A stretch of DNA of 64,000 nucleotides from Mesorhizobium sp. M2A.F.Ca.ET.046.03.2.1 (lineage in GTDB: Bacteria > Pseudomonadota > Alphaproteobacteria > Rhizobiales > Rhizobiaceae), in NCBI RefSeq assembly GCF_003952425.1, contig NZ_CP034449.1, forward strand, positions 5,692,001 through 5,756,000. Reading direction: 5' to 3'. The translations under genes and the position numbers were made by a program. This document shows, in pieces, positions 1 to 64,000 of the stretch (positions within the stretch are counted from its first letter, which is position 1; each line of letters begins with the position of its first letter). Under the pieces are notes generated by a model. The model was given only the letters and a program-made list of their open reading frames with translations. It was not told where the DNA came from and made no database searches.

Positions 1-35
1 AGGCTGGCTTGGCGGCGCGCGGACCCTTAGCAGGC

Positions 36-806
36 ATGATGACCCACCGCATTCTGATCCTCGGCGGAACGACCGAAGCCCGGCAACTCGCGGGAAAGCT
101 GGCTCGTCGCGCGGATTTCTCGATCACGCTGTCGCTGGCCGGCCGCACCGAAAGTCCGGTCGCGCAAGGCGTGCCGGTGCGTGTCGGCGGCTTTGGCGGC
201 GCCGACGGACTCGCCGCCTATCTTCGCCAGGAAAAAGTCGATCTGCTGATCGATGCCACGCATCCCTACGCCGCGCGAATCTCTGCCAACGCCGCTGAAG
301 CGGCGCGGCAAACCGGCGTGCCGATCCTGGCCTTGCGGCGCCCTGGCTGGGAGCCGGGCGCGGGTGATCGCTGGACGCTGGTCGACAGTGCCGCCGAGGC
401 GGCAAGCGCGCTCGGCAGGGCGCCGCGCCGCGTTTTCCTGGCGATCGGCCGGCAGGAGGCAGGCGTCTTCGAGGCCGCGCCCCAGCACTGTTACCTGATC
501 CGCAGCGTCGACCCGGTCGAGCCGCAGCTGGCCGTGCCCGATGCGCTCTATCTGCTGGCGCGCGGACCGTTTCCGGAAGTGGAAGAGCGAGCGCTGCTCG
601 AAAAATACGGGATCGATGCCGTCGTCTCCAAGAACAGCGGCGGCGAGGCGACCTACGGCAAGATCGCCGCCGCGCGGGCGCTCGGCATCGAAGTGGTCAT
701 GATCCGTCGGCCGCCTCTGCCTGACGTGCCCTCGGCCGAAACCGTCGATGCGCTGGCGGCCAAAGTCGATCATCTTTTCGCGCCCGTTGCCGAACGCGGC
801 GTGTAG
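36..806 (+). CDS. cobK: Precorrin-6A reductase CobK
   Basis: Reduces precorrin-6A to dihydro-precorrin-6 with NADPH in the aerobic cobalamin pathway. The N-terminus (THRILILGGTTEARQLA) is the family's nucleotide-binding start, followed by the CobK/CbiJ body with IDATHPYA and VVSKNSGG; about 256 residues, usual for the family. Two ATGs lie at 36 and 39, and an in-frame TTG at 9 would add nine unlikely residues, so 36 was chosen. It is transcribed opposite to the other cob genes and its 3' end overlaps the 3' end of cobJ by 37 bases (convergent). No riboswitch is visible in the 35 bases before it, but its own promoter may lie outside the window. Confidence 0.93.
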   Translation: MMTHRILILGGTTEARQLAGKLARRADFSITLSLAGRTESPVAQGVPVRVGGFGGADGLAAYLRQEKVDLLIDATHPYAARISANAAEAARQTGVPILALRRPGWEPGAGDRWTLVDSAAEAASALGRAPRRVFLAIGRQEAGVFEAAPQHCYLIRSVDPVEPQLAVPDALYLLARGPFPEVEERALLEKYGIDAVVSKNSGGEATYGKIAAARALGIEVVMIRRPPLPDVPSAETVDALAAKVDHLFAPVAERGV

Positions 807-1534
807 ACCAGCGCCGGCTTCTCGCCGCGCCTGATGATGCGGGTCTCGGGGGAGCCGATGATGATGCAGGTCGACATGTCGGCTTTTGCCGCATCGGCGT
901 CCGCCAGCAAAAACACCTCAATACGCTCGTCCGGCCGGCCGGCGGCGCGGCCGAAGATCACCGGCGTGGTGCCGGGCAGGATCGCCTTCAGGCACTCGAA
1001 GGCTCGGCCGAGCTGCCAGGGGCGGGCCTTGCTGATCGGGTTGTAGAGCGCGATGACGAAGCCTGCTCCGGCAGCCGCCAGCAGGCGCAGCTCGATCAGC
1101 TCCCACGGCTTCAGATTGTCGGAGAGCGAGATGGCACAGAAATCGTGGCCGAGCGGCGCGCCGATGCGGGCTGCGACGGCAAGCATGGCGGTGACGCCGG
1201 GGACGACAGCGAGGTCGATGGCGCGCCATTCGTCGGGACCGGCCTCGATCGCCTCGCAGATGGCCGCGGCCATGGCAAAGACGCCGGGGTCGCCGCCGGA
1301 AACGACGGCGACGCTATGGCCCTCGGCCGCCTTGGCCAGCGCCTCGTTGGAACGGGCGAGCTCCTCGCGGTTGTCGGAGGCGATGCGGGTCTGATCCGGC
1401 CGCAACTCCAGCCGGTCGAGATAGGGCTTGTAGCCGTAGAAGAAGGAAGCCTCGGCGATGGCATTGGCAGCCTGCGGCGTGACCTGGTCGGCGTTGCCGG
1501 GTCCGAGACCGATGACGGTAAGGCGGCCACTCAC
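770..1534 (-). CDS. cobJ: Precorrin-3B C17-methyltransferase CobJ
   Basis: SAM-dependent methyltransferase that methylates C17 with ring contraction of precorrin-3B. The tetrapyrrole methylase fold is clear: SGRLTVIGLGPGNADQ at the start, the VVSGGDPGVFAMA glycine-rich motif near residue 79, VVPGVTAM near 112, and SLSDNLKPWE typical of CobJ. 254 residues, normal length. The start is GTG, overlapping the TGA of cobI (GTGA), so translational coupling is likely. It is the last gene of the minus-strand cob operon and converges with cobK. Confidence 0.95.
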   Translation of the reverse strand: MSGRLTVIGLGPGNADQVTPQAANAIAEASFFYGYKPYLDRLELRPDQTRIASDNREELARSNEALAKAAEGHSVAVVSGGDPGVFAMAAAICEAIEAGPDEWRAIDLAVVPGVTAMLAVAARIGAPLGHDFCAISLSDNLKPWELIELRLLAAAGAGFVIALYNPISKARPWQLGRAFECLKAILPGTTPVIFGRAAGRPDERIEVFLLADADAAKADMSTCIIIGSPETRIIRRGEKPALVYTPRSATGAKR

Positions 1535-2280
1535 GGCTTAGCCCCGGGCCGGGCGGACCAGCCGGCGACCAGCACGATGGCGAAATAGGGCGCCTTGTCG
1601 TCCGGCTTGTCGGCAAGCCGCATCGAGACGCTGCCCGGCATGGTGCCGCGCTCGACATAGACAGCCTTGGCCAGCTTGCCGGTCGCTTCCAGCGCGCGCC
1701 TGATCTTCGGCAGGTTGCGGCCGACTTTCATGATCACCGCGGCATCGGTGTCGGCCAGCCGGCGGGTCAGCTCGAACTCACTCATCGTGCCCGGCAGCAC
1801 GGTCAGCACATCGTCGCCCTGGACGATCGGCAGGCCTGTGGCCGACCAGCAGCCGGACATGGCGGTGATGCCGGGGATGACTTCGGTCGGAAAGCGGTGC
1901 GCCAGGCGCACATGCAGATGCATGTAGGAGCCGTAGAAGAGCGGATCGCCCTCCGACAGCACCGCCACCATCCTGCCGGCGCCGAGATGCTCGGCGACTT
2001 GTTCGGCCGACTGCTCATAGAAATCGGCGATCTGCGCGCGATAGTCTTCGTGATCCTTGTCGATCTCGGTGGTCACCGGATAGAGCAGCGGCAGCTCGAC
2101 CATGTCGGGCCGGAAACGCGCCTCGACGATGGCGCGCGCATTGCTGTTGTTGCCGCGCTTGGCGAAATAGGCGACGACATCGGCCTCGGCCAGCGCGCGC
2201 GCGGCCTTCAGCGTCAGCAGCTCGGGATCGCCGGGACCGGTGCCGACGCCGACCAGACGGCCTTTTACAATTGCGTTCAC
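1531..2280 (-). CDS. cobI: Precorrin-2 C20-methyltransferase CobI
   Basis: Methylates C20 of precorrin-2 using SAM. Tetrapyrrole methylase signatures: GRLVGVGTGPGDPELLTLKA at the N-terminus, VLSEGDPLFYGSYMHL near residue 107 and VIPGITAMSG near 133. 249 residues, the usual CobI size. GTG start overlapping the cobH stop (GTGA). Its stop in turn overlaps the cobJ start, so cobH, cobI and cobJ form a tightly coupled translation unit. Confidence 0.95.
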   Translation of the reverse strand: MNAIVKGRLVGVGTGPGDPELLTLKAARALAEADVVAYFAKRGNNSNARAIVEARFRPDMVELPLLYPVTTEIDKDHEDYRAQIADFYEQSAEQVAEHLGAGRMVAVLSEGDPLFYGSYMHLHVRLAHRFPTEVIPGITAMSGCWSATGLPIVQGDDVLTVLPGTMSEFELTRRLADTDAAVIMKVGRNLPKIRRALEATGKLAKAVYVERGTMPGSVSMRLADKPDDKAPYFAIVLVAGWSARPGAKP

Positions 2281-2909
2281 AGGCCTGGCCTCGCCAAGGA
2301 ATTGAGCGCGGCGGCGGTCATGGCGCTGCCGCCCAGCCGGCCGCGCACGATGGCATAGGGCACGCCGTAGGAATTCTCGGCCAGCGCATCTTTCGATTCT
2401 GCAGCACCGACGAAGCCGACCGGCATGCCGATGATCGCGGCCGGCTTCGGCGCGCCGTCGCGCAGCTTTTCCAAGAGATAGAAGAGCGCCGTCGGCGCAT
2501 TGCCGATGGCGACGACCGAGCCGGCCATGCGCTCGCCCCAGAGGTCGATCGCCGCCGCTGAGCGGGTGTTGCCGATTTCTCTGGCGATGTCATGTGTGCG
2601 CGGATCGCGCAGCGTGCAGATCACCTCGTTGCCGGCCGGCAGCCGGGCGCGGGTGACGCCATGCGCCACCATCTCTGCATCGCAGAAGATCGGTGCGCCG
2701 GCGGCAAGGGCCGCGCGGGCCGCTTCAACGAAATCGTTCGAGAAAACGAAATGGCTGGCGGCTTCGACCTGGCCGCAGGCATGGATCATGCGGATCGCGA
2801 CATCGGCTTCCGCCTCGGAGAAGCGCGACAGGTCAGCCTCGGCCCGGATGATGGCGAAAGAGCGCTCGTAGATCGCGTTGCCATCGTGGATATAATCGTA
2901 GGCGGCCAT
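2277..2909 (-). CDS. cobH: Precorrin-8X methylmutase CobH
   Basis: Converts precorrin-8X to hydrogenobyrinic acid by a methyl shift from C11 to C12. Family motifs include SFAIIRAEADLSRF near residue 16, the histidine-containing VAIRMIHACGQ near 47, and APIFCDAEMVAHGV. 210 residues, the usual CobH length. ATG start directly abuts the cobG stop (TGA at 2910-2912). Operon position between cobG and cobI matches other rhizobial cob clusters. Confidence 0.95.
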   Translation of the reverse strand: MAAYDYIHDGNAIYERSFAIIRAEADLSRFSEAEADVAIRMIHACGQVEAASHFVFSNDFVEAARAALAAGAPIFCDAEMVAHGVTRARLPAGNEVICTLRDPRTHDIAREIGNTRSAAAIDLWGERMAGSVVAIGNAPTALFYLLEKLRDGAPKPAAIIGMPVGFVGAAESKDALAENSYGVPYAIVRGRLGGSAMTAAALNSLARPGL

Positions 2910-4409
2910 TCACTGGTTCCGTCGATAGAGTTCGGCGATGCGGGCCGCGCCAAGCCTTGTGAGGCAAGCGGCGGCGGTCTCGCCTTGATGTCGTTCACCG
3001 CGAACCGCAGCCGCAATGGCGGCGACCCCGCGCGCGGCGTCATAGCCCGGCCTGTATCCGGCAGGAAGGGCCTTTGCCGTCCCGTCCACGACAAGTCCGG
3101 CTCCGTTTTCGTCGCCGACTAAAGTGAGCATCGCCGCCCCGGGATGCGCGCAACCCTTGGCGCAGCCGGAAATGTGAAGCGTCAGCGAAGTGTCGAGGAG
3201 TTCGGGGCTTTCCGCCGCGATTGTCTCGGCGATGGCGCGGGTTGCGATATTGCCGGAAGCGCAGGCCGGCGTGCCGGGACAGGCGGCGATCCGCGTGCGC
3301 GGATCGGCGGGGGAGGTCACGAAGCCGAGCGTGGCGGCGGTGGATTGCAGCGAGGGGCTGGCGGACGGGGAGAGGCCGAGGACAAGCAGGGCGCGGCCGG
3401 GGGCGAGGCGGATTTCGGTCGAGCCAAGTTCTGCGGCCTTTGTGGCAAGCTCGACAAGGTTCTGCGCCGGCATGCTGCCGAAGGGCAGGGCGATGCCGAG
3501 GGCAGTGCCTCCCGCAAGACTGAAGGTGTCGATGGGACTTCCCGCCGGCTGGCGTTCCATCGCCCCCCTCTCTGTCCTGCCGGACATCTCCCCCTCAAGG
3601 GGGGAGATTGCCTTGCCACCGCGGCTTTCGCCAATCGCAGACGTGAAGACGTGCGGGTTCGCCGCAGAGAGGGAGCCGTCGGCAAAGCTGCCAATCTCCC
3701 CCCCTGAGGGGGAGATGTCCGGCAGGACAGAGAGGGGGGCGCCGGAGTGCCAACTTGCCAGTGAATTAAGCTGTCTCTCCGTGAGATCCCGCGTATGCGC
3801 CTGGCGGCCTTTTTCAGCGACCATTCGGAGCGCGGCCACAGTGACGTAGCGTGAGGCTTCTTCCTCGACCATTGCAAGTGGCTTGGCGCTTTGATCATCA
3901 CCGGCAACAGATACAGCCCACAGGACGCCAGCGCCGGCCCGCACCGCCTTGAGCCTCACATCGGCCGCCACGGCATCCATCGTCAACTGCCCGCCGCCAT
4001 CGACAAGCACCGATACCTTCGGCCCCAGCCTTGCCGTCAGCCCAGCTTCTTCGATCGCCGCCCTGAGTCGCTCGGCCAGCGGACGCGGGTCAGCAACCTC
4101 CTGCGGATCGATCCCCGCCAGCGGCCCCGTCTCGACGGGCACGCCGGTCCGCACTTCAATACCAAGCGCATCCACCTCAGCCGCCAGCATCCGGGCGCTT
4201 TCCGCGCTCAGTCCGCGGATCTGCAGGCTGCCGCGCGCGGTCACTTCCATGATACCATTGCCGTGGCGCAGGGCGGATTCGCCTAATCGGATCAGCAAGT
4301 TTGGCGCAAGTCCTCCAGTGACTGGATTGAGCCGCACCATAAGCCCATCACCAGTCTGCATCGGCGCGCTGAGGGCCGGGCAAGCGCCGCGGCGTGAAAA
4401 GGCGTTCAT
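2910..4409 (-). CDS. cobG: Precorrin-3B synthase CobG, carrying an in-frame palindromic insert
   Basis: Iron-sulfur monooxygenase of the sulfite/nitrite reductase family that makes precorrin-3B. Ferredoxin-like half domains are at residues 1-210 and 290 to the end; the [4Fe-4S] cysteines appear in CPGTPACASG and ISGCAKGCAHPG. At 499 residues it is about 40-60 longer than CobG is known to be. The excess is explained by residues about 223-283, which are the translation of a palindromic repeat (begins APLSVLPDISPS, ends SPLEGEMSGRTERGA). Frame is preserved across the insert. The ATG overlaps the cobN stop (ATGA). Whether the insert is tolerated in the enzyme is unknown; conserved sequence on both sides is intact. 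Confidence 0.92.
   Translation of the reverse strand: MNAFSRRGACPALSAPMQTGDGLMVRLNPVTGGLAPNLLIRLGESALRHGNGIMEVTARGSLQIRGLSAESARMLAAEVDALGIEVRTGVPVETGPLAGIDPQEVADPRPLAERLRAAIEEAGLTARLGPKVSVLVDGGGQLTMDAVAADVRLKAVRAGAGVLWAVSVAGDDQSAKPLAMVEEEASRYVTVAALRMVAEKGRQAHTRDLTERQLNSLASWHSGAPLSVLPDISPSGGEIGSFADGSLSAANPHVFTSAIGESRGGKAISPLEGEMSGRTERGAMERQPAGSPIDTFSLAGGTALGIALPFGSMPAQNLVELATKAAELGSTEIRLAPGRALLVLGLSPSASPSLQSTAATLGFVTSPADPRTRIAACPGTPACASGNIATRAIAETIAAESPELLDTSLTLHISGCAKGCAHPGAAMLTLVGDENGAGLVVDGTAKALPAGYRPGYDAARGVAAIAAAVRGERHQGETAAACLTRLGAARIAELYRRNQ
3562..3740. repeat. Palindromic element PAL-A copy 1, inside cobG
   Basis: A 179-bp element with near-perfect inverted ends of about 46 bp. The left arm begins GCCCCCCTCTCTGTCC and contains the nested hairpin CTCCCCCTCAAGGGGGG; the right arm is its complement, ending CAGAGAGGGGGGC. 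The centre (about 90 bp) is non-palindromic. Relatives are at 6372-6531 and 7385-7569. It reads through without a stop in the cobG frame, unlike the two cobN copies. Its layout resembles rhizobial mosaic palindromes and, in being translated, Rickettsia palindromic elements. Confidence 0.93.
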
Positions 4410-6371
4410 GCCGCCACCCCGTTTGTTTCGGCTTCGGCGATCAAGGCAGCGAGATCGTCGTCGATGGAATTCCTGAGCGGATGCCAGAGGCCTCGCCGCC
4501 GGGCAGCGAGGAAGCGCTCGGCGATGACCTTTGCGGCGGCAGGGTTCTCGCGCAGCAGGAAGGCGCGAACGTCCGGGTCGCCGACATAGGCGTCATGCAC
4601 GGCCTCGATCAGCGCGCCGGAAATGGCATGGGTGGTCTCGGCGAAGCCAACCAGGCGGTCGACCGTTTCGGCGAATTCCGAGGCGCCGCGCGGGCCGTGG
4701 CGCATCTGGCCGGCGATGAAGCGCGGGTTGACGGCGCGGGCGCGGACCACGCGCGAAACCGCTTCGCCGACCGAGCGCGGCTTCGGCTTCTGCGGGTCGG
4801 TGGTGTCGAGCACAATAACGTCGGCGTTGCGGCCAAGCGCTGCAAGCGCCGCCGAAAAGCCGCCGATGAAGGCGACATCGGCCGAGCCTTCGAGGATATC
4901 GCGGCCCGGATCGTCGCCGGTGTGGACGAGCAGGTCGGCCTCGGCGATCCGTCCCTCGAAGGCACCGGGCGCGGCAATCGCTTCTCCGTCGGCGCCGCCA
5001 TAGGCGTGCGAGGTGGCGTCGAGATAGGCGCGGCCGATCTCCTCGCGCACGCCCCATTCGCCGCGCGACAGCAAATCCTCGACACCGGCGCCATAGGTGC
5101 CGGGCGAGGTGCCGAAAATGCGCGGGCTGATCTTGCCATGAGCGCGCGTCGCCGCGGCAAGGGGGTTTTCCGTATCGTCCTCGTCGCGGCCGGCGACGGC
5201 GCTGGCGGCGGCGTCGATCAGCGCGATCTGGGTCGGGAACATGTCGCGGAACAGGCCGGAGATGCGCCAGGTGACGTCGACGCGCGGCCGGCCGAGCGCC
5301 GCCGGCGGCAGCACCTCGATGCCGGTAATACGCCCCGTGGCGGCATCCCATTGCGGCCGGCAGCCCATCAACGCCAGGCCTTGCGCGATCTCCTCGCCGC
5401 CGGTGCGCAAGGAGGCCGAACCCCAGAGGTCGATGACCAGCGAACGCGGCCAGTCGCCATGGCTCTGCATGTAGCTGCGCACCACTTCCTCAGCCGCCGC
5501 CTGGCCAAGGTCATAGGCGGTCGGCGTCGGCATGGTGCGCGGATCGGAGGTGAAGAGGTTACGGCCGGTGGGGAGCACATCGGAGCGGCCGCGCGCCGGC
5601 GCGCCGGCGGGGCCTGCCTTGATGTGGCGGCCGTCGAGCGCGGCGAGCAGGTTGGCTTTCTCGGCCGCCGCGCCCTGCCGGCGCAGCGGATCGGCTTCGT
5701 CTTCCGTCGCGCGGCCATAGACATGCAGCCCGTCCTTGACGGCGAAATCCTTGAGATCGCAGAGCCAGGCATCGATGCGGCGCAGCGCTTCGTCGGGCTG
5801 GTCGGTCTTGGCAACGCCGGCTTCCGAGGCAAGCCCGGTCTTCCGCGCCGTCTCGACGATCAGCTTTGCAAGTCGGTCGCGGCGGCGGCGGTCGAGCCCA
5901 TCGGCCTGGGCATATTCGTCGACCAGCCGTTCCAGCCTCTGTTGGGCCTCGTCGAGGCCGGCGCCGGTCATGGGCGGGGGCAGATGGCCCAGCGTGACGG
6001 CTGATATGCGGCGCTTGGCCTGCGCCGCTTCGCCGGGATTGGAGACGATGAAGGGATAGATGACCGGCAGCGAGCCGGTGACGATTTCGGGGAAGCAGGT
6101 GTCGGAGAGCGCGACCGTCTTGCCCGGCAGCCATTCCAGCGTGCCATGCGCGCCGACATGGACGATGGCATGCACGCCGAGCGATTTCCGCAGCCAGAAT
6201 CCGAAGGCGATCAGCTCGTGGCGGGGAGGCAGGGTTGGGTCGTGGTAGTCAGCGCGGCGGTCGGCCGAGCGGCCACGGTCGGGGGCCAGTGCGACGGTGA
6301 CGTTGCCGAAGGTCGCGGCGCGGAAGGGGAAGTGTTGCGGGGCGGCAGCCTTCAAAGGCAGGCGTTCCGTC

Positions 6372-6531
6372 GCCCCCTTCTCTGTCCTGCCGGACATCTC
6401 CCCCTCAAGGGGGGAGATTATTTCTTGCGCTCGGCTTTCGCCAATTTTCGGCCTAGCAAGGGGAGAGCCGGCGGCGGAGCTGCCAATCTCCCCCCTGAGG
6501 GGGAGATGTCCGGCAGGACAGAGAGGGGGGC
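6372..6531. repeat. Palindromic element PAL-A copy 2, inside cobN
   Basis: 160-bp copy of the same palindrome as 3562-3740. The left arm starts GCCCCCTTCTCTGTCC (one C-to-T change from the other copies) and the right arm ends CAGAGAGGGGGGC. In the cobN frame that enters it, translation ends at a TAA at 6418-6420. The right-arm run has six Cs where the in-frame cobG copy has seven; with one more base the reading continues as ISPLEGEMSGRTEKGA into the downstream cobN frame. Confidence 0.92.
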
Positions 6532-7384
6532 CTCGCGCAGCCCTATCTGGTCTTCCGCGTTGCCCCAGGCAGCCCTGACTGCATCACGCGCGCCTTCCGG
6601 CAGTTCAGCGGACAAGCGCAGGTAGTCTTTTGAACTTAACCCGTGGCCACCCACCTCCAGCGCATCCAACAACGCCCGCGGCGATTGCGGAATCCCTTCA
6701 ACCGCATAGCCCTGTTCCTTCAGGTCATGCATCATCGCAAGCACACTGGAGGGCACATCAAGCCCGACCGCATAGCCGGTCCGCCCTGGCGCGCTCGGAT
6801 AGTCGGGGATCAGGATCGCCAGCTTGCGCTCGGCCCGCTTGGTCCTCTGCAGGCGGATAAACGCCGCGATCCGCTTGGCGACCTGCGCCACGCGGTCCAT
6901 TTCCGGCCGGTTGGCAAAGGCGCGAAAGGCCAGTGCCGGATCGGTCTCGATCTCGCCCTTGAAGGAGATGGCGCCGGCCAGGATGCGGCCGTCGAGCTCG
7001 GGCAGGACGACATGCATGGCAAGATCGGCGGGCGCCAGGCCACGCTGGTTGTTTTCCCAGACCTCGCGGCGCGTCGTGGCGACGATGACCTGGAAGATCG
7101 GCACGCCGGCGCGGTCGAACAGGGTCTCGGCGCCGGGCTCCGCGCCGGATGCGAACGCGGTGGCGGTAATGATGGCGGCGGGGTGCAGCGAGGCGAGGGC
7201 GGTTTCGACGAAGGCGAGCGACGCCGGGTCTTTCAGGCTGGAGACGAAGATCGGCACGGGCGCGATGCCCTGCGAGCGTAGTGCGTCGACCAGCGCATCG
7301 ATCGGCGCGACATCGGCGGCCAACAGCATCGAGCGGTAGAAGAGGATTGGGATGACGGCGAAATTGTCGACGTCGAGTTCCGTC

Positions 7385-7569
7385 GCCCCCCTCTCTGTCC
7401 TGCCGGACATCTCCCCCTCAAGGGGGAGATTGCTCTGTCATTGACGGCTTCGCCAATCGCAGACGTTGCAGATGGCTCTTTTGATGCCGACGAAGAAAAG
7501 GCGCCGAGGCTGGTGACGGCTGATCTCCCCCCTTGAGGGGGAGATGTCCGGCAGGACAGAGAGGGGGGC
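7385..7569. repeat. Palindromic element PAL-A copy 3, inside cobN
   Basis: 185-bp copy with arms GCCCCCCTCTCTGTCC and its complement at the far end. The upstream cobN frame passes through it without a stop but leaves in the wrong frame, terminating at 7233. The downstream cobN frame has a TGA inside the element. The left-arm G run is five bases here against six in the cobG copy; one extra base would join the two cobN frames. Confidence 0.92.
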
Positions 7570-8182
7570 GAAGGATCGCCGACCACTGAAAGGTTCGGCT
7601 TCTCAACGACACCAACTCCCGGCTGATAATACCCAGCCTTCGGCACGCCGACCGGCTCGGCAACCGCCGCATCCGCTCCCGCAAGCCGCGCCAGCCTCCG
7701 CACCAGTGCGCTCATATTGGCCGGCCCGCCTTCGCGGAAATAGCCGAGCAGGGCGTCCAGCTCCGCACGCGGCAGGGTCGAGCCTTGGATCAGGCGCTGG
7801 TCCTCGTCATGACTTTCGCCGGGCAGCAGCGCGAGCTTGATGCCGCGCTCGCGCGCCACCGCGGCGAGCTGGTCGCAACCATAGCGCCACCAGTCATAGC
7901 CGCCGAGGATGCGGACGAGGACGACCCTGGCGTGGCGGGCGACGCTGTCGATCCAGAGATCGACCGACATCGGGTGGCGAAGATCGCGAAGAGCCGCCAG
8001 CCGCATCGAGGGCAGCCGCGCGGCATCGGCCTTCCAAGCAGCGGCCAGGCCGGCGAGGTCGCTGTCGGTGAAGGACAGCGCCACGACATCCGCAGGCGTC
8101 TGCCTGAGGTCGATCGGCTCGGCGAGATCGTCGAGCGAAGCGGATGTTGTGGCGAGGATATGCATCGCAGTCCGGATTTCCC

Positions 8183-9220
8183 TCAGCCGGCGAGGATACG
8201 CTCGATCGCCGGGCGGTTCAGCCCCTTGAGGCCGATGACGACAAGCCGCGAGCGGCGTTCGTCTTCGGCTGTCCAAGCGCGGTCGTAATAATGGTTGACG
8301 CGCGGGCCGACGGCCTGGAGCAGAAGCCGCATCGGCTTGCCGCCGACCTCGACGAAGCCTTTGACGCGCAACACATTTTCCTGCTCTGCGGCAAGGGCGA
8401 CGCGCTTTGCCAACTCGTCCGGATTGGCAATCGACGGGATGTCGATGACGAAGGAATCGAAATCGTCATGCTCGTGGTCGAGCTCGTCGTCGTGATGGGT
8501 CTTGCGGTTCTCAATGTCGTCCTCGACGGCGAGGCCGAGGCCGAGCAGTACCGAAGGATCGACCTTGCCCTGCGCGGTCGGCACGATTTTCACGGCGCGC
8601 GCCACATGCTCGCCGATGACGGCGTTGGCGCGCTCAGAGCCCGCCGCATCCATCAGGTCGCTCTTCGACAGGATGATCAGGTCGGCGCAGGCGATCTGGT
8701 CCTCGAACACTTCTTCGACAGGATCGTCGTGGTCGAGCGAGTCGTCGGCGGCGCGCTGCGCCTGGAGGGCATCCATGTCCGAGGCGACGCGGCCGTCAGC
8801 CAGCGCCGGGCCATCGACCACGGCAACGACGCCGTCAACCGTCACGCGGCTCTTCACCGTCGGCCACTGAAAAGCCTGCACAAGCGGCTTCGGCAGAGCG
8901 AGGCCGGAGGTCTCGATCAGGATGTGGTCGACCTTCGGCGTGCGAGACAGGATCTGGTCGAGCGCCGGCACGAAGTCGTCGGCGACGGTGCAGCAGATGC
9001 AGCCATTGGCGAGCTCGACGATGTTTTCCTCCGGGCAGGTGTCGACGCCGCAGCCCTTCAGGATCTCGCCGTCGATGCCGACATCGCCGAACTCGTTGAC
9101 GATGATTGCCAGCCGCTTGCCCTTGGCGTTCTCGAGCAGGTTGCGGATTAGCGTCGTCTTGCCGGCGCCGAGGAAGCCGGTGACGACGGTGCAGGGCACG
9201 CGGGAAACGGAAGCGTTCAT
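8183..9220 (-). CDS. cobW: CobW GTPase, cobalamin-cluster metallochaperone
   Basis: G3E-family P-loop GTPase, thought to deliver cobalt to the CobNST chelatase. Walker A GFLGAGKTTLIRN lies near residue 16, the metal-binding GCICCTV (CxCC type) near residue 73, Walker B-like ILIETSGLALP near 100 and the nucleotide-base motif LSKSDL near 159. A histidine/aspartate-rich stretch (THHDDELDHEHDDFDS) follows near residue 240, as in many metal-chaperone G3E proteins, then the CobW C-terminal domain. 345 residues. It lies between a DUF1636 gene (2-base gap) and cobN in the riboswitch-controlled operon. Confidence 0.95.
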   Translation of the reverse strand: MNASVSRVPCTVVTGFLGAGKTTLIRNLLENAKGKRLAIIVNEFGDVGIDGEILKGCGVDTCPEENIVELANGCICCTVADDFVPALDQILSRTPKVDHILIETSGLALPKPLVQAFQWPTVKSRVTVDGVVAVVDGPALADGRVASDMDALQAQRAADDSLDHDDPVEEVFEDQIACADLIILSKSDLMDAAGSERANAVIGEHVARAVKIVPTAQGKVDPSVLLGLGLAVEDDIENRKTHHDDELDHEHDDFDSFVIDIPSIANPDELAKRVALAAEQENVLRVKGFVEVGGKPMRLLLQAVGPRVNHYYDRAWTAEDERRSRLVVIGLKGLNRPAIERILAG

Positions 9221-9222
9221 GG

Positions 9223-9648
9223 TCAGTCCTTCAGCATGTCGCGGGGAGGGATGCGGGCAACCAGGCCGCGCTTGAGGGAATCAGGCCGGCCGCGCCAGGG
9301 GATCAGGCCGTCGGTCGAAGTGGCGAAGAGCTTTGCACCGGCGACGAGGTCGGCGCCGCTGGTCGTTTCCAGATCGCCGAAGACGTAGCTCCAGCAGCCG
9401 TCGCGCAGAAGTGCTGCGCTCAGCCGGCGCTTGCAGTTGCCGAGGCATTCGACGGTGCGGATGCGGATGTTTTCGCCCGATGCAGCACGGCGCGTGCCTT
9501 CGGCCAGCAACGCGCCGGCGCGCGGATGCGCATCGGACCCGGTCTCGTCGCGGCAGGATGAGCAGACGATGACGGTCACGCCGTCCGACGCGTCGGGCTC
9601 GGACGAAATGTCCGCGATGTTTGCCGGGAAACTGCCGTTGCGATCCAA
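9223..9648 (-). CDS. DUF1636 family thioredoxin-like ferredoxin, first gene of cob operon
   Basis: A 141-residue protein of the DUF1636 family, often found beside cobW in alphaproteobacteria. Four cysteines, VIVCSSCRDE near residue 28 and VECLGNCKRR near 68, have the spacing of a thioredoxin-like [2Fe-2S] ferredoxin. A role in redox or metal supply for corrin synthesis is an inference. The start is taken as TTG at 9648 because it follows an AAGGAG Shine-Dalgarno by seven bases and no in-frame ATG precedes the conserved part. The leader contains the B12 riboswitch and a short GC hairpin directly before the Shine-Dalgarno. Confidence 0.85.
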   Translation of the reverse strand: MDRNGSFPANIADISSEPDASDGVTVIVCSSCRDETGSDAHPRAGALLAEGTRRAASGENIRIRTVECLGNCKRRLSAALLRDGCWSYVFGDLETTSGADLVAGAKLFATSTDGLIPWRGRPDSLKRGLVARIPPRDMLKD

Positions 9649-9657
9649 AACCAGGCT

Positions 9658-9885
9658 CCTTGCCCGGAAAACCCGCCGGGCATTCGGATACTTAAAGTCT
9701 CAGACGGCAGGTCTCCTGGCTCGCGGGTCGTCGCCTCAGATGCCGCCTTCCCGGGAACATCCCAGTGGTTTTCGGCCGGGGCTCGTCGCTCACAGTTGCG
9801 GGGACAGCCGCGGATTTGGGTTTTGGCCCGCACCGCATTCCCTCTTGGCTCCTCCCTTTGCCGGGAGAAGACCGTCTGGGTCAGG
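9658..9885 (-). promoter_or_regulatory. Cobalamin (B12) riboswitch and expression platform for the cob operon
   Basis: Read on the minus strand, the leader has the conserved parts of the adenosylcobalamin riboswitch in order: AAGAGGGAATGCGGTGCGG, GGCTGTCCCCGCAACTGTGA, ACCACTGGGATGTTCCCGG, GGAAGGCGG, and the closing GCGAGCCAGGAGACCTGCC. The aptamer covers about 9697-9885. After it a hairpin (GCCCGG at 9676-9681 paired with 9662-9667, 8-base loop) ends next to the AAGGAG ribosome site of the DUF1636 gene, with no U-run. That arrangement suggests control of translation initiation rather than termination. B12 should repress the DUF1636-cobW-cobN-cobG-cobH-cobI-cobJ operon. Confidence 0.95.
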
Positions 9886-9921
9886 ATTTAGGCTTACGGC
9901 TAGGCGCCTGTCAACGCGCGG

Positions 9922-11124
9922 CTACGACACTGCGATGTCGGCCAGCGCCGGTCCGAGGTCGCCGGCCGGCGTCACTTCGATCGCCTCAAGGCCGAGCCAG
10001 CCCTGCGTCTGCTTCAGCTCCTCGAAGAGTTGGGCTGCCGTCTCGGGTGGCGCGCCGGCCTCGGCATAGGCGGCGTGGACGCGCAAGATGCTCGCAGGCC
10101 GGTCGGCCCTCAGGTCGACGCGGGCGACGATGCGGTCGCCGAACAGGAAGGGCAGCACGTAGTAGCCGTATTGGCGCTTTTCGGCCGGCGTGTAGATCTC
10201 GATGCGGTAGCGAAAGTTGAAGAGCTTTTCGGTGCGCGTGCGTTCGAAGACCACGGGATCGAAGGGGGCGAGCAGGGCGCGCGCTTCGATCCGGCGCGGG
10301 ATTCGCGCGTCCTTATGGAGATAGGCGGGCCTATCCCAACCTTCGACCTTCACCGGCAGCAATTCGCCGGTTTCAACCAGTTCCTCGATGCGGTCCTTCG
10401 TATCGCCGGGCGCCAGCCGGAAATAGTCGCGGAGGTCGCCATAGGTGGCGATGCCATGGGCACGGGCCGAGATACGCAGCAATTCGCGATGCGCGTCCTC
10501 GACCGAGGGTACGGGCAGGTCGAGCACGGCCTGCGGCAAAACGCGCTCGGGCAGGTCGTAATAGCGTTCGAAGCCGCGCCGGTAGGCGGTGGTGATGCGT
10601 CCGGCCCAGAACAGCCATTCGAAGGCGTGCTTGGCCTCGCTCCAGCCCCACCAGCCGCCATTGCCCTTATGGCCCTCAATGTCGGAGGCGGCGATCGGCC
10701 CGCAATCGGCGACCTCTCTATAGATCTCGTCGATCATTTCCTTGCGCTCACGGCCCCATTTGGCCAGGCCGAGATACATCTCCTCGCCCTGCTCGGCGCG
10801 CTGCATGCGCCAGCGCAGCAAGGGGTAGGTCTCGACAGGCAGGAACGAGGCCTCATGCGCCCAATATTCAAAGACCGCGCGCTTGCGGGTGACCGCGGCG
10901 TTGTCGAGCAGCGCAAGCGGGTAGGGGCCGAGGCGGGAATAGAGCGGCATATAATGAGCGCGCACCACGGCGCTGACGGAATCGATCTGCAACAGGCCGG
11001 TTCGCGAAAGCACGCGCGCAAGGTGCCGGCGATCCGGAACCCCTGCGGGACGAGGGTCGTTGAACCCCTGTGATCCAAGCGCAATGCGCCTGGCCATGGC
11101 GAGCGAGATCTTCTCCTTCATCAA
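9922..11124 (-). CDS. YcaQ-like winged-helix DNA glycosylase
   Basis: 400-residue member of the HTH_42/DUF1006 family; E. coli YcaQ and Streptomyces AlkZ members unhook DNA interstrand crosslinks. Recognisable pieces are LSRTGLLQIDSVSAVVRAHYMP near residue 41 (shown in part: GLLQIDSVSAVVR), EYWAHEASFLP near 90, and the C-terminal LLAPFDPVVFERTRTEKLF with YYVLPFLFGD. The alkylbase-excising Q-x-D/Q motif of the family probably corresponds to LLQIDSV. The gene is divergent from nuoA and its stop lies just upstream of the cob operon leader. It is unrelated to B12 synthesis as far as can be seen. Confidence 0.85.
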   Translation of the reverse strand: MMKEKISLAMARRIALGSQGFNDPRPAGVPDRRHLARVLSRTGLLQIDSVSAVVRAHYMPLYSRLGPYPLALLDNAAVTRKRAVFEYWAHEASFLPVETYPLLRWRMQRAEQGEEMYLGLAKWGRERKEMIDEIYREVADCGPIAASDIEGHKGNGGWWGWSEAKHAFEWLFWAGRITTAYRRGFERYYDLPERVLPQAVLDLPVPSVEDAHRELLRISARAHGIATYGDLRDYFRLAPGDTKDRIEELVETGELLPVKVEGWDRPAYLHKDARIPRRIEARALLAPFDPVVFERTRTEKLFNFRYRIEIYTPAEKRQYGYYVLPFLFGDRIVARVDLRADRPASILRVHAAYAEAGAPPETAAQLFEELKQTQGWLGLEAIEVTPAGDLGPALADIAVS

Positions 11125-11456
11125 GCTGTCCTTGCCCCGATCGTCCGTTGGATTTTTAGCCGGTGATTCCGGCCATGCTAGCAGGCAAATGGCGGGAGAT
11201 ATGTCAGGAGAGAAAAGTGGAGTAAAAAGCGAAGGAAATCAAACAGGAGCGGATCGGACCAGTTTCTTCCGATATGGCGTCCAGGGCCGCGATTTGAACA
11301 AGGTTTGACTTGCGTCACCGAAACCGCTGCGCTAACCCTCGCCGCGTTGCAGCATGGGCTCCCTTAAAACGGTTCAGCGGTTAAACTGTCACGCTTCCGC
11401 ATTAGAGTTCGTTGCTGTAATCAAAGTGAACTACCCCGCCGAAGGAAAGCCGCCGC
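11125..11456. promoter_or_regulatory. Divergent intergenic region with nuo operon promoter (inferred)
   Basis: 332 bases between ycaQ (minus) and nuoA (plus). AT content is higher than around it. TTGACT at 11306-11311 is a possible -35 element for nuo, but no -10 is convincing. The nuoA ribosome site is GAAGGAAAG shortly before the ATG. No RNA gene, repeat or ORF that I can support is visible here. Confidence 0.4.
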
Positions 11457-11822
11457 ATGAGCGCACTCCTGAGTTCATATCTGCCTATCGTGCTGTTCAT
11501 CGCCGTGGCGATGATCGTGGGTCTGGCGCTCATCATTGCCCCCTTCCTGGTGGCCTATCGCAATCCCGATCCGGAAAAGCTTTCCGCCTATGAATGCGGG
11601 TTCAACTCGTTCGACGACGCCCGCATGAAGTTCGACATCCGCTTCTACCTGGTGTCGATCCTGTTCATCATCTTCGATCTCGAGGTCGCCTTCCTGTTCC
11701 CGTGGGCGGTGTCCTTCTCGAAGCTCGGCATGCTCGGCTTCTGGTCGATGATGGTGTTTCTGGCGGTGCTGACCATCGGCTTTGCCTATGAATGGAAAAA
11801 AGGAGCGCTGGAATGGGATTGA
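11457..11822 (+). CDS. nuoA: NADH-quinone oxidoreductase subunit A
   Basis: Small membrane subunit of complex I with three transmembrane helices. The conserved loop [20 protein letters not shown] (residues about 39-58) is diagnostic. 121 residues, normal. First gene of the nuo operon; its last ten bases overlap nuoB. Confidence 0.97.
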
Positions 11823-12394
11823 ACGACAGTTCAGGCACCCTCGTCGCGCCGAAGCCCAAGGGCATCATCGACCCCAACACCGGCAGGCCGGTGGGGGAGG
11901 ACGATCCCTTCTTCCTCGAAATCAACAATGAGCTGGCCGACAAGGGCTTCCTTGTCACCTCGACCGAAGCGCTGATCACCTGGGCGCGCAGCGGCTCGCT
12001 GATGTTCATGACCTTCGGCCTCGCCTGCTGCGCGGTCGAGATGATCCACACCTCGATGCCGCGCTATGACTCGGAGCGTTTCGGCGTCGCGCCGCGCGCG
12101 TCTCCCCGCCAGTCCGACATCATGATCGTCGCCGGCACGCTGACCAACAAGATGGCGCCGGCACTGCGCAAGGTCTACGACCAGATGCCGGAGCCGCGCT
12201 ACGTCATCTCGATGGGCTCCTGCGCCAATGGCGGCGGCTACTACCACTATTCCTATTCGGTGGTGCGCGGCTGCGACCGCGTCGTGCCGGTCGACATCTA
12301 TGTGCCCGGCTGCCCGCCGAGCGCGGAAGCGCTGCTCTACGGCATTCTCCTTCTGCAGAAGAAGATCCGCCGCACCGGCACGATCGAACGGTGA
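11813..12394 (+). CDS. nuoB: NADH-quinone oxidoreductase subunit B
   Basis: Peripheral-arm subunit carrying cluster N2, the last iron-sulfur centre before quinone. The tandem cysteines in [11 protein letters not shown] (near residue 69), the distal [11 protein letters not shown] and [14 protein letters not shown] supply the four ligands. Start placed at 11813 (MGLNDSSG), preceded by AGGAG; an upstream in-frame ATG at 11792 would lie deep in nuoA. 193 residues. Confidence 0.97.
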
Positions 12395-12398
12395 GCCG

Positions 12399-13004
12399 AT
12401 GACCCTGGCGTTGAACGAACTCTCCACCTATCTCGGCGAGAAGCTCTCCGGCCGCATCGGCGAAGCCGTGCTTGCCTATGGCGAGCTGACCGTTTCGGTC
12501 GAGCGGGGCAATCTGATCGAAGTAGCGACCTTCCTGCGCGACGATGTGCGCTGCCAGTTCATCTCGATCATCGACATTTGCGGCGCCGACTATCCGTCGC
12601 GCGCCAAGCGTTTCGACGTCGTCTATCACCTTTTGTCGCCGAAGCAGAATGTGCGCATCCGCCTCAAGGTCCAGGCCGACGAGGAAACGCTGGTGCCGTC
12701 GCTGACCGCTGTCTATCCCGGCGCCGACTGGTACGAGCGCGAGACTTACGATCTGTACGGCGTGCTGTTCAGCGGCCATCCGGATCTGCGCCGCATCCTC
12801 ACCGACTACGGCTTCGAGGGGCACCCGCTGCGCAAGGATTTCCCGCTGACCGGCTTCGTGGAGGTTCGCTACGACGACGAGGCCAAGCGGGTCATCTATG
12901 AGCCGGTCGAACTCAAGCAGGAATTCCGCAATTTCGATTTTCTCTCGCCTTGGGAAGGCACCGACTATGTGCTGCCCGGCGATGAGAAGGCGAAGGCAAA
13001 CTGA
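12399..13004 (+). CDS. nuoC: NADH-quinone oxidoreductase subunit C
   Basis: 30-kDa-type complex I subunit. The signature [20 protein letters not shown] lies near residue 115, followed by [20 protein letters not shown]. 201 residues, typical for a stand-alone alphaproteobacterial NuoC (not fused to NuoD). Start ATG at 12399 lies four bases after the nuoB stop. Confidence 0.97.
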
Positions 13005-13013
13005 GGCGCCACG

Positions 13014-14204
13014 ATGGCTGAAACCTCCGTCCGTAATTTTAACATTAACTTTGGACCTCAACACCCTGCAGCGCACGGTGTTTTGAGATTGGTCCTCGAA
13101 CTGGACGGCGAAGTTGTTGATCGCGTCGATCCGCATATCGGCCTGCTGCACCGCGGCACCGAGAAGCTGATCGAGGCCAAGACCTATCTCCAGGCCGTGC
13201 CCTATCTCGACCGGCTCGATTATTGCGCGCCGATGAACCAGGAGCATGCCTTCGCGCTAGCGGCCGAGCGCCTGCTCGGCATCGAGGTGCCGAAGCGCGG
13301 TCAGCTGATCCGCGTGCTCTATTCCGAGATGGGCCGAATCATGTCGCACATCCTCAATGTGACGACGCAGGCGATGGATGTCGGCGCGCTGACGCCGCCG
13401 CTTTGGGGCTTCGTCGAGCGCGAAAAGCTGATGGTGTTCTACGAGCGCGCCTCAGGTTCGCGCATGCATGCAGCCTATTTCCGGCCGGGCGGCGTGCACC
13501 AGGATCTGCCGCAGAAGCTGGTCGAGGACATCGGCAAGTGGATCGACCCTTTCCTGAAGTCGATCGACGACCTCGATGCGCTTTTGACCGGCAACCGCAT
13601 CTTCAAGCAGCGCAATGTCGATATCGGCACGGTGTCGCTGGCCGACGCGTGGGCCTGGGGCTTTTCGGGCGTGATGGTGCGCGGCTCGGGCGCCGCCTGG
13701 GACCTGCGCAAATCGCAGCCTTATGAATGCTATTCCGAGATGGATTTCGACATCCCGGTCGGCAAGAACGGCGACTGCTACGACCGTTATCTCGTGCGCA
13801 TGGAAGAGATGCGCCAGTCGGCCAAGATCATGCGCCAGTGCGTCGATCTGCTGCTCGGCAAGGAAAGCGCAGGCCCGGTGTCGAACCTCGACGGCAAGGT
13901 CGTGCCGCCGAAGCGCGCCGCAATGAAGCGCTCGATGGAAGCGCTGATCCACCACTTCAAGCTCTATACCGAGGGCTATCGCGTGCCGGCCGGCGAGGTC
14001 TATGCGGCCGTCGAGGCGCCCAAGGGCGAATTCGGCGTCTATCTGGTCTCCGACGGCACCAACAAGCCCTATCGCTGCAAGCTGCGCGCGCCCGGTTTCG
14101 CGCATCTGCAAGCCATGGATTTCCTGTGCCGCGGCCACATGCTGGCCGACGTCACCGCCGTGCTTGGCTCCCTCGACATCGTGTTTGGTGAGGTCGATCG
14201 CTAA
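13014..14204 (+). CDS. nuoD: NADH-quinone oxidoreductase subunit D
   Basis: 49-kDa-type subunit forming the quinone pocket with NuoB. Conserved [20 protein letters not shown] (residues 8-27) and [12 protein letters not shown] near 43 are present, and the C-terminus [18 protein letters not shown] then [12 protein letters not shown] is intact. 396 residues, normal. Confidence 0.97.
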
Positions 14205-14205
14205 A

Positions 14206-15534
14206 ATGTCAGTTCGTCGTCTCGCAGATGCCAGCGTCCAGCCAGCCACCTTCGCCTTCAACGAGGCGAATGCGGCGGCAGCGCAGCAGTGGATCGCCAA
14301 ATACCCGAAGGGGCGCGAACAGTCGGCCATTATCCCGCTGCTGATGATCGCGCAGGAGCAGGAAGGCTGGGTCACCAAGGCGGCGATCGAGACGATCTCG
14401 GACATGCTCGGCATGCCGCGCATCCGTGGTCTCGAGGTCGCGACCTTCTACACGCAGTACCAGCTCAATCCGGTCGGCACGCGCGCGCATATCCAGGTCT
14501 GCGGCACCACGCCCTGCATGCTGCGCGGCTCGGAAGCGCTGATGGATGTGTGCCGCTCGAAGATCCATCACGACCAGTTCCACACCAACGACAAGGGCAC
14601 GCTGTCGTGGGAGGAGGTCGAATGCCTCGGCGCCTGCGTCAACGCGCCGATGGTCATGATTTTCAAGGACACTTTCGAGGACCTGACGCCTGAGCGGCTG
14701 GCCGAGATCATCGATCTCTACGACGCCGGCAAGGGCGCCGAGGTCAAGCCGGGGCCGCAGAACGGCCGCCATGGCTCCGAGCCGGCCGATGGTTTGAAGA
14801 CGCTTACCAGCGAAAAGGCGATCCTGAAGTCGACGCGTGACAAGGAAGCCAAGGCGGCCGCGAAGGCTGCCAAGGACGCCGCCGCCGCGGCGCCGGCTGC
14901 TGCCCCTGCCGCCGTCGTCTCGCAAGCGGTGCCTGCCGCAGCCCCGGCACCTGCTGCTCCGGCAGCCTCGGGCCCGGTTGCGCCGTCCAAATCCGGCAAG
15001 CCGAAGACCGATGCGCCCGAGACCAGCCCGGCCTTAGCGACGCCGTCGCCGGTCAAGGTTGCTCCGGCCACCGAGAAGGCGGCCAGTGTCAGGGCGCCGC
15101 GCCATTCGGCCGCCAATGCCAATCAGGCTTCTCCGGAAGTCGAGGCCGTTTCCAAACCGCGCAGCGGGCCCAAGAACAAGGCAGAGCCGGCGGCCGCTTT
15201 CAAGGCGCCGGAAACCAAGCAGCCGGTCGCCAAGACGGAAAAGCCTTCGCTGGATGACAAGAACCGGCCGGCCGGCATCGAGCGTCCGGCGACGGTCGAC
15301 GATCTCAAGCTGATCTCCGGCGTCGGGCCGAAGATCGAAGCGATCCTGCATTCGCTGGGCATCTACACCTTCGCTCAGGTCGCGGCCTGGAAGAAGGCCG
15401 AGCGCGAATGGGTCGACGGCTATCTCAATTTCCGCGGCCGCATCGAGCGCGACGACTGGGTGAAGCAGGCCAAGGCGCTCGCCAAAGGCGGCGTCGCCGA
15501 ATACATCCGCGTCTTCGGCAAGAAGCCGGTCTGA
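14206..15534 (+). CDS. nuoE: NADH-quinone oxidoreductase subunit E with long linker and C-terminal helix-hairpin-helix domain
   Basis: The first 170 residues are the thioredoxin-like [2Fe-2S] NuoE domain, with ligands Cys99 and Cys104 ([12 protein letters not shown]) and Cys140 and Cys144 ([11 protein letters not shown]). A linker of roughly 190 residues follows, rich in Ala, Pro and Lys and probably disordered. The last ~80 residues form a helix-hairpin-helix-like domain ([20 protein letters not shown], then [20 protein letters not shown]). Total is 442 residues against about 160-260 usually. A closely similar domain ends the extra gene at 16923-17603. The ATG at 14206 is the first after the nuoD stop. 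The tail's function is unknown. Confidence 0.95.
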
Positions 15535-15544
15535 GGGACGACAA

Positions 15545-16849
15545 ATGCTTCAGGACAAAGACCGCATCTTCACCAACATCTACGGCCTCTTCGACAAGTC
15601 GCTGGCCGGCGCGCAGTCGCGCGGCATCTGGGACGATACGCCCGGTCTCATCGCCAAGGGCCGCGACTGGATCGTCAATGAGATGAAGGCTAGCGGGTTG
15701 CGCGGCCGCGGCGGCGCCGGCTTCCCGACCGGACTGAAGTGGTCGTTCATGCCCAAGCAGAGCGACGGCCGTCCGAGCTATCTGGTCATCAATGCCGACG
15801 AATCCGAACCCGGCACCTGCAAGGACCGCGACATCCTGCGCAACGATCCGCACACACTGGTCGAGGGCGCGCTGGTTGCCGGCTTCGCCATGGGCGCAGT
15901 CGCGGCCTACATCTATGTGCGCGGCGAGTTCATCCGCGAGCGCGAGGCGCTCCAGCGCGCCATCGACGAGGCTTACGCGGCCAAGCTGATCGGCAAGAAC
16001 AACACGTCCGGCTACGACTTCGACGTCTATATGCATCACGGCGCCGGCGCCTATATCTGCGGCGAGGAGACGGCGCTGCTCGAAAGCCTAGAAGGCAAGA
16101 AGGGCCAGCCGCGGCTGAAGCCGCCATTCCCGGCCAATGTCGGCCTCTATGGCTGCCCAACCACCGTCAACAATGTCGAATCGATCGCGGTGGCGCCGAC
16201 CATCCTGCGCCGGGGCGCGGCCTGGTTCTCGTCCTTCGGCCGGCCGAACAATGCCGGCACCAAGCTGTTCTGCGTCTCCGGCCACGTCAACAATCCGTGC
16301 ACCTTCGAAGAAGCGATGTCGATCCCGTTCCGGGAGCTGATCGAGACGCATTGCGGCGGCATCCGCGGCGGCTGGGACAATCTGCTGGCAGTCATCCCGG
16401 GCGGCGCTTCGGTGCCGCTGGTGCCGGCCGAGCAGATCATGGACGCGCCGATGGATTTCGATGCGCTGCGCGACCTGAAATCCGGCCTCGGCACGGCTGC
16501 CGTCATCGTCATGGACAAGTCGACGGATATCGTGAAGGCGATCGCCAGGCTGTCCTACTTCTACAAGCATGAGAGCTGCGGCCAGTGCACGCCGTGCCGC
16601 GAAGGCACCGGCTGGATGTGGCGGGTGATGGAGCGGCTGGTGCGCGGCGAAGCGCAGAAGCGCGAGATCGACATGCTGCTCGATGTCACCAAGCAGGTCG
16701 AGGGCCACACGATCTGCGCGCTGGGCGACGCGGCGGCCTGGCCGATCCAGGGCTTGATGCGACATTTCCGCGGCGAGGTGGAACGCCGCATCGACGAGTT
16801 TTCGCGCAACGCGCACCGGGTCGAGCCGGTGATGGTGGCGGCGGAATAA
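15545..16849 (+). CDS. nuoF: NADH-quinone oxidoreductase subunit F
   Basis: 51-kDa subunit that binds NADH, FMN and cluster N3. The glycine-rich NADH/FMN segment [18 protein letters not shown] is at residues 54-71, [17 protein letters not shown] near 161, and the 4Fe-4S ligands lie in [15 protein letters not shown] with the fourth in [12 protein letters not shown]. 434 residues. Confidence 0.97.
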
Positions 16850-16922
16850 GACTTCGAAATACGGGCGCAAGCCCGAGACGGAAAGCAGGGCGGGGCATAC
16901 GAAAAACGACCAGGAGAACTCT

Positions 16923-17603
16923 ATGGCGCCGTATTCGATACCCTATCCGTTCATGCCTGATTTGGACCAGCTCGAGAAGATGAACCAGGACCTGACCAAG
17001 ATGATGCCGAAGGAGATGGCCAGCGCCGTCAACCTTCTGGCGCATCCGGTCGCGGGCGCGGCGGCGATGTCGGCGCTGGGCATTGGTTTTGCCAACCATG
17101 CCGTCGGCATGTGGATGGGCGCCTTCACCGGCGCGCTGGAAGCTTCGCAGCGCATGTTCCAGCCTTTCCTCGACGATCTCGAGGCGCAGAGCGAAGCGGT
17201 CGCCAATGCGTCCAAGGCGCGCAAGGCGACCGAGACCCTGATCGCCGAGGCGCAGACCTTTGCCAGGGACGTGACCGATATCGCGGTGAACGCGACCGAG
17301 AAGGCTCTCGACACGACCGGGGCCGATATTGTCGCCCAGCCGGCAGCGGCCGCATTGATGCCCGAGGATTTCAGGCAGCCGAAGGCCGTCGACAAGCCGG
17401 CGAAGCCGTCGGACCTGAAGGCGATTTCGGGTATCGGACCGAAACTGGAGAAGGTGCTCAACGGTCTCGGTATCTGGACCTATGAGCAGATCGCGGCCTG
17501 GACGTCGCAAGAGATCGCCTGGGTGGAAGATTATCTGTCGCTTGCCGGCCGCATCGGCCGCGACGACTGGACTGCGCAGGCGGCGGCGCTCGCCGCGAAG
17601 TGA
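16923..17603 (+). CDS. Complex I operon-associated protein with C-terminal helix-hairpin-helix domain
   Basis: 226 residues, not one of the 14 core subunits. The N-terminal part (PYPFMPDLDQLEKMNQDL) is amphipathic; residues 40-70 are hydrophobic and glycine-rich (GAAAMSALGIGFANHAVGMW), followed by an Ala-rich helical region. The C-terminal ~65 residues (DLKAISGIGPKLEKVLNGLG, then WVEDYLSLAGRIGRDDWTAQ) closely match the tail of NuoE. The N-terminal half resembles phasin-like helical proteins, which is a weak impression only. Its place between nuoF and nuoG suggests an assembly or structural role. The ribosome site is AGGAGAA, six bases before the ATG. Confidence 0.8.
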   Translation: MAPYSIPYPFMPDLDQLEKMNQDLTKMMPKEMASAVNLLAHPVAGAAAMSALGIGFANHAVGMWMGAFTGALEASQRMFQPFLDDLEAQSEAVANASKARKATETLIAEAQTFARDVTDIAVNATEKALDTTGADIVAQPAAAALMPEDFRQPKAVDKPAKPSDLKAISGIGPKLEKVLNGLGIWTYEQIAAWTSQEIAWVEDYLSLAGRIGRDDWTAQAAALAAK

Positions 17604-17675
17604 TTTGAAAAGCCGGGCGCGGTGCAAACCGCGCCCGGAAGATAGATTGCGGACATCCGCGAGGGTTTGAGGCGA

Positions 17676-19757
17676 ATGGCAAAGCTAAAGGTCGACGGGA
17701 AAGAGATCACGGTACCCGACCATTACACGCTGCTGCAGGCGGCCGAGGACGCCGGCGCGGAAGTGCCGCGCTTCTGCTTCCATGAGCGGCTGTCGATCGC
17801 CGGCAATTGCCGCATGTGCCTGATCGAGGTGAAGGGCGGCCCGCCCAAGCCGCAGGCGTCTTGCGCCATGGGCGTGCGCGACCTGCGCCCCGGCCCGAAT
17901 GGCGAGCCGCCGGAAATCTTCACCAACACGCCGATGGTCAAGAAGGCCCGCGAAGGCGTGATGGAGTTCCTGCTGATCAACCATCCGCTGGATTGCCCGA
18001 TCTGCGACCAGGGCGGCGAGTGCGACCTGCAGGACCAGGCGATGGCGTTCGGCGTCGATTCCTCGCGCTATCACGAGAACAAGCGCGCGGTCGAAGACAA
18101 GTATATCGGCCCGCTGGTCAAGACGGTGATGAACCGCTGCATCCACTGCACGCGCTGCGTCCGCTTCACCACCGAAGTCGCCGGCATCTCCGAGCTCGGC
18201 CTGATCGGCCGCGGCGAGGATGCCGAGATCACCACCTATCTCGAACAGGCGATGACGTCGGAGCTGCAGGGCAATGTCATCGATCTGTGCCCGGTCGGCG
18301 CGCTGACCTCCAAGCCATTCGCCTTCCAGGCGCGGCCGTGGGAATTGACCAAGACCGAATCGATCGACGTCATGGATGCAGTCGGCTCGGCGATCCGCGT
18401 CGATTCCAGAGGTCGTGAAGTGATGCGCATCCTGCCGCGCGTCAACGAGGCGGTGAACGAGGAGTGGATCTCCGACAAGACCCGCTTCATCTGGGACGGC
18501 CTGCGCACGCAGCGCCTCGACCGCCCCTATGTGCGCAAGAACGGCAAGCTCGCTCCGGCAAGCTGGGCGGAAGCCTTCGCGGCGATCAAGGACGAGGTGT
18601 CGAAGACCGCGCCCGAGCGCATCGGCGCCATTGCCGGCGATCTCGCGGCCGTCGAGGAAATCTACGCGCTGAAGCTTCTGATCAACGCGCTCGGATCGAA
18701 GAACATCGACTGCCGCCAGGATGGCGCCGCGCTCGATCCGTCGCTCGGCCGCGCCAGCTACATCTTCAACCCGACCATCGAAGGCATCGAGCAGGCCGAC
18801 GCGGTGCTGATCATCGGCGCCAATCCGCGCTTCGAGGCTTCGGTGCTCAATGCCCGCATCCGCAAGCGCTGGCGCGTCGGCAACCTGCCGGTTGGCGTGA
18901 TCGGCGAGATCGGCGACACACGCTACGACTATGAACTGATCGGCGCCGGGCCGGAATCGCTGAAGGATCTCGCTGACGGCAACGGCAAATTCTTCGAGGT
19001 GCTGAGCAAGGCCACGCATCCGCTGATCATCGTCGGCCAGGGCGCGCTGGCGCGCACGGATGGCGCGGCGGTGCTCGGCCAGGCGGCAAAGCTCGCCACC
19101 GCCGTCAACGCGGTCACGGCCGAATGGAACGGTTTTGCGGTGCTGCACAGCGCCGCTGCGCGCGTCGGCGGCCTCGATGTCGGCTTCGTGCCGGGCGAGG
19201 GCGGCAAGAACGTTGCCGGCATGCTGGGCGACACCGACGTGCTCTTCCTGCTCGGCGCCGACGAAATCGACATGGCCAGGACCGGCGGCGCCTTCGTCGT
19301 CTATGTCGGCACGCATGGCGATGCCGGCGCGCATCGCGCCAACGTCATCCTGCCGGCCGCCGCCTACACCGAAAAGTCCGGCACCTATGTGAACACGGAA
19401 GGCCGTGTGCAGCAGACCAATCGCGCCGGTTTCGCTCCGGGCGAGGCGCGCGAGGACTGGGCGATTCTCAGGGCGCTGTCGGATGTGCTCGGCAAGAAGC
19501 TGCCCTTCGATTCGCTGGCGCAGCTGCGCGCCAAGCTCTATGGCGAATTCCCGCATCTCGCCCGCATCGACCAGGTGCAGGCCGGCAGCGGCGACGATAT
19601 CGCCAAGGTGGCGAAGCTCGGCGGCCGTTTGAACAAGGGCACCTTCACCTCGGCGGTGAAGGACTTCTACCTGACCAACCCGATAGCGCGGGCATCGGCC
19701 GTGATGGCTGAATGCTCGGCGCTGGCCAAGAGCGGCTTCAAGCAGGCGGCGGAATAA
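17676..19757 (+). CDS. nuoG: NADH-quinone oxidoreductase subunit G
   Basis: 75-kDa subunit holding several iron-sulfur clusters. Ligands are visible in [19 protein letters not shown] (2Fe-2S), [17 protein letters not shown] and [11 protein letters not shown], followed by a molybdopterin-oxidoreductase-like domain. The start at ATG 17676 ([10 protein letters not shown]) is preferred to TTG 17667 because family members begin with this beta strand. 693 residues, usual for alphaproteobacteria. Confidence 0.96.
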
Positions 19758-19759
19758 GC

Positions 19760-20803
19760 ATGGACACTTTCCTCTCGATTTACGTGCTGCCGGCGCTGCT
19801 GATCCTTCTGAAGTCGGTCGTGCTGATCGTCGTGCTTTTGATCGGCGTCGCCTACCTGCTCTATGCCGACCGCAAGATCTGGGCGGCGGTGCAATTGCGT
19901 CGCGGCCCGAACGTCGTCGGTCCGTGGGGTACGCTGCAGGCCTTCGCCGACCTTTTAAAATTCGTCTTCAAGGAGCCGGTGATCCCGTCGGGCGCCAACA
20001 AAGGCGTGTTCCTTCTGGCGCCGCTGGTGTCGGCGGTACTGGCGATCTCGGCCTGGGCGGTCATTCCGGTCAATGACGGCTGGGCGATCGCCAACATCAA
20101 TGTCGGCATCCTCTATGTCTTCGCCATCTCCTCGCTCGAGGTTTATGGCGTGATCATGGGCGGTTGGGCGTCCAACTCGAAATACCCGTTCCTCGGCGCG
20201 CTGCGCTCGGCCGCGCAGATGGTGTCCTACGAAGTCTCGATCGGCTTCGTCATCGTCACCGTGCTGCTCTGCGTCGGCTCGCTGAACCTCTCCGACATCG
20301 TCATGTCGCAGCAGGACGGCCTCGGCACCAAGCTCGGCCTGCCCAACACCTTCCTCGACTGGCATTGGCTGTCGCTGCTGCCGATGTTCGTGGTGTTCTT
20401 CATCTCCGCGCTCGCCGAGACCAACCGCCCGCCTTTCGACCTTGTGGAAGCGGAATCGGAACTCGTCGCCGGCCACATGGTTGAATATTCGTCGACGCCG
20501 TTCCTGCTCTTCTTCCTCGGCGAGTATGTCGCCGTCGTCCTGATGTGCGCGCTGGCGACCATCCTGTTCCTCGGCGGCTGGCTGCCGCCGTTCAATTTCG
20601 CGCCCTTCACCTGGATACCGGGTGTGATCTGGTTCGTGCTGAAGATCTGCCTGATGTTCTTCATGTTCTCGATGGTGAAGGCTTTCGTGCCGCGCTACCG
20701 CTACGACCAGCTGATGCGGCTGGGCTGGAAAGTCTTCCTGCCGATCTCGCTGTTCATGGTCGTCGCCACCGCGGCCTTCCTCAAGATCACGGGGTTTGCG
20801 TGA
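19760..20803 (+). CDS. nuoH: NADH-quinone oxidoreductase subunit H
   Basis: ND1-type membrane subunit linking the quinone site to the proton channel. Contains [20 protein letters not shown] near residue 30 and [20 protein letters not shown] near 215. Eight or so transmembrane segments, 347 residues. The ATG at 19760 lies two bases after the nuoG stop. Confidence 0.97.
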
Positions 20804-21294
20804 TGTCCGCTCTGGCCCAGGCCGCAAAATCGCTGCTGCTGAAGGATTTCGTCAGCGCCTTCTTCCTGTCGATGCGCCAGTTCTTCGCGCCGAAGGAAAC
20901 CATCAACTATCCGCATGAGAAGGGGCCGACCAGCCCGCGCTTCCGCGGCGAACATGCGCTGCGCCGCTATCCGAACGGCGAGGAACGCTGCATCGCCTGC
21001 AAGCTGTGCGAGGCGATCTGCCCGGCGCAGGCCATCACCATCGAGGCGGGCCCGCGCCGCAACGACGGCACGCGCCGCACCGTGCGCTACGACATCGACA
21101 TGGTGAAGTGCATCTATTGCGGCTTCTGCCAGGAAGCCTGCCCGGTCGACGCCATCGTCGAAGGGCCGAATTTCGAGTTCGCGACCGAGACGCGCGAGGA
21201 GCTTTACTACAACAAGGAAAAGCTGCTCGCGAACGGCGATCGCTGGGAGCGGGAGCTGGCGCGCAACATCGCGCTGGACTCGCCGTATAGGTGA
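20803..21294 (+). CDS. nuoI: NADH-quinone oxidoreductase subunit I
   Basis: Two-cluster ferredoxin subunit. The [4Fe-4S] motifs [14 protein letters not shown] and [14 protein letters not shown] are complete. 163 residues, typical. The ATG shares its A with the nuoH stop (TGATG), so coupling is likely. A palindromic repeat follows before nuoJ. Confidence 0.97.
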
Positions 21295-21296
21295 TT

Positions 21297-21428
21297 AGCG
21301 TGCTTCTCCCCGTTCACGGGGAGAAGATGCCGGCAGGCAGATGAGGGGCGGCGCCAGCTTCTGGAAACTTGGCGTTACCCCTCATCCGGCCCTTCGGGCC
21401 ACCTTCTCCCCGTAAACAGGGAGAAGGA
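21297..21428. repeat. RIME-like palindromic element inside the nuo operon
   Basis: About 130 bp made of two hairpins. The left one contains CTTCTCCCCGTTCACGGGG, the shared middle is GATGCCGGCAGGCAGATGAG, then GGGGCGGCGCC, and the right half is CCCCTCATCCGGCCCTTCGG with a closing CTTCTCCCCGTAAACAGGG. This is the common Rhizobiales intergenic mosaic type (RIME1-like). It accounts for most of the 229-base gap between nuoI and nuoJ, the only large gap within nuo. A second copy carries the IS at 62522-63880. Confidence 0.88.
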
Positions 21429-21523
21429 ACAAGAAAGTGGACGGCGCAACGTCGTCCGTCTAAGGAACACGCGGTTTCGAACCGGAGGCGGGTCGGAGTC
21501 GAAATTGGAACCCGGGGGAACCC

Positions 21524-22144
21524 ATGCTGACTGGACTAGAGGCGGCCTTTTTCTACCTCTTCGCCTTTATCGCCGTGGCGTCGGCCTTCATGGTCATTTC
21601 GTCGCGCAACCCCGTGCATTCGGTGCTGTTCCTGATCCTGACCTTCTTCAACGCCGCGGGCCTCTTCATGCTGACCGGCGCCGAGTTCCTGGCGATGATC
21701 CTGCTGGTCGTCTATGTCGGCGCGGTGATGGTGCTGTTCCTGTTCGTCGTCATGATGCTCGACGTCGACTTCGCCGAGATGAAGCAGGGCGCCCTGCAAT
21801 ACGCGCCGATCGGCGCGCTGGTCGGGCTGATCCTGGCGGCGGAGCTGATCATCGTGCTCGGCGGCTACACATTCGCGCCGCAGCTGGCCTCGACGGTCGC
21901 CAAGGCGACGCCGGATCTCGCCACGCGCTCCAACACGGCGGCGCTCGGCGACATCCTTTACACGGACTACCTCTATTATTTCCAGATTTCCGGCCTGGTG
22001 CTGCTGGTCGCCATGATCGGCGCCATCGTGCTGACGCTGCGCCACAAGCCGGGCGTCAAGCGGCAGTCGATCGCCGCGCAGGTCGGTCGCACGCCGGCGA
22101 CAGGCATGGAAATCCGCAAGGTCAAAACGGGCGAGGGCATCTGA
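21524..22144 (+). CDS. nuoJ: NADH-quinone oxidoreductase subunit J
   Basis: ND6-type membrane subunit with five transmembrane helices. Conserved [20 protein letters not shown] near residue 27 and [20 protein letters not shown] near 63. 206 residues. First gene after the palindromic gap; it could have its own promoter or depend on read-through. Confidence 0.96.
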
Positions 22145-22145
22145 G

Positions 22146-22454
22146 ATGGTCGTCGGCATTGCACATTACCTGACCGTATCGGCGATCCTGTTCACGCTCG
22201 GCGTGTTCGGCATCTTCCTGAACCGCCGCAACATCATCGTCATCTTGATGTCGGTCGAGCTCATCCTGCTCGCGGTCAACATCAATTTCGTCGCGTTCTC
22301 GGCGGCGCTGCATGACCTCGTCGGACAGGTGTTCGCCCTGTTCGTGCTGACGGTCGCGGCCGCTGAAGCCGCGATCGGTCTTGCCATTCTTGTCGTCTTC
22401 TTCCGCAACCGCGGCTCGATCGCGGTCGAAGACGTGAGCGCGATGAAGGGTTGA
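22146..22454 (+). CDS. nuoK: NADH-quinone oxidoreductase subunit K
   Basis: ND4L-type subunit with three transmembrane helices. The helix-2 glutamate segment [19 protein letters not shown] and the helix-3 [20 protein letters not shown] are intact. 102 residues, standard length, one base after the nuoJ stop. Confidence 0.97.
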
Positions 22455-22465
22455 CGGGAACCACC

Positions 22466-24439
22466 ATGTATCAGGCTATCGTCTTCCTTCCGCTGCTCGG
22501 CTTCCTGATTGTCGGCCTGTTCGGCAATTCGCTCGGCGCCAAGGCTTCCGAATACATCACCTCCGGCTTCCTGGTGATCGCGGCTATCCTGTCCTGGATC
22601 GCCTTCTTCACCGTCGGCTTCGGCAATGGCGAGGTGTTCACCGTGCCGGTGCTGCGCTGGATCCAGTCAGGCGGCATCGACGCCTCCTGGGCGCTCAGGA
22701 TCGACACGCTGACGGTGGTGATGCTGGTCGTCGTCAACACGGTGTCGGCGCTGGTTCACATCTATTCGATCGGCTACATGCACCACGATCCGAACCGGCC
22801 GCGCTTCTTCGCCTATCTGTCGCTGTTCACCTTCGCGATGCTGATGCTGGTGACCGCCGACAACCTCATCCAGATGTTCTTCGGCTGGGAAGGCGTCGGT
22901 CTCGCTTCCTACCTGCTGATCGGCTTCTGGTACAAGAAGCCGTCGGCCAACGCCGCCGCCATCAAGGCCTTCGTCGTCAACCGTGTCGGCGACTTCGGCT
23001 TCGCGCTCGGCATCTTCGGCGTGTTCGTGCTGTTCGGCTCGGTCAATCTGAGCACCGTGTTTGCCAATGCGGCGTCATTCCTGCCGGCCGAAGGCGCGCC
23101 TGCCGGCGCCGCCGTGCTGACTTTCCTCGGCCATGCGCTCGACAAGCAGACGGCGCTGACCGTGGTCTGCCTGCTGCTCTTCATGGGCGCCATGGGCAAG
23201 TCGGCGCAGGTGCCGCTGCACACCTGGCTGCCGGACGCCATGGAAGGCCCGACGCCGGTCTCGGCGCTCATCCACGCGGCGACCATGGTGACCGCCGGCG
23301 TGTTCATGCTGGCCAGGCTGTCCCCGCTGTTCGAGCTGTCGCACTCGGCGCTGACCGTCGTCACCTTCATCGGCGCCTTCACCGCCTTCTTCGCGGCGAC
23401 CGTCGGCCTCGTCCAGAACGACATCAAGCGCGTCATCGCCTATTCGACCTGCTCGCAGCTCGGCTATATGTTCGTGGCGCTCGGCGTCGGCGCCTATGGC
23501 GCGGCGATCTTCCATCTGTTCACGCACGCCTTCTTCAAGGCACTGCTGTTCCTCGGCTCCGGCTCGGTCATCCACGCGGTGTCCGACGAGCAGGACATGC
23601 GCAAGATGGGCGGGCTGCGCAAGCTGATCCCGACCACCTACTGGATGATGATTGTCGGCACGCTGGCGCTGACCGGCGTCGGCATCCCGGCAACGGTGAT
23701 CGGCACCGCCGGTTTCTTCTCCAAGGACGCAATCATCGCGACCTCCTTCGCCAGCCACAATGCGGTCGCCGGCTTTGCCTTCATCCTGCTGGTGGTCGCC
23801 GCCTGCTTCACCAGCTTCTATTCGTGGCGCCTGATCTTCATGACCTTCCACGGCGAGCCGCGCGCCAGCCACGAGGTCATGCATCATGTCCATGAATCGC
23901 CGCCGGTGATGCTGGTGCCGCTCTATGTTCTGGCGGCCGGCGCGCTGTTCGCGGGCATCATCTTCCACGGCGCCTTCATCGGCGAGGGCTATGCCGAATT
24001 CTGGAAGGCGTCACTGTTCACGCTGCCGGACAACCATATCCTGCACGAGATCCACGAGCTGCCGCTCTGGGTGGAACTGGCGCCATTCGTGGCCATGGTG
24101 ATCGGCCTGCTGGTTGCCTGGAAGTTCTATATCCGCTCGCCGGAACTGCCTCGCAGCGTCGCCGCCAACCACCGCCTGCTCTACGCCTTCCTGCTCAACA
24201 AGTGGTACTTCGACGAGCTCTACGACATCCTGTTCGTTCAGCCGGCCAAGCGCCTCGGCAGGTTCCTGTGGAAGACCGGTGACGGCACGATCATCGACGG
24301 GCTCGGCCCCGACGGCATCTCGGCGCGCGTCGTCGACGTCACCAACCGCGTCGTCAAGCTACAGACCGGCTACCTCTACCACTATGCTTTCGCCATGCTG
24401 ATCGGCGTGGCCGCTCTCGTCACCTGGATGATGCTCTGA
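22466..24439 (+). CDS. nuoL: NADH-quinone oxidoreductase subunit L
   Basis: ND5-type antiporter-like proton pump with a lateral C-terminal helix. Contains [39 protein letters not shown] and the Lys/His-bearing helices [19 protein letters not shown]. Start set at ATG 22466 (MYQAIVF); a TTG at 22451 overlaps nuoK and adds only a few atypical residues. 657 residues. Confidence 0.96.
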
Positions 24440-25944
24440 TGACCGACTGGCCAATCCTCTCGCTGGTCACCTTCCTGCCGCTGGTTGGTGTTCTCTTCAT
24501 TCTGCCGATCAGCGACGACAGCGAAAACGCGCGCCGCAACATCCGCGGCATCGCGCTTGCGACGACAACTTTCACCTTCCTGGTGTCGCTGTTCATCTGG
24601 AAGGGCTTCGACAATTCGCAGGCCGGCTTCCAGTTCGTCGAGAAATACGCCTGGCTGGATTCGGGCATTTCCTACCACATGGGCGTCGACGGCATCTCGA
24701 TGCTGTTCGTCATCCTGACGACGTTCCTGATGCCGCTTTCCATCCTCGCCTCCTGGGAAGCGATCGAGAAGCGGGTCAAGGCCTATATGATCGCCTTCCT
24801 GATCCTCGAGACGCTGATGATCGGCGTGTTCTGCGCGCTCGACATCGTGTTGTTCTACGTCTTCTTCGAGGCCGGCCTGATCCCGATGTTCATCATCATC
24901 GGCGTCTGGGGCGGCAAGCGGCGCGTCTATGCCTCGTTCAAGTTCTTCCTCTACACGCTCGCCGGTTCGGTGCTGATGCTGCTCGCCATCATGGTGATGT
25001 TCTTCCAGTCGGGCACCACGGATATCCCGACACTGCTGACGCATCAGTTCCCGGCCAACATGCAGACCTGGCTGTGGCTGGCCTTCTTCGCGTCCTTCGC
25101 GGTGAAGATGCCGATGTGGCCGGTGCACACCTGGCTGCCTGATGCCCACGTGGAGGCGCCGACGGCGGGCTCGGTCATCCTGGCAGCCATCCTCTTGAAG
25201 ATGGGCGGGTACGGCTTCCTGCGCTTCTCGCTGCCGATGTTCCCGGAAGCGTCGGCGATGTTCGCGCCGCTGGTGTTCACGCTCTCCGTCGTCGCCATCA
25301 TCTACACCTCGCTGGTGGCGCTGATGCAGGAGGACATGAAGAAGCTGATCGCCTATTCGTCGGTCGCCCATATGGGCTTCGTGACCATGGGCATCTTCGC
25401 CATGAACCAGGAAGGCGTGCAGGGCGCGATCTTCCAGATGCTCAGCCACGGCCTCGTGTCGGGCGCGCTGTTCCTGTGCGTCGGCGTCATCTACGACCGC
25501 ATGCATACGCGCGAGATCGACGCCTATGGCGGCCTCGTCAACAACATGCCGAAATATGCCACCGTCTTCATGATCTTTACCATGGCCAATGTCGGCCTGC
25601 CGGGCACCAGCGGCTTCATCGGCGAGTTCCTGACCATGCTCGGTGTGTTCAAGGTCAACACCTGGGTGGCGTTCTTCGCCGCGACCGGCGTCATCCTGTC
25701 GGCGGCTTACGCGCTTTGGCTGTATCGACGCGTGATCTTCGGCGCGCTGACCAAGGACAGCCTGAAGAACCTGCTCGATCTTTCGCCGCGCGAGAAGGCG
25801 ATCATCTACCCGCTAGTGGTGCTGGTCATCTTCTTCGGCGTTTATCCGGCGCCGGTGTTCGACGCGACGGCCCAATCGGTCAAGGCGCTCGTCACCAACG
25901 TCACCGCATCCATCAATTCCGCGCAGACCGCGGCGGCGAACTGA
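24439..25944 (+). CDS. nuoM: NADH-quinone oxidoreductase subunit M
   Basis: ND4-type proton-pumping subunit. Key segments are [40 protein letters not shown] and [19 protein letters not shown]. 501 residues. The ATG shares a base with the nuoL stop (TGATG). Confidence 0.97.
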
Positions 25945-25958
25945 CCGGGGAATAGACC

Positions 25959-27395
25959 ATGACGCCGGACCTTCTCTCCAGCCTTTCACTCTCGACGCCG
26001 GAACTGATCCTCGCTGTCGGCGCGCTGGTGCTCCTGATGATCGGAGCCTATTCGCGCTCCAACAACACCATGACCGTGACCGGCCTGGCCGTCCTTGTGC
26101 TGGTGGTGGCCGGACTCTGGCTCGCCTTCTCCGGCGGGCAAGGCGCTGCCTATGGCGGCGCCTTCGTGCAGGATGCCTTCGGCGCCTTCATGAAGATGCT
26201 GGCACTGATCGGATCGGCGGTTTCGCTGGTGATGTCGATGCGCTTTGCGCGCCAGGAGCATTTCGACAAGTTCGAGTTCCCGGTGCTTATCCTGCTCTGC
26301 ACGCTCGGCATGCTTCTGATGATCTCGGCCAACGGCATGATCGGGCTTTATCTCGGGCTCGAGCTGCAATCGCTGGCGATCTATGTGCTGGCGGCGATCA
26401 ACCGCGACAATTTGCGCTCGACCGAGGCGGGCCTGAAATATTTCGTCCTCGGCGCGCTGTCCTCGGGCATGCTGCTCTACGGCATCAGCCTCGTATACGG
26501 TTACACCGGCAACACCGGCTTCCAGGAGATCGCGACGGCCCTTGGCAGCGGCGAGCGCCAGCTCGGCCTCGTCTTCGGCCTGGTGTTCGTGCTCGCCGGC
26601 CTCGCCTTCAAGATCTCGGCCGTGCCGTTCCACATGTGGACGCCGGACGTCTATGAGGGCGCGCCGACGCCGATCACCGCCTTCCTGGCGGCGGCGCCGA
26701 AAATGGCGGCGATGGCGCTGATCGTGCGCGTCACCATGGGCGCCTTCAAGCCGATCGCCGCCGATTGGCAGCAGATCGTCGTCTTCATCTCGATCGCCTC
26801 GATGGCGCTCGGCGCGTTCGCGGCCATCGGCCAGACCAACATCAAGCGCCTGATGGCCTATTCCTCGATCGGCCACATGGGCTACGCGCTGGTCGGCCTT
26901 GCCGCCAACAGCCAGGCCGGCGTGCGCGGCGTCGCCATCTACATGCTGATCTATCTGGTGATGACGCTCGGCACCTTCGCCTTCATCCTCGCCATGCGCC
27001 GCAAGGAAGGCAATGTCGAGCAGATCAGCGACCTTTCCGGTCTCGCCTCGACCAACCCGGTCATGGCCACCATCCTCACCATCCTGATGTTCTCGCTGGC
27101 CGGCATTCCGCCGCTCGCGGGCTTCTGGGGGAAATGGTATGTGTTCCTCGCCGCCATCAACGCGCATCTTTACGCCCTGGCAATCATCGGCGTTCTGGCC
27201 TCGGTGGTGGGCGCCTACTATTACCTGCGCATCATCAAGATCATGTGGTTCGACGAGCCTGTCGGCGGCTTCGTTCCGATGGCCAGCGAGCTGCGCCTTG
27301 TGCTCGGCGTCAGCGGCGCCTTCGTGCTGTTCTACGTGCTGATCGGCGGACCGATCGGCAGCTACGCCGAAGCCGCCGCGAAGACCTTCTTCTGA
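25959..27395 (+). CDS. nuoN: NADH-quinone oxidoreductase subunit N
   Basis: ND2-type antiporter-like subunit. Recognised by [40 protein letters not shown] and [19 protein letters not shown]. 478 residues. Last core subunit of the operon; birA follows after four bases. Confidence 0.97.
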
Positions 27396-27399
27396 CGGG

Positions 27400-28221
27400 A
27401 TGGCGTTTCGGCTGGCTCCAACCGCGGCGTCGGAGGGGTTCCGGCTCGAGGCGCATGACAGCGTCGGCTCCACCAACGCGCTGGCGCTGGAGCACGCGCG
27501 CGCCGGCGATCCCGGCAAGCTCTGGGTCGTTTCGAAGAAGCAGGAGAGCGGCCGCGGCCGGCGCGGGCGCGCCTGGGCGACGCCGGAAGGCAATCTTGCG
27601 GCGACACTGCTCCTGGTTCCGGGCGGCGAGCTGCGGCTGGCAGCGACCCTCGGCTTCGTCGCGGGGCTGGCGCTGGCCGACGCGCTCGACGCCGTCGTGC
27701 CGAAAGGCCGGATCGCCGTCGCCTTGGATGGCGCGAGCCAGGGGCGCAACCGCTTCGAGCTGAAATGGCCGAACGACGTGCTGGCCTCGGGCGCCAAGCT
27801 TGCCGGCATCCTGCTGGAATCGGCGATGCTGGAAGGCGGCCGTTTCGCGGTCGCCATCGGCATCGGCGTCAATGTCGCGGCTTATCCCGAGGACTTGCCT
27901 TATCCAGCGACCTCGCTCAGCGCGCTCGGCGCCGATTGCGATGCCGAAATGCTGTTCCTGGCGCTTTCGGATGCCTGGAGCGAGAATGCCAGGCTCTGGG
28001 ACGACGGGCGCGGGCTCGATGCCATCAGAAAACACTGGCTTGCCCGCGCGGCGGGGCTTGGCGGCGAGGTTGCTGTCAGAATTGACGGCAATGTGGTGCG
28101 CGGCGTCTTCGAAACCATTGACGAGGACTGCCGTTTCGTGATCCGCGACGATGAAGGATCGGTTTTGACGATCGCGGCGGGCGACGTGCATTTCGGCGCT
28201 GTCGCCTCGGCCCGGGTATAG
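27400..28221 (+). CDS. birA: Biotin--[acetyl-CoA-carboxylase] ligase
   Basis: Attaches biotin to the biotin carboxyl carrier protein through biotinyl-AMP. Contains DSVGSTNALALEHA (residues 20-33), the ATP/biotin loop ESGRGRRGRAWATPEGNL near 48, and LKWPNDVLASGAKLAGIL near 121. There is no N-terminal DNA-binding domain, so it is a plain ligase, not a repressor. 273 residues. Downstream of nuoN, as in other rhizobia. Confidence 0.93.
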   Translation: MAFRLAPTAASEGFRLEAHDSVGSTNALALEHARAGDPGKLWVVSKKQESGRGRRGRAWATPEGNLAATLLLVPGGELRLAATLGFVAGLALADALDAVVPKGRIAVALDGASQGRNRFELKWPNDVLASGAKLAGILLESAMLEGGRFAVAIGIGVNVAAYPEDLPYPATSLSALGADCDAEMLFLALSDAWSENARLWDDGRGLDAIRKHWLARAAGLGGEVAVRIDGNVVRGVFETIDEDCRFVIRDDEGSVLTIAAGDVHFGAVASARV

Positions 28222-28315
28222 TTTTATTTTGCGCCGTTCCGGACGAAGTCATTGACTACGGTTTTCCCGGAATTGCTCCAACGGCTTGGCCTGACGGCCA
28301 GGAAGGAAAGAATTC

Positions 28316-29986
28316 ATGGCGAATAGAGAAAACGCCGAGCTCGTTTTCGCGCCGTTGGGCGGCGTCGGCGAGATCGGCATGAATTTCGCCCTTTATGGTT
28401 ATGGGCCCGCTGATGCGCGCGAATGGATCGTCGTCGATGTCGGCGTCACCTTTCCCGATAGCGCGCATCCCGGCGTTGATCTCATCCTGCCCGATACGCG
28501 CTTCATCGAGGAGAACATCGACGGCCTGCGCGGCATCGTCATCACCCACGCGCATGAGGACCATTACGGCGCGCTGCTCGATATCTGGCCGAGGCTCAAG
28601 GCGCCGGTCTGGATGACGCCGTTCACCGCAGGCCTGCTCGAAGCCAAGCGGCAGGGCGAGCAGAACGCGCCGAAGATACCGGCGTCCATCTACCGGGCCG
28701 GCGAGAAATTCACCATCGGACCGTTCGAGATCGAGGCCATTCCGGTGGCGCACTCGATTCCCGAGCCGATGTCGCTGGCGATCACCACGCCGGCCGGCAC
28801 CGTCATCCATACCGGCGACTGGAAGATCGACCCGGAGCCGACGATCGGGCCGAAGACCGACGAGGCGCGGTTCCGCGCCTATGGCGACAAGGGCGTGCTG
28901 GCGCTGATCTGCGATTCCACCAACGCGCTGAGGGAAGGGGAGTCGCCGTCGGAAGTGGCGGTGGGCGAAGGCCTAAAGGGCGTCATCGAGAAGGCCAAGG
29001 GCCGCGTCGCAGTCACCACTTTCTCCTCCAATGTCGGGCGCATCGTCTCGATAGCGCGCGCGGCGCGCGATGCCGGCCGGCAGTGCCTGGTGCTCGGCCG
29101 CTCGCTGAAGCGCGTCATCGACGTGGCGGGCGAGCTCGGCTACATGGATGGCCTGCCGGAGTTCATCGCCGAGGAAGACTATGGCTATATCCCGCGCGAG
29201 AACCTGGTGATCATCTGCACCGGCAGCCAGGGCGAGCCGCTCGCCGCGCTGGCAAAGCTGTCGCGCGACGAGATGAAGTCGGTGGCGCTGACGGCCGGCG
29301 ACACGGTGGTGTTCTCCTCGCGCACCATTCCCGGCAACGAGAGGGCGATCCTGGAAATCAAGAACCGGCTGATCGACCTCGGCATGAAGATCATCGAGGA
29401 TGGCGACGCGTTGGTGCATGTGTCGGGCCATCCGCGCCGCAGCGAATTGCGCAAGATGTATGAATGGGTGCGGCCGCAGATCGGCGTTCCCGTGCATGGC
29501 GAGGCGGCGCATCTGGTGGCGCAAGGCTCGTTGATGTCGATGTCGGGCATCGGCCAGGTGGCGCAAGTGCGTGACGGCGACATGCTCAGACTCTGGCCCG
29601 GCCCGGCGACGATCATCGACCAGCTGCCGTTCGGCCGGCTGTACAAGGACGGGTTCTTGATCGGCACCGACCAGGCCATGGGCATACGCGACCGCCGCAA
29701 GCTCTCCTTCGCCGGTCATGTCGCGGTCAATGTCGTGCTCGACGACAAATACGAGCTCGCCGGCGACCCCGACCTGGTGGCGATCGGCGTGGCCGAGGCG
29801 GATGCCAGCGGCGAAACGCTGGAAGACCTGATGCTCGATGCGGCAATCGGCGCGGTGGACTCCATTCCGCGCCAGCGTCGAAAAGACCTCGACCTGGTGC
29901 AGGAAGCGGTGCGTCGCGCCGTGCGCGCCGCCGCCAACGAAGCCTGGGGCAAGAAGCCGCTGGTGACGGTGTTCGTCACGCGGTGA
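28316..29986 (+). CDS. rnj: Ribonuclease J
   Basis: Metallo-beta-lactamase/beta-CASP ribonuclease for mRNA decay and rRNA maturation. Zinc motif THAHEDHYGALLDIWP near residue 76, the beta-CASP DSTNALREGESPSE near 199, ICTGSQGEP near 300 and GHPRRSELRKMYEW near 370 are present. 556 residues. Preceded by a good AAGGAAAG ribosome site. The 94-base gap after birA could hold a promoter. Confidence 0.95.
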   Translation: MANRENAELVFAPLGGVGEIGMNFALYGYGPADAREWIVVDVGVTFPDSAHPGVDLILPDTRFIEENIDGLRGIVITHAHEDHYGALLDIWPRLKAPVWMTPFTAGLLEAKRQGEQNAPKIPASIYRAGEKFTIGPFEIEAIPVAHSIPEPMSLAITTPAGTVIHTGDWKIDPEPTIGPKTDEARFRAYGDKGVLALICDSTNALREGESPSEVAVGEGLKGVIEKAKGRVAVTTFSSNVGRIVSIARAARDAGRQCLVLGRSLKRVIDVAGELGYMDGLPEFIAEEDYGYIPRENLVIICTGSQGEPLAALAKLSRDEMKSVALTAGDTVVFSSRTIPGNERAILEIKNRLIDLGMKIIEDGDALVHVSGHPRRSELRKMYEWVRPQIGVPVHGEAAHLVAQGSLMSMSGIGQVAQVRDGDMLRLWPGPATIIDQLPFGRLYKDGFLIGTDQAMGIRDRRKLSFAGHVAVNVVLDDKYELAGDPDLVAIGVAEADASGETLEDLMLDAAIGAVDSIPRQRRKDLDLVQEAVRRAVRAAANEAWGKKPLVTVFVTR

Positions 29987-29996
29987 CGAACAAGGG

Positions 29997-30105
29997 AATA
30001 GGGGAGTAGGGCAGTAGGGCAGTTGGGCAGTAGGGAAGAATGAGTGGTTACTTTCTTGTGCCTTTTTTCCCTACTCCCTTACTGCCCTACTCCCTTACTC
30101 CCCTA
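29997..30105. repeat. Palindromic repeat PAL-D of short AGGGCAGT-like units
   Basis: The left arm is a run of near-identical octamers (AGTAGGGC, AGTAGGGC, AGTTGGGC, AGTAGGGA). The right arm is the complement (TTCCCTACTCCCTTACTGCC, then CTACTCCCTTACTCCCC). The loop between is AT-rich with a T6 run. It follows the rnj stop by 10 bases and could act as a terminator or mRNA 3' stabiliser. It lies just upstream of the mce ribosome site. Confidence 0.75.
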
Positions 30106-30120
30106 AAAGCGGAGCGCTTT

Positions 30121-30525
30121 ATGCTTGGACGCCTGAACCATGTCGCGCTTGCCGTGCCGGATCTGGCTGCGGCGATGGCTGCCTATCGCGATATGCTGGG
30201 CGCGCGATTGAGCGCGCCGCAGGCGCTGCCGGAGCATGGCGTGACGGTGGTGTTCGTCGATGTCGGCAACACGAAGATCGAGTTGCTGGAGCCGCTGGGC
30301 GATGCCTCGCCGATCGCGGCGTTTCTCGAGAAGAACCCTTCGGGCGGCATGCATCACGTCTGCTATGAGGTCGACGATATCCTGGCTGCCCGCAACCATT
30401 TGAAAGCGAGCGGCGCACGGGTGCTCGGCGACGGCCACCCGAAGATCGGCGCGCATGGCAAGCCGGTGCTGTTCCTGCATCCCAAGGATTTCTTCGGTAC
30501 GCTCGTCGAACTGGAGCAGGCATGA
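30121..30525 (+). CDS. mce: Methylmalonyl-CoA epimerase
   Basis: Vicinal-oxygen-chelate enzyme that interconverts (R)- and (S)-methylmalonyl-CoA, upstream of B12-dependent methylmalonyl-CoA mutase. Metal ligands are recognisable in LNHVALAVPDL (His near residue 6), GGMHHVCYEVDD (His near 78) and TLVELEQA at the end (Glu). 134 residues. ATG 30121 (MLGRLNHV) was chosen over an upstream ATG at 30040 that lies in the palindromic repeat. Confidence 0.93.
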   Translation: MLGRLNHVALAVPDLAAAMAAYRDMLGARLSAPQALPEHGVTVVFVDVGNTKIELLEPLGDASPIAAFLEKNPSGGMHHVCYEVDDILAARNHLKASGARVLGDGHPKIGAHGKPVLFLHPKDFFGTLVELEQA

Positions 30526-30806
30526 ACTGGGTCCTGTTCGCGGCGCTGTTCTTCGTCACCTGGTGGTTGGTGCTGTTCATCGTTCTGCCGTTCAGCCTGC
30601 GCACGCAGGACGACGACAGGGATGTCACTCTTGGCACGGTTTCCAGCGCGCCGCGCGGGCCGCATATGCGGCGCGCCTTCCTGCGCGCGACGGTCGTGAC
30701 GGTGGTCGTGATGGGTATTCTCTACGGGCTGACGATGGGGCTAGGATTCAGCTTCGACGACATCATGCGGATCATGCCGGACTTTAGTCCGAATACCCAT
30801 CACTGA
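30522..30806 (+). CDS. DUF1467 family small membrane protein
   Basis: 94-residue protein with two predicted transmembrane helices (residues 4-25 and about 52-80) separated by a short polar loop containing LPFSLRTQDD, the DUF1467 signature. Function unknown. It overlaps mce (ATGA). The mce-DUF1467-proS-lolCD order is conserved in rhizobia as far as I know. Confidence 0.85.
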   Translation: MNWVLFAALFFVTWWLVLFIVLPFSLRTQDDDRDVTLGTVSSAPRGPHMRRAFLRATVVTVVVMGILYGLTMGLGFSFDDIMRIMPDFSPNTHH

Positions 30807-30861
30807 CGCTGAGAACACGGTCTCCGCAAGTATTGCGAAGCATGCGCGCGCAGGGGTTGAG

Positions 30862-30884
30862 ATCGGAAGCCGGCTTCCGATTTT
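30862..30884 (+). terminator. Intrinsic terminator after mce-DUF1467
   Basis: Perfect 20-base palindrome ATCGGAAGCCGGCTTCCGAT followed by TTT, about 55 bases after the DUF1467 stop. The short U-tract makes it a moderate terminator. Confidence 0.6.
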
Positions 30885-30941
30885 CGCGAGCGCGGGACTG
30901 TCAAGCTGTTTGGCAGAGGGCTGGGCTAAGCAGATGATTGC

Positions 30942-31094
30942 ACAAAAAAAATGCAAGGCACGAGGCCTTGCAATTTAAACGCGTCCGATCCGTTTCCGGT
31001 GTCCGGCGGCAGCGAGTTACCGCGCCTAGATCGCATCCTCCCAAGACTTTGACCGCGTAGGAGAGCAGATTTTTCTCCGCCCTCTCGGTTATCG
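30942..31094 (-). ncRNA. Candidate trans-encoded small RNA upstream of proS
   Basis: On the minus strand a promoter-like pair GTGACA and TCTAGT (ending at 31101) with 16-base spacing precedes about 150 bases that end in a textbook intrinsic terminator: TGCAAGGC, five-base loop, GCCTTGCA, then eight Ts (30943-30968). No protein-coding gene fits the segment; the ORF across it has atypical composition. Size, location in a 575-base gap and terminator are those of the alphaproteobacterial sRNA families (alpha-r type), but I cannot assign a family from memory. The opposite strand carries the proS leader. Confidence 0.55.
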
Positions 31095-31381
31095 GCGCAC
31101 ACTAGACCAAGGCAGGTGAAAATGTCACGAAGAATTTTGCCCGGAAACGGGCAATATCGTGCTGCACTGCACAATAGTGCGGCAAGGCTTGCTTGTGAAT
31201 CGATCAAAAAGCCATTTGCGGCACTTTGCGGTCAAAATCGCCTTTTTGGTAAGGTGCAGAAGGCCCCATACTTTGGGGCACTCGGGTTTCCATTCGGCCA
31301 TGAAATGGCTATGAAGCCCGGGCAAGCAGCCTCGGTTGCGCCGATTCCCCCGCGCGGCCATTTTCATTCACGGACCAGTCC

Positions 31382-32710
31382 ATGCGTTTGTCGCGCTACT
31401 TCCTGCCCATTCTCAAAGAAAATCCCCGCGAGGCCGAGATCGTCTCGCACCGGCTGATGCTGCGCGCGGGCATGATCCGCCAGCAGGGGCAGGGCAGTTT
31501 TTCGTGGCTGCCATTGGGCAAGCGCGTGCTGGACAAAGTTTGCCAGATCATCCGCGAGGAGCAGAACCGCGCTGGCGCGCTGGAAATCCTGATGCCGACC
31601 ATCCAGTCGGCGGATCTTTGGCGCGAAAGCGGCCGTTACAACGACTACGGCAAGGAGATGCTGCGCATCAAGGATCGGCAGGATCGCGACATGCTCTACG
31701 GTCCGACCAACGAAGAGATGGTCACCGAGATTTTCCGCGCTTACGTCAAGTCCTACAAGGACCTGCCGCTCAATCTCTACCACATCCAGTGGAAGTTCCG
31801 CGACGAGGTGCGCCCGCGCTTCGGCGTCATGCGCAGCAGAGAGTTCCTGATGAAGGACGCCTATTCCTTCGACCTCGATTTCGAGGGCGCCAGGGCCGCC
31901 TACAACCGCATGTTCGTCTCCTATCTCAGGACGTTCACGCGCATGGGCCTGCAGGCCATCCCGATGCGCGCCGATACCGGCCCGATCGGCGGCGACCTCA
32001 GCCACGAGTTCATCATCCTGGCCGAGACCGGCGAGAGCCAGGTGTTCTGCGACCGCGCTTATCTGTCGCTCGACGTGCCGGGCGCGAACACCAACTTCTC
32101 CGACGATGCCGAGATCGGCGGCATCGTGACGAAATGGACGACGCCTTACGCGGCCACCGACGAAATGCATGACGAAGCTGCCTGGGAGAAGGTCGCCGAA
32201 GGCGACCGGCTTTCGGCGCGCGGCATCGAGGTCGGCCATATCTTCCATTTCGGCGAGAAATACTCCAAGCCGATGAACGCCAAGGTGACCGGCCCCGACG
32301 GCAAGGACCATTATGCGTCCGGCGGTTCCTACGGCATCGGCCCGTCGCGCCTGGTCGCGGCGATCATCGAGGCGAGCCATGACGAGAACGGCATCATCTG
32401 GCCGGAAGCGGTGGCGCCTTTCGACATCGGCCTGATCAACATGAAGGTCGGCGACGCCGAATGCGACCGCGTCTGCGACGAGCTCTATGCGGCGCTGACC
32501 TCGGCCGGCAAGGACGTGCTCTATGACGACACCGACCAGCGGCCGGGCGGCAAGTTCGCCACCGCCGACCTGATCGGCCTGCCGTGGCAGGTGATCGTCG
32601 GCCCACGCGGCGTGGCGGCGGGCGAGGTCGAGATCAAGAACCGCAAGTCGGGCGAGCGCGAGACGCTGCCGATCGCCGAGGCCAAGAAGCGCCTGGGTAT
32701 CGCCGCATGA
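31382..32710 (+). CDS. proS: Prolyl-tRNA synthetase
   Basis: Class II aminoacyl-tRNA synthetase. Motif 1 region [19 protein letters not shown] near residue 23, motif 2 [20 protein letters not shown] near 138 and motif 3 [17 protein letters not shown] near 310 are present. At 442 residues it lacks the large editing insertion, like other alphaproteobacterial ProS. First gene of an operon with lolC and lolD. Confidence 0.96.
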
Positions 32711-33993
32711 GCGAGGCGGCGACAGCGGCCAAATCAGGAGCGGGCGCCTTTTCCGGCTTCGAGCGCATGGTGGCGTGGCGCTATCTGCGCTCGCGGCGCA
32801 AGGAGACGGTAATCTCGGTCATCGCCTCCATCTCCTTCCTCGGCATCATGCTCGGCGTCGCGACGCTGATCGTCGTCATGGCGGTGATGAACGGTTTCCG
32901 CGCCGAGCTGCTCACGCGAATCCTCGGCGTCAACGGCCATCTCATCGTGCAGCCGCTCGATTCGCCGCTGGAGGACTACGCCCAGGTGGCGAGCCGCATC
33001 AACGGCGTCTCGGGCGTCAAATACGCGATCCCGCTGATCGACGGCCAGGTGCTGGCGCAAGGCAATGTCGGCGGCGGCACGGGCGCCCTGGTGCGCGGCA
33101 TCCGCGGCGAGGACCTCGGCAAGATCTCGATCGTTTCCAGCAACATCAAGCAGGGCACGCTCGACGGTTTCGACACCGGCGAGGGCGTGGCGATCGGCAA
33201 GCGCATGGCGGAAAGCCTCGGGCTGGTGCTCGGCGATACTATCACGCTGATCTCGCCGGACGGAGACGTGACGCCGCTCGGCACGACGCCGCGCATGAAG
33301 GGCTACAAGGTGGCCGCGATCTTCGAGGTCGGCATGTCGGAATATGACAGCTCGATCGTCTACATGCCGTTTTCGGAAGCGCAGCTCTATTTCAACATGG
33401 ACGGGCGCGCGCAGACCATCGAGATCTATGTCGACAATCCCGACAATGTCGATGCGCTGAAGCCGCTGGTCGAGCAGGCGGCGCAGCGGCCGGTCGATCT
33501 CGTCGACTGGCGCCAGCGCAACGAGACCTTCTTCTCGGCGCTGCAGGTCGAGCGCAACGTCATGTTCATGATTCTCACGCTGATCGTGCTGGTGGCGGCG
33601 CTCAATATCATTTCGGGCCTCATCATGCTGGTGAAGGACAAGGGCCACGACATCGCCATCCTGCGCACCATGGGCGCCTCGCGCGGCGCGATCCTGCGCA
33701 TCTTCCTGATGACCGGGGCGGCGATCGGCGTCACCGGCACGCTCGCCGGCGTGCTGCTCGGCGTCGTCATCTGCATCAACATCGAATCGATCCGCCAGTT
33801 CTTCTCGTGGATGACCGGCAGGATACTGTTCAACCCCGAGCTCTATTTCCTCAGCCAGCTGCCGGCGAAGATGGACCCGCGCGAGACGACCTATGTCGTC
33901 ATTATGGCGCTGGGCCTGTCCTTCATTGCGACGGTGTTTCCGGCTTGGCGGGCCGCCCGGCTCGATCCGGTCGAAGCCTTGAGGTACGAGTGA
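32707..33993 (+). CDS. lolC: Lipoprotein-releasing ABC transporter permease LolC/E
   Basis: FtsX-family permease that, with LolD, extracts lipoproteins from the inner membrane. One N-terminal helix ([19 protein letters not shown], residues about 33-51), a periplasmic domain, then three C-terminal helices, with [20 protein letters not shown] and the LolE/C motif [13 protein letters not shown]. 428 residues; a single LolC/E type gene is usual in this group. Start ATG overlaps the proS stop (ATGA). Confidence 0.93.
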
Positions 33994-34673
33994 TGGCCGA
34001 AGCCATTATCGAGCTGAAGGGCGTCGAGCGGCACTACGTCCAGGGGCCGCGCAAGCTCACCATTCTGAACGGCGCCGACTTTTCGCTGAGGCGCGGCGAG
34101 ATGGTGGCGCTGGTGGCGCCATCGGGTTCCGGCAAGTCGACTTTGCTGCATACGGCGGGACTGCTGGAGCGGCCCGATGCTGGCGACGTGATCCTCGCCG
34201 GCCGCGCCTGTGGCCGCCTCTCCGACGAAGAGCGAACCGCGATCCGCCGCAACGATATCGGCTTCGTCTACCAGTTCCATCATCTGCTGCCGGAATTCTC
34301 GGCGCTCGAGAACATCATGATGCCGCAGCTGATCAAGGGGCTTCCTCCCAAGGAGGCGTCGGAGCGGGCGGCACAGCTTCTGGATTACATGCAGATCGGC
34401 AAGCGCGCGCAGCACCGGCCGGCCGAGCTTTCCGGCGGCGAGCAGCAGCGTGTCGCCATTGCCCGCGCGGTCGCCAACGCACCGCTGGTGCTCCTGGCCG
34501 ACGAGCCGACCGGCAATCTCGATCCGACGACCGCCTCCTATGTCTTCGATGCGCTCGAAGCGCTGGTCCGGCAATCGGGGCTGGCGGCGCTGATCGTCAC
34601 CCACAACCACGAGCTGGCTTCGCGCATGGACCGGCGGGTGACGCTGGCCGAAGGCAAGGTGGTGCCCCTGTAG
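33993..34673 (+). CDS. lolD: Lipoprotein-releasing ABC transporter ATPase LolD
   Basis: ABC ATPase with Walker [19 protein letters not shown] near residue 43, Q-loop [16 protein letters not shown], signature [19 protein letters not shown], Walker [13 protein letters not shown] and H-loop VTHNHELA. 226 residues. Overlaps the lolC stop (TGATG). A palindromic repeat follows immediately. Confidence 0.96.
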
Positions 34674-34675
34674 GC

Positions 34676-34812
34676 CAAGCCGGTATTCGGATGAGGCTGG
34701 CCTGCGGACGGCAGTTTCCTGCGCTTCCGGTGCTCACGTACTTTAAGTACGCTCCGCTCCAGTTCTCGGAACCTGCCATCCTCGACTCAGCCTGATCCGA
34801 ATTCCGGTTTGG
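34676..34812. repeat. Palindromic element PAL-C copy 1 after lolD
   Basis: The outer arms CCGGTATTCGGATGAGGCTG and CAGCCTGATCCGAATTCCGG are near-complementary. The core carries CTTCCGGTGCTCACGTACTT and AAGTACGCTCCGCTCC shared with the copies at 36471-36637 and 44668-44806. All three copies begin within nine bases of a stop codon, suggesting a role at transcript 3' ends. Confidence 0.85.
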
Positions 34813-34909
34813 CCTGGCTCCGCGCAACGAACCTCATCGCTCGTCAACCTTTCCTTAACTCTGCCCAAACGGACCGGCTGAATTCGCTCCGCCGGGCTAT
34901 CGACGGTCG

Positions 34910-34944
34910 TTGACATTCGAACAAAATTAGAACAAATTACGAAC
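34910..34944 (+). promoter_or_regulatory. Promoter with two overlapping LexA (SOS) boxes
   Basis: GAAC occurs three times at exact 11-base steps (34919, 34930, 34941), giving two overlapping GAAC-N7-GAAC boxes, the complement of the alphaproteobacterial LexA consensus GTTC-N7-GTTC. A TTGACA at 34910-34915 gives a -35 element whose spacer and -10 region are covered by the boxes, the expected position for repression. The next ATG, at 34966, is that of the 28-residue peptide. Confidence 0.8.
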
Positions 34945-34965
34945 ATACTAACAACGGAGAGAGTT

Positions 34966-35052
34966 ATGTCTGATCTGGTTCAGGATGTCGTCTCGCTGGT
35001 TTGCATGAGCACCTTTCTCGTTTCCATGGCGATCTGGATCGGCGCCATGTGA
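34966..35052 (+). CDS. SOS-controlled 28-residue membrane peptide
   Basis: A short ORF starting MSDLVQDVVSLV, with a hydrophobic segment over residues 8-28 that ends WIGAM. It is preceded by a good ribosome site (CGGAGAGAG) five bases upstream and by tandem LexA boxes. Two acidic residues (Asp3, Asp7) at the N-terminus and a single transmembrane helix resemble, in design only, SOS-induced micropeptides such as Caulobacter SidA (29 residues, cell-division inhibitor) and E. coli TisB (29 residues, depolarising toxin). Function here is an inference. Too short for usual gene callers. Confidence 0.7.
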   Translation: MSDLVQDVVSLVCMSTFLVSMAIWIGAM

Positions 35053-35219
35053 TCAGGCGGCCTCGCCGCCGCTGTTTCGGGCGGGCGAGGGCCCGCCCTT
35101 GCGGGATGGGCAAGAACCCGCCTGGGATGGGCAAGAGCCCGGCCATTGTTGTTAAGTCTTTCTTGGCCGCGCCGACGTAGGCTGCCCATCCAGACAGGAG
35201 CCCAAGACAGGGGAGCCAA

Positions 35220-36470
35220 GTGTCGGTCTTCGTCACGGTCACCCTCGTGGCCGGCAATCTCGGACTGATCTTCCTTTTGATGACCGTGCCGCTCGGGTCG
35301 CGCACGGTGACGGTCAGCCGCGTGATCAAGGCCGATCGCGAGCGCCTCTGGCAGGCGTTGTGGCCGTTCGGAAGCGACGCCGGGTGGTCCGGGGAAATCC
35401 TTTCGGCCGAGCCGCTGGACGGCGAGGGAACGGCGCTGATCAGATTGTCCTGGGATGGCCGGGACGGGCGGCCGATCGAACGCAAGTCGCGGTTCGAGGA
35501 TGTCGGCGAGGGCAGCCGCTTCTCGATGACGGTCATCGAGGACACGGCGCTCGACCCGTCCTTCTGGGCGAATTATCGCGAGACCGTCGCGCTTTTGCCC
35601 GAGGGCGATGCGACGCGGGTGACGCTTACCCAGACCGACCGCTATCGCGGCGTTGCCTTCCTGGTCTTTCGCTTCTTCGCCATGCGCCGTGAGATACGCA
35701 AGCTGGATGTCTGGGCGGCAACCGGCACTTATCGCAAGGGCGGCTGGTTCGAGCATCCGCTGAGCCAGATCGGTTTCGCCGTGCTCTCGGCCCTGATCCT
35801 GTGGCCGTTCTTCGGCCTCAATATCGGCGGGCTGGCGCTGGCCGCGATCCTGACCTCGGTGGTCGCCCTGCACGAGCTCGGTCATATGGCCGCCTTCCGC
35901 CTGACGGGACATCGCCGGGCGCGCATGATCTTCATCCCGCTGCTTGGCGGCATTGCCATCGGCGGCAGGCCCTATGACAGCCGCTTCGAGGTTGCTTTCG
36001 TGGCGCTGATGGGCGCCGGCTTCTCCGCTTTCCTGGTGCCGGTGCTGATCGCCGCCAGCGGCCTCGCCGGCAGCGAAGGACATCGCCTGGCCGCGACGCT
36101 TTTGGCCACGCTTGCCGGCTGCGCATCGCTGTTCAACATCGCCAATCTGGTGCCGGTGTGGAAATTCGACGGCGGCCAGGTGCTGCGCCAGATCTGCCCC
36201 GGCCCGGCGGTACTCGCGCTGGCGTCCTTCCTGCTCTTGTCCGCGCTTCTCGCGCTTGGCTGGCGGGCCGGTTTCTCGCCGAGCTTCCTGCTGATCGCCG
36301 GCGCGGTGTTCTCGATCCTCAGCCTCATCACCGTGGGCAGCGGCGTCAAGCCGCGCCACGAGCTGAAGCCGATCAAGACCTTCGACCGATTGGTCATGGC
36401 CGGCGCTTTGCTCGCGGTCTTCGCCATCCATGGCTATGGGATGCTGTGGGCTTCCGCGCAGCTCATGTAG
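35220..36470 (+). CDS. SRPBCC domain fused to site-2-protease (M50) membrane metallopeptidase
   Basis: 416 residues. After one N-terminal helix, residues about 28-160 look like a START/SRPBCC ligand-binding domain (VSRVIKADRERLWQALWPFG opening, typical of polyketide-cyclase-like proteins). Then come about six transmembrane helices with HELGH at 218-222 and NLVPVWKFDGG at about 309-319, the zinc and NxxPxxxxDGG motifs of site-2 proteases. An intramembrane protease with a possible lipid- or small-molecule-binding front domain is inferred; the substrate is unknown. GTG start preceded by GGGGAG. Stands alone between the SOS peptide and lipB. Confidence 0.78.
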   Translation: MSVFVTVTLVAGNLGLIFLLMTVPLGSRTVTVSRVIKADRERLWQALWPFGSDAGWSGEILSAEPLDGEGTALIRLSWDGRDGRPIERKSRFEDVGEGSRFSMTVIEDTALDPSFWANYRETVALLPEGDATRVTLTQTDRYRGVAFLVFRFFAMRREIRKLDVWAATGTYRKGGWFEHPLSQIGFAVLSALILWPFFGLNIGGLALAAILTSVVALHELGHMAAFRLTGHRRARMIFIPLLGGIAIGGRPYDSRFEVAFVALMGAGFSAFLVPVLIAASGLAGSEGHRLAATLLATLAGCASLFNIANLVPVWKFDGGQVLRQICPGPAVLALASFLLLSALLALGWRAGFSPSFLLIAGAVFSILSLITVGSGVKPRHELKPIKTFDRLVMAGALLAVFAIHGYGMLWASAQLM

Positions 36471-36637
36471 GGTGTGTCGATATTCAGGTGAGGCCGGCCT
36501 GCAAATGTCGGCTTCCTGCGCTTCCGGTGCTCACGTACTATAAGTACGCTCCGCTCCGGTTCTCGGAACCGCCTTGTTTGGTCGCTTCGCGCCCGTCTTC
36601 GACTCCGACTCGGCCTGACCTGAATCTCAACACACCC
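36471..36637. repeat. Palindromic element PAL-C copy 2 between convergent genes
   Basis: The outer arms GGTGTGTCGATATTCAGGTG and CCTGAATCTCAACACACC pair. The core is CGCTTCCGGTGCTCACGTAC and AAGTACGCTCCGCTCCGG. It fills the gap between the M50 gene and lipB, which converge, so a bidirectional terminator role is plausible. Confidence 0.88.
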
Positions 36638-36651
36638 GTAGGCGGAGCGGC

Positions 36652-37395
36652 TTAGCCGGCCTTCCGAGCTGGCTCCGCAGTCGGAACGGCGGCAGGTCCG
36701 AACACATCCTCGAAAGCGGCTTTCAGCGCCAGGTCGAGGTCGGCCATCGTGACCGGCAGGCCGAGGTCGACGAGGCTGGTCACGCCATGGTCCGAGACGC
36801 CGCAGGGCACGATGCCGCTGAAATGGCCGAGATCGGGCTCGACATTGATGGCGATGCCGTGGAAGCTCACCCATCGCCTCAGCCGGATGCCTATTGCCGC
36901 GATCTTGTCCTCGGCCGGCGAGCCGTCGAGCAGGGCAGGGCGATCCGGCCGCACCACCCAGACGCCGACGCGGTCCTCGCGCCGCTCGCCGCGCACATTG
37001 AAGGCGGCAAGTGTTTCGATCATCCATTGCTCCAGCGCTGCGACGAAGGCGCGCACATCCTCGCGCCGGCGCTTGAGGTCGAGCATGACGTAGGCCACGC
37101 GCTGGCCGGGACCGTGATAGGTGTATTCGCCGCCGCGACCCGCGGCAAAGACCGGAAAGCGGTCGGGATCGATCAGGTCTTCGCCACGCGCGCTGGTTCC
37201 GGCGGTGTAGAGCGGCGGATGCTCGACCAACCAGACCATCTCGCCGGCAGCACCGCTGCGGATCGCCACGGCGCGCGCCTCCATGAAGGCCAGCGCGTCC
37301 GGATAGGAGGTGAGGCCGGGTTCGATCACCCATTCCACCGGCGCCGAGCCGGGCAGGGGCAGGAACGACGTGGCGATCTGGCTGCGTTCTGTCAT
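36652..37395 (-). CDS. lipB: Octanoyl-[ACP]:protein N-octanoyltransferase LipB
   Basis: Transfers octanoate from acyl carrier protein to lipoyl domains. Contains [20 protein letters not shown] near residue 83, the catalytic lysine segment [19 protein letters not shown] near 154, and the catalytic cysteine in [15 protein letters not shown] near 191. 247 residues, normal. Confidence 0.95.
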
Positions 37396-37577
37396 GGAAC
37401 TTTCTCGATGTTCCTCTCATATGGCGGCAATCGGCCAAAACGTCCAGTTTCACCGGTGTGAAGCTGGGCCGTAGAGGGTTGTGCAAATGAGCGACGAATA
37501 TTCCGCTCAGCGCACTTGTTTCGCCGGAAACGATTTGCTACAGGCCCCGGGCCGGAAGGTTCCGGCTCCTACCACGT

Positions 37578-37662
37578 GCGGTCGTGGCGGAATTGGTAGA
37601 CGCGCAGCGTTGAGGTCGCTGTGGGGCAACCCGTGGAAGTTCGAGTCTTCTCGACCGCACCA
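37578..37662 (+). tRNA. tRNA-Leu (anticodon GAG)
   Basis: 85 bases including an encoded CCA. The acceptor arm GCGGTCG pairs with CGACCGC, the D-arm is GGCGGAATTGGTAGACGCG, the anticodon loop TTGAGGT gives GAG, there is a long variable arm as expected for leucine tRNA, and a T-loop TTCGAGTC. Reads CUC/CUU codons. Confidence 0.97.
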
Positions 37663-37812
37663 AACCTTCTCCAAAGGCCTTGGAATTAGCGCTACCCGGC
37701 GACTGTTGTCGTTGCTGCCTGCGGTGCTCGTTGCCAAACGAAAAGCGGCGGCGGGTCATGAAGACCGCGCCACCGCCTGGTATTCCTAGCCGGTTCAAAA
37801 GCTCGGGCTGGA

Positions 37813-38712
<900 letters not shown>

Positions 38713-38726
38713 TTTCTCGACCTCCC

Positions 38727-39914
38727 TCAGGCTGCTTTCTTGTTCTTGGTGGCTTCGCGCCAGGCGGCGACTGCCTTTTCGGCGGCCTCGGCCAGCGTGT
38801 CGGCGACGATCACCGCCTCGCCGGAGTCGGCCAGGATCTTGCGCCCTTCCTCGACCTTGGTGCCGGAAAGGCGCACCACCAACGGCACGTCGACGCCGAC
38901 CTCGCGGATCGCCTTGATGACGCCTTCGGCCACCCAGTCGCAGCGGTTGATGCCGGCAAAGATGTTGACCAGGATGGTCTCGACTTGTTTGTCGCCGAGC
39001 ACGGCGCGGAAGGATTTTGCCACGCGCTCCGGCGAGGCGCCGCCGCCGATGTCGAGGAAGTTGGCCGGCTCGCCGCCGGCGATCTTGATCATGTCCATCG
39101 TCGCCATGGCGAGGCCAGCGCCGTTGATGATGCAGCCGATATTGCCGTCCAGACCGACATAGGAGAGGCCGCGGTCGCTGGCGAAGGTCTCGCGCGGGTC
39201 TTCCTGGCTTTTGTCGCGCAGCTCGGAGATTTCCGGGCGGCGGAACAGCGCGTTCTCGTCGAACGACATCTTCGCGTCGAGCGCGACCAGGCTGCCGTCG
39301 CGCGTCACCACCAGCGGATTGATCTCCAGCATCGAGGCGTCGTAGTCGCGGAACACCTGGTAGCAGCCGAGGATGGTTTCCGTCGCCTTGCCGATCAGGC
39401 CGCTTTCGAGCCCGAGGCCGAAGGCGATCTCGCGCGCCTGAAAACCCTGCATGCCGACACCGGGATCGACGGTGGCGCGGATGATGGAATCCGGCTGCTT
39501 TTCGGAGATGTCCTCGATCTCCATGCCACCGGCTGCCGACGCCACGATCATGACGCGCTCTTCCTTCCGGTCGAGCACAAAGCCGAGATAGAGCTCCTGC
39601 GCGATGTCGACGGCTTCCTCCAGATAGAGGCGCGAGATCAGCTTGCCGCGCGGGCCGGTCTGCTGCGTCACCAGCTTGCGTCCGAGCATGGCTTCCGCGG
39701 CGTTGGAGATCTCCTCGTCATTCGAGCAGAGTTTTATCCCGCCGACTTTGCCGCGCGCGCCGGAATGAACCTGCGCCTTTAGCACCCATTTCGAGCCGCC
39801 GATCTCGCGCGCGCGGTAGGTCGCCTGCTCGGGGCTGTAGGCGAGGCCGCCGCGCGGCACATGCACGCCGTGGCGGGCAAGCAGTTCCTTGGCCTGGTAT
39901 TCGTGGATGTCCAT
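38727..39914 (-). CDS. mtkA: Malate--CoA ligase subunit beta (MtkA; SucC-like)
   Basis: Beta subunit with an ATP-grasp fold. [17 protein letters not shown] is the family N-terminus; [14 protein letters not shown] near residue 50, [20 protein letters not shown] near 198 and [17 protein letters not shown] near 261 follow. 395 residues. The start at 39914 is preceded by GGGAGGAC; an upstream extension would overlap the lyase gene. Makes malyl-CoA from malate, CoA and ATP together with MtkB. Confidence 0.88.
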
Positions 39915-39934
39915 CTTGTCCTCCCAGTTTTTTT

Positions 39935-40894
39935 TTACTGCGCGGCGTGAACCTGGCCGGCGCGCTCGATCGCTTCGTTGACCACCAGCACATTGCGCGC
40001 CATGCGTTCCGACGCGGCGTCGATCATCTTGCCGTCGAGCGCGGCTGCGCCCTTGCCCAGCGCCTCCGCCTCCTTCAGCACCTCGAGGATGCGGCGGGCG
40101 CGGGTGACCTCTTTCTCCGGCGGCGAAAACACGTCGTTGGCCAAAGCGATCTGCGAAGGGTGGATTGCCCATTTGCCTTCAATGCCGAGCGCGGCGGCGC
40201 GCCTTGCGGCCGCCTTGTAGCCTCCGGGATCGGAGAAATCGCCGAACGGCCCGTCGATGGCGCGCAGGCCATAGGCGCGGCAAGCGACCGTCATGCGCGA
40301 CAGCGCGAAATGCCACTGATCGCCGGGATAGTCGGGGTTGAGGCCGCCGATGTTGACGGTCCGCGCCTTGTTGCTCGCGGCATAGTCTGCGACGCCGAAA
40401 TGCATCGCCTCCAGCCGCCCCGGCGTGGCGGCGATCGCCTCGACATTGGCCATGCCGAGCGCCGTCTCGATCAGCGCTTCCAGGCCGACGCGGGTCTTGA
40501 AGCCCTTGGCCATCTCGATCTGGTTGACCATGGCCTCGACCATATAGAGGTCGGCGGGCACGCCGACCTTCGGCACCAGAATGGTGTCCAGCTTGTCGCC
40601 GGCCTGTTCCATGACGTCGACGACGTCGCGGTACATGTAATGGGTGTCGAGGCCGTTGATGCGCACCGAGACGGTCTTGCCCTTGGCGCGCCAGTCGATG
40701 TCGTTCAGCGCCTGGATGATGTTCTTGCGGGCGCGCTCCTTGTCGGGCGGCGCCACCGCATCCTCGATGTCGAGAAAGACGAAGTCGGCGGCGCTGTTCG
40801 CCGCCTTGTCGATCATCTCCGGGCTGGAGCCCGGAACGGCCAGCTCGCTGCGCTGGAGCCTGAGTTTCTTCAGGTGGTTGATGGTGTGGCTCAT
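39935..40894 (-). CDS. mcl: L-malyl-CoA lyase (CitE-like)
   Basis: Cleaves malyl-CoA to glyoxylate and acetyl-CoA in the serine cycle. Contains [18 protein letters not shown] near residue 16, [20 protein letters not shown] near 40, [20 protein letters not shown] near 77 and [18 protein letters not shown] near 242, all close to Methylobacterium MclA as I recall it. 319 residues. It lies between sgaA and mtkA with short gaps; a run of nine A follows before mtkA. Confidence 0.9.
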
Positions 40895-40904
40895 GGCGCG
40901 CCCC

Positions 40905-42095
40905 TTATGCCGCCTTGGCGACTGGCATTTCGGCCGTGCGGCGGAAGTGCTCGATCGCCGCGGCGACGCCCGAGCCCGGCGCCAGGCGCACGCCGCAATC
41001 GAGCAGCGTCATTTCGGCCGCCGACAGCGAGGCCAGCACCATCACCTCGTTCAGCCAGCCGAGATGGCCGATGCGGAAGACCTTGCCGGCAACCTTGTTG
41101 AGGCCGCCGCCAAGCGATGTCTGGTAGGCGCTGTAGGCGCGTTTGACGACGTTGGCGCTGTCGATGCCCTCCGGCACCAGGATGGCGCTGACCGTGTCGG
41201 AGTGCCATTGCGGCGCCTTGGCGCAGAGCTTCAGGCCCCAGGCGTCGACCGCCTTGCGCACGCCTTCGGCCAGCCGATGGTGGCGGGCGAAGATGTTCTC
41301 CAGCCCCTCCTCGGCGATGAGGTCGAGCGAAGCGCGCAGGCCGCGCAGCAGCTGCGTCGCCGGCGTGTAGGGGAAATAGCCCGCGTCGTTGGTGCGGATC
41401 ATGTCCTCGAAGGAGAAGTAGCAGTGCCGGTGCGTGGCGATCCGCGAAGCCGCAAGTGCCTTCTGGCTGACCGACAGGAAGCCGAGGCCGGCCGGCAGCA
41501 TGAAGCCCTTCTGCGAACCGCTGACGGCGCAGTCGACGCCCCATTCCTCCTGACGGAAATCGATCGAGCCGATCGAGGAGACGCCGTCGACGAAAAGCAG
41601 CGCTGGGTGGTTCGCCGCATCGAGCGAGGCGCGGCAGCCGGCAACGTCGCTGGTGACGCCGGTCGCTGTCTCGTTCTGCGTGCAGAACACTGCCTTGATG
41701 CGATGCGCCTTGTCGGCCTTCAGCCGCTCCGCATAGAGGTCGAGCGGAACACCGGTGCCCCACTCGCAATCGATGACATCGACCTCGAAGCCGAGGCGCT
41801 CGGCCATGTCGACCCACAGATGCGAGAACTGGCCGAAGCGCGACATCAGCACCTTGTCACCGGGGCTGAGCACGTTGGTCATCGCCGCTTCCCAGGCGCC
41901 AGTGCCGGAGGACGGATAGATGAAGACGCGGCCGGTCTCGTTCTTGAAGACTCGTCTGATGTCCTCGAACAGCGGCAGCGTCAGGCTGGGGAAGGAGGCG
42001 GCGCGCATATCCTCCATCGGCAGGTTCATGGCCTGCCGGACCTGCTCCGGAATGTTGGTGGGCCCCGGGATGAAAAGATGCGTGAACCCAGCCAT
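40905..42095 (-). CDS. sgaA: Serine--glyoxylate aminotransferase
   Basis: PLP enzyme (class V aminotransferase fold) converting serine plus glyoxylate to hydroxypyruvate plus glycine. HLFIPGPTNIPEQVRQAMNL opens the protein; FVDGVSSIGSIDFRQEEWGV (near residue 188) and the PLP lysine in SGSQKGFMLPAGLGF near 212 are clear. 396 residues. First enzyme gene of the serine-cycle operon. Confidence 0.93.
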   Translation of the reverse strand: MAGFTHLFIPGPTNIPEQVRQAMNLPMEDMRAASFPSLTLPLFEDIRRVFKNETGRVFIYPSSGTGAWEAAMTNVLSPGDKVLMSRFGQFSHLWVDMAERLGFEVDVIDCEWGTGVPLDLYAERLKADKAHRIKAVFCTQNETATGVTSDVAGCRASLDAANHPALLFVDGVSSIGSIDFRQEEWGVDCAVSGSQKGFMLPAGLGFLSVSQKALAASRIATHRHCYFSFEDMIRTNDAGYFPYTPATQLLRGLRASLDLIAEEGLENIFARHHRLAEGVRKAVDAWGLKLCAKAPQWHSDTVSAILVPEGIDSANVVKRAYSAYQTSLGGGLNKVAGKVFRIGHLGWLNEVMVLASLSAAEMTLLDCGVRLAPGSGVAAAIEHFRRTAEMPVAKAA

Positions 42096-42167
42096 GCGAA
42101 ATTCCTCCGATCGTTTTTGATTGTGGAGGAAGTTTCGTCCTGGCGAGGCTCGCCAACAACACCTTGC

Positions 42168-42235
42168 CGGGTAGGTTGTTGGCCCTTGCGGGTGGGATGG
42201 ACCTACCCGTCTGGCCTACCCGATCGGCCTACCCG
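42168..42235. repeat. Array of 13-bp CGGGTAGG repeats between regulator and sgaA
   Basis: On the minus strand three units at exact 13-base spacing, CCTGTCGGGTAGG, CCGATCGGGTAGG and CCAGACGGGTAGG, are followed 26 bases later by an inverted copy CCTACCCG. The first unit overlaps the stop codon of the LuxR-type gene. All sit upstream of sgaA. The helically spaced array looks like an operator; alternatively the inverted copies could form an mRNA hairpin. Confidence 0.6.
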
Positions 42236-42900
42236 ACAGGCGATTTGGACGTGCGTTGTTTCTCGCTGGAATAGAGTGCGACGGCCATGGCGCGATTGCG
42301 CACGTCCAGCTTGTCGTAGAGATTCTTCAGGTGGTATTTCACCGTGTTCTCGGAAATCCCTGTACGCGTGGCGATCTGCAAATTGGTCCAGCCGTCGGAC
42401 AGCACCGCCAGCAGTTCCCGCTCGCGCACGGTGAGCCGGGACAAGGGCGTGTCGTTGACCTTGTTGATGTCGATATAGGGAATGCAGATGCGGCCATGCG
42501 CGACCGCCAGGATCGTCTCGAAGATCACCGGCGCCTCGTCGAACTGGAAGCAATAGCCTTGAGCGCCGAGGCGCACGCATTGCTTCAGGATGCCGATGTC
42601 ATGGTCGTTGGAAAAGATCGTGATGCGCACGCCAAGCTCGCGGCTCTGAACTTCCGTCAGCACGTCGGCGCCGTCCATGTCGGCGAGCTTCCAGCCGACG
42701 ACGGCGACATCGAACTGTGTGGCAGTGGCCATATCCAGGAATTGCGCGCCGCTGTGCACAACACCGAGCAGATCGAAGCGGCCGTCGCATTCCAGCATTT
42801 CGCGCAGCGCCGAAACGACGAAAGGATTGCGTTCGGCGACGACCACGCGAACGCGCTGCCCGCCAGCTGTTTCTTCCGTTTTCCGCGACGCGAGGTTCAA
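42229..42900 (-). CDS. LuxR-family regulator with degenerate receiver domain, serine-cycle linked
   Basis: 223 residues. Residues 17-135 follow the response-regulator fold, and residues 155-212 are a LuxR/GerE helix-turn-helix (LTVRERELLAVLSDGWTNLQ, then ISENTVKYHLKNLYDKL). The receiver has lost the phosphorylation site: the acceptor aspartate position is Gly69 (DVAVVGWKLADMDG), the acidic pair is Glu23-Arg24 and the conserved lysine is Gln119. It is therefore likely controlled by something other than phosphotransfer. It lies just upstream of, and in the same direction as, sgaA-mcl-mtkA-mtkB. Confidence 0.85.
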   Translation of the reverse strand: MNLASRKTEETAGGQRVRVVVAERNPFVVSALREMLECDGRFDLLGVVHSGAQFLDMATATQFDVAVVGWKLADMDGADVLTEVQSRELGVRITIFSNDHDIGILKQCVRLGAQGYCFQFDEAPVIFETILAVAHGRICIPYIDINKVNDTPLSRLTVRERELLAVLSDGWTNLQIATRTGISENTVKYHLKNLYDKLDVRNRAMAVALYSSEKQRTSKSPVG

Positions 42901-43233
42901 GGCCTGCCGCTCACCTTTTCGATTCCACCCATTCGTCGGCCTCTTCGGACCCTGTCATGACAATTCTGCCTCAACGGGGAAGGGGTGCTCTATCCCCAGC
43001 GACATGCGCTGTCGCGTCGGCTGGAGGTATTGTCACAGCGGCGACATGGGGTAGGTAAGCGATTCCGTGAGCAGGATTGCCGCGATATTTCTTCGGCTAT
43101 TCCGGGCTCTAGCGCGACATCTTATCAAGACGAATCCTGTAGCCGCGCTATCTGCTGCAAAGGTCTGGGATTTCTCCGAAAGCGATTTCCGGTTTGCGGG
43201 GTCATGCGCTAGACCTCATTTCGAGATTCCTCG
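42901..43233. other. Divergent intergenic region, nothing firmly identified
   Basis: 333 bases between the LuxR-type gene (minus) and mgtE (plus). Both promoters must lie here. I see no riboswitch, strong terminator, repeat or plausible ORF. Confidence 0.4.
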
Positions 43234-44667
43234 ATGCGGGAGGCGCTGGTGGAAGGCCAGGACAGACAGACGACCGACGTCGCGCCCGCCGAGGAGCATC
43301 ACGCCGACATCTATGGCGAGGACGGTGCCGTGCGCGCCTCCTTCCTTGCCCAGATCGGCGCGGCGATCGCCGACCGCGACACGATCACCCTCAAGCGCGA
43401 AGTCGACGACCTGCACCAGTCGGAACTCGGTGACGTGCTGGAGGCGCTTCATCCCGAACAGCGCCGCGCGCTGGTCGAGTTGCTTGGCTCCGATTTCGAC
43501 TTCTCCGCGCTGACCGAGGTCGACGAGGCGATCCGCCTCGACATCGTCGACAATTTGCCCAACGCGCAGATCGCGCAGGCGGTGCAGGAGCTCGATTCCG
43601 ATGACGCCGTCTACATTCTCGAGGACCTCGAGAAGGAAGACCAGGACGAGATCCTGTCGCAGCTGCCCTTCACCGAGCGCATCAGGCTGCGCCGCGCGCT
43701 CGACTATCCGGAAGAGACGGCCGGCCGGCGCATGCAGACCGAGTTCGTCGCCGTGCCGCCGTTCTGGACGATCGGCCAGACCATCGACTACATGCGCGAG
43801 GACAAGAACCTGCCCGAGCGCTTCAGCCAGATCTTCGTCATCGATCCGAGCTTCAAGCTGCTCGGCGCCATCGACCTCGATCAGATCCTGCGCACCAGGC
43901 GCGCGGTCAAGGTCGAGGAGGTCATGCATGAGACGCTGCACGCGATCCCGGCCACGATGGACCAGGAAGAGGCGGCCCGCGAGTTCGAGCAATATAATTT
44001 GCTCTCCGCCGCCGTGGTCGACGAGAACGGGCGGCTGGTCGGCGTGCTCACCATCGACGACGTGGTCGACGTCATCCAGGAGGAGGCGGAAGAAGACCTT
44101 CTGCGCATGGGCGGCGTCGGCGACGAAGAACTGTCCGACACCGTGCTCGCTACCTCGCGCTCGCGCGTGCCCTGGCTGCTGGTCAATCTGCTGACCGCCT
44201 TCCTCGCCGCGTCGGTGATCGGCCTGTTCGACCGCACGATCGAGCATATCGTGGCGCTTGCCGTGCTAATGCCGATCGTCGCCGGCATGGGCGGCAATGC
44301 CGGCTCGCAGACCATGACCGTCACCGTGCGGGCGCTGGCGACCAGGGACCTCGATATCTACAATTCCGCGCGCATCATTCGCCGCGAGCTCGGCGTCGGT
44401 TTCATCAACGGCGTGGTGTTCGCGGTGCTGATCGGCATGGTCGCCGGATTCTGGTTCCGCGACCCCAATCTGGGCGGCATCATCGCGGCGGCGATGATCA
44501 TCAACATGTTCGCCGCGGCACTTGCGGGCATCCTGATCCCGCTGGTGCTTGATCGTTTCAAGATCGATCCGGCGGTTGCCTCGGCCGTCTTCGTCACCAC
44601 CGTCACCGACTGTGTCGGCTTCTTCGCCTTTCTGGGGTTGGCGACGTGGTGGTTTAGAGTGCCCTAG
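43234..44667 (+). CDS. mgtE: Magnesium transporter MgtE
   Basis: 477 residues with the MgtE order: N-terminal superhelical domain (SELGDVLEALHPEQRRALVE near residue 50), two CBS domains (about 150-275) and five C-terminal transmembrane helices with the pore motif MPIVAGMGGNAGSQTMTV. Mg2+ gates the channel through the N and CBS domains. ATG 43234 lacks a clear ribosome site, so the exact start is less certain. Confidence 0.93.
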   Translation: MREALVEGQDRQTTDVAPAEEHHADIYGEDGAVRASFLAQIGAAIADRDTITLKREVDDLHQSELGDVLEALHPEQRRALVELLGSDFDFSALTEVDEAIRLDIVDNLPNAQIAQAVQELDSDDAVYILEDLEKEDQDEILSQLPFTERIRLRRALDYPEETAGRRMQTEFVAVPPFWTIGQTIDYMREDKNLPERFSQIFVIDPSFKLLGAIDLDQILRTRRAVKVEEVMHETLHAIPATMDQEEAAREFEQYNLLSAAVVDENGRLVGVLTIDDVVDVIQEEAEEDLLRMGGVGDEELSDTVLATSRSRVPWLLVNLLTAFLAASVIGLFDRTIEHIVALAVLMPIVAGMGGNAGSQTMTVTVRALATRDLDIYNSARIIRRELGVGFINGVVFAVLIGMVAGFWFRDPNLGGIIAAAMIINMFAAALAGILIPLVLDRFKIDPAVASAVFVTTVTDCVGFFAFLGLATWWFRVP

Positions 44668-44806
44668 GACAGTCGATATTCAGGTGAGGCCGGCCTGCAA
44701 ATGGCGGTCTCTTGCGCTTCCGGTGCTCACGTACTTCAAGTACGCTCCGCTCCGGTTCTCAGAAACCACCATTTTCGACTCGGCCTGACCTGAATCTCGA
44801 CAGTCC
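44668..44806. repeat. Palindromic element PAL-C copy 3 after mgtE
   Basis: Third copy: outer arms GGACAGTCGATATTCAGGTG and CCTGAATCTCGACAGTCC, core CTTCCGGTGCTCACGTACTT. It begins at the mgtE stop, matching the 3'-end position of the other copies. Confidence 0.87.
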
Positions 44807-44950
44807 TTTGGCGAAAGTCGCTTCAATTGACTTTTACGTAAATGCCGTGCGAGGCTGCCGCGGGGTCAGGTGCCGATTCCGGCGCTGCATGGGTATCACA
44901 GTAGGGAAGGGCGACGCTGAACGTGGCGATGCCTTGGCTTGGGAGTGGGA

Positions 44951-45337
44951 ATGCGGGAATATTACACGATCACCGAGCTGACACGGGAGTTCGACGTGTC
45001 GACGCGGACGTTGCGTTTTTACGAGGACGAAGGGCTGGTGCAGCCGGTGAGACGCGGCCGCACGCGGCTATTCCGGCCGTCCGACCGGCATCTCATCCGT
45101 CAGATCATGCGGGGAAAAAGGCTCGGCTTCTCGATCAACGAGATCCGCGAGATCATCCAGATGTACAAGGAGCCGCCCGGCGAGGTCGGCCAGCTAAAGC
45201 TGATGATCCGGCGTATCGAGGAAAAGCGCGAGGATCTGCGCCAGAAGCGGCGCGACCTGGAAGAGACGTTGGCCGAGCTCGACCAGGCCGAGGAATCCTG
45301 CGTGGAGCGGCTGGCTGAACTGGGTGTGAATACGTAG
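44951..45337 (+). CDS. MerR-family transcriptional regulator
   Basis: 128 residues. The winged helix-turn-helix YTITELTREFDVSTRTLRFY is at residues 4-23, followed by the wing GLVQPVRRGRTRLF and a C-terminal coiled coil (residues about 75-120, rich in Arg, Glu and Leu). There are no metal-binding cysteines in metalloregulator positions; Cys119 is isolated. It resembles LiuR-type regulators of branched-chain degradation, a loose impression only. ATG 44951 follows a GGGAG site; an upstream TTG adds four residues. Confidence 0.87.
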   Translation: MREYYTITELTREFDVSTRTLRFYEDEGLVQPVRRGRTRLFRPSDRHLIRQIMRGKRLGFSINEIREIIQMYKEPPGEVGQLKLMIRRIEEKREDLRQKRRDLEETLAELDQAEESCVERLAELGVNT

Positions 45338-45378
45338 GCATGGCTGCCGATGGCGGTTGGCTGGAGCCTTCTGAATTC

Positions 45379-45537
45379 GTCATCCTAGGGCGGAGCAAGG
45401 AGCGAAGCGACGCGCGCAGACCCTAGGATCCATGCCGTGACGCTAAGGCGTGCAACGATTGCAGAATTCTGCGCCGTTGCGCTCTATGACGGAGGTCACG
45501 GCGATGGATCCTCGGGTCAAGCCCGAGGATGACGACG
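45379..45537. repeat. Palindromic element PAL-E
   Basis: The left part GTCATCCTAGGG ... CCCTAGGATCCATGCCGTGAC and the right part GTCACGGCGATGGATCCTCG ... CCCGAGGATGAC are inverted. Each arm has its own hairpin (CCTAGGG with CCCTAGG, and CCTCGGG with CCCGAGG). A common alphaproteobacterial repeat type. It lies between convergent genes (merR and the methyltransferase). Confidence 0.82.
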
Positions 45538-45574
45538 TCCCGAACGCTCAGGCTAATCGCCAGGCCACTCAACC

Positions 45575-46054
45575 TCAAATCCAGCGCCGGACCCGCTTGG
45601 CATAGTCCCGATATTTCTTGCCGAACTTCGCCGCCAGGATCTTTTCCTCCTTCTCGATCGCCAGCTTCTGCGTCGCGAAGGCGGCGAGGAAGGCGAAGAT
45701 CAGGAACCAGGCGATGCCGGTGATGAAGGCGACGCCGATCAAGAGCAGCGTGTTGGCGAGATACATCGGGTTGCGGGTAATGCCGAAAGGACCCGACGTC
45801 ACCAGGTGGTCGGGCTCGGCATTGGGGTCGAGCGTCGTCCTGGCCTTGAACATGGCGCGGATGGCCGTGATCCAGAGCATGGCGACGCCGAACAGTGCCA
45901 CCCAGCCGACGCCGAACAGGAGATCGCCAAAAATGTCGCCGATCCAGGGCAGCGGATAGAGCATGCCGAGGACGACGCTCGCTGCGATCGCCACGACATA
46001 GATTATCGGCGGCCAGGGAATGATCCCGTGTCTGGGCTTTGCGATGCCCGTCAT
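45575..46054 (-). CDS. Isoprenylcysteine/phospholipid methyltransferase-like membrane protein
   Basis: 159 residues with four or so transmembrane helices. The ICMT/PEMT signature is GPFGITRNPMYLANTLLLIG near residue 89, then EEKILAAKFGKKYRDYAKRV near the end. Substrate unknown: it could methylate a lipid amine or another small molecule. The ATG overlaps the stop of the upstream gene (ATGA), so the two are co-translated. Confidence 0.82.
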   Translation of the reverse strand: MTGIAKPRHGIIPWPPIIYVVAIAASVVLGMLYPLPWIGDIFGDLLFGVGWVALFGVAMLWITAIRAMFKARTTLDPNAEPDHLVTSGPFGITRNPMYLANTLLLIGVAFITGIAWFLIFAFLAAFATQKLAIEKEEKILAAKFGKKYRDYAKRVRRWI

Positions 46055-47052
46055 TGCTGCCCTCCCTGCATCTGGTCCTCGGTCGCGGCGGTGCAGGTTT
46101 CCGCAAGATCGGACAGGTGCGATTTCCAGACGCTGGACTGGTCGTTGGCGTAGAGCTTGTCGAGAGACCCTTCGCCCTTCAGCGTGTCCAGCATGCAGCC
46201 ACAATAGCTCGTACAGAACTTGCTGTCGCGCTGCTGTTCGCACTGCGCCTGGCAAGCCGGCAGGAAACCGGCCTCCTTGTCCTGGGGGGCGGCGGGCATG
46301 ACTTGCGAGAACAGCCAGACCGAGCCGAACAGAAGCGGCTGATGGATGAGGTAGAAGGCGAGGCTGTGGCGGCCGATGAAGGTCAGCGGGTTCGACCAGC
46401 GGCCCGGTATCCATGTCCCCAGCCGGGCAAGCAGGCCTGTGACGGAAGCCAGCTCGACCGCGGCGATGCCGGCAAGCACTGCGCCGAACCAGGGAAAGAG
46501 CGGCACATAGTCGTTGGAACGCGGGTTTGTGGCGGAGAGGCCGACCCACCACAGCGCCGGATGATCGAAGAATTCCGACCGCAGATAGTAGGGAGCTGCG
46601 ATGACAGCGGCAGCGACGATTGCCGTCAGCAGCCAGGGCAGCCTGAGAAAGGCGAGGCCGAGCAGGCTTGCGAGCGCGATCTCGTGCAGGATGCCGAAGA
46701 AGATGAAACCGTCCGGCGTGACGAAATAAGTGACTGCCGAAATGGCGATCGCCGCCACGGCGACCATGGCGAAGCGCTTCCAGAAGCCTGGCCAGCGGAT
46801 CTGGCGGCCATGGGCGAGGAAGAGACTGACGCCGACCAGGAACAGGAAGGTCGAGGCGATGCAGCGCGCATAGAATTTCCACCAGCCGAATGCGGTCAAA
46901 GCGGGCGCGGTATAGCCGAAATTCTCAAGATCCCAGGTGAAGTGGTAGCTCGCCATCGCGATCAGCGCGACGCCGCGCAGGATGTCGAAGGCGGCGATAC
47001 GGCCCTGCTTGGTCGCGTCCTGAACGGGTTCGCTGGTCGTTTGAAGGCTCAT
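46051..47052 (-). CDS. DUF1624/YeiB-like acyltransferase-family membrane protein with Cys-rich tail
   Basis: 333 residues. RIAAFDILRGVALIAMASYH at residues 18-37 and the helices that follow match the heparan-alpha-glucosaminide N-acetyltransferase-like (DUF1624) family, ending at FIGRHSLAFYLIHQPLLFG. After the last helix, residues about 265-333 form a soluble tail with clustered cysteines (ACQAQCEQQRDSKFCTSYCG). The tail is unusual for the family and may be a disulfide or metal module. Function not known. Confidence 0.75.
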   Translation of the reverse strand: MSLQTTSEPVQDATKQGRIAAFDILRGVALIAMASYHFTWDLENFGYTAPALTAFGWWKFYARCIASTFLFLVGVSLFLAHGRQIRWPGFWKRFAMVAVAAIAISAVTYFVTPDGFIFFGILHEIALASLLGLAFLRLPWLLTAIVAAAVIAAPYYLRSEFFDHPALWWVGLSATNPRSNDYVPLFPWFGAVLAGIAAVELASVTGLLARLGTWIPGRWSNPLTFIGRHSLAFYLIHQPLLFGSVWLFSQVMPAAPQDKEAGFLPACQAQCEQQRDSKFCTSYCGCMLDTLKGEGSLDKLYANDQSSVWKSHLSDLAETCTAATEDQMQGGQQ

Positions 47053-47279
47053 CGTCAGGCAATCCGATTCAGTCGTGCCAAACGACTATCACGGTTCAAG
47101 CCGACGACAGAAGCAGGCGCCATCAATGCGTTTCATGGCAGCCATGAAATTTCGCTTTAGGCCAGCGGCGGAAAGCCTTTGGCAGGCTTCGCTTTTCGGC
47201 CTCCGGGGGTCGGTTTCCTGCTACTGGTCGGCTGCTGGTCCGGCCAGATTTGGGGAGCGATTCACGTCCCGGAGGGCCG

Positions 47280-48479
47280 ATGTCCACCCATGTGCGCCAT
47301 CCGATCTGGCTTCCGGCCCTGCGGCCGGCGGATGCGCGCACCTTCGCCTCGCTCTATGCGATGGAATCCTTCGCCCGCGCCACGATCTCCAGCGTGATCC
47401 CGATCCAAGCCTACGAGATCCTGCACAATGAGCGGATCGTCTCGATCCTCTACACCATCGTGTCGCTGATGGGCCTTTCGGTGACGCTGTTCATGCCGAT
47501 GCTGATCCGCCGCTTCGCGCGGCGATGGGTCTACACGGCCGGCTGCGTGCTGCTGTCGATCGGCTCCGCCTTCTTCGTCACCCACACGCTGCCCGGACAG
47601 CTCGCCGGCATGCTCTGCCGCGTCATGGGGGCGAGCGCGCTGTCGATCACGCTCAACCTCTACATCATGGACCACATCCGCAAGACCGACTTCATGCAGG
47701 CGGAATCGCTGCGCATGGCCTGGTCGATGTTTGCCTGGACTGGCGGGCCGACGCTCGGCATCTTCCTTTACACGCATTTCGGCATCTATGCCGCGCATGG
47801 CGCGGTCGTGGTCTTTGCCTTCGCGCTGCTTTGCCTGTTCTGGTTCTACCGGTTGAGCGACAACCAGTCGATCCGGCCCGGCAAGTCGCGTCCCGGCAAT
47901 CCGCTCGCCAATATCGGCCGCTTCGTGAAGCAGCCGAGGCTCTGGCTTGCATGGCTGATCGCCTTCGGCCGCTCCTGCTTCTGGACGACGTTCTTCGTCT
48001 ACGGCCCGCTGTTCATGGTGATCACCGGCGAGGGCAAGCTTGCCGGGGGCCTGCTGGTTTCAGCCGGCAATGCGCTTCTGTTCATGGCGATCTTCTGGGG
48101 CAGGGCCGGCAGGCGTTTCGGCGGGCGCCGGGTCATGACCTTCGCCTATTTCGCCATGGCGGCCATGCTGTTCGCGGCAGGCGGTATCGGCGAGGCCGCT
48201 CCGCTGCTCACGGCCGCGCTGCTGCTCTTCGGCGCGCTCTTCACCATCGCCCTCGACGCGCTCGGCTCAACCGCCTTCATGCGCTCGGTTCGTTCGTACG
48301 AGAAGGCGCAGATGGCGGCGGTCTACCGCACCTATCTCGATTTCTCCGAGCTGACGCCGCCGCTCGTCTATTCGGTGGTGCTCACCTTCTTCGGCCTGGG
48401 ATCGGTGTTCGTCACGCTCGGCATCCTGGCGGCCTTCTGCGGCTTCGTCACCTGGCGCTATCTGCCAAAGGCGTTTTGA
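47280..48479 (+). CDS. Major facilitator superfamily transporter
   Basis: 399 residues, twelve predicted helices. Includes MLIRRFARRWVYTAGC after helix 2 and GRRFGGRRVMTFAYF after helix 8, the usual MFS cytoplasmic loop pattern. Start at ATG 47280 (MSTHVRHP), preceded by GGAGGG. Substrate unknown. Its 3' end overlaps the 3' end of the Rieske gene by 32 bases (convergent). Confidence 0.83.
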   Translation: MSTHVRHPIWLPALRPADARTFASLYAMESFARATISSVIPIQAYEILHNERIVSILYTIVSLMGLSVTLFMPMLIRRFARRWVYTAGCVLLSIGSAFFVTHTLPGQLAGMLCRVMGASALSITLNLYIMDHIRKTDFMQAESLRMAWSMFAWTGGPTLGIFLYTHFGIYAAHGAVVVFAFALLCLFWFYRLSDNQSIRPGKSRPGNPLANIGRFVKQPRLWLAWLIAFGRSCFWTTFFVYGPLFMVITGEGKLAGGLLVSAGNALLFMAIFWGRAGRRFGGRRVMTFAYFAMAAMLFAAGGIGEAAPLLTAALLLFGALFTIALDALGSTAFMRSVRSYEKAQMAAVYRTYLDFSELTPPLVYSVVLTFFGLGSVFVTLGILAAFCGFVTWRYLPKAF

Positions 48480-49638
48480 ACGCCGCGTGACAGCCGCGTA
48501 CCCAGTTGTGGAAGCGGTGCAGCTCGTATTCTTCCGGCATCAGCACGCCGACTTCGTGGCGTATCGAGCGCAGGCCTTTCTGGTTGACCTCGCAGATCGC
48601 GGCGTCTTCCTCCAGCACCTGCGTGCCGAAGGCGACGATGTTGTCGATATCGGTCTTTCCCAGCGCTTCCGGCGCGAACAGCCATTCCGCGGTGAGCTCG
48701 GTCTGCTCTGGGCCGAGCGGGGCGAGCCGCACGGTGCGCATGTAGTCGACATGTGCGACGATGAACATCGAGGGCAATGAGGTCGCATAGATCTGGCCCG
48801 CGGCGCGTTCGGCCGGGGTCAGGCTCGGGAAGACCGGGCCATGGACGTGGCCGTCGCGCGACCAGGTTTCGGCGCCGGCGCGCAGGCGGCCGGAAAATTC
48901 CGGATCGTCATTGTCGGCGTGGCGCGCCCATTCGGGATCGTCATGCCTTGCCATCAGGCCGCGGCCGTAGATCGGCACCAGCCGCGACAGATCCTTGTGC
49001 ACGCCCGGGCAGTGCAGGCACTCGTTGAAGTTCTCCCAGAAGATCTTCCAGTTGCAATTCATCACCTTGGTGAGCCGGTGGCCGGTGATGAGCGTTTCCA
49101 GCGGCCAATTGGAAAGATCGCCGGAGGCGCGATCGAACGAGCTTTCCGCCGAGCCTTCGGGCTCCTTGGCGAGGTTGATGAAGACGAAGCCGCGCCAGAG
49201 CGAGAGCGCCACGCGATAGAGCGGATAGTCGGCCTTGTCGAAGCCCTCGGGCAGCGATTTCGACGGCACGCGCACGAGATCGCCGCGCAGCGAATAGGAC
49301 CATGCGTGGTAGGGGCAGGTCAGCAGCCTGGCCTTCAGCCGCCCGGCGCTGTCCTGGCAAAGCTGCGAGCCGCGATGCCGGCAGGTGTTGTGGAAGGCGC
49401 GCAAGGCCCCGGTCTCGTCGCGCAGAACTAAGATTTCCTGGCTGCCGATGCGGACCGTTCGGAAGGCAAGCGGCTCGGCGAGATCGGCCTCTCGGCAGAC
49501 CATCAGCCAGTTTCGGTACCAGATGGCGTCCAGATCGCACCGGTAGGCGTCGGCATCCCAATAGGCCGCCGACGGCAAGGTCGGCTGGAGGCTGGTCAGG
49601 CCGTTGTAAGGATCGCGTTCGCTCGGATTGGGCTGCAT
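48448..49638 (-). CDS. Rieske oxygenase alpha subunit (GbcA/stachydrine demethylase-like)
   Basis: 396 residues. The Rieske [2Fe-2S] site is NTCRHRGSQLC and CPYHAWSY (residues about 83-115), and the mononuclear iron site includes NFNECLHCPGVHKDL near 207 and an acidic ligand near DAAICEVNQKG. The ECLHCP form is typical of oxygenases that demethylate quaternary amines such as glycine betaine or stachydrine; the exact substrate is not shown by the sequence. No reductase gene is adjacent. Confidence 0.85.
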   Translation of the reverse strand: MQPNPSERDPYNGLTSLQPTLPSAAYWDADAYRCDLDAIWYRNWLMVCREADLAEPLAFRTVRIGSQEILVLRDETGALRAFHNTCRHRGSQLCQDSAGRLKARLLTCPYHAWSYSLRGDLVRVPSKSLPEGFDKADYPLYRVALSLWRGFVFINLAKEPEGSAESSFDRASGDLSNWPLETLITGHRLTKVMNCNWKIFWENFNECLHCPGVHKDLSRLVPIYGRGLMARHDDPEWARHADNDDPEFSGRLRAGAETWSRDGHVHGPVFPSLTPAERAAGQIYATSLPSMFIVAHVDYMRTVRLAPLGPEQTELTAEWLFAPEALGKTDIDNIVAFGTQVLEEDAAICEVNQKGLRSIRHEVGVLMPEEYELHRFHNWVRGCHAAFKTPLADSAR

Positions 49639-49740
49639 CGGCTTCTCCGGGTGACGACAGCCGACACCCGGGCAAAGCTGTTGTCAATTGCCGGCCCTCG
49701 CGGATTGTAGCGCCGGCGCAGGAACCTTAAGGTCGCGCGC

Positions 49741-50427
49741 ATGCTGCCAAGAACCATGTCGCTTACCGAGGAACTGGTCGCCCGCTGCTTTCGCGTTGTC
49801 GAGGACAGCGGGCCCGATCCTGACGCCGAGCATCTGGATGACGCGGACTATGACGCAATGGTGCGCATGCTGGAGGCTCAGCTTCCCGCCGACGAACCGC
49901 TTTGGCTGTTTGGCTACGGCTCCCTGATCTGGAAACCCGAGATCGAGCATGTCGAGGAGCGGGTGGCCCTGCTGCGCGGCTGGCACAGGTCCTTCTGCAT
50001 GAAGATGACGCGTTGGCGCGGCACCAAGGAAAGCCCGGGCCTGATGATGGCGCTGGACCGTGGCGGACAATGCAAGGGCGTCGCCTTTCGGCTCGGCGAT
50101 GGCGACCGGCGCGAGCAACTCGACAGGCTGCTGCGGCGAGAGGCGACGCTGAAGCCGACCAGCTATCATCCGCGCTTGATCAATATGACGAGCGATGCCG
50201 GTCCGTTGCGGGCGCTGGCCTTCGTTATCAACCGGCAGGGTACTACCTATGCCGGCCCGCTCACCGAGGAGGATGTTGTCGAGAGGCTCGCGACGTCCTG
50301 CGGCCACTGGGGCTCGGGCGCCGACTATCTTTACAACACCGTGAGGAATCTCGAGCTGCGCGGCATCCACGACGCTCATTTGTGGCGGCTGCAGCAGCTG
50401 GTCGCGGCGCGGATCGCCGCTTCTTAG
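49741..50427 (+). CDS. ChaC-like gamma-glutamylcyclotransferase
   Basis: 228 residues. LWLFGYGSLIWKPEIEHVEE (near residue 58) is the GGCT/ChaC substrate loop, and the catalytic glutamate is probably in the YAGPLTEEDVVERLA region. Bacterial ChaC proteins degrade glutathione to 5-oxoproline and Cys-Gly. ATG 49741 was taken; ATG 49756 (MSLTEEL) is also possible. Confidence 0.86.
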   Translation: MLPRTMSLTEELVARCFRVVEDSGPDPDAEHLDDADYDAMVRMLEAQLPADEPLWLFGYGSLIWKPEIEHVEERVALLRGWHRSFCMKMTRWRGTKESPGLMMALDRGGQCKGVAFRLGDGDRREQLDRLLRREATLKPTSYHPRLINMTSDAGPLRALAFVINRQGTTYAGPLTEEDVVERLATSCGHWGSGADYLYNTVRNLELRGIHDAHLWRLQQLVAARIAAS

Positions 50428-50559
50428 CGCCGAGACGCTTGCCGCAATCGCGCCGGGACACGGCGGAAATTGGTTTGCCGGTGGTTGTGCTTCTGCCTAA
50501 AGTCGCGCCCCGTCAGCCGTTGGCTGCCGCAAGATTTCATCTAAGGACCAAGACAGCGA

Positions 50560-51105
50560 ATGACCGGCGCGACAGCCGCGAGCGGCAACAAAGCTTCCGA
50601 TCGCAAATTAACTTTGGTCCTGGGCGGTGCGCGCTCGGGCAAGAGTTCGCATGCCGAGAGCCTCACGATCGCCCATCCGTCGCCGTGGGCCTACATCGCC
50701 ACGGCGCAGGCCTGTGACGAAGAGATGCGTGAGCGCATCGCGCTGCATCGGTCGCGGCGTGGCGAGGGCTGGGTCACCGTCGATGCGCCGCTCGACCTGG
50801 TGGGCGCGATCGAAGCCTTGCCGGATCACCAGTCGGTTCTGATCGATTGCCTGACTTTGTGGCTCACCAATCACATGCTGGCCGAACATGATGTCGAGGC
50901 CGAATGCCGGCAGCTGGCGGATGTGCTGTCGCGGCCGCGCGGGCCTTGGTTCGTGGTTTCCAACGAAGTCGGGCTCGGCATCGTGCCCGACAATGCACTG
51001 GCGCGCCGTTTCCGCGATGCTGCCGGACGGCTCAACCAGCAGGTCGCGGCGGTGGCCGACAATGTGCTGATGATGGTGGCGGGGCTGCCGCTCAAGGTGA
51101 AATGA
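50560..51105 (+). CDS. cobU: Adenosylcobinamide kinase / guanylyltransferase
   Basis: CobU/CobP, which phosphorylates adenosylcobinamide and attaches GMP. P-loop LVLGGARSGKSSHAESL at residues 20-36, then VLIDCLTLWLTNHML near 90 and VSNEVGLGIVPDNALARRFR near 135. 181 residues. First of the second cobalamin block. I found no B12 riboswitch in the 130 bases upstream. Confidence 0.95.
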   Translation: MTGATAASGNKASDRKLTLVLGGARSGKSSHAESLTIAHPSPWAYIATAQACDEEMRERIALHRSRRGEGWVTVDAPLDLVGAIEALPDHQSVLIDCLTLWLTNHMLAEHDVEAECRQLADVLSRPRGPWFVVSNEVGLGIVPDNALARRFRDAAGRLNQQVAAVADNVLMMVAGLPLKVK

Positions 51106-51106
51106 C

Positions 51107-51730
51107 ATGGTCGAAGACAAGATGATTAACGAGGGGGACGCCGAGCGCCATCGCGCCAAGACGGCCAAGCGCAAGGCGGTGCAGGATGCCGAGGTTGCCG
51201 GCAAGACGATCGAGAAAGGACTGCTGATCGTCAACACCGGGCCGGGCAAGGGCAAGACCACTGCCGCCTTCGGCCTGGCGCTGAGGATGCTGGGTTACGG
51301 CAAGCGCGTCGGCGTGGTCCAGTTCATCAAGGGCAAGTGGCACACCGGCGAGAAGGACGCCTTCGCGGCCTTTGGCGACCGCGTCGTCTGGCATGCGATG
51401 GGCGAAGGGTTCACCTGGGAGACGCAGGATTTGAAGCGCGACATCGCCGCCGCCGAAGCCGCCTGGGCCAAGGCGCTCGAACTCATGGCCGACCCGTCGA
51501 TCAGCCTCGTGGTGCTCGACGAGCTCAACATCGCGCTACGCTACGATTATCTCGACCTGGAAAAGGTGGTCGTGGCCCTGAAGGCGCGTCGGGGCGATCT
51601 GCATGTCATCGTCACCGGCCGCAACGCCAAGCCGCTGCTCGTCGAGGCGGCCGATCTCGTCACCGAAATGGGGCTGACCAAGCACCATTTCTCGGCGGGC
51701 GTCAAAGCGCAGCAGGGGATCGAGTTCTAA
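51107..51730 (+). CDS. cobO: Corrinoid adenosyltransferase CobO
   Basis: Transfers adenosyl from ATP to cob(I)yrinic acid a,c-diamide. P-loop IVNTGPGKGKTTAAFGLALR near residue 41, FIKGKWHTGEKDAF near 69 and LVVLDELNIALRYDYLDLE near 130. 207 residues. One base after cobU; its end overlaps the end of cobD (convergent). Confidence 0.95.
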   Translation: MVEDKMINEGDAERHRAKTAKRKAVQDAEVAGKTIEKGLLIVNTGPGKGKTTAAFGLALRMLGYGKRVGVVQFIKGKWHTGEKDAFAAFGDRVVWHAMGEGFTWETQDLKRDIAAAEAAWAKALELMADPSISLVVLDELNIALRYDYLDLEKVVVALKARRGDLHVIVTGRNAKPLLVEAADLVTEMGLTKHHFSAGVKAQQGIEF

Positions 51731-52734
51731 GGTGTGCTGGCGCCTTGGCCGCTGATCGAAATGCTCAGGTAGATCACGATCGCCGACAGCACCGCGAACA
51801 GGCCAAGCAGCAGCCAGTCGGCGACACGATAGAGCTTCAGCGCCTGGCGGATGTCGGTGCTCTCGGCCTCGCGGCGGCCGCCTTCGCCCATGAAGGCGTC
51901 CTCGACGACCTCGCCGCCATAGCTGCGCGGACCGGCGAGTGACAGCCCCAGCGCGCCGGCCATCGCCGCCTCCGGCCAGCCGGCATTGGGCGAGCGGTGT
52001 TTCCTGGCATCGCGCCGCATGACTTGCCAGGCGCTACGGGGATCCGCGCCCGGGACAAGGAAGGCCGCCAGCACGATGAGCAGGCCGGTCAACCGCGATG
52101 CAGGCAGGTTGATCAGATCGTCGAAGCGGGCGGCCGCACGGCCGAAGGCTTCGTGTTTCGGCGTGCGGTGGCCGATCATCGAATCGGCGGTGTTGGCGGC
52201 CTTGTAGGCAGCGCCGCCAGCGAGACCACCGACGCCGGTCCAGAAGGCGGGCGCGACGATGCCGTCGGAGAAATTCTCGGCCAGGCTTTCGATCGCGGCA
52301 CGGGCGACGCCTGCCTTGTCCAACTTTTCAGGATCGCGGCCGACAATACGGGAAACGGCGATGCGGCCAAGCGTCAGGCCGCCGGTCTCCAGCGCATCCG
52401 CGACCTCCTCGACATGCTCGGCGAGGCTTTTCTGCGACAGCAGCGCGGAACCGAGGACGGCTGCAATGACCAGACCCGTCGGGAAGATCAGCCAGAGCAG
52501 GACATGCAGCGCAAAGCCGATGAGGCCAGGCACCAGCAAGATAATGAGCAACGCCCGCACACCCTGGCGGCGACGGATTTCGTCGGAATCTGTGGCGCGG
52601 TTGAGCCGGCGATCGAGAAAGGATATCAGCCTGCCGATCCAGGTGACCGGATGGCCGATGGCGTTGAACAGCCAGTCCGGATAGCCGAGGACCCGTTCGA
52701 CGGCGAGTGACAGGAAAGCGATCAGGATAGACAT
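51727..52734 (-). CDS. cobD: Adenosylcobinamide-phosphate synthase CobD (CbiB)
   Basis: Membrane enzyme attaching the aminopropanol arm to adenosylcobyric acid. VLGYPDWLFNAIGHPVTWIG near residue 15, ESLAENFSDGIVAPAFWTGV near 147 and NTADSMIGHRTPKHEAFGRA near 180 are conserved. About 335 residues with four or five helices. Its ATG overlaps the cobC ATG by two bases on the opposite strand. Confidence 0.94.
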   Translation of the reverse strand: MSILIAFLSLAVERVLGYPDWLFNAIGHPVTWIGRLISFLDRRLNRATDSDEIRRRQGVRALLIILLVPGLIGFALHVLLWLIFPTGLVIAAVLGSALLSQKSLAEHVEEVADALETGGLTLGRIAVSRIVGRDPEKLDKAGVARAAIESLAENFSDGIVAPAFWTGVGGLAGGAAYKAANTADSMIGHRTPKHEAFGRAAARFDDLINLPASRLTGLLIVLAAFLVPGADPRSAWQVMRRDARKHRSPNAGWPEAAMAGALGLSLAGPRSYGGEVVEDAFMGEGGRREAESTDIRQALKLYRVADWLLLGLFAVLSAIVIYLSISISGQGASTP

Positions 52735-53788
52735 GAAGCTTCTAAGCGGCGCGATCGCGGCGGTTGATCATGGCGGCAGCCTCGGCCGGGCAAGCGCGCT
52801 TTTTCCTCATGCGCCACAACCTTTCGTGGACCTCTCGACAGGTATCAACCCGCACTCCTATCCGCTTTTCGAATTGCCCGCCACCGCCCTGACCCGATTG
52901 CCGGAGGCAGGACAACTGCGCGAATTGGCCGAAATTGCGGCTGCGGCCTACGGCGCGCCATCTGCGGCGCATGTGGCGGCGGCGCCCGGCACGCAAATTC
53001 TGCTGCCGCGCGTGGCTTCGCTGGTACGGCCCGGCAAGGTGCTGGTGCTCGGCCCGACCTATGCCGAACACGCCCGCGCCGCAGCTATTGCCGGCCATGC
53101 GGTCGCGGAAGTCAGCGACTTCGACGCGCTGGCCGAGGCGGACCTCGCGGTGCTGGTCAATCCTAACAATCCGGACGGGCGAGTGATCGAAAAGCCGCGC
53201 CTGCTTGACCTCGCGGCGCTGCTTCACGCCAAGGGTGGGCTGCTCGTCGTCGACGAGGCCTTCATGGATGTCGGCCCGGTCGAGCATAGCCTGGCCGGCA
53301 ATGTCGGGGAGGGCGGCATTGTCGTGCTGCGCTCGTTCGGCAAGTTTTTTGGCCTGGCGGGTGTTCGGCTTGGCTTCGCGCTGACGGATGCGCTGACGGC
53401 CGAGCGGCTGGATGCGCAACTGGGGCCTTGGGCCGTGGCCGGTCCGGCGCTCGAATATGGCATCCGCGCCTTGTCGGATGCGGCATGGCAGGCCGATATG
53501 CGGCAACGCCTGGCACAGGATGCCGGTCGCCTCGACATCCTGCTTGGCCGATTCGACGTTCCGGTCTCCGGCGGTACCTCGCTTTTCCGCTATCTGTCTT
53601 TCGCGGGTGCACCGGGCCTGTTTTCGGCACTCGGCGAGCAGGGCGTGCTGGTCCGCCATTTCGCCGAGCGTCCCGGGGTCCTGCGCATCGGCTTGCCGGG
53701 CAGCGAACCAGAATGGCAGCGCCTTGAAAGCGCCCTTGCCGCCTGGGCCGCACGGCGTAAGGATGCGCCGAAGGAGTCCGGACAATGA
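52733..53788 (+). CDS. cobC: Threonine-phosphate decarboxylase CobC
   Basis: PLP enzyme (class I/II aminotransferase fold) giving the aminopropanol phosphate used by CobD. DHGGSLGRASALFPHAPQPF near residue 12, DLSTGINPHSYPL near 33, LVNPNNPDGRVI near 140 and the PLP-lysine region VVLRSFGKFFGLAGVRLGFA near 197. 351 residues. Divergent from cobD with overlapping start codons, and overlapping the next gene by ATGA. Confidence 0.93.
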   Translation: MKLLSGAIAAVDHGGSLGRASALFPHAPQPFVDLSTGINPHSYPLFELPATALTRLPEAGQLRELAEIAAAAYGAPSAAHVAAAPGTQILLPRVASLVRPGKVLVLGPTYAEHARAAAIAGHAVAEVSDFDALAEADLAVLVNPNNPDGRVIEKPRLLDLAALLHAKGGLLVVDEAFMDVGPVEHSLAGNVGEGGIVVLRSFGKFFGLAGVRLGFALTDALTAERLDAQLGPWAVAGPALEYGIRALSDAAWQADMRQRLAQDAGRLDILLGRFDVPVSGGTSLFRYLSFAGAPGLFSALGEQGVLVRHFAERPGVLRIGLPGSEPEWQRLESALAAWAARRKDAPKESGQ

Positions 53789-54294
53789 TCCATGTCTGTT
53801 CGCTGTCGAAGGTCGACGAGACCGTGGCAAGGACCGGCGCGCAGCGCTTGCTGTCACTGCTTGCCGCGGGCACGGAAGTGGCGCGCCCGGCTTCGATCCT
53901 GGCGGAAAACCATCTGCATCTCGTCATGCACGACATCGCCGTGGCGCAGGAAGGCATGACGATGCCGGGCGAGGAGCATGTGCGGGCCTTGCTGGATTTC
54001 GCCTATCGCTGGGATCGCGTGAGGCCGCTGGTCGTGCACTGTTATGCCGGCGTCAGCCGCTCGACTGCTTCGGCCTATATCATCGCGGCGGCTCTGGCGC
54101 CGCAGCGTGACGAGATGGAACTCGCGAAGGCGCTGCGCTTCCTGTCGCCGACAGCGACGCCCAATCCACGGCTAATCGCGGTTGCCGACATGCTGCTTCA
54201 GCGGGACGGCCGCATGATCGCGGCGATCGAGGCGATCGGGCGCGGCGCGGATGCTTTCGAAGGGATACCCTTCGAGCTCCCTATCGAGGGGTAG
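53785..54294 (+). CDS. Dual-specificity/tyrosine phosphatase-like protein
   Basis: 169 residues with the Cys-phosphatase loop VVHCYAGVSRSTASAYIIAA (Cys near residue 88), fitting HCx5R. Rhizobial cob clusters often carry this gene after cobC, so a role in nucleotide-loop precursor dephosphorylation is conceivable but not shown. Overlaps cobC by ATGA, so it is translationally coupled to it. Confidence 0.82.
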   Translation: MIHVCSLSKVDETVARTGAQRLLSLLAAGTEVARPASILAENHLHLVMHDIAVAQEGMTMPGEEHVRALLDFAYRWDRVRPLVVHCYAGVSRSTASAYIIAAALAPQRDEMELAKALRFLSPTATPNPRLIAVADMLLQRDGRMIAAIEAIGRGADAFEGIPFELPIEG

Positions 54295-54306
54295 AAGAGC
54301 GACCCG

Positions 54307-55104
54307 CTAGGACAGCCATTCTGAAAGCTTTGCCTTACGGACGTCTTTCACCAGATTGATGAACCCGTCTGCCTGATGCTCGGCGGTGAGCCGACCCTTC
54401 TCGGCGGTGGCGATCGAGGCATCGCCGACCACGCCGTTGGGGTTGAGGTCGCTGGCGATCCAGGCGAAGGCATGCGTTCCGGTGTGGCGCAGCAGGGCGA
54501 ATTCCTGTTCGGCGCGGGCGACATTGGAGACGAAATTGTCGGCCTTGCTCATGTCGACGAGGTCGGGCCGGAAGTGCAGCATCAGCGAGGTCTCGACATC
54601 GCCGCCATGGATGCCGTGACGGTCTTCGAGCTCGGTATACATGCCGGCCGGGCGGCCGAAGCGCTGCCAGCTCGTCTTCACCGACAGCATCTTGGCGCGC
54701 ACACGCAATTCGCGCGAGATGATGCCCATGATCTCTTCATTGCCGCCATGCGAATTGACGATGATCAGCTTTCTCACCCCGGCGCGCGCGATCGACAGCC
54801 CAAGCTCGGTCCAGGCGTCGGCCAAGGTCGTGGCGGGCAGAGTGAGCGTTCCCGGCGCATGCAGGTGCTCGTTCGACTTGCCGACCGCCTGCACCGGCAG
54901 GATGCGGATGTCGAGATCGTCGGGCAGCCGCGCGATCACCGTCTCCAGCATGCCCATCATGATCGAGGTGTCGGTCGAGACCGGAAGGTGAGGGCCATGC
55001 TGCTCGATCGCCGCCACCGCCAGCACGGCAATCGTCGCCTCGGCGTCGATCGAGGCGTATTCGGTCGTCCGGTAATCGCCCCACCACACACGTCTTTTGG
55101 CCAC
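54307..55104 (-). CDS. Creatininase-family amidohydrolase
   Basis: 265 residues. AAIEQHGPHLPVSTDTSIMM near residue 31, IIVNSHGGNEEIMGIISREL near 115 and HGIHGGDVETSLMLHFRPD near 162 supply the metal ligands (Glu, His, Asp, His, Glu) of creatininase-type hydrolases. The family hydrolyses cyclic amides or formamides; the substrate is not predictable. GTG start at 55104 (VAKRRVWWGDY) was chosen; longer in-frame upstream sequence overlaps RidA. It belongs with the divergent transporter cluster by position. Confidence 0.83.
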   Translation of the reverse strand: MAKRRVWWGDYRTTEYASIDAEATIAVLAVAAIEQHGPHLPVSTDTSIMMGMLETVIARLPDDLDIRILPVQAVGKSNEHLHAPGTLTLPATTLADAWTELGLSIARAGVRKLIIVNSHGGNEEIMGIISRELRVRAKMLSVKTSWQRFGRPAGMYTELEDRHGIHGGDVETSLMLHFRPDLVDMSKADNFVSNVARAEQEFALLRHTGTHAFAWIASDLNPNGVVGDASIATAEKGRLTAEHQADGFINLVKDVRKAKLSEWLS

Positions 55105-55169
55105 TTTAGTCTCCGATTGCTCTCCGTCCGCACCGGTCGGTGTAATGCGCTTATTGGCTACGGGCAACG

Positions 55170-55553
55170 CTATCCTGCCGCCAAAACCTCCACCTCGACC
55201 TTGAATTCCGGGCGGGCGAAGCCGGAGACGATCATCAGCGTAGAGGCCGGCGCCGGATCGGAAAAGAGCCGGTTGCGGACATCCATATAGGGCTGCAGGT
55301 GGGCACGATCGGTGACGAAGGCGTTGATGCGCACAATGTCGTTCAAGGTGAGCCCGGCTTCGCTGAGGATCGCGGCTATGTTCTTGAAGCAAAGCTCCGT
55401 CTGGGCCCCCGCATCCTCCGGTACGGCATCGTCCGGGCTGATGCCCAGCTGTCCGGAGCACAGCACCAGGCGTTTTCCGGCGGGGATTTCAACGCCGTGG
55501 CTGTAGCGGGCGAAGGGCGGCTTGATGGCCTTGGGGGCGAGGTATTTCAGCAT
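55170..55553 (-). CDS. RidA/YjgF-family protein
   Basis: 127 residues, RidA fold. LVLCSGQLGISPDDAV near residue 30 and the C-terminal DPAPASTLMIVSGFARPEFK (with the PxST-type loop) are clear, although the arginine usually found as R-x-x-V-E is replaced by the ARPEFKVEVE version. RidA proteins hydrolyse reactive enamines/imines or, in catabolic clusters, aminoacrylate-like intermediates. Upstream of and co-directional with the creatininase gene. Confidence 0.85.
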   Translation of the reverse strand: MLKYLAPKAIKPPFARYSHGVEIPAGKRLVLCSGQLGISPDDAVPEDAGAQTELCFKNIAAILSEAGLTLNDIVRINAFVTDRAHLQPYMDVRNRLFSDPAPASTLMIVSGFARPEFKVEVEVLAAG

Positions 55554-55728
55554 GGCATTCTCCTGTGCGCCCGCAGACTAAGGCTCGATTCATGAAACCT
55601 TCAAGATGCGGTGCATGCCTCCCGGGCGATTATGGACAGGCGTCCAAAAAATAGGCACGATGCCTCGCGTACGGCATGACCCGTCCGGTCTCGGCAATGA
55701 CTGTCGCACAAGCAGGCGGCCCAGGCGG

Positions 55729-55743
55729 TGGCATGTGTCTTGC
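55729..55743 (+). promoter_or_regulatory. Sigma-54 (RpoN) promoter for the transporter operon
   Basis: TGGCATG-N4-TTGC matches the -24/-12 consensus (TGGCAYG-N4-TTGC) with exact spacing. Transcription would start near 55755, about 50 bases before the ATG of the binding protein. A half-site like those used by NtrC (GGTGCA at 55610) lies about 120 bases upstream, which is weak evidence. Predicts activation by an enhancer-binding protein, probably under nitrogen limitation. Confidence 0.75.
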
Positions 55744-55805
55744 TTCTTGAATCAATGGTGTCGAGCTCAGCGCGTTGCGCGCCCGGGCCAAGAGAGGGTG
55801 AGTTT

Positions 55806-56810
55806 ATGATCGGAAATGGGAAGATCCTGGCGGGGTCGATCGCCTTGCTGGTGGCGGGCACGCTGGCTGCTGCCGCGAACGAGAAGGTAACGTTCGGCAC
55901 CAACTGGCTGGCCGAGCCGGAGCATGGCGGCTACTATCAGGCCGTTGCCGACGGCACCTACGCCGCCTGCGGCCTCGATGTCACCATCATGCAGGGCGGC
56001 CCGCAGGTCAGCGGTCGGCCGATGCTGCTTGCCGGCAAGATCGATTTCTACATGGGCGGCAATCTGCTGTCGGCCTTCGACGCTGTGCAGCAGGGCATCC
56101 CGATGCGCGTCGTCGCCGCCGATTTCCAGAAAGACCCACAGGTCCTCATGTCCCAGCCGGGGCAGGGGCTGGACAAGTGGGAAGACCTCAAGAACGCCGA
56201 CCAGTACATCCTCGGCGACGAGGGCGCGCAGACCTTCTTCCAGTGGATGGTGACCGAGCTCGGTTTCGATGCAGCGAAGCGCGTGCCCTACACCTTCAAC
56301 CCGGCGCCCTTCATCGCCAACAAGAAGTCGATCCAGCAGGGCTATGTCACGTCCGAGCCCTTTGCGGTGCAGAAGGCGGGCGGCTTCGTGCCGAACCAGT
56401 TCCTGCTCGCCGATTATGGCTGGGAAACCTATGCGACCACGGTCGAGGTTATGCAGGACACGATCGACAAGCGGCCGGAGGTCGTGCAGTGCTTCGTCGA
56501 TGGCTCGGCCAAGGGTTGGTACAACTATCTCTACGGCGACAACAAAGCCGCCAACGACATGATCAAGAAGGACAATCCGGACATGACGGATGAGCAGATC
56601 GCCTTCTCGATCGAGCAGCTGAAGAAGTTCGGCGTCGTCGATTCGGGCGATTCGGAAAAGCTCGGCATCGGCGCCATGACCGACGCGCGCATCCAGAGTT
56701 TTTACGACAAGATGGTCAAGGCCAAGGTCGCGCAGCCGGGCATCGACATCAAGAAGGCCTACACGCTGGCTTTCATCAACAAGGGCGTTGGGCTGGAGCT
56801 GAAGAAGTAA
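55806..56810 (+). CDS. ABC transporter substrate-binding protein, NMT1/THI5-like
   Basis: 334 residues. A signal peptide (residues 1-23, GKILAGSIALLVAGTLAAAA) is followed by the SsuA/NMT1 fold: FGTNWLAEPEHGGYYQAVAD, then GPQVSGRPMLLAGKIDFYMG and YVTSEPFAVQKAGGFVPNQF. Family members bind sulfonates, nitrate or pyrimidine/thiamine precursors. The periplasmic receptor of the 56826-58485 transporter. ATG 55806 lies after AGAGAGGGTGAG. Confidence 0.88.
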   Translation: MIGNGKILAGSIALLVAGTLAAAANEKVTFGTNWLAEPEHGGYYQAVADGTYAACGLDVTIMQGGPQVSGRPMLLAGKIDFYMGGNLLSAFDAVQQGIPMRVVAADFQKDPQVLMSQPGQGLDKWEDLKNADQYILGDEGAQTFFQWMVTELGFDAAKRVPYTFNPAPFIANKKSIQQGYVTSEPFAVQKAGGFVPNQFLLADYGWETYATTVEVMQDTIDKRPEVVQCFVDGSAKGWYNYLYGDNKAANDMIKKDNPDMTDEQIAFSIEQLKKFGVVDSGDSEKLGIGAMTDARIQSFYDKMVKAKVAQPGIDIKKAYTLAFINKGVGLELKK

Positions 56811-56825
56811 GGCGGCCTGCCTGAG

Positions 56826-57647
56826 ATGATCCAGGAGAAAGTGGCTGAGACGCCGACGGCATCGGGCGAGGCCCCGATGCTGCTTTCGTTGCGCAATGTC
56901 GGCAAGGTCTTTTCCAATGGCGTGACGGCCCTGAGCAAGGTGGATCTCGCGATCCGCGAAGGCGATTTCCTGAGCCTGCTCGGCCCGTCCGGCTGCGGCA
57001 AGTCGACCGCGCTCAGGCTGATCGCAGGCCTATCGACGCCGACCTCCGGCCAGCTCGACTGGCGCGGCTCGATCGACCGCTCGAACATCGGCTTCGTCTT
57101 CCAGGAGCCGACGCTGCTGCCTTGGGCGAGCGTCTTTGACAATGTCTGGCTGCCGCTGCGGCTCAAGGGCGTGTCGCGGGCCAAGGCTGCGCCGGCGGTG
57201 ATGGAGATGTTGGCGCGGGTCCATCTCACCGGTTTCGAAAATGCCGTGCCGCGCGAGCTTTCCGGCGGCATGAAGATGCGGGTGTCGATCGCGCGGGCCA
57301 TGGTGACGAAGCCGCGCATCCTCCTGATGGACGAGCCGTTCGCGGCGCTGGACGAGATCACTCGCTTCAAGCTCAACAACGACCTTCTGGAGCTGTGGCA
57401 GGACGAGCGTTTCACCGTCGTCTTCGTCACCCACAGCGTCTTCGAAAGCGTGTTCCTGTCCAGCCGCGTCGTCGTCATGGCCGCGCGGCCGGGCCGCGTT
57501 TTCGGCGAGCTCCCCATCAGCGCGCCTTATCCGCGCGACGAGGTGTTCCGGACCTCACCCGACTATGCCGCGCTTTGCCGGCAGGCTTCGGACGTGCTGG
57601 TCGACGCCATCAACTCAACCGCCGGACCGCACCATGACGGCCATTGA
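56826..57647 (+). CDS. ABC transporter ATP-binding protein
   Basis: SsuB/TauB-type ATPase, 273 residues. Walker A LLGPSGCGKSTALRLIAGL near residue 53, Q-loop FVFQEPTLLPWASVFDNVW, signature LSGGMKMRVSIARAM, Walker B ILLMDEPFAALDEITRFKLN and H-loop THSVFESVFL. 15 bases after the binding protein; it overlaps the permease by 14 bases. Confidence 0.93.
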   Translation: MIQEKVAETPTASGEAPMLLSLRNVGKVFSNGVTALSKVDLAIREGDFLSLLGPSGCGKSTALRLIAGLSTPTSGQLDWRGSIDRSNIGFVFQEPTLLPWASVFDNVWLPLRLKGVSRAKAAPAVMEMLARVHLTGFENAVPRELSGGMKMRVSIARAMVTKPRILLMDEPFAALDEITRFKLNNDLLELWQDERFTVVFVTHSVFESVFLSSRVVVMAARPGRVFGELPISAPYPRDEVFRTSPDYAALCRQASDVLVDAINSTAGPHHDGH

Positions 57648-58485
57648 TGACATTGCATTGAAGCTCGACCCCGAGGAGGCGCGCCGCGCCCGCCAGGAGC
57701 GTCTTGAGCGCATTGGCAAATGGGTGCTGCCGCTGGCGATCATGGTGCTGGCGATCTGGCTGTGGGATCGCGTCTGCGTCTGGAACGACATCCCGCAATA
57801 CATCCTGCCGCGGCCGGGCGTGGTGTTGCAGACACTGCACAGCGACGCCGGCCTGTTGTTCTCCTCGCTGCTGGTGACGCTCAGGATCACCTTCCTCAGC
57901 CTTTTGCTCGCCGTCATCGGCGGCGTCGGGCTGGCGGTGCTGTTCGCACAGTCGAAATGGATGGAGATGTCGTTCTTCCCCTTCGCCATCGTGCTGCAGG
58001 TGACGCCGATCGTCGCCATCTTCCCGCTGATCAACATCTATGTGAACAACCAGACCGTCAAACTGCTGCTCTGCGCCTGGATCGTCGCCTTCTTCCCGAT
58101 CCTCTCCAACACCACGCTCGGGCTGAACTCGGTCGACCGGAACCTGCGCGACCTGTTCAAGCTCAACGGCGCGACACGCTGGCAGCAATTGCGCTATTTG
58201 CGCCTGCCGGCGGCGATGCCCTATTTCCTCGGCGGGTTGAAGATCGCTGGCGGCCTGTCGCTGATCGGCGCCGTGGTCGCCGAATTCGTCGCCGGCGCGC
58301 AGGGGCAGTCGTCCGGGCTTGCCTCGCGCATCATCGAGGCCGGCTACCGGCTCAACGCGCCGCGCCTGTTCGCGGCGCTGATCCTGATCTCGCTGACCGG
58401 CATCCTGATCTTCCTGGTGCTGTCGCTGGTGTCGCATCTGATCCTGCGCCGCTGGCACGAGAGCGCCCTCAAGCAGGAGCATTAG
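57634..58485 (+). CDS. ABC transporter permease
   Basis: 283 residues, SsuC/TauC type, about six transmembrane helices, with the EAA-like loop LFKLNGATRWQQLRYLRLPA near residue 190. Start ATG 57634 (MTAIDDIALKL) overlaps the ATPase end, as usual in such operons. Confidence 0.92.
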   Translation: MTAIDDIALKLDPEEARRARQERLERIGKWVLPLAIMVLAIWLWDRVCVWNDIPQYILPRPGVVLQTLHSDAGLLFSSLLVTLRITFLSLLLAVIGGVGLAVLFAQSKWMEMSFFPFAIVLQVTPIVAIFPLINIYVNNQTVKLLLCAWIVAFFPILSNTTLGLNSVDRNLRDLFKLNGATRWQQLRYLRLPAAMPYFLGGLKIAGGLSLIGAVVAEFVAGAQGQSSGLASRIIEAGYRLNAPRLFAALILISLTGILIFLVLSLVSHLILRRWHESALKQEH

Positions 58486-58527
58486 GGTGGTTGGCGCCGC
58501 AGAGGAAATCACGAAGAGGGCCAGATC

Positions 58528-59826
58528 TTGATACCTGCCTCTGGTTCTTACCAGCTTGCCAATGCCCGCGTTCACCGTTCGCTGACGCCCGGGCTTACAG
58601 CACCGTTCGACGCGGACGGTTTCGCGCTGGCCGATCTGGTGGTCGCCGACGGCAAGATCGCGAGCATTGCAGCGCGCGGCAAATGCAACATGCCGGCCGA
58701 TGCGATCGACCTCGCCGGCCGGATCGTTCTGCCGTGCTTCGTCGATTGCCATACCCATATCGACAAGGGCCATATCTGGCCGCGAAAGCCCAATCCGGAC
58801 GGCACCTTCATGGGCGCACTCAATTCCACCGGCGCCGACCGGACCGCGCGCTGGAGCGCGGAGGACGTCGCGCGGCGCATGGATTTCTCGCTGCGCTCGG
58901 CCTATGCGCATGGCACCAAGGCGGTGCGCACGCATCTCGACAGCATGCCGCCGCAGGAAGAAATCTCCTGGCCTGTGTTCGAGGCGATGCGGGAAAAATG
59001 GCGCGGGCGGATCGACCTGCAGGCCGCCTGCCTGCTCGGCATCGAAGGCGTGCGCGACAAGGTCTGGTTCGAGCGGCTGGCCAAGCGCGTCGCCGCGGCC
59101 AAGGGCGTGCTCGGCGTCGTCACCTATATGGTGCCGGACCTCGAAGAACTGCTCGACCAGGTTTTCGCTGAAGCCATCAAGCACGGGCTCGACCTCGATT
59201 TCCATGCCGACGAGACCGACGATGTCGCGGCGATCTCGCTGAAGAAGATCGCCGAGGCGTCGCTTTGGAACGGTTTCGAGGGCAACATCCTGGTCGGCCA
59301 TTGCTGCTCGCTGGCGCGGCAGTCGGACCTCGAGGTTCTTGATACGCTGGATAAGGTGGCGAAGGCGCGGATCGCCGTGGTGTCGCTGCCGATGTGCAAC
59401 CTCTATCTGCAAGACCGCCGCAACAACCAAACGACACCGCGCTGGCGCGGGGTGACGCTGCTGCACGAGATGAAGGCGCGCGGCATCAAGGTTGCGGTCG
59501 CGTCCGACAACACGCGCGATCCGTTCTACGCCTATGGCGATCTCGACATGCTGGAAGTCTACCGCATGGCGACGCGCATCCTGCATTTCGACCATCCGGT
59601 CGGCGACTGGCCGAAGGCGGTGGCGGCGACGCCGGCGGAGGTAATGCGGCTCGATGACGCTGGGATGCTTGCCGTCGGCGGCAGCGCCGATTTCATCGTC
59701 TTCAAGGGACGGAGCTGGACCGAATTGCTGTCGCGGCCCGAATCGGATCGCATCGTGGTGCGCGACGGCAGGGCGATCGAACGCCAGCTGCCCGATTATG
59801 CCGAACTCGACGAATTGATGGTGTGA
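58528..59826 (+). CDS. Cytosine-deaminase-like metal-dependent amidohydrolase
   Basis: 432 residues, amidohydrolase superfamily. Metal motifs CFVDCHTHIDKGHIWPR near residue 70, DLDFHADETDDVAAIS near 226, LVGHCCSLA near 256 and VAVASDNTRDPFYAYGD near 325 match the cytosine deaminase (CodA-like) group, which has HxH, H, H and D ligands. It probably deaminates or opens an N-heterocycle. TTG start at 58528 after a GAGGG site; no in-frame ATG precedes conserved sequence. Fourth gene of the sigma-54 operon. Confidence 0.87.
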   Translation: MIPASGSYQLANARVHRSLTPGLTAPFDADGFALADLVVADGKIASIAARGKCNMPADAIDLAGRIVLPCFVDCHTHIDKGHIWPRKPNPDGTFMGALNSTGADRTARWSAEDVARRMDFSLRSAYAHGTKAVRTHLDSMPPQEEISWPVFEAMREKWRGRIDLQAACLLGIEGVRDKVWFERLAKRVAAAKGVLGVVTYMVPDLEELLDQVFAEAIKHGLDLDFHADETDDVAAISLKKIAEASLWNGFEGNILVGHCCSLARQSDLEVLDTLDKVAKARIAVVSLPMCNLYLQDRRNNQTTPRWRGVTLLHEMKARGIKVAVASDNTRDPFYAYGDLDMLEVYRMATRILHFDHPVGDWPKAVAATPAEVMRLDDAGMLAVGGSADFIVFKGRSWTELLSRPESDRIVVRDGRAIERQLPDYAELDELMV

Positions 59827-61226
59827 TGATGGATATCGCAGCGCTGAAGCGCGATCTCGACGGGATCAAGATCGACGACCATCCGGCGATCGTCCAGCAG
59901 AAGAGCCGCGACTTCTACTGGTACAGCCCGGTGCTGAAGGCACAGCTCGATCATGTCAAAGGCGATCTCATCGTCACGCCGAAGAATGAGGACGAGGTGA
60001 TCCGCGTGCTCGCAGCATGTCACCGGCACGGTGTCCCGGTGACGCCGCGCGGCAGCGGCACCGGCAATTATGGGCAAGCGATGCCGCTGTCGGGCGGCGT
60101 GGTGCTCAACCTCGCCGAGATGAACGCGATCAAGACGATCGCGCCGGGACGCGTGGTGACCGGGCCTGGCGCCGTTCTGGCCGAGATCGACAAGGCGACG
60201 CGGGCGCATTCCAGCCAGGAACTGCGCATGTCGCCCTCGACCTACAACACCGCCTCGATCGGCGGCTTTATCGCCGGCGGCTCAGGCGGCATCGGCTCGA
60301 TCCGCTGGGGCGGGTTGCGCGACCTCGGCAATGTCATCCGACTGCGAACGGTGACCATGGAAGCCGAGCCGCGCGTCATGGAGCTCACCGGCGAAGAGGT
60401 GCTCAAGGTCATGCATGCCTATGGTACCAACGGTATCATCACCGAGGTCGAGATGCCGCTGACGGCTTCCTACGACTGGATCGACGTCATTGTCGGCTTC
60501 GACGATTTCATGGAGGCGGCCGGCTTCGGCAACGACCTCGCCGTGCAGGACGGGATATTGGCGAAGCTGATCACGCCGATCGCCGCGCCCATTCCTTACG
60601 ACTATTTCAAGCGGCACCAGAAATTCTTCCGGCGCGAGCAGAGCATCGTGGTGTGCATGATCGCGCCGCACGCGATGGACGCTTTTGTCGCCTTTGTCCG
60701 CAGCACCAGGGGCGAGATCGTGTTTCGGGCCGACCAGGAGGCCGATCTCAAAGGATTGCCGCCGGCCTATGAATTGACCTGGAACCACACGACGCTACGG
60801 GCGATCCGGGTCGATCCGACGATCACCTACCTGCAGGCGCGCTATCCGTCGCCAGATCATCTCGCCCATGTCAAGGCGATGGTCGAGCGCTTCGGCGACG
60901 AGGTGCCGGCGCATCTGGAGTTCATCCGCTTCGACGGCGCGATTGGCGCGGCCGGCCTGCCGCTGGTGCGCTACACCACGGAAGAGCGGCTCAACGAGAT
61001 CATCCGCGTCCACGAGGACAATGGCTGCTGGATCTTCAACCCGCACCGCTACACGCTGGAAGAGGGCGGCATGAAGCGTACGGATGATGTGCAGCTTGCC
61101 TTCAAGCGCGAGACCGATCCGCAAGGACTGCTCAATCCCGGCAAGATGATCGCCTGGGAAAACCCCGCCTACGACTACCGCTCGGGCAAGCCCTTCCTGT
61201 TCAAGGGCCTGCAAGAGGCGGGCTGA
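59826..61226 (+). CDS. FAD-linked oxidase (VAO/GlcD-like)
   Basis: 466 residues. FAD-binding PCMH domain with VTPRGSGTGNYGQAMPLSGG near residue 77 and MSPSTYNTASIGGFIAGGSG near 137; a C-terminal substrate domain ends IFNPHRYTLEEGG and DPQGLLNPGKMIAWENPAYD. Oxidises an alcohol, amine or hydroxy acid; the acceptor is not known. The ATG at 59826 overlaps the previous stop (TGATG); ATG 59829 is equally possible. Confidence 0.85.
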   Translation: MMDIAALKRDLDGIKIDDHPAIVQQKSRDFYWYSPVLKAQLDHVKGDLIVTPKNEDEVIRVLAACHRHGVPVTPRGSGTGNYGQAMPLSGGVVLNLAEMNAIKTIAPGRVVTGPGAVLAEIDKATRAHSSQELRMSPSTYNTASIGGFIAGGSGGIGSIRWGGLRDLGNVIRLRTVTMEAEPRVMELTGEEVLKVMHAYGTNGIITEVEMPLTASYDWIDVIVGFDDFMEAAGFGNDLAVQDGILAKLITPIAAPIPYDYFKRHQKFFRREQSIVVCMIAPHAMDAFVAFVRSTRGEIVFRADQEADLKGLPPAYELTWNHTTLRAIRVDPTITYLQARYPSPDHLAHVKAMVERFGDEVPAHLEFIRFDGAIGAAGLPLVRYTTEERLNEIIRVHEDNGCWIFNPHRYTLEEGGMKRTDDVQLAFKRETDPQGLLNPGKMIAWENPAYDYRSGKPFLFKGLQEAG

Positions 61227-61807
61227 TGAACATCCTCGTGCTCTACGCCCATCCGGTGGAGACCAGCTTCAATGCCGGCCTGCACCGGACGATCGTCGAG
61301 CGGCTCGCGGCGGCTGGCCACGTGGTCGACGATTGCGATCTCTATGCGGAGGATTTCGATCCGCGGCTGACGCGGACTGAGCGGCTTGGCTATCACGACC
61401 AGCGCAGTCCTGCAGACGCAGTCGCCGGCTACATCGAAAGATTGCAAAATGCCGAGGCGCTGGTGCTGTCCTTCCCGGTCTGGAATTACGGCTATCCGGC
61501 GATCCTGAAAGGTTTTTTCGACCGCGTCTTCCTGCCAGGCGTGTCGTTCAAGCTGGTCGATGGCAAGGTACGGCCGACGCTGCACAACATCCGCAAGCTC
61601 GCCGCCGTGACCACCTATGGCGGCAGCCGCTTTCGCGCCATGCTGATGGGCGACCCGCCGCGCAAGATCGTCAAGCGCATGCTGCGGGCCACGATTCTGC
61701 CCGGCGCTCCAGTCTCCTATCTCGCGCATTATTCGATGAACCTTTCGACCGACGAGACGCGCAACGCGTTCATGGCAAAGGTCGCGGCCAGCATGGATCA
61801 ATTCTGA
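61226..61807 (+). CDS. NAD(P)H-dependent flavodoxin-fold oxidoreductase (first of pair)
   Basis: 193 residues, NQO/KefF-like. NILVLYAHPVETSFNAGLHR opens it, and VLSFPVWNYGYPAILKGFFD near residue 82 is the flavin-binding loop. Likely uses FMN or FAD to reduce quinones, azo or nitro groups, or to supply reduced flavin. The ATG shares its A with the previous stop. Confidence 0.86.
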   Translation: MNILVLYAHPVETSFNAGLHRTIVERLAAAGHVVDDCDLYAEDFDPRLTRTERLGYHDQRSPADAVAGYIERLQNAEALVLSFPVWNYGYPAILKGFFDRVFLPGVSFKLVDGKVRPTLHNIRKLAAVTTYGGSRFRAMLMGDPPRKIVKRMLRATILPGAPVSYLAHYSMNLSTDETRNAFMAKVAASMDQF

Positions 61808-62394
61808 TGCGCGTGCTGGTGGTCTATTGCCATCCGGTTCCCGAAAGCTACTGCGCGGCGATCCGCGACACCGCCGTCGAGGTGCTGAAGACGAAGGGTT
61901 GGGACGTGCGGCTGCTCGACCTCTATGCCGAGAATTTCGATCCGGTGATGAGCTGCGAGGAGCGACGCTTCTACAATGACCGGGCGCCGGAAGATCCGGC
62001 GCTCAAGCCGCACTTCGATCTTCTTATGTGGGCAGAAGCGATCCTCTTCATCTATCCGACCTGGTGGTATGGCCTGCCGGCGATGCTGAAGGGCTGGTTC
62101 GACCGTGTCTGGGCGACGGACATCGCCTTCAAGCTGCCGGCCGGCAAGGGGCGGATCACGTCGCTGATGCGGCATGTCACCAAGGTCGGCGTCATCACCA
62201 CCTGCGGCGCGCCGACCTGGTGGAGCGTCGTCGTCGGCCAGCCCGGCCGCAAGACGATCCTGCGCGGCATGCGGGCGCTCTGCGCCACGCGCTGCAAGAC
62301 GTTCTTCCTGGCGCATTATCTGATGGATTCGTCGACGCCGAAGAGCCGGGCGGCGTTTCTGGGGAAGGTGAGGGCGAGGCTGGAGAGGTTTTGA
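61807..62394 (+). CDS. NAD(P)H-dependent flavodoxin-fold oxidoreductase (second of pair)
   Basis: 195 residues, homologous to the preceding protein (VLVVYCHPVPESYCAAIRD, then FIYPTWWYGLPAMLKGWFDR). The two diverge enough (KVRPTLHN against KGRITSLMRH) to be an old duplication. Last gene of the presumptive operon; a RIME-like repeat follows at once. Confidence 0.86.
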   Translation: MRVLVVYCHPVPESYCAAIRDTAVEVLKTKGWDVRLLDLYAENFDPVMSCEERRFYNDRAPEDPALKPHFDLLMWAEAILFIYPTWWYGLPAMLKGWFDRVWATDIAFKLPAGKGRITSLMRHVTKVGVITTCGAPTWWSVVVGQPGRKTILRGMRALCATRCKTFFLAHYLMDSSTPKSRAAFLGKVRARLERF

Positions 62395-62400
62395 GCGATT

Positions 62401-62521
62401 AGCGTCCTTCTCCCCGTTCTACGGGGAGAAGATGCCGGCAGGCAGATGAGGGGCGGCGCGAACTTAAAAAGGCGTGGCGCTGCCCCTCATCCTCCCTTCG
62501 GGCACCTTCTCCCCGTAGAAC
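62401..62521. repeat. RIME-like palindrome, interrupted by the IS (resumes 63881-63893)
   Basis: Same type as 21297-21428: CTTCTCCCCGTTCTACGGGG, shared GATGCCGGCAGGCAGATGAG, GGGGCGGCGC, right half CCCCTCATCCTCCCTTCGGG, then CTTCTCCCCGTAGAAC. The last hairpin is cut by the IS; its remaining arm (AGAACGGGGAGAAGG) continues at 63881. Confidence 0.9.
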
Positions 62522-63880
62522 TGTACAGACTGGGGAGATGGTGGACAGGCGTTCGGAGACATCGTGGACACTTCCCGATCCTTGGATCGGGAGGGATGGA
62601 ATGCCGTTTTACGAGGTGTCCATGATGGATCAGAAGCGAGAGTTCGTGGAGTTTGCCTCGCGAGAGTGGGCGAATGTGCGTGAACTTTGTCGACGGTTCG
62701 GGATAAGTCCGACGACCGGCTATAAGTGGCTCGAGCGATACCGGTCGGAAGGGCCGGCTGGATTGGTCGAACGATCGCGTCGCCCGCACTTGAGCCCGCA
62801 ACGCACCGCTTCGGCAATTGAGGCAAGGGTGTTGCAGGTACGCGACGAGAGCAACGACGTCTGGGGCGGTCGCAAGATCAGACAGGCGATGAAGAGACAT
62901 GGCGAACTCGTCATCCCGGCGGCGAGGACGATCACCGCGATCCTGCGTCGTCATGATCGGCTGACGGAGGCGACAGCAGCGCAACATCCGGGACCATGGC
63001 AGCGCTTCGAGCGGGAGGCTCCCAACGAGCTGTGGCAGATTGACTTCAAGGGTCACTTCGCCATCCATGGCGGGCGCTGCCATCCGCTCACCACGCTCGA
63101 CGATCACTCGCGCTTCAACCTGGTGCTGTCCGCCTGCGGCGACGAGCAGGGCCGGACGGTACGCCGGGAGCTGGAGATTACCTTTCGCCGCTATGGCTTG
63201 CCGCTGGCGATGCTGATGGACGGCGGCTCGCCGTGGAGCGATTCCGGCGGTGAGCCTTACACCGGCTTCAGCGTCTGGCTGTTGCGGCTCGGCATCCGCG
63301 TGCTGCACGGTCGGCCGCGCCATCCGCAGACCCAAGGCAAGGAAGAACGCTTCCATCGCACACTCAAGGCCGAGGTGATCAACGGGCGAAGCTTCGGCGA
63401 TCTCGCCGAGTGCCAGCGAGCCTTCGATCGGTGGCGCCCGCGCTATAACTACGAACGACCACACGAAGCACTCGACATGGCCACGCCGGCCGAGCGCTAC
63501 CGGCCGAGCCCGCGCAGCTTTCCCGACGTCCTGCCCGCGATCGAGTACGCACCGGGCGACCAGGTTCGCAAGGTCGACAGTGATGGCTTCATCAGCTTCA
63601 GGAACCGACCCTGGCGACTCGGCAAGGCATTCCGCGGCGAGCTGGTGGCGCTTCGCCCGACCGTCGAGGATGGTGTCTTCAGCGTGCACTACTGCTCGCA
63701 TCGAATTGCCACCCTGAACCTACGTCAGGGCGCAAGCGAGACCTGTGGACTTGTGGACAACGCTGAGCGTTGCCCACAGGGTCCACAGGCCGAACAACAA
63801 AAACAACCCAGCAGTTCGTGATGAACAAAAGCGTCCACGATGTCCCCGAACACCCGTTCACCTTGTCTCCAGCACAAACA
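62522..63880 (+). mobile_element. IS481-family insertion sequence, 1359 bp
   Basis: The ends are imperfect inverted repeats of about 50 bp. The left end starts TGTACAGACTGGGGAGATGG, the right end (complement) starts TGTTTGTGCTGGAGACAAGG, and both then share TTCGG-GACATCGTGGAC. A five-base duplication AGAAC flanks it (62517-62521 and 63881-63885). Target: the terminal hairpin of a RIME-like repeat. One transposase gene, intact, so the element may be active. TGT ends and IS481 transposase type agree. Confidence 0.92.
62601..63821 (+). CDS. IS481-family transposase
   Basis: 406 residues, DDE recombinase. N-terminal helix-turn-helix (NVRELCRRFGISPTTGYKWL), then rve domain residues: Asp in ELWQIDFKGHF, Asp in MLMDGGSPW and Glu in GKEERFHRTLKAE. 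Start at ATG 62601 after GGGAGGGATGG; an upstream ATG at 62538 lies inside the inverted repeat and is less likely. The C-terminal ~40 residues are polar and variable. Confidence 0.93.
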   Translation: MPFYEVSMMDQKREFVEFASREWANVRELCRRFGISPTTGYKWLERYRSEGPAGLVERSRRPHLSPQRTASAIEARVLQVRDESNDVWGGRKIRQAMKRHGELVIPAARTITAILRRHDRLTEATAAQHPGPWQRFEREAPNELWQIDFKGHFAIHGGRCHPLTTLDDHSRFNLVLSACGDEQGRTVRRELEITFRRYGLPLAMLMDGGSPWSDSGGEPYTGFSVWLLRLGIRVLHGRPRHPQTQGKEERFHRTLKAEVINGRSFGDLAECQRAFDRWRPRYNYERPHEALDMATPAERYRPSPRSFPDVLPAIEYAPGDQVRKVDSDGFISFRNRPWRLGKAFRGELVALRPTVEDGVFSVHYCSHRIATLNLRQGASETCGLVDNAERCPQGPQAEQQKQPSSS

Positions 63881-63905
63881 AGAACGGGGAGAAGGAAAGA
63901 CTGCG

Positions 63906-64000
63906 CTACATCTTCACCCGTTCCGCCTTCGGATCATACATCGGCTTCAGCGATGCCTCCGCCGCGAAGCGTTCTCCTGCGATCTCCACCTCGTAGGAAG
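63906..64000 (-). CDS. 3' end of a gene, possibly a GcvT-domain (sarcosine/dimethylglycine dehydrogenase-like) oxidoreductase
   Basis: Only the last 30 codons are in the window; the gene enters from the right edge on the minus strand and ends at TAG 63906-63908. The visible tail (SYEVEIAGERFAAEASLKPM, then YDPKAERVKM) resembles the C-terminus of FAD/GcvT-type sarcosine or dimethylglycine dehydrogenases. The identity is tentative because of the short length. Codon use is normal for the region. Confidence 0.5.
   Translation of the reverse strand, partial: SYEVEIAGERFAAEASLKPMYDPKAERVKM

Follow-up and report, generated by a model that had tools for sequence, protein, structure and literature searches.

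The locus described here almost certainly holds a real gene for a membrane micropeptide behind a LexA-type promoter. By analogy with SidA of Caulobacter crescentus, we favour with moderate confidence the reading that its product, a LexA-repressed single-helix peptide of the inner membrane, postpones cell division in the SOS response. The gene lies in a window of 64,000 nucleotides, by which we mean the whole stretch of DNA analysed, from the 7.37 Mb genome of Mesorhizobium sp. M2A.F.Ca.ET.046.03.2.1. An earlier sequence-only reading had reported a TTGACA hexamer, three regularly spaced GAAC words and, after a ribosome site, an ORF of 28 codons, and all of these could be read in the sequence (Table 1). 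It had also placed the boxes across the promoter; hexamer and boxes are both present, but the boxes are located just downstream of the -35 element, in the spacer and -10 area, and not across it.

Table 1. Positions of the features of the micropeptide locus, numbered from the first letter of the window
Feature	Position	Strand	Basis
-35-like hexamer TTGACA	34910-34915	+	sequence
LexA-type box 1, GAACN7GAAC	34919-34933	+	sequence, conservation in relatives
LexA-type box 2, GAACN7GAAC, middle GAAC word common to box 1	34930-34944	+	sequence
GAAC words at 11-base steps	first letters 34919, 34930, 34941	+	sequence
Ribosome-binding site GGAGAGAG	34956-34963	+	sequence
28-codon ORF MSDLVQDVVSLVCMSTFLVSMAIWIGAM; ATG 34966, TGA 35050-35052	34966-35052	+	sequence
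Nearly uncharged hydrophobic segment, codons 8-28	34987-35049	+	composition
lolD-like ABC ATPase gene, usual upstream neighbour of the peptide gene	33993-34673	+	TIGR02211 match
Peptidase-M50-type gene, next downstream of the peptide gene	35220-36470	+	domain match

Upstream of the peptide gene the window carries proS, lolC/E and lolD-type genes, and downstream of it the M50-type gene and, on the opposite strand, lipB. The lolD-like gene is the best match in the genome to TIGR02211 (LolD), with 259.5 bits, below the curated cut-off of 307.75, and is preceded by a lolCE gene that scores above the cut-off of TIGR02212. The M50-type gene combines a peptidase M50 domain with a Polyketide_cyc2-type N-terminus; it adjoins the peptide gene here and in some members of the family, and in others no BLAST match to it was found beside the peptide gene. 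A repeat with the core GTACTTNAAGTACGCTCCGCTNC occurs in three copies in the window (34738-34760, 36535-36557 and 44731-44753) with 0-1 mismatch, and in none of 100 shuffles; the first copy sits between lolD and the SOS-type promoter. The only match from an Rfam scan was a sub-threshold one to the microRNA family MIR8670, on both strands of the stretch 34672-34816 that contains this first copy, perhaps because, as we guess, the family includes a bacterial sequence.

By number, the LexA-type boxes are ordinary. GAACN7GAAC matches the window only twice, both times at the peptide gene, and shuffled windows held 1.53 matches on average, with two or more in 44 of 100. What goes beyond chance is the position and the conservation of the boxes, not their count. 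All 30 genus loci read have a box no more than 80 bases from the start codon, and outside the genus a strict GAACN7GAAC stood just upstream of the ORF in 84 of 94 loci, whereas dinucleotide shuffles gave one in 0.47% and random windows from the same loci in 0.05%. Taking 30 genus and 95 other loci together, 114 of the 125 had a strict box and 118 a TTGA[ACT] or TTGCA word in the 80 bases upstream. Eleven rows that were phage-like, weak or out of register (L189, L217, L222, L223, L228, L240 and L244-L248) had been left out before this count, and since none of them has a strict box their omission raises the fraction, which is 114/136 with them. The count of 94 also drops L200, whose promoter is cut by a contig end; the strict box is absent in 10 of the 94, and with all 12 rows restored the figures become 84 present and 22 absent among 106. 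Certain genera occur repeatedly, and the loci are therefore not independent.

The spacing of the elements is likewise kept. In 65 of the 84 boxed loci outside the genus, the first base of the box lies 47-54 bases ahead of the ATG, and a TTGA or TTGC word precedes the first GAAC by 9 or 10 bases in 62 of the 79 such loci that have both a strict box and the word. The exact three-word triple is present in 20 of 30 genus loci and 17 of 94 others, and in 60 of the 94 if one mismatch is allowed in the third word. A GGAG precedes the start codon by at most 18 bases in 30/30 genus loci, while one of GGAG, GAGG or AGGA could be found as ribosome site in 90/94 of the rest. A sigma-70 consensus scan of the locus passed no promoter and identified no -10 element, and a simple scan of the locus found no promoter, antisense promoter or terminator.

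The genome has one LexA gene above the NCBIfam cut-off, with a box of the GAACN7GAAC type upstream of lexA itself. The LexA consensus of Caulobacter is stated as GTTC(N7)GTTC in the accessible part of one report (PMC12907096), which is the same site on the other strand. The exact triple GAACN7GAACN7GAAC occurs at four places in the genome and its reversed-pattern control at none; the three further places are 1140631-1140656, 1816209-1816234 and 6091591-6091616. A GAACN7GAAC direct repeat at the promoter is kept in the relatives, and these conserved boxes argue for control of the SOS type, as the sequence-only reading had predicted.

A short ORF behind conserved boxes might be a chance ORF and no gene at all, and 28 codons are indeed few; we give this almost no weight. 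The peptide was found in 37 of 37 genus genomes, its own included, with E below 1e-9, and purifying selection is evident: 109 genus ORFs, of which 63 are distinct and among which some strains are perhaps present twice as separate records, give a pN/pS of 0.099, or 0.077 with the Jukes-Cantor correction. Synonymous changes predominate, and the variable columns among the 28 codons number 9, 1 and 22 at the first, second and third codon positions. Conservation across 30 genus loci spans TTGAC through the stop codon and falls off on both sides. If the start codon closest to the first position of the profile is chosen, the ORF has 28 residues in 122 of 125 loci; an in-frame ATG up to 12 codons further upstream exists in 16 of 94 loci outside the genus and 3 of 30 within it. 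Boxes and ORF are retained together. The comparison for boxes kept beside a lost ORF, the case that the earlier reading had named as its refutation, did not turn out against that reading, but the loci had mostly been found through the ORF. All of this argues for a genuine conserved gene.

The peptide recurs unchanged in close relatives: among the best 80 of 139 stretches, 20 named contigs carry an identical copy, 18 of them from Mesorhizobium and two from MAGs. A single-sequence search of the family matched 133 of 247 genomes at E<=1, the weaker of these matches probably being due to chance. A 22-row profile (A1) matched 115 of the 247 at E<=0.02, in 56 of 109 genera, and a second profile (A2), built from 10 rows of which seven were box-free and three boxed, matched 164 at E<=0.001, in 80 of the 109 genera, phage-borne copies included. 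Nineteen of the 83 genomes negative with A2 were examined behind lolD, and 11 of them had a strict box and a hydrophobic micro-ORF there; the other eight had none, three of these genomes being 2.0 Mb or less in size and one incomplete. Three family genomes of 1.1-2.0 Mb (L446, L447 and L452) have a lolD-type gene with neither box nor micro-ORF after it, for which loss through genome reduction is a possible explanation. Outside the family, the peptide search gave nothing better than E 0.9 in 24 genomes of other families, and among 385 genomes of the class the only strong profile match was the genome itself, the next having an E of 0.0046. In the order, 6 of 121 genomes matched, three belonging to the genus and three being weak (L186, L187 and L188). 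L187 has a boxed locus between a lolD-type gene and the start of DnaE; L186 and L188 are situated in long frames and were set aside.

Alignment of 98 distinct 28-residue homologues showed which features of the peptide are held fixed. F17 is present in all 98 and D7 in 97; position 10 is S in 76 and A in 22, and W occupies position 24 in 62. In 97 of the 98, no D, E, K or R occurs at positions 8-28; the mean Kyte-Doolittle value of this segment over all 98 is 2.16, and the peptide bears on average about 1.9 negative and 0.3 positive charges. By its composition, the segment 8-28 is predicted to be a membrane helix, which bears out the earlier description of an ORF about the size of SidA that ends in a single hydrophobic helix. 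Since conservation showed only a weak periodicity at the helical angle, a single conserved helix face is no more than a possibility. No model in Pfam or NCBIfam covers the peptide. A Pfam match to zf-met2 (E 0.3, in 2 of 22 members) was taken as chance, and the one match from a PDB sequence search (E 9.3) was of no use.

TisB of E. coli is an SOS-induced type I toxin of 29 amino acids whose helix is charged and amphipathic, and toxins of its type have an antisense RNA and a long structured leader. A TisB-like peptide would insert into the inner membrane and depolarise it, leading to dormancy and not to a specific block of division. The earlier reading had likened the peptide to SidA and TisB together. 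Size, topology and SOS-type promoter agree with both, the peptide sharing with TisB its SOS control, its length of about 29 residues and its one hydrophobic helix; the TisB half of the comparison is disfavoured, and we consider such a toxin unlikely. The helix is almost free of charge instead of being charged and amphipathic, and there is little positive charge in the peptide as a whole. The genus loci have no conserved flank, conservation dropping as soon as the stop codon is passed and likewise ahead of TTGAC, and hence no conserved antisense RNA is seen there. The predicted fold of the RNA 34946-35110 is little more stable than those of its shuffles (z -1.53, 13 of 200 being at least as stable), and the sub-threshold Rfam match lies in the upstream repeat. 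A short acidic N-terminus followed by a near-uncharged helix with fixed positions is more in keeping with contact to a membrane protein than with a pore.

In relatives, lolD is the usual neighbour of the peptide gene. An ABC-ATPase signature of the lolD kind, recognised by pattern, lies upstream of it in 90 of the 125 loci. An SOS membrane micropeptide directed at some other target, such as the LolCDE lipoprotein machine, a protease or a transporter, would fit this linkage, and the conserved helix residues would suit a protein partner of that sort. However, the peptide gene has its own promoter, so the linkage to lolD may be merely positional, and we know of no damage-induced regulator of Lol; we regard another target as a minor possibility.

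Downstream, an N-terminal motif of DnaE, again recognised by pattern, was found within the stretch read in 41 of the 125 loci, and the one such ORF that was checked is DnaE. This would agree with a role as leader peptide or uORF, tuning the dnaE gene behind it during damage, as would the available part of a report on S. meliloti in which sORF25 is described as a translated ORF in the dnaE1 5'-UTR (PMC10117765). The loci L286-L305, from 20 genomes of the family, resemble that described for sORF25 (PMC10117765, in the part available), with a DnaE motif downstream in 20/20 and a lolD-type motif upstream in 14/20; as a guess from locus position, translation of the peptide in a relative may already be on record under that name. 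For the gene studied here a role as dnaE leader is nevertheless quite improbable. What follows it in the window is the M50-type gene and lipB, not dnaE, and lipB or an M50 gene also comes next in many family loci; moreover, the peptide keeps both its amino-acid sequence and its hydrophobicity, and a uORF would need neither.

Sequence search stops at the family, and the lolD neighbourhood was therefore used in order to reach beyond it. We read 126 intervals downstream of lolD outside the family, 46 of them from 102 matches in the order and 80 from 136 in the class (two of the 80 falling in the same order); they were picked by hand from the upper parts of the lists, with some rows skipped. A strict box was present in 33 of these intervals, 25 of 48 in the order and 8 of 78 in other orders, and 93 had none. 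Starting from the box and not from the ORF, 31 of the 33 boxed intervals had an ATG within 110 bases that opens an ORF of 22-50 residues with a strongly hydrophobic segment. The same criterion was satisfied in 1.2% of cases when the sequence was shuffled, in 3.3% when positions were drawn at random and in 2.5% when they were taken from intervals with no box. The criterion was fixed after the first such cases had been seen, which makes 31/33 somewhat optimistic, but the difference from these null values is wide. Among the 33, a few share a genus and have near-identical peptides (L311/L313 and L329/L331). The two without a micro-ORF, L432 and L315, have two strict boxes each behind lolD, only ATG starts being counted. 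By eye, several of these micro-ORFs keep a D-x-x-A-L ... W pattern. It is likely, as far as sequence can tell, that they share descent with the family peptide, and the label 'rhizobial' given by the sequence-only reading looks too narrow.

Copies of the gene were also observed on phage and prophage-like contigs. In IMG/VR, a relative of 32 residues is encoded at six loci (L279-L284), none with a strict box directly upstream of it, and the bacterial loci L217, L222, L245 and L246 hold copies of this box-free kind with 29-33 residues. Not every one of these copies counts as independent, since L279 contains L217, and L281 and L282 have much sequence in common. The genome of L217 also has a boxed copy (L218), and the two share 54% identity. 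A search of PHROGs with neighbouring proteins, which on the bacterial side covered five of the eleven left-out rows (L189, L217, L222, L245 and L247), identified exonuclease VIII (L217, L222 and L281), RecT-like annealing protein (L279 and L283), repressors (L222 and L283), HNH endonucleases (L281 and L283) and a DNA methyltransferase (L281). The single neighbour proteins of L245 and L247 gave nothing, and the other neighbours tested were unmatched or fell in families of unknown function. With the host and phage peptides as queries, tblastn returned nothing from 50,697 phage records, and of 29 candidate stretches obtained with the host-type alignment against IMG/VR none was confirmed. The phage copies read as a host gene captured into a phage early region, and they suggest that viruses may use the same division switch.

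Coming back to the SidA-like reading, we propose the following course of events. In an undamaged cell, LexA would occupy the direct repeats behind the -35 hexamer, as the conserved boxes suggest. On DNA damage, RecA-stimulated cleavage of LexA would allow the message to be made and translated, with a short leader of some 20 nt if the start site lies where the -35 element places it. Going by its composition, the peptide would insert with its acidic N-terminus (D3 and D7) at one face of the membrane, probably the cytoplasmic one, and helix 8-28 would lie in the membrane. S10, F17 and often W24 could then pack onto a late-divisome protein in the membrane. By analogy, FtsW or partners among FtsI/FtsN would be the likeliest target, and septal wall synthesis would be held off until LexA returns.

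In Caulobacter, sidA, as CC1927, presumably adjoins dnaE. The dnaE gene of C. crescentus is CC1926, as given in the accessible part of one study (PMC1839093). SidA is described, in the portion of the source available, as an SOS-induced inner-membrane protein of 29 residues that acts on FtsW (PMC4211646), and by this description the peptide is like it in LexA-type control, in size (28 residues) and in its single membrane helix, the last predicted by composition (PMC4211646). Small SOS-induced membrane inhibitors of division are an already known kind. YneA, ChiZ and SosA are similarly small, damage-induced, one-helix membrane proteins acting on late division steps, but YneA and ChiZ also carry a LysM domain, whereas the peptide here is a helix alone (PMC13396833, as far as its available text goes). 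According to the same part of that 2026 study, the YneA helix contacts FtsW TM7, and AlphaFold 3 models place the helices of ChiZ, SosA and SidA likewise on FtsW, at less than high confidence (PMC13396833). It also states that the YneA helix on its own binds FtsW without blocking division (PMC13396833), and a bare helix therefore need not inhibit.

A wider reading, which we put forward tentatively and hold at somewhat less than even chances, is that the position downstream of lolD houses an ancient SOS checkpoint of the alphaproteobacteria of which SidA would be a local version, and that temperate phages took up the gene, dropped its boxes and use it to stop host division. The checkpoint would consist of a LexA box followed by a single-helix peptide that evolves fast, and the phage copy, placed among early genes, would serve lytic growth. 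Among the matches listed from the open-licence literature, taken as titles and the starts of abstracts, there was no SOS division inhibitor for rhizobia or their relatives, and neither this peptide family nor the rule for its locus. A single conserved gene makes it testable how these bacteria hold division during DNA damage. The recurrence of a box and a helix at one locus would also be a way of finding division checkpoints where sequence search fails. In the host, a nitrogen-fixing soil bacterium, the peptide probably pauses division while DNA is repaired.
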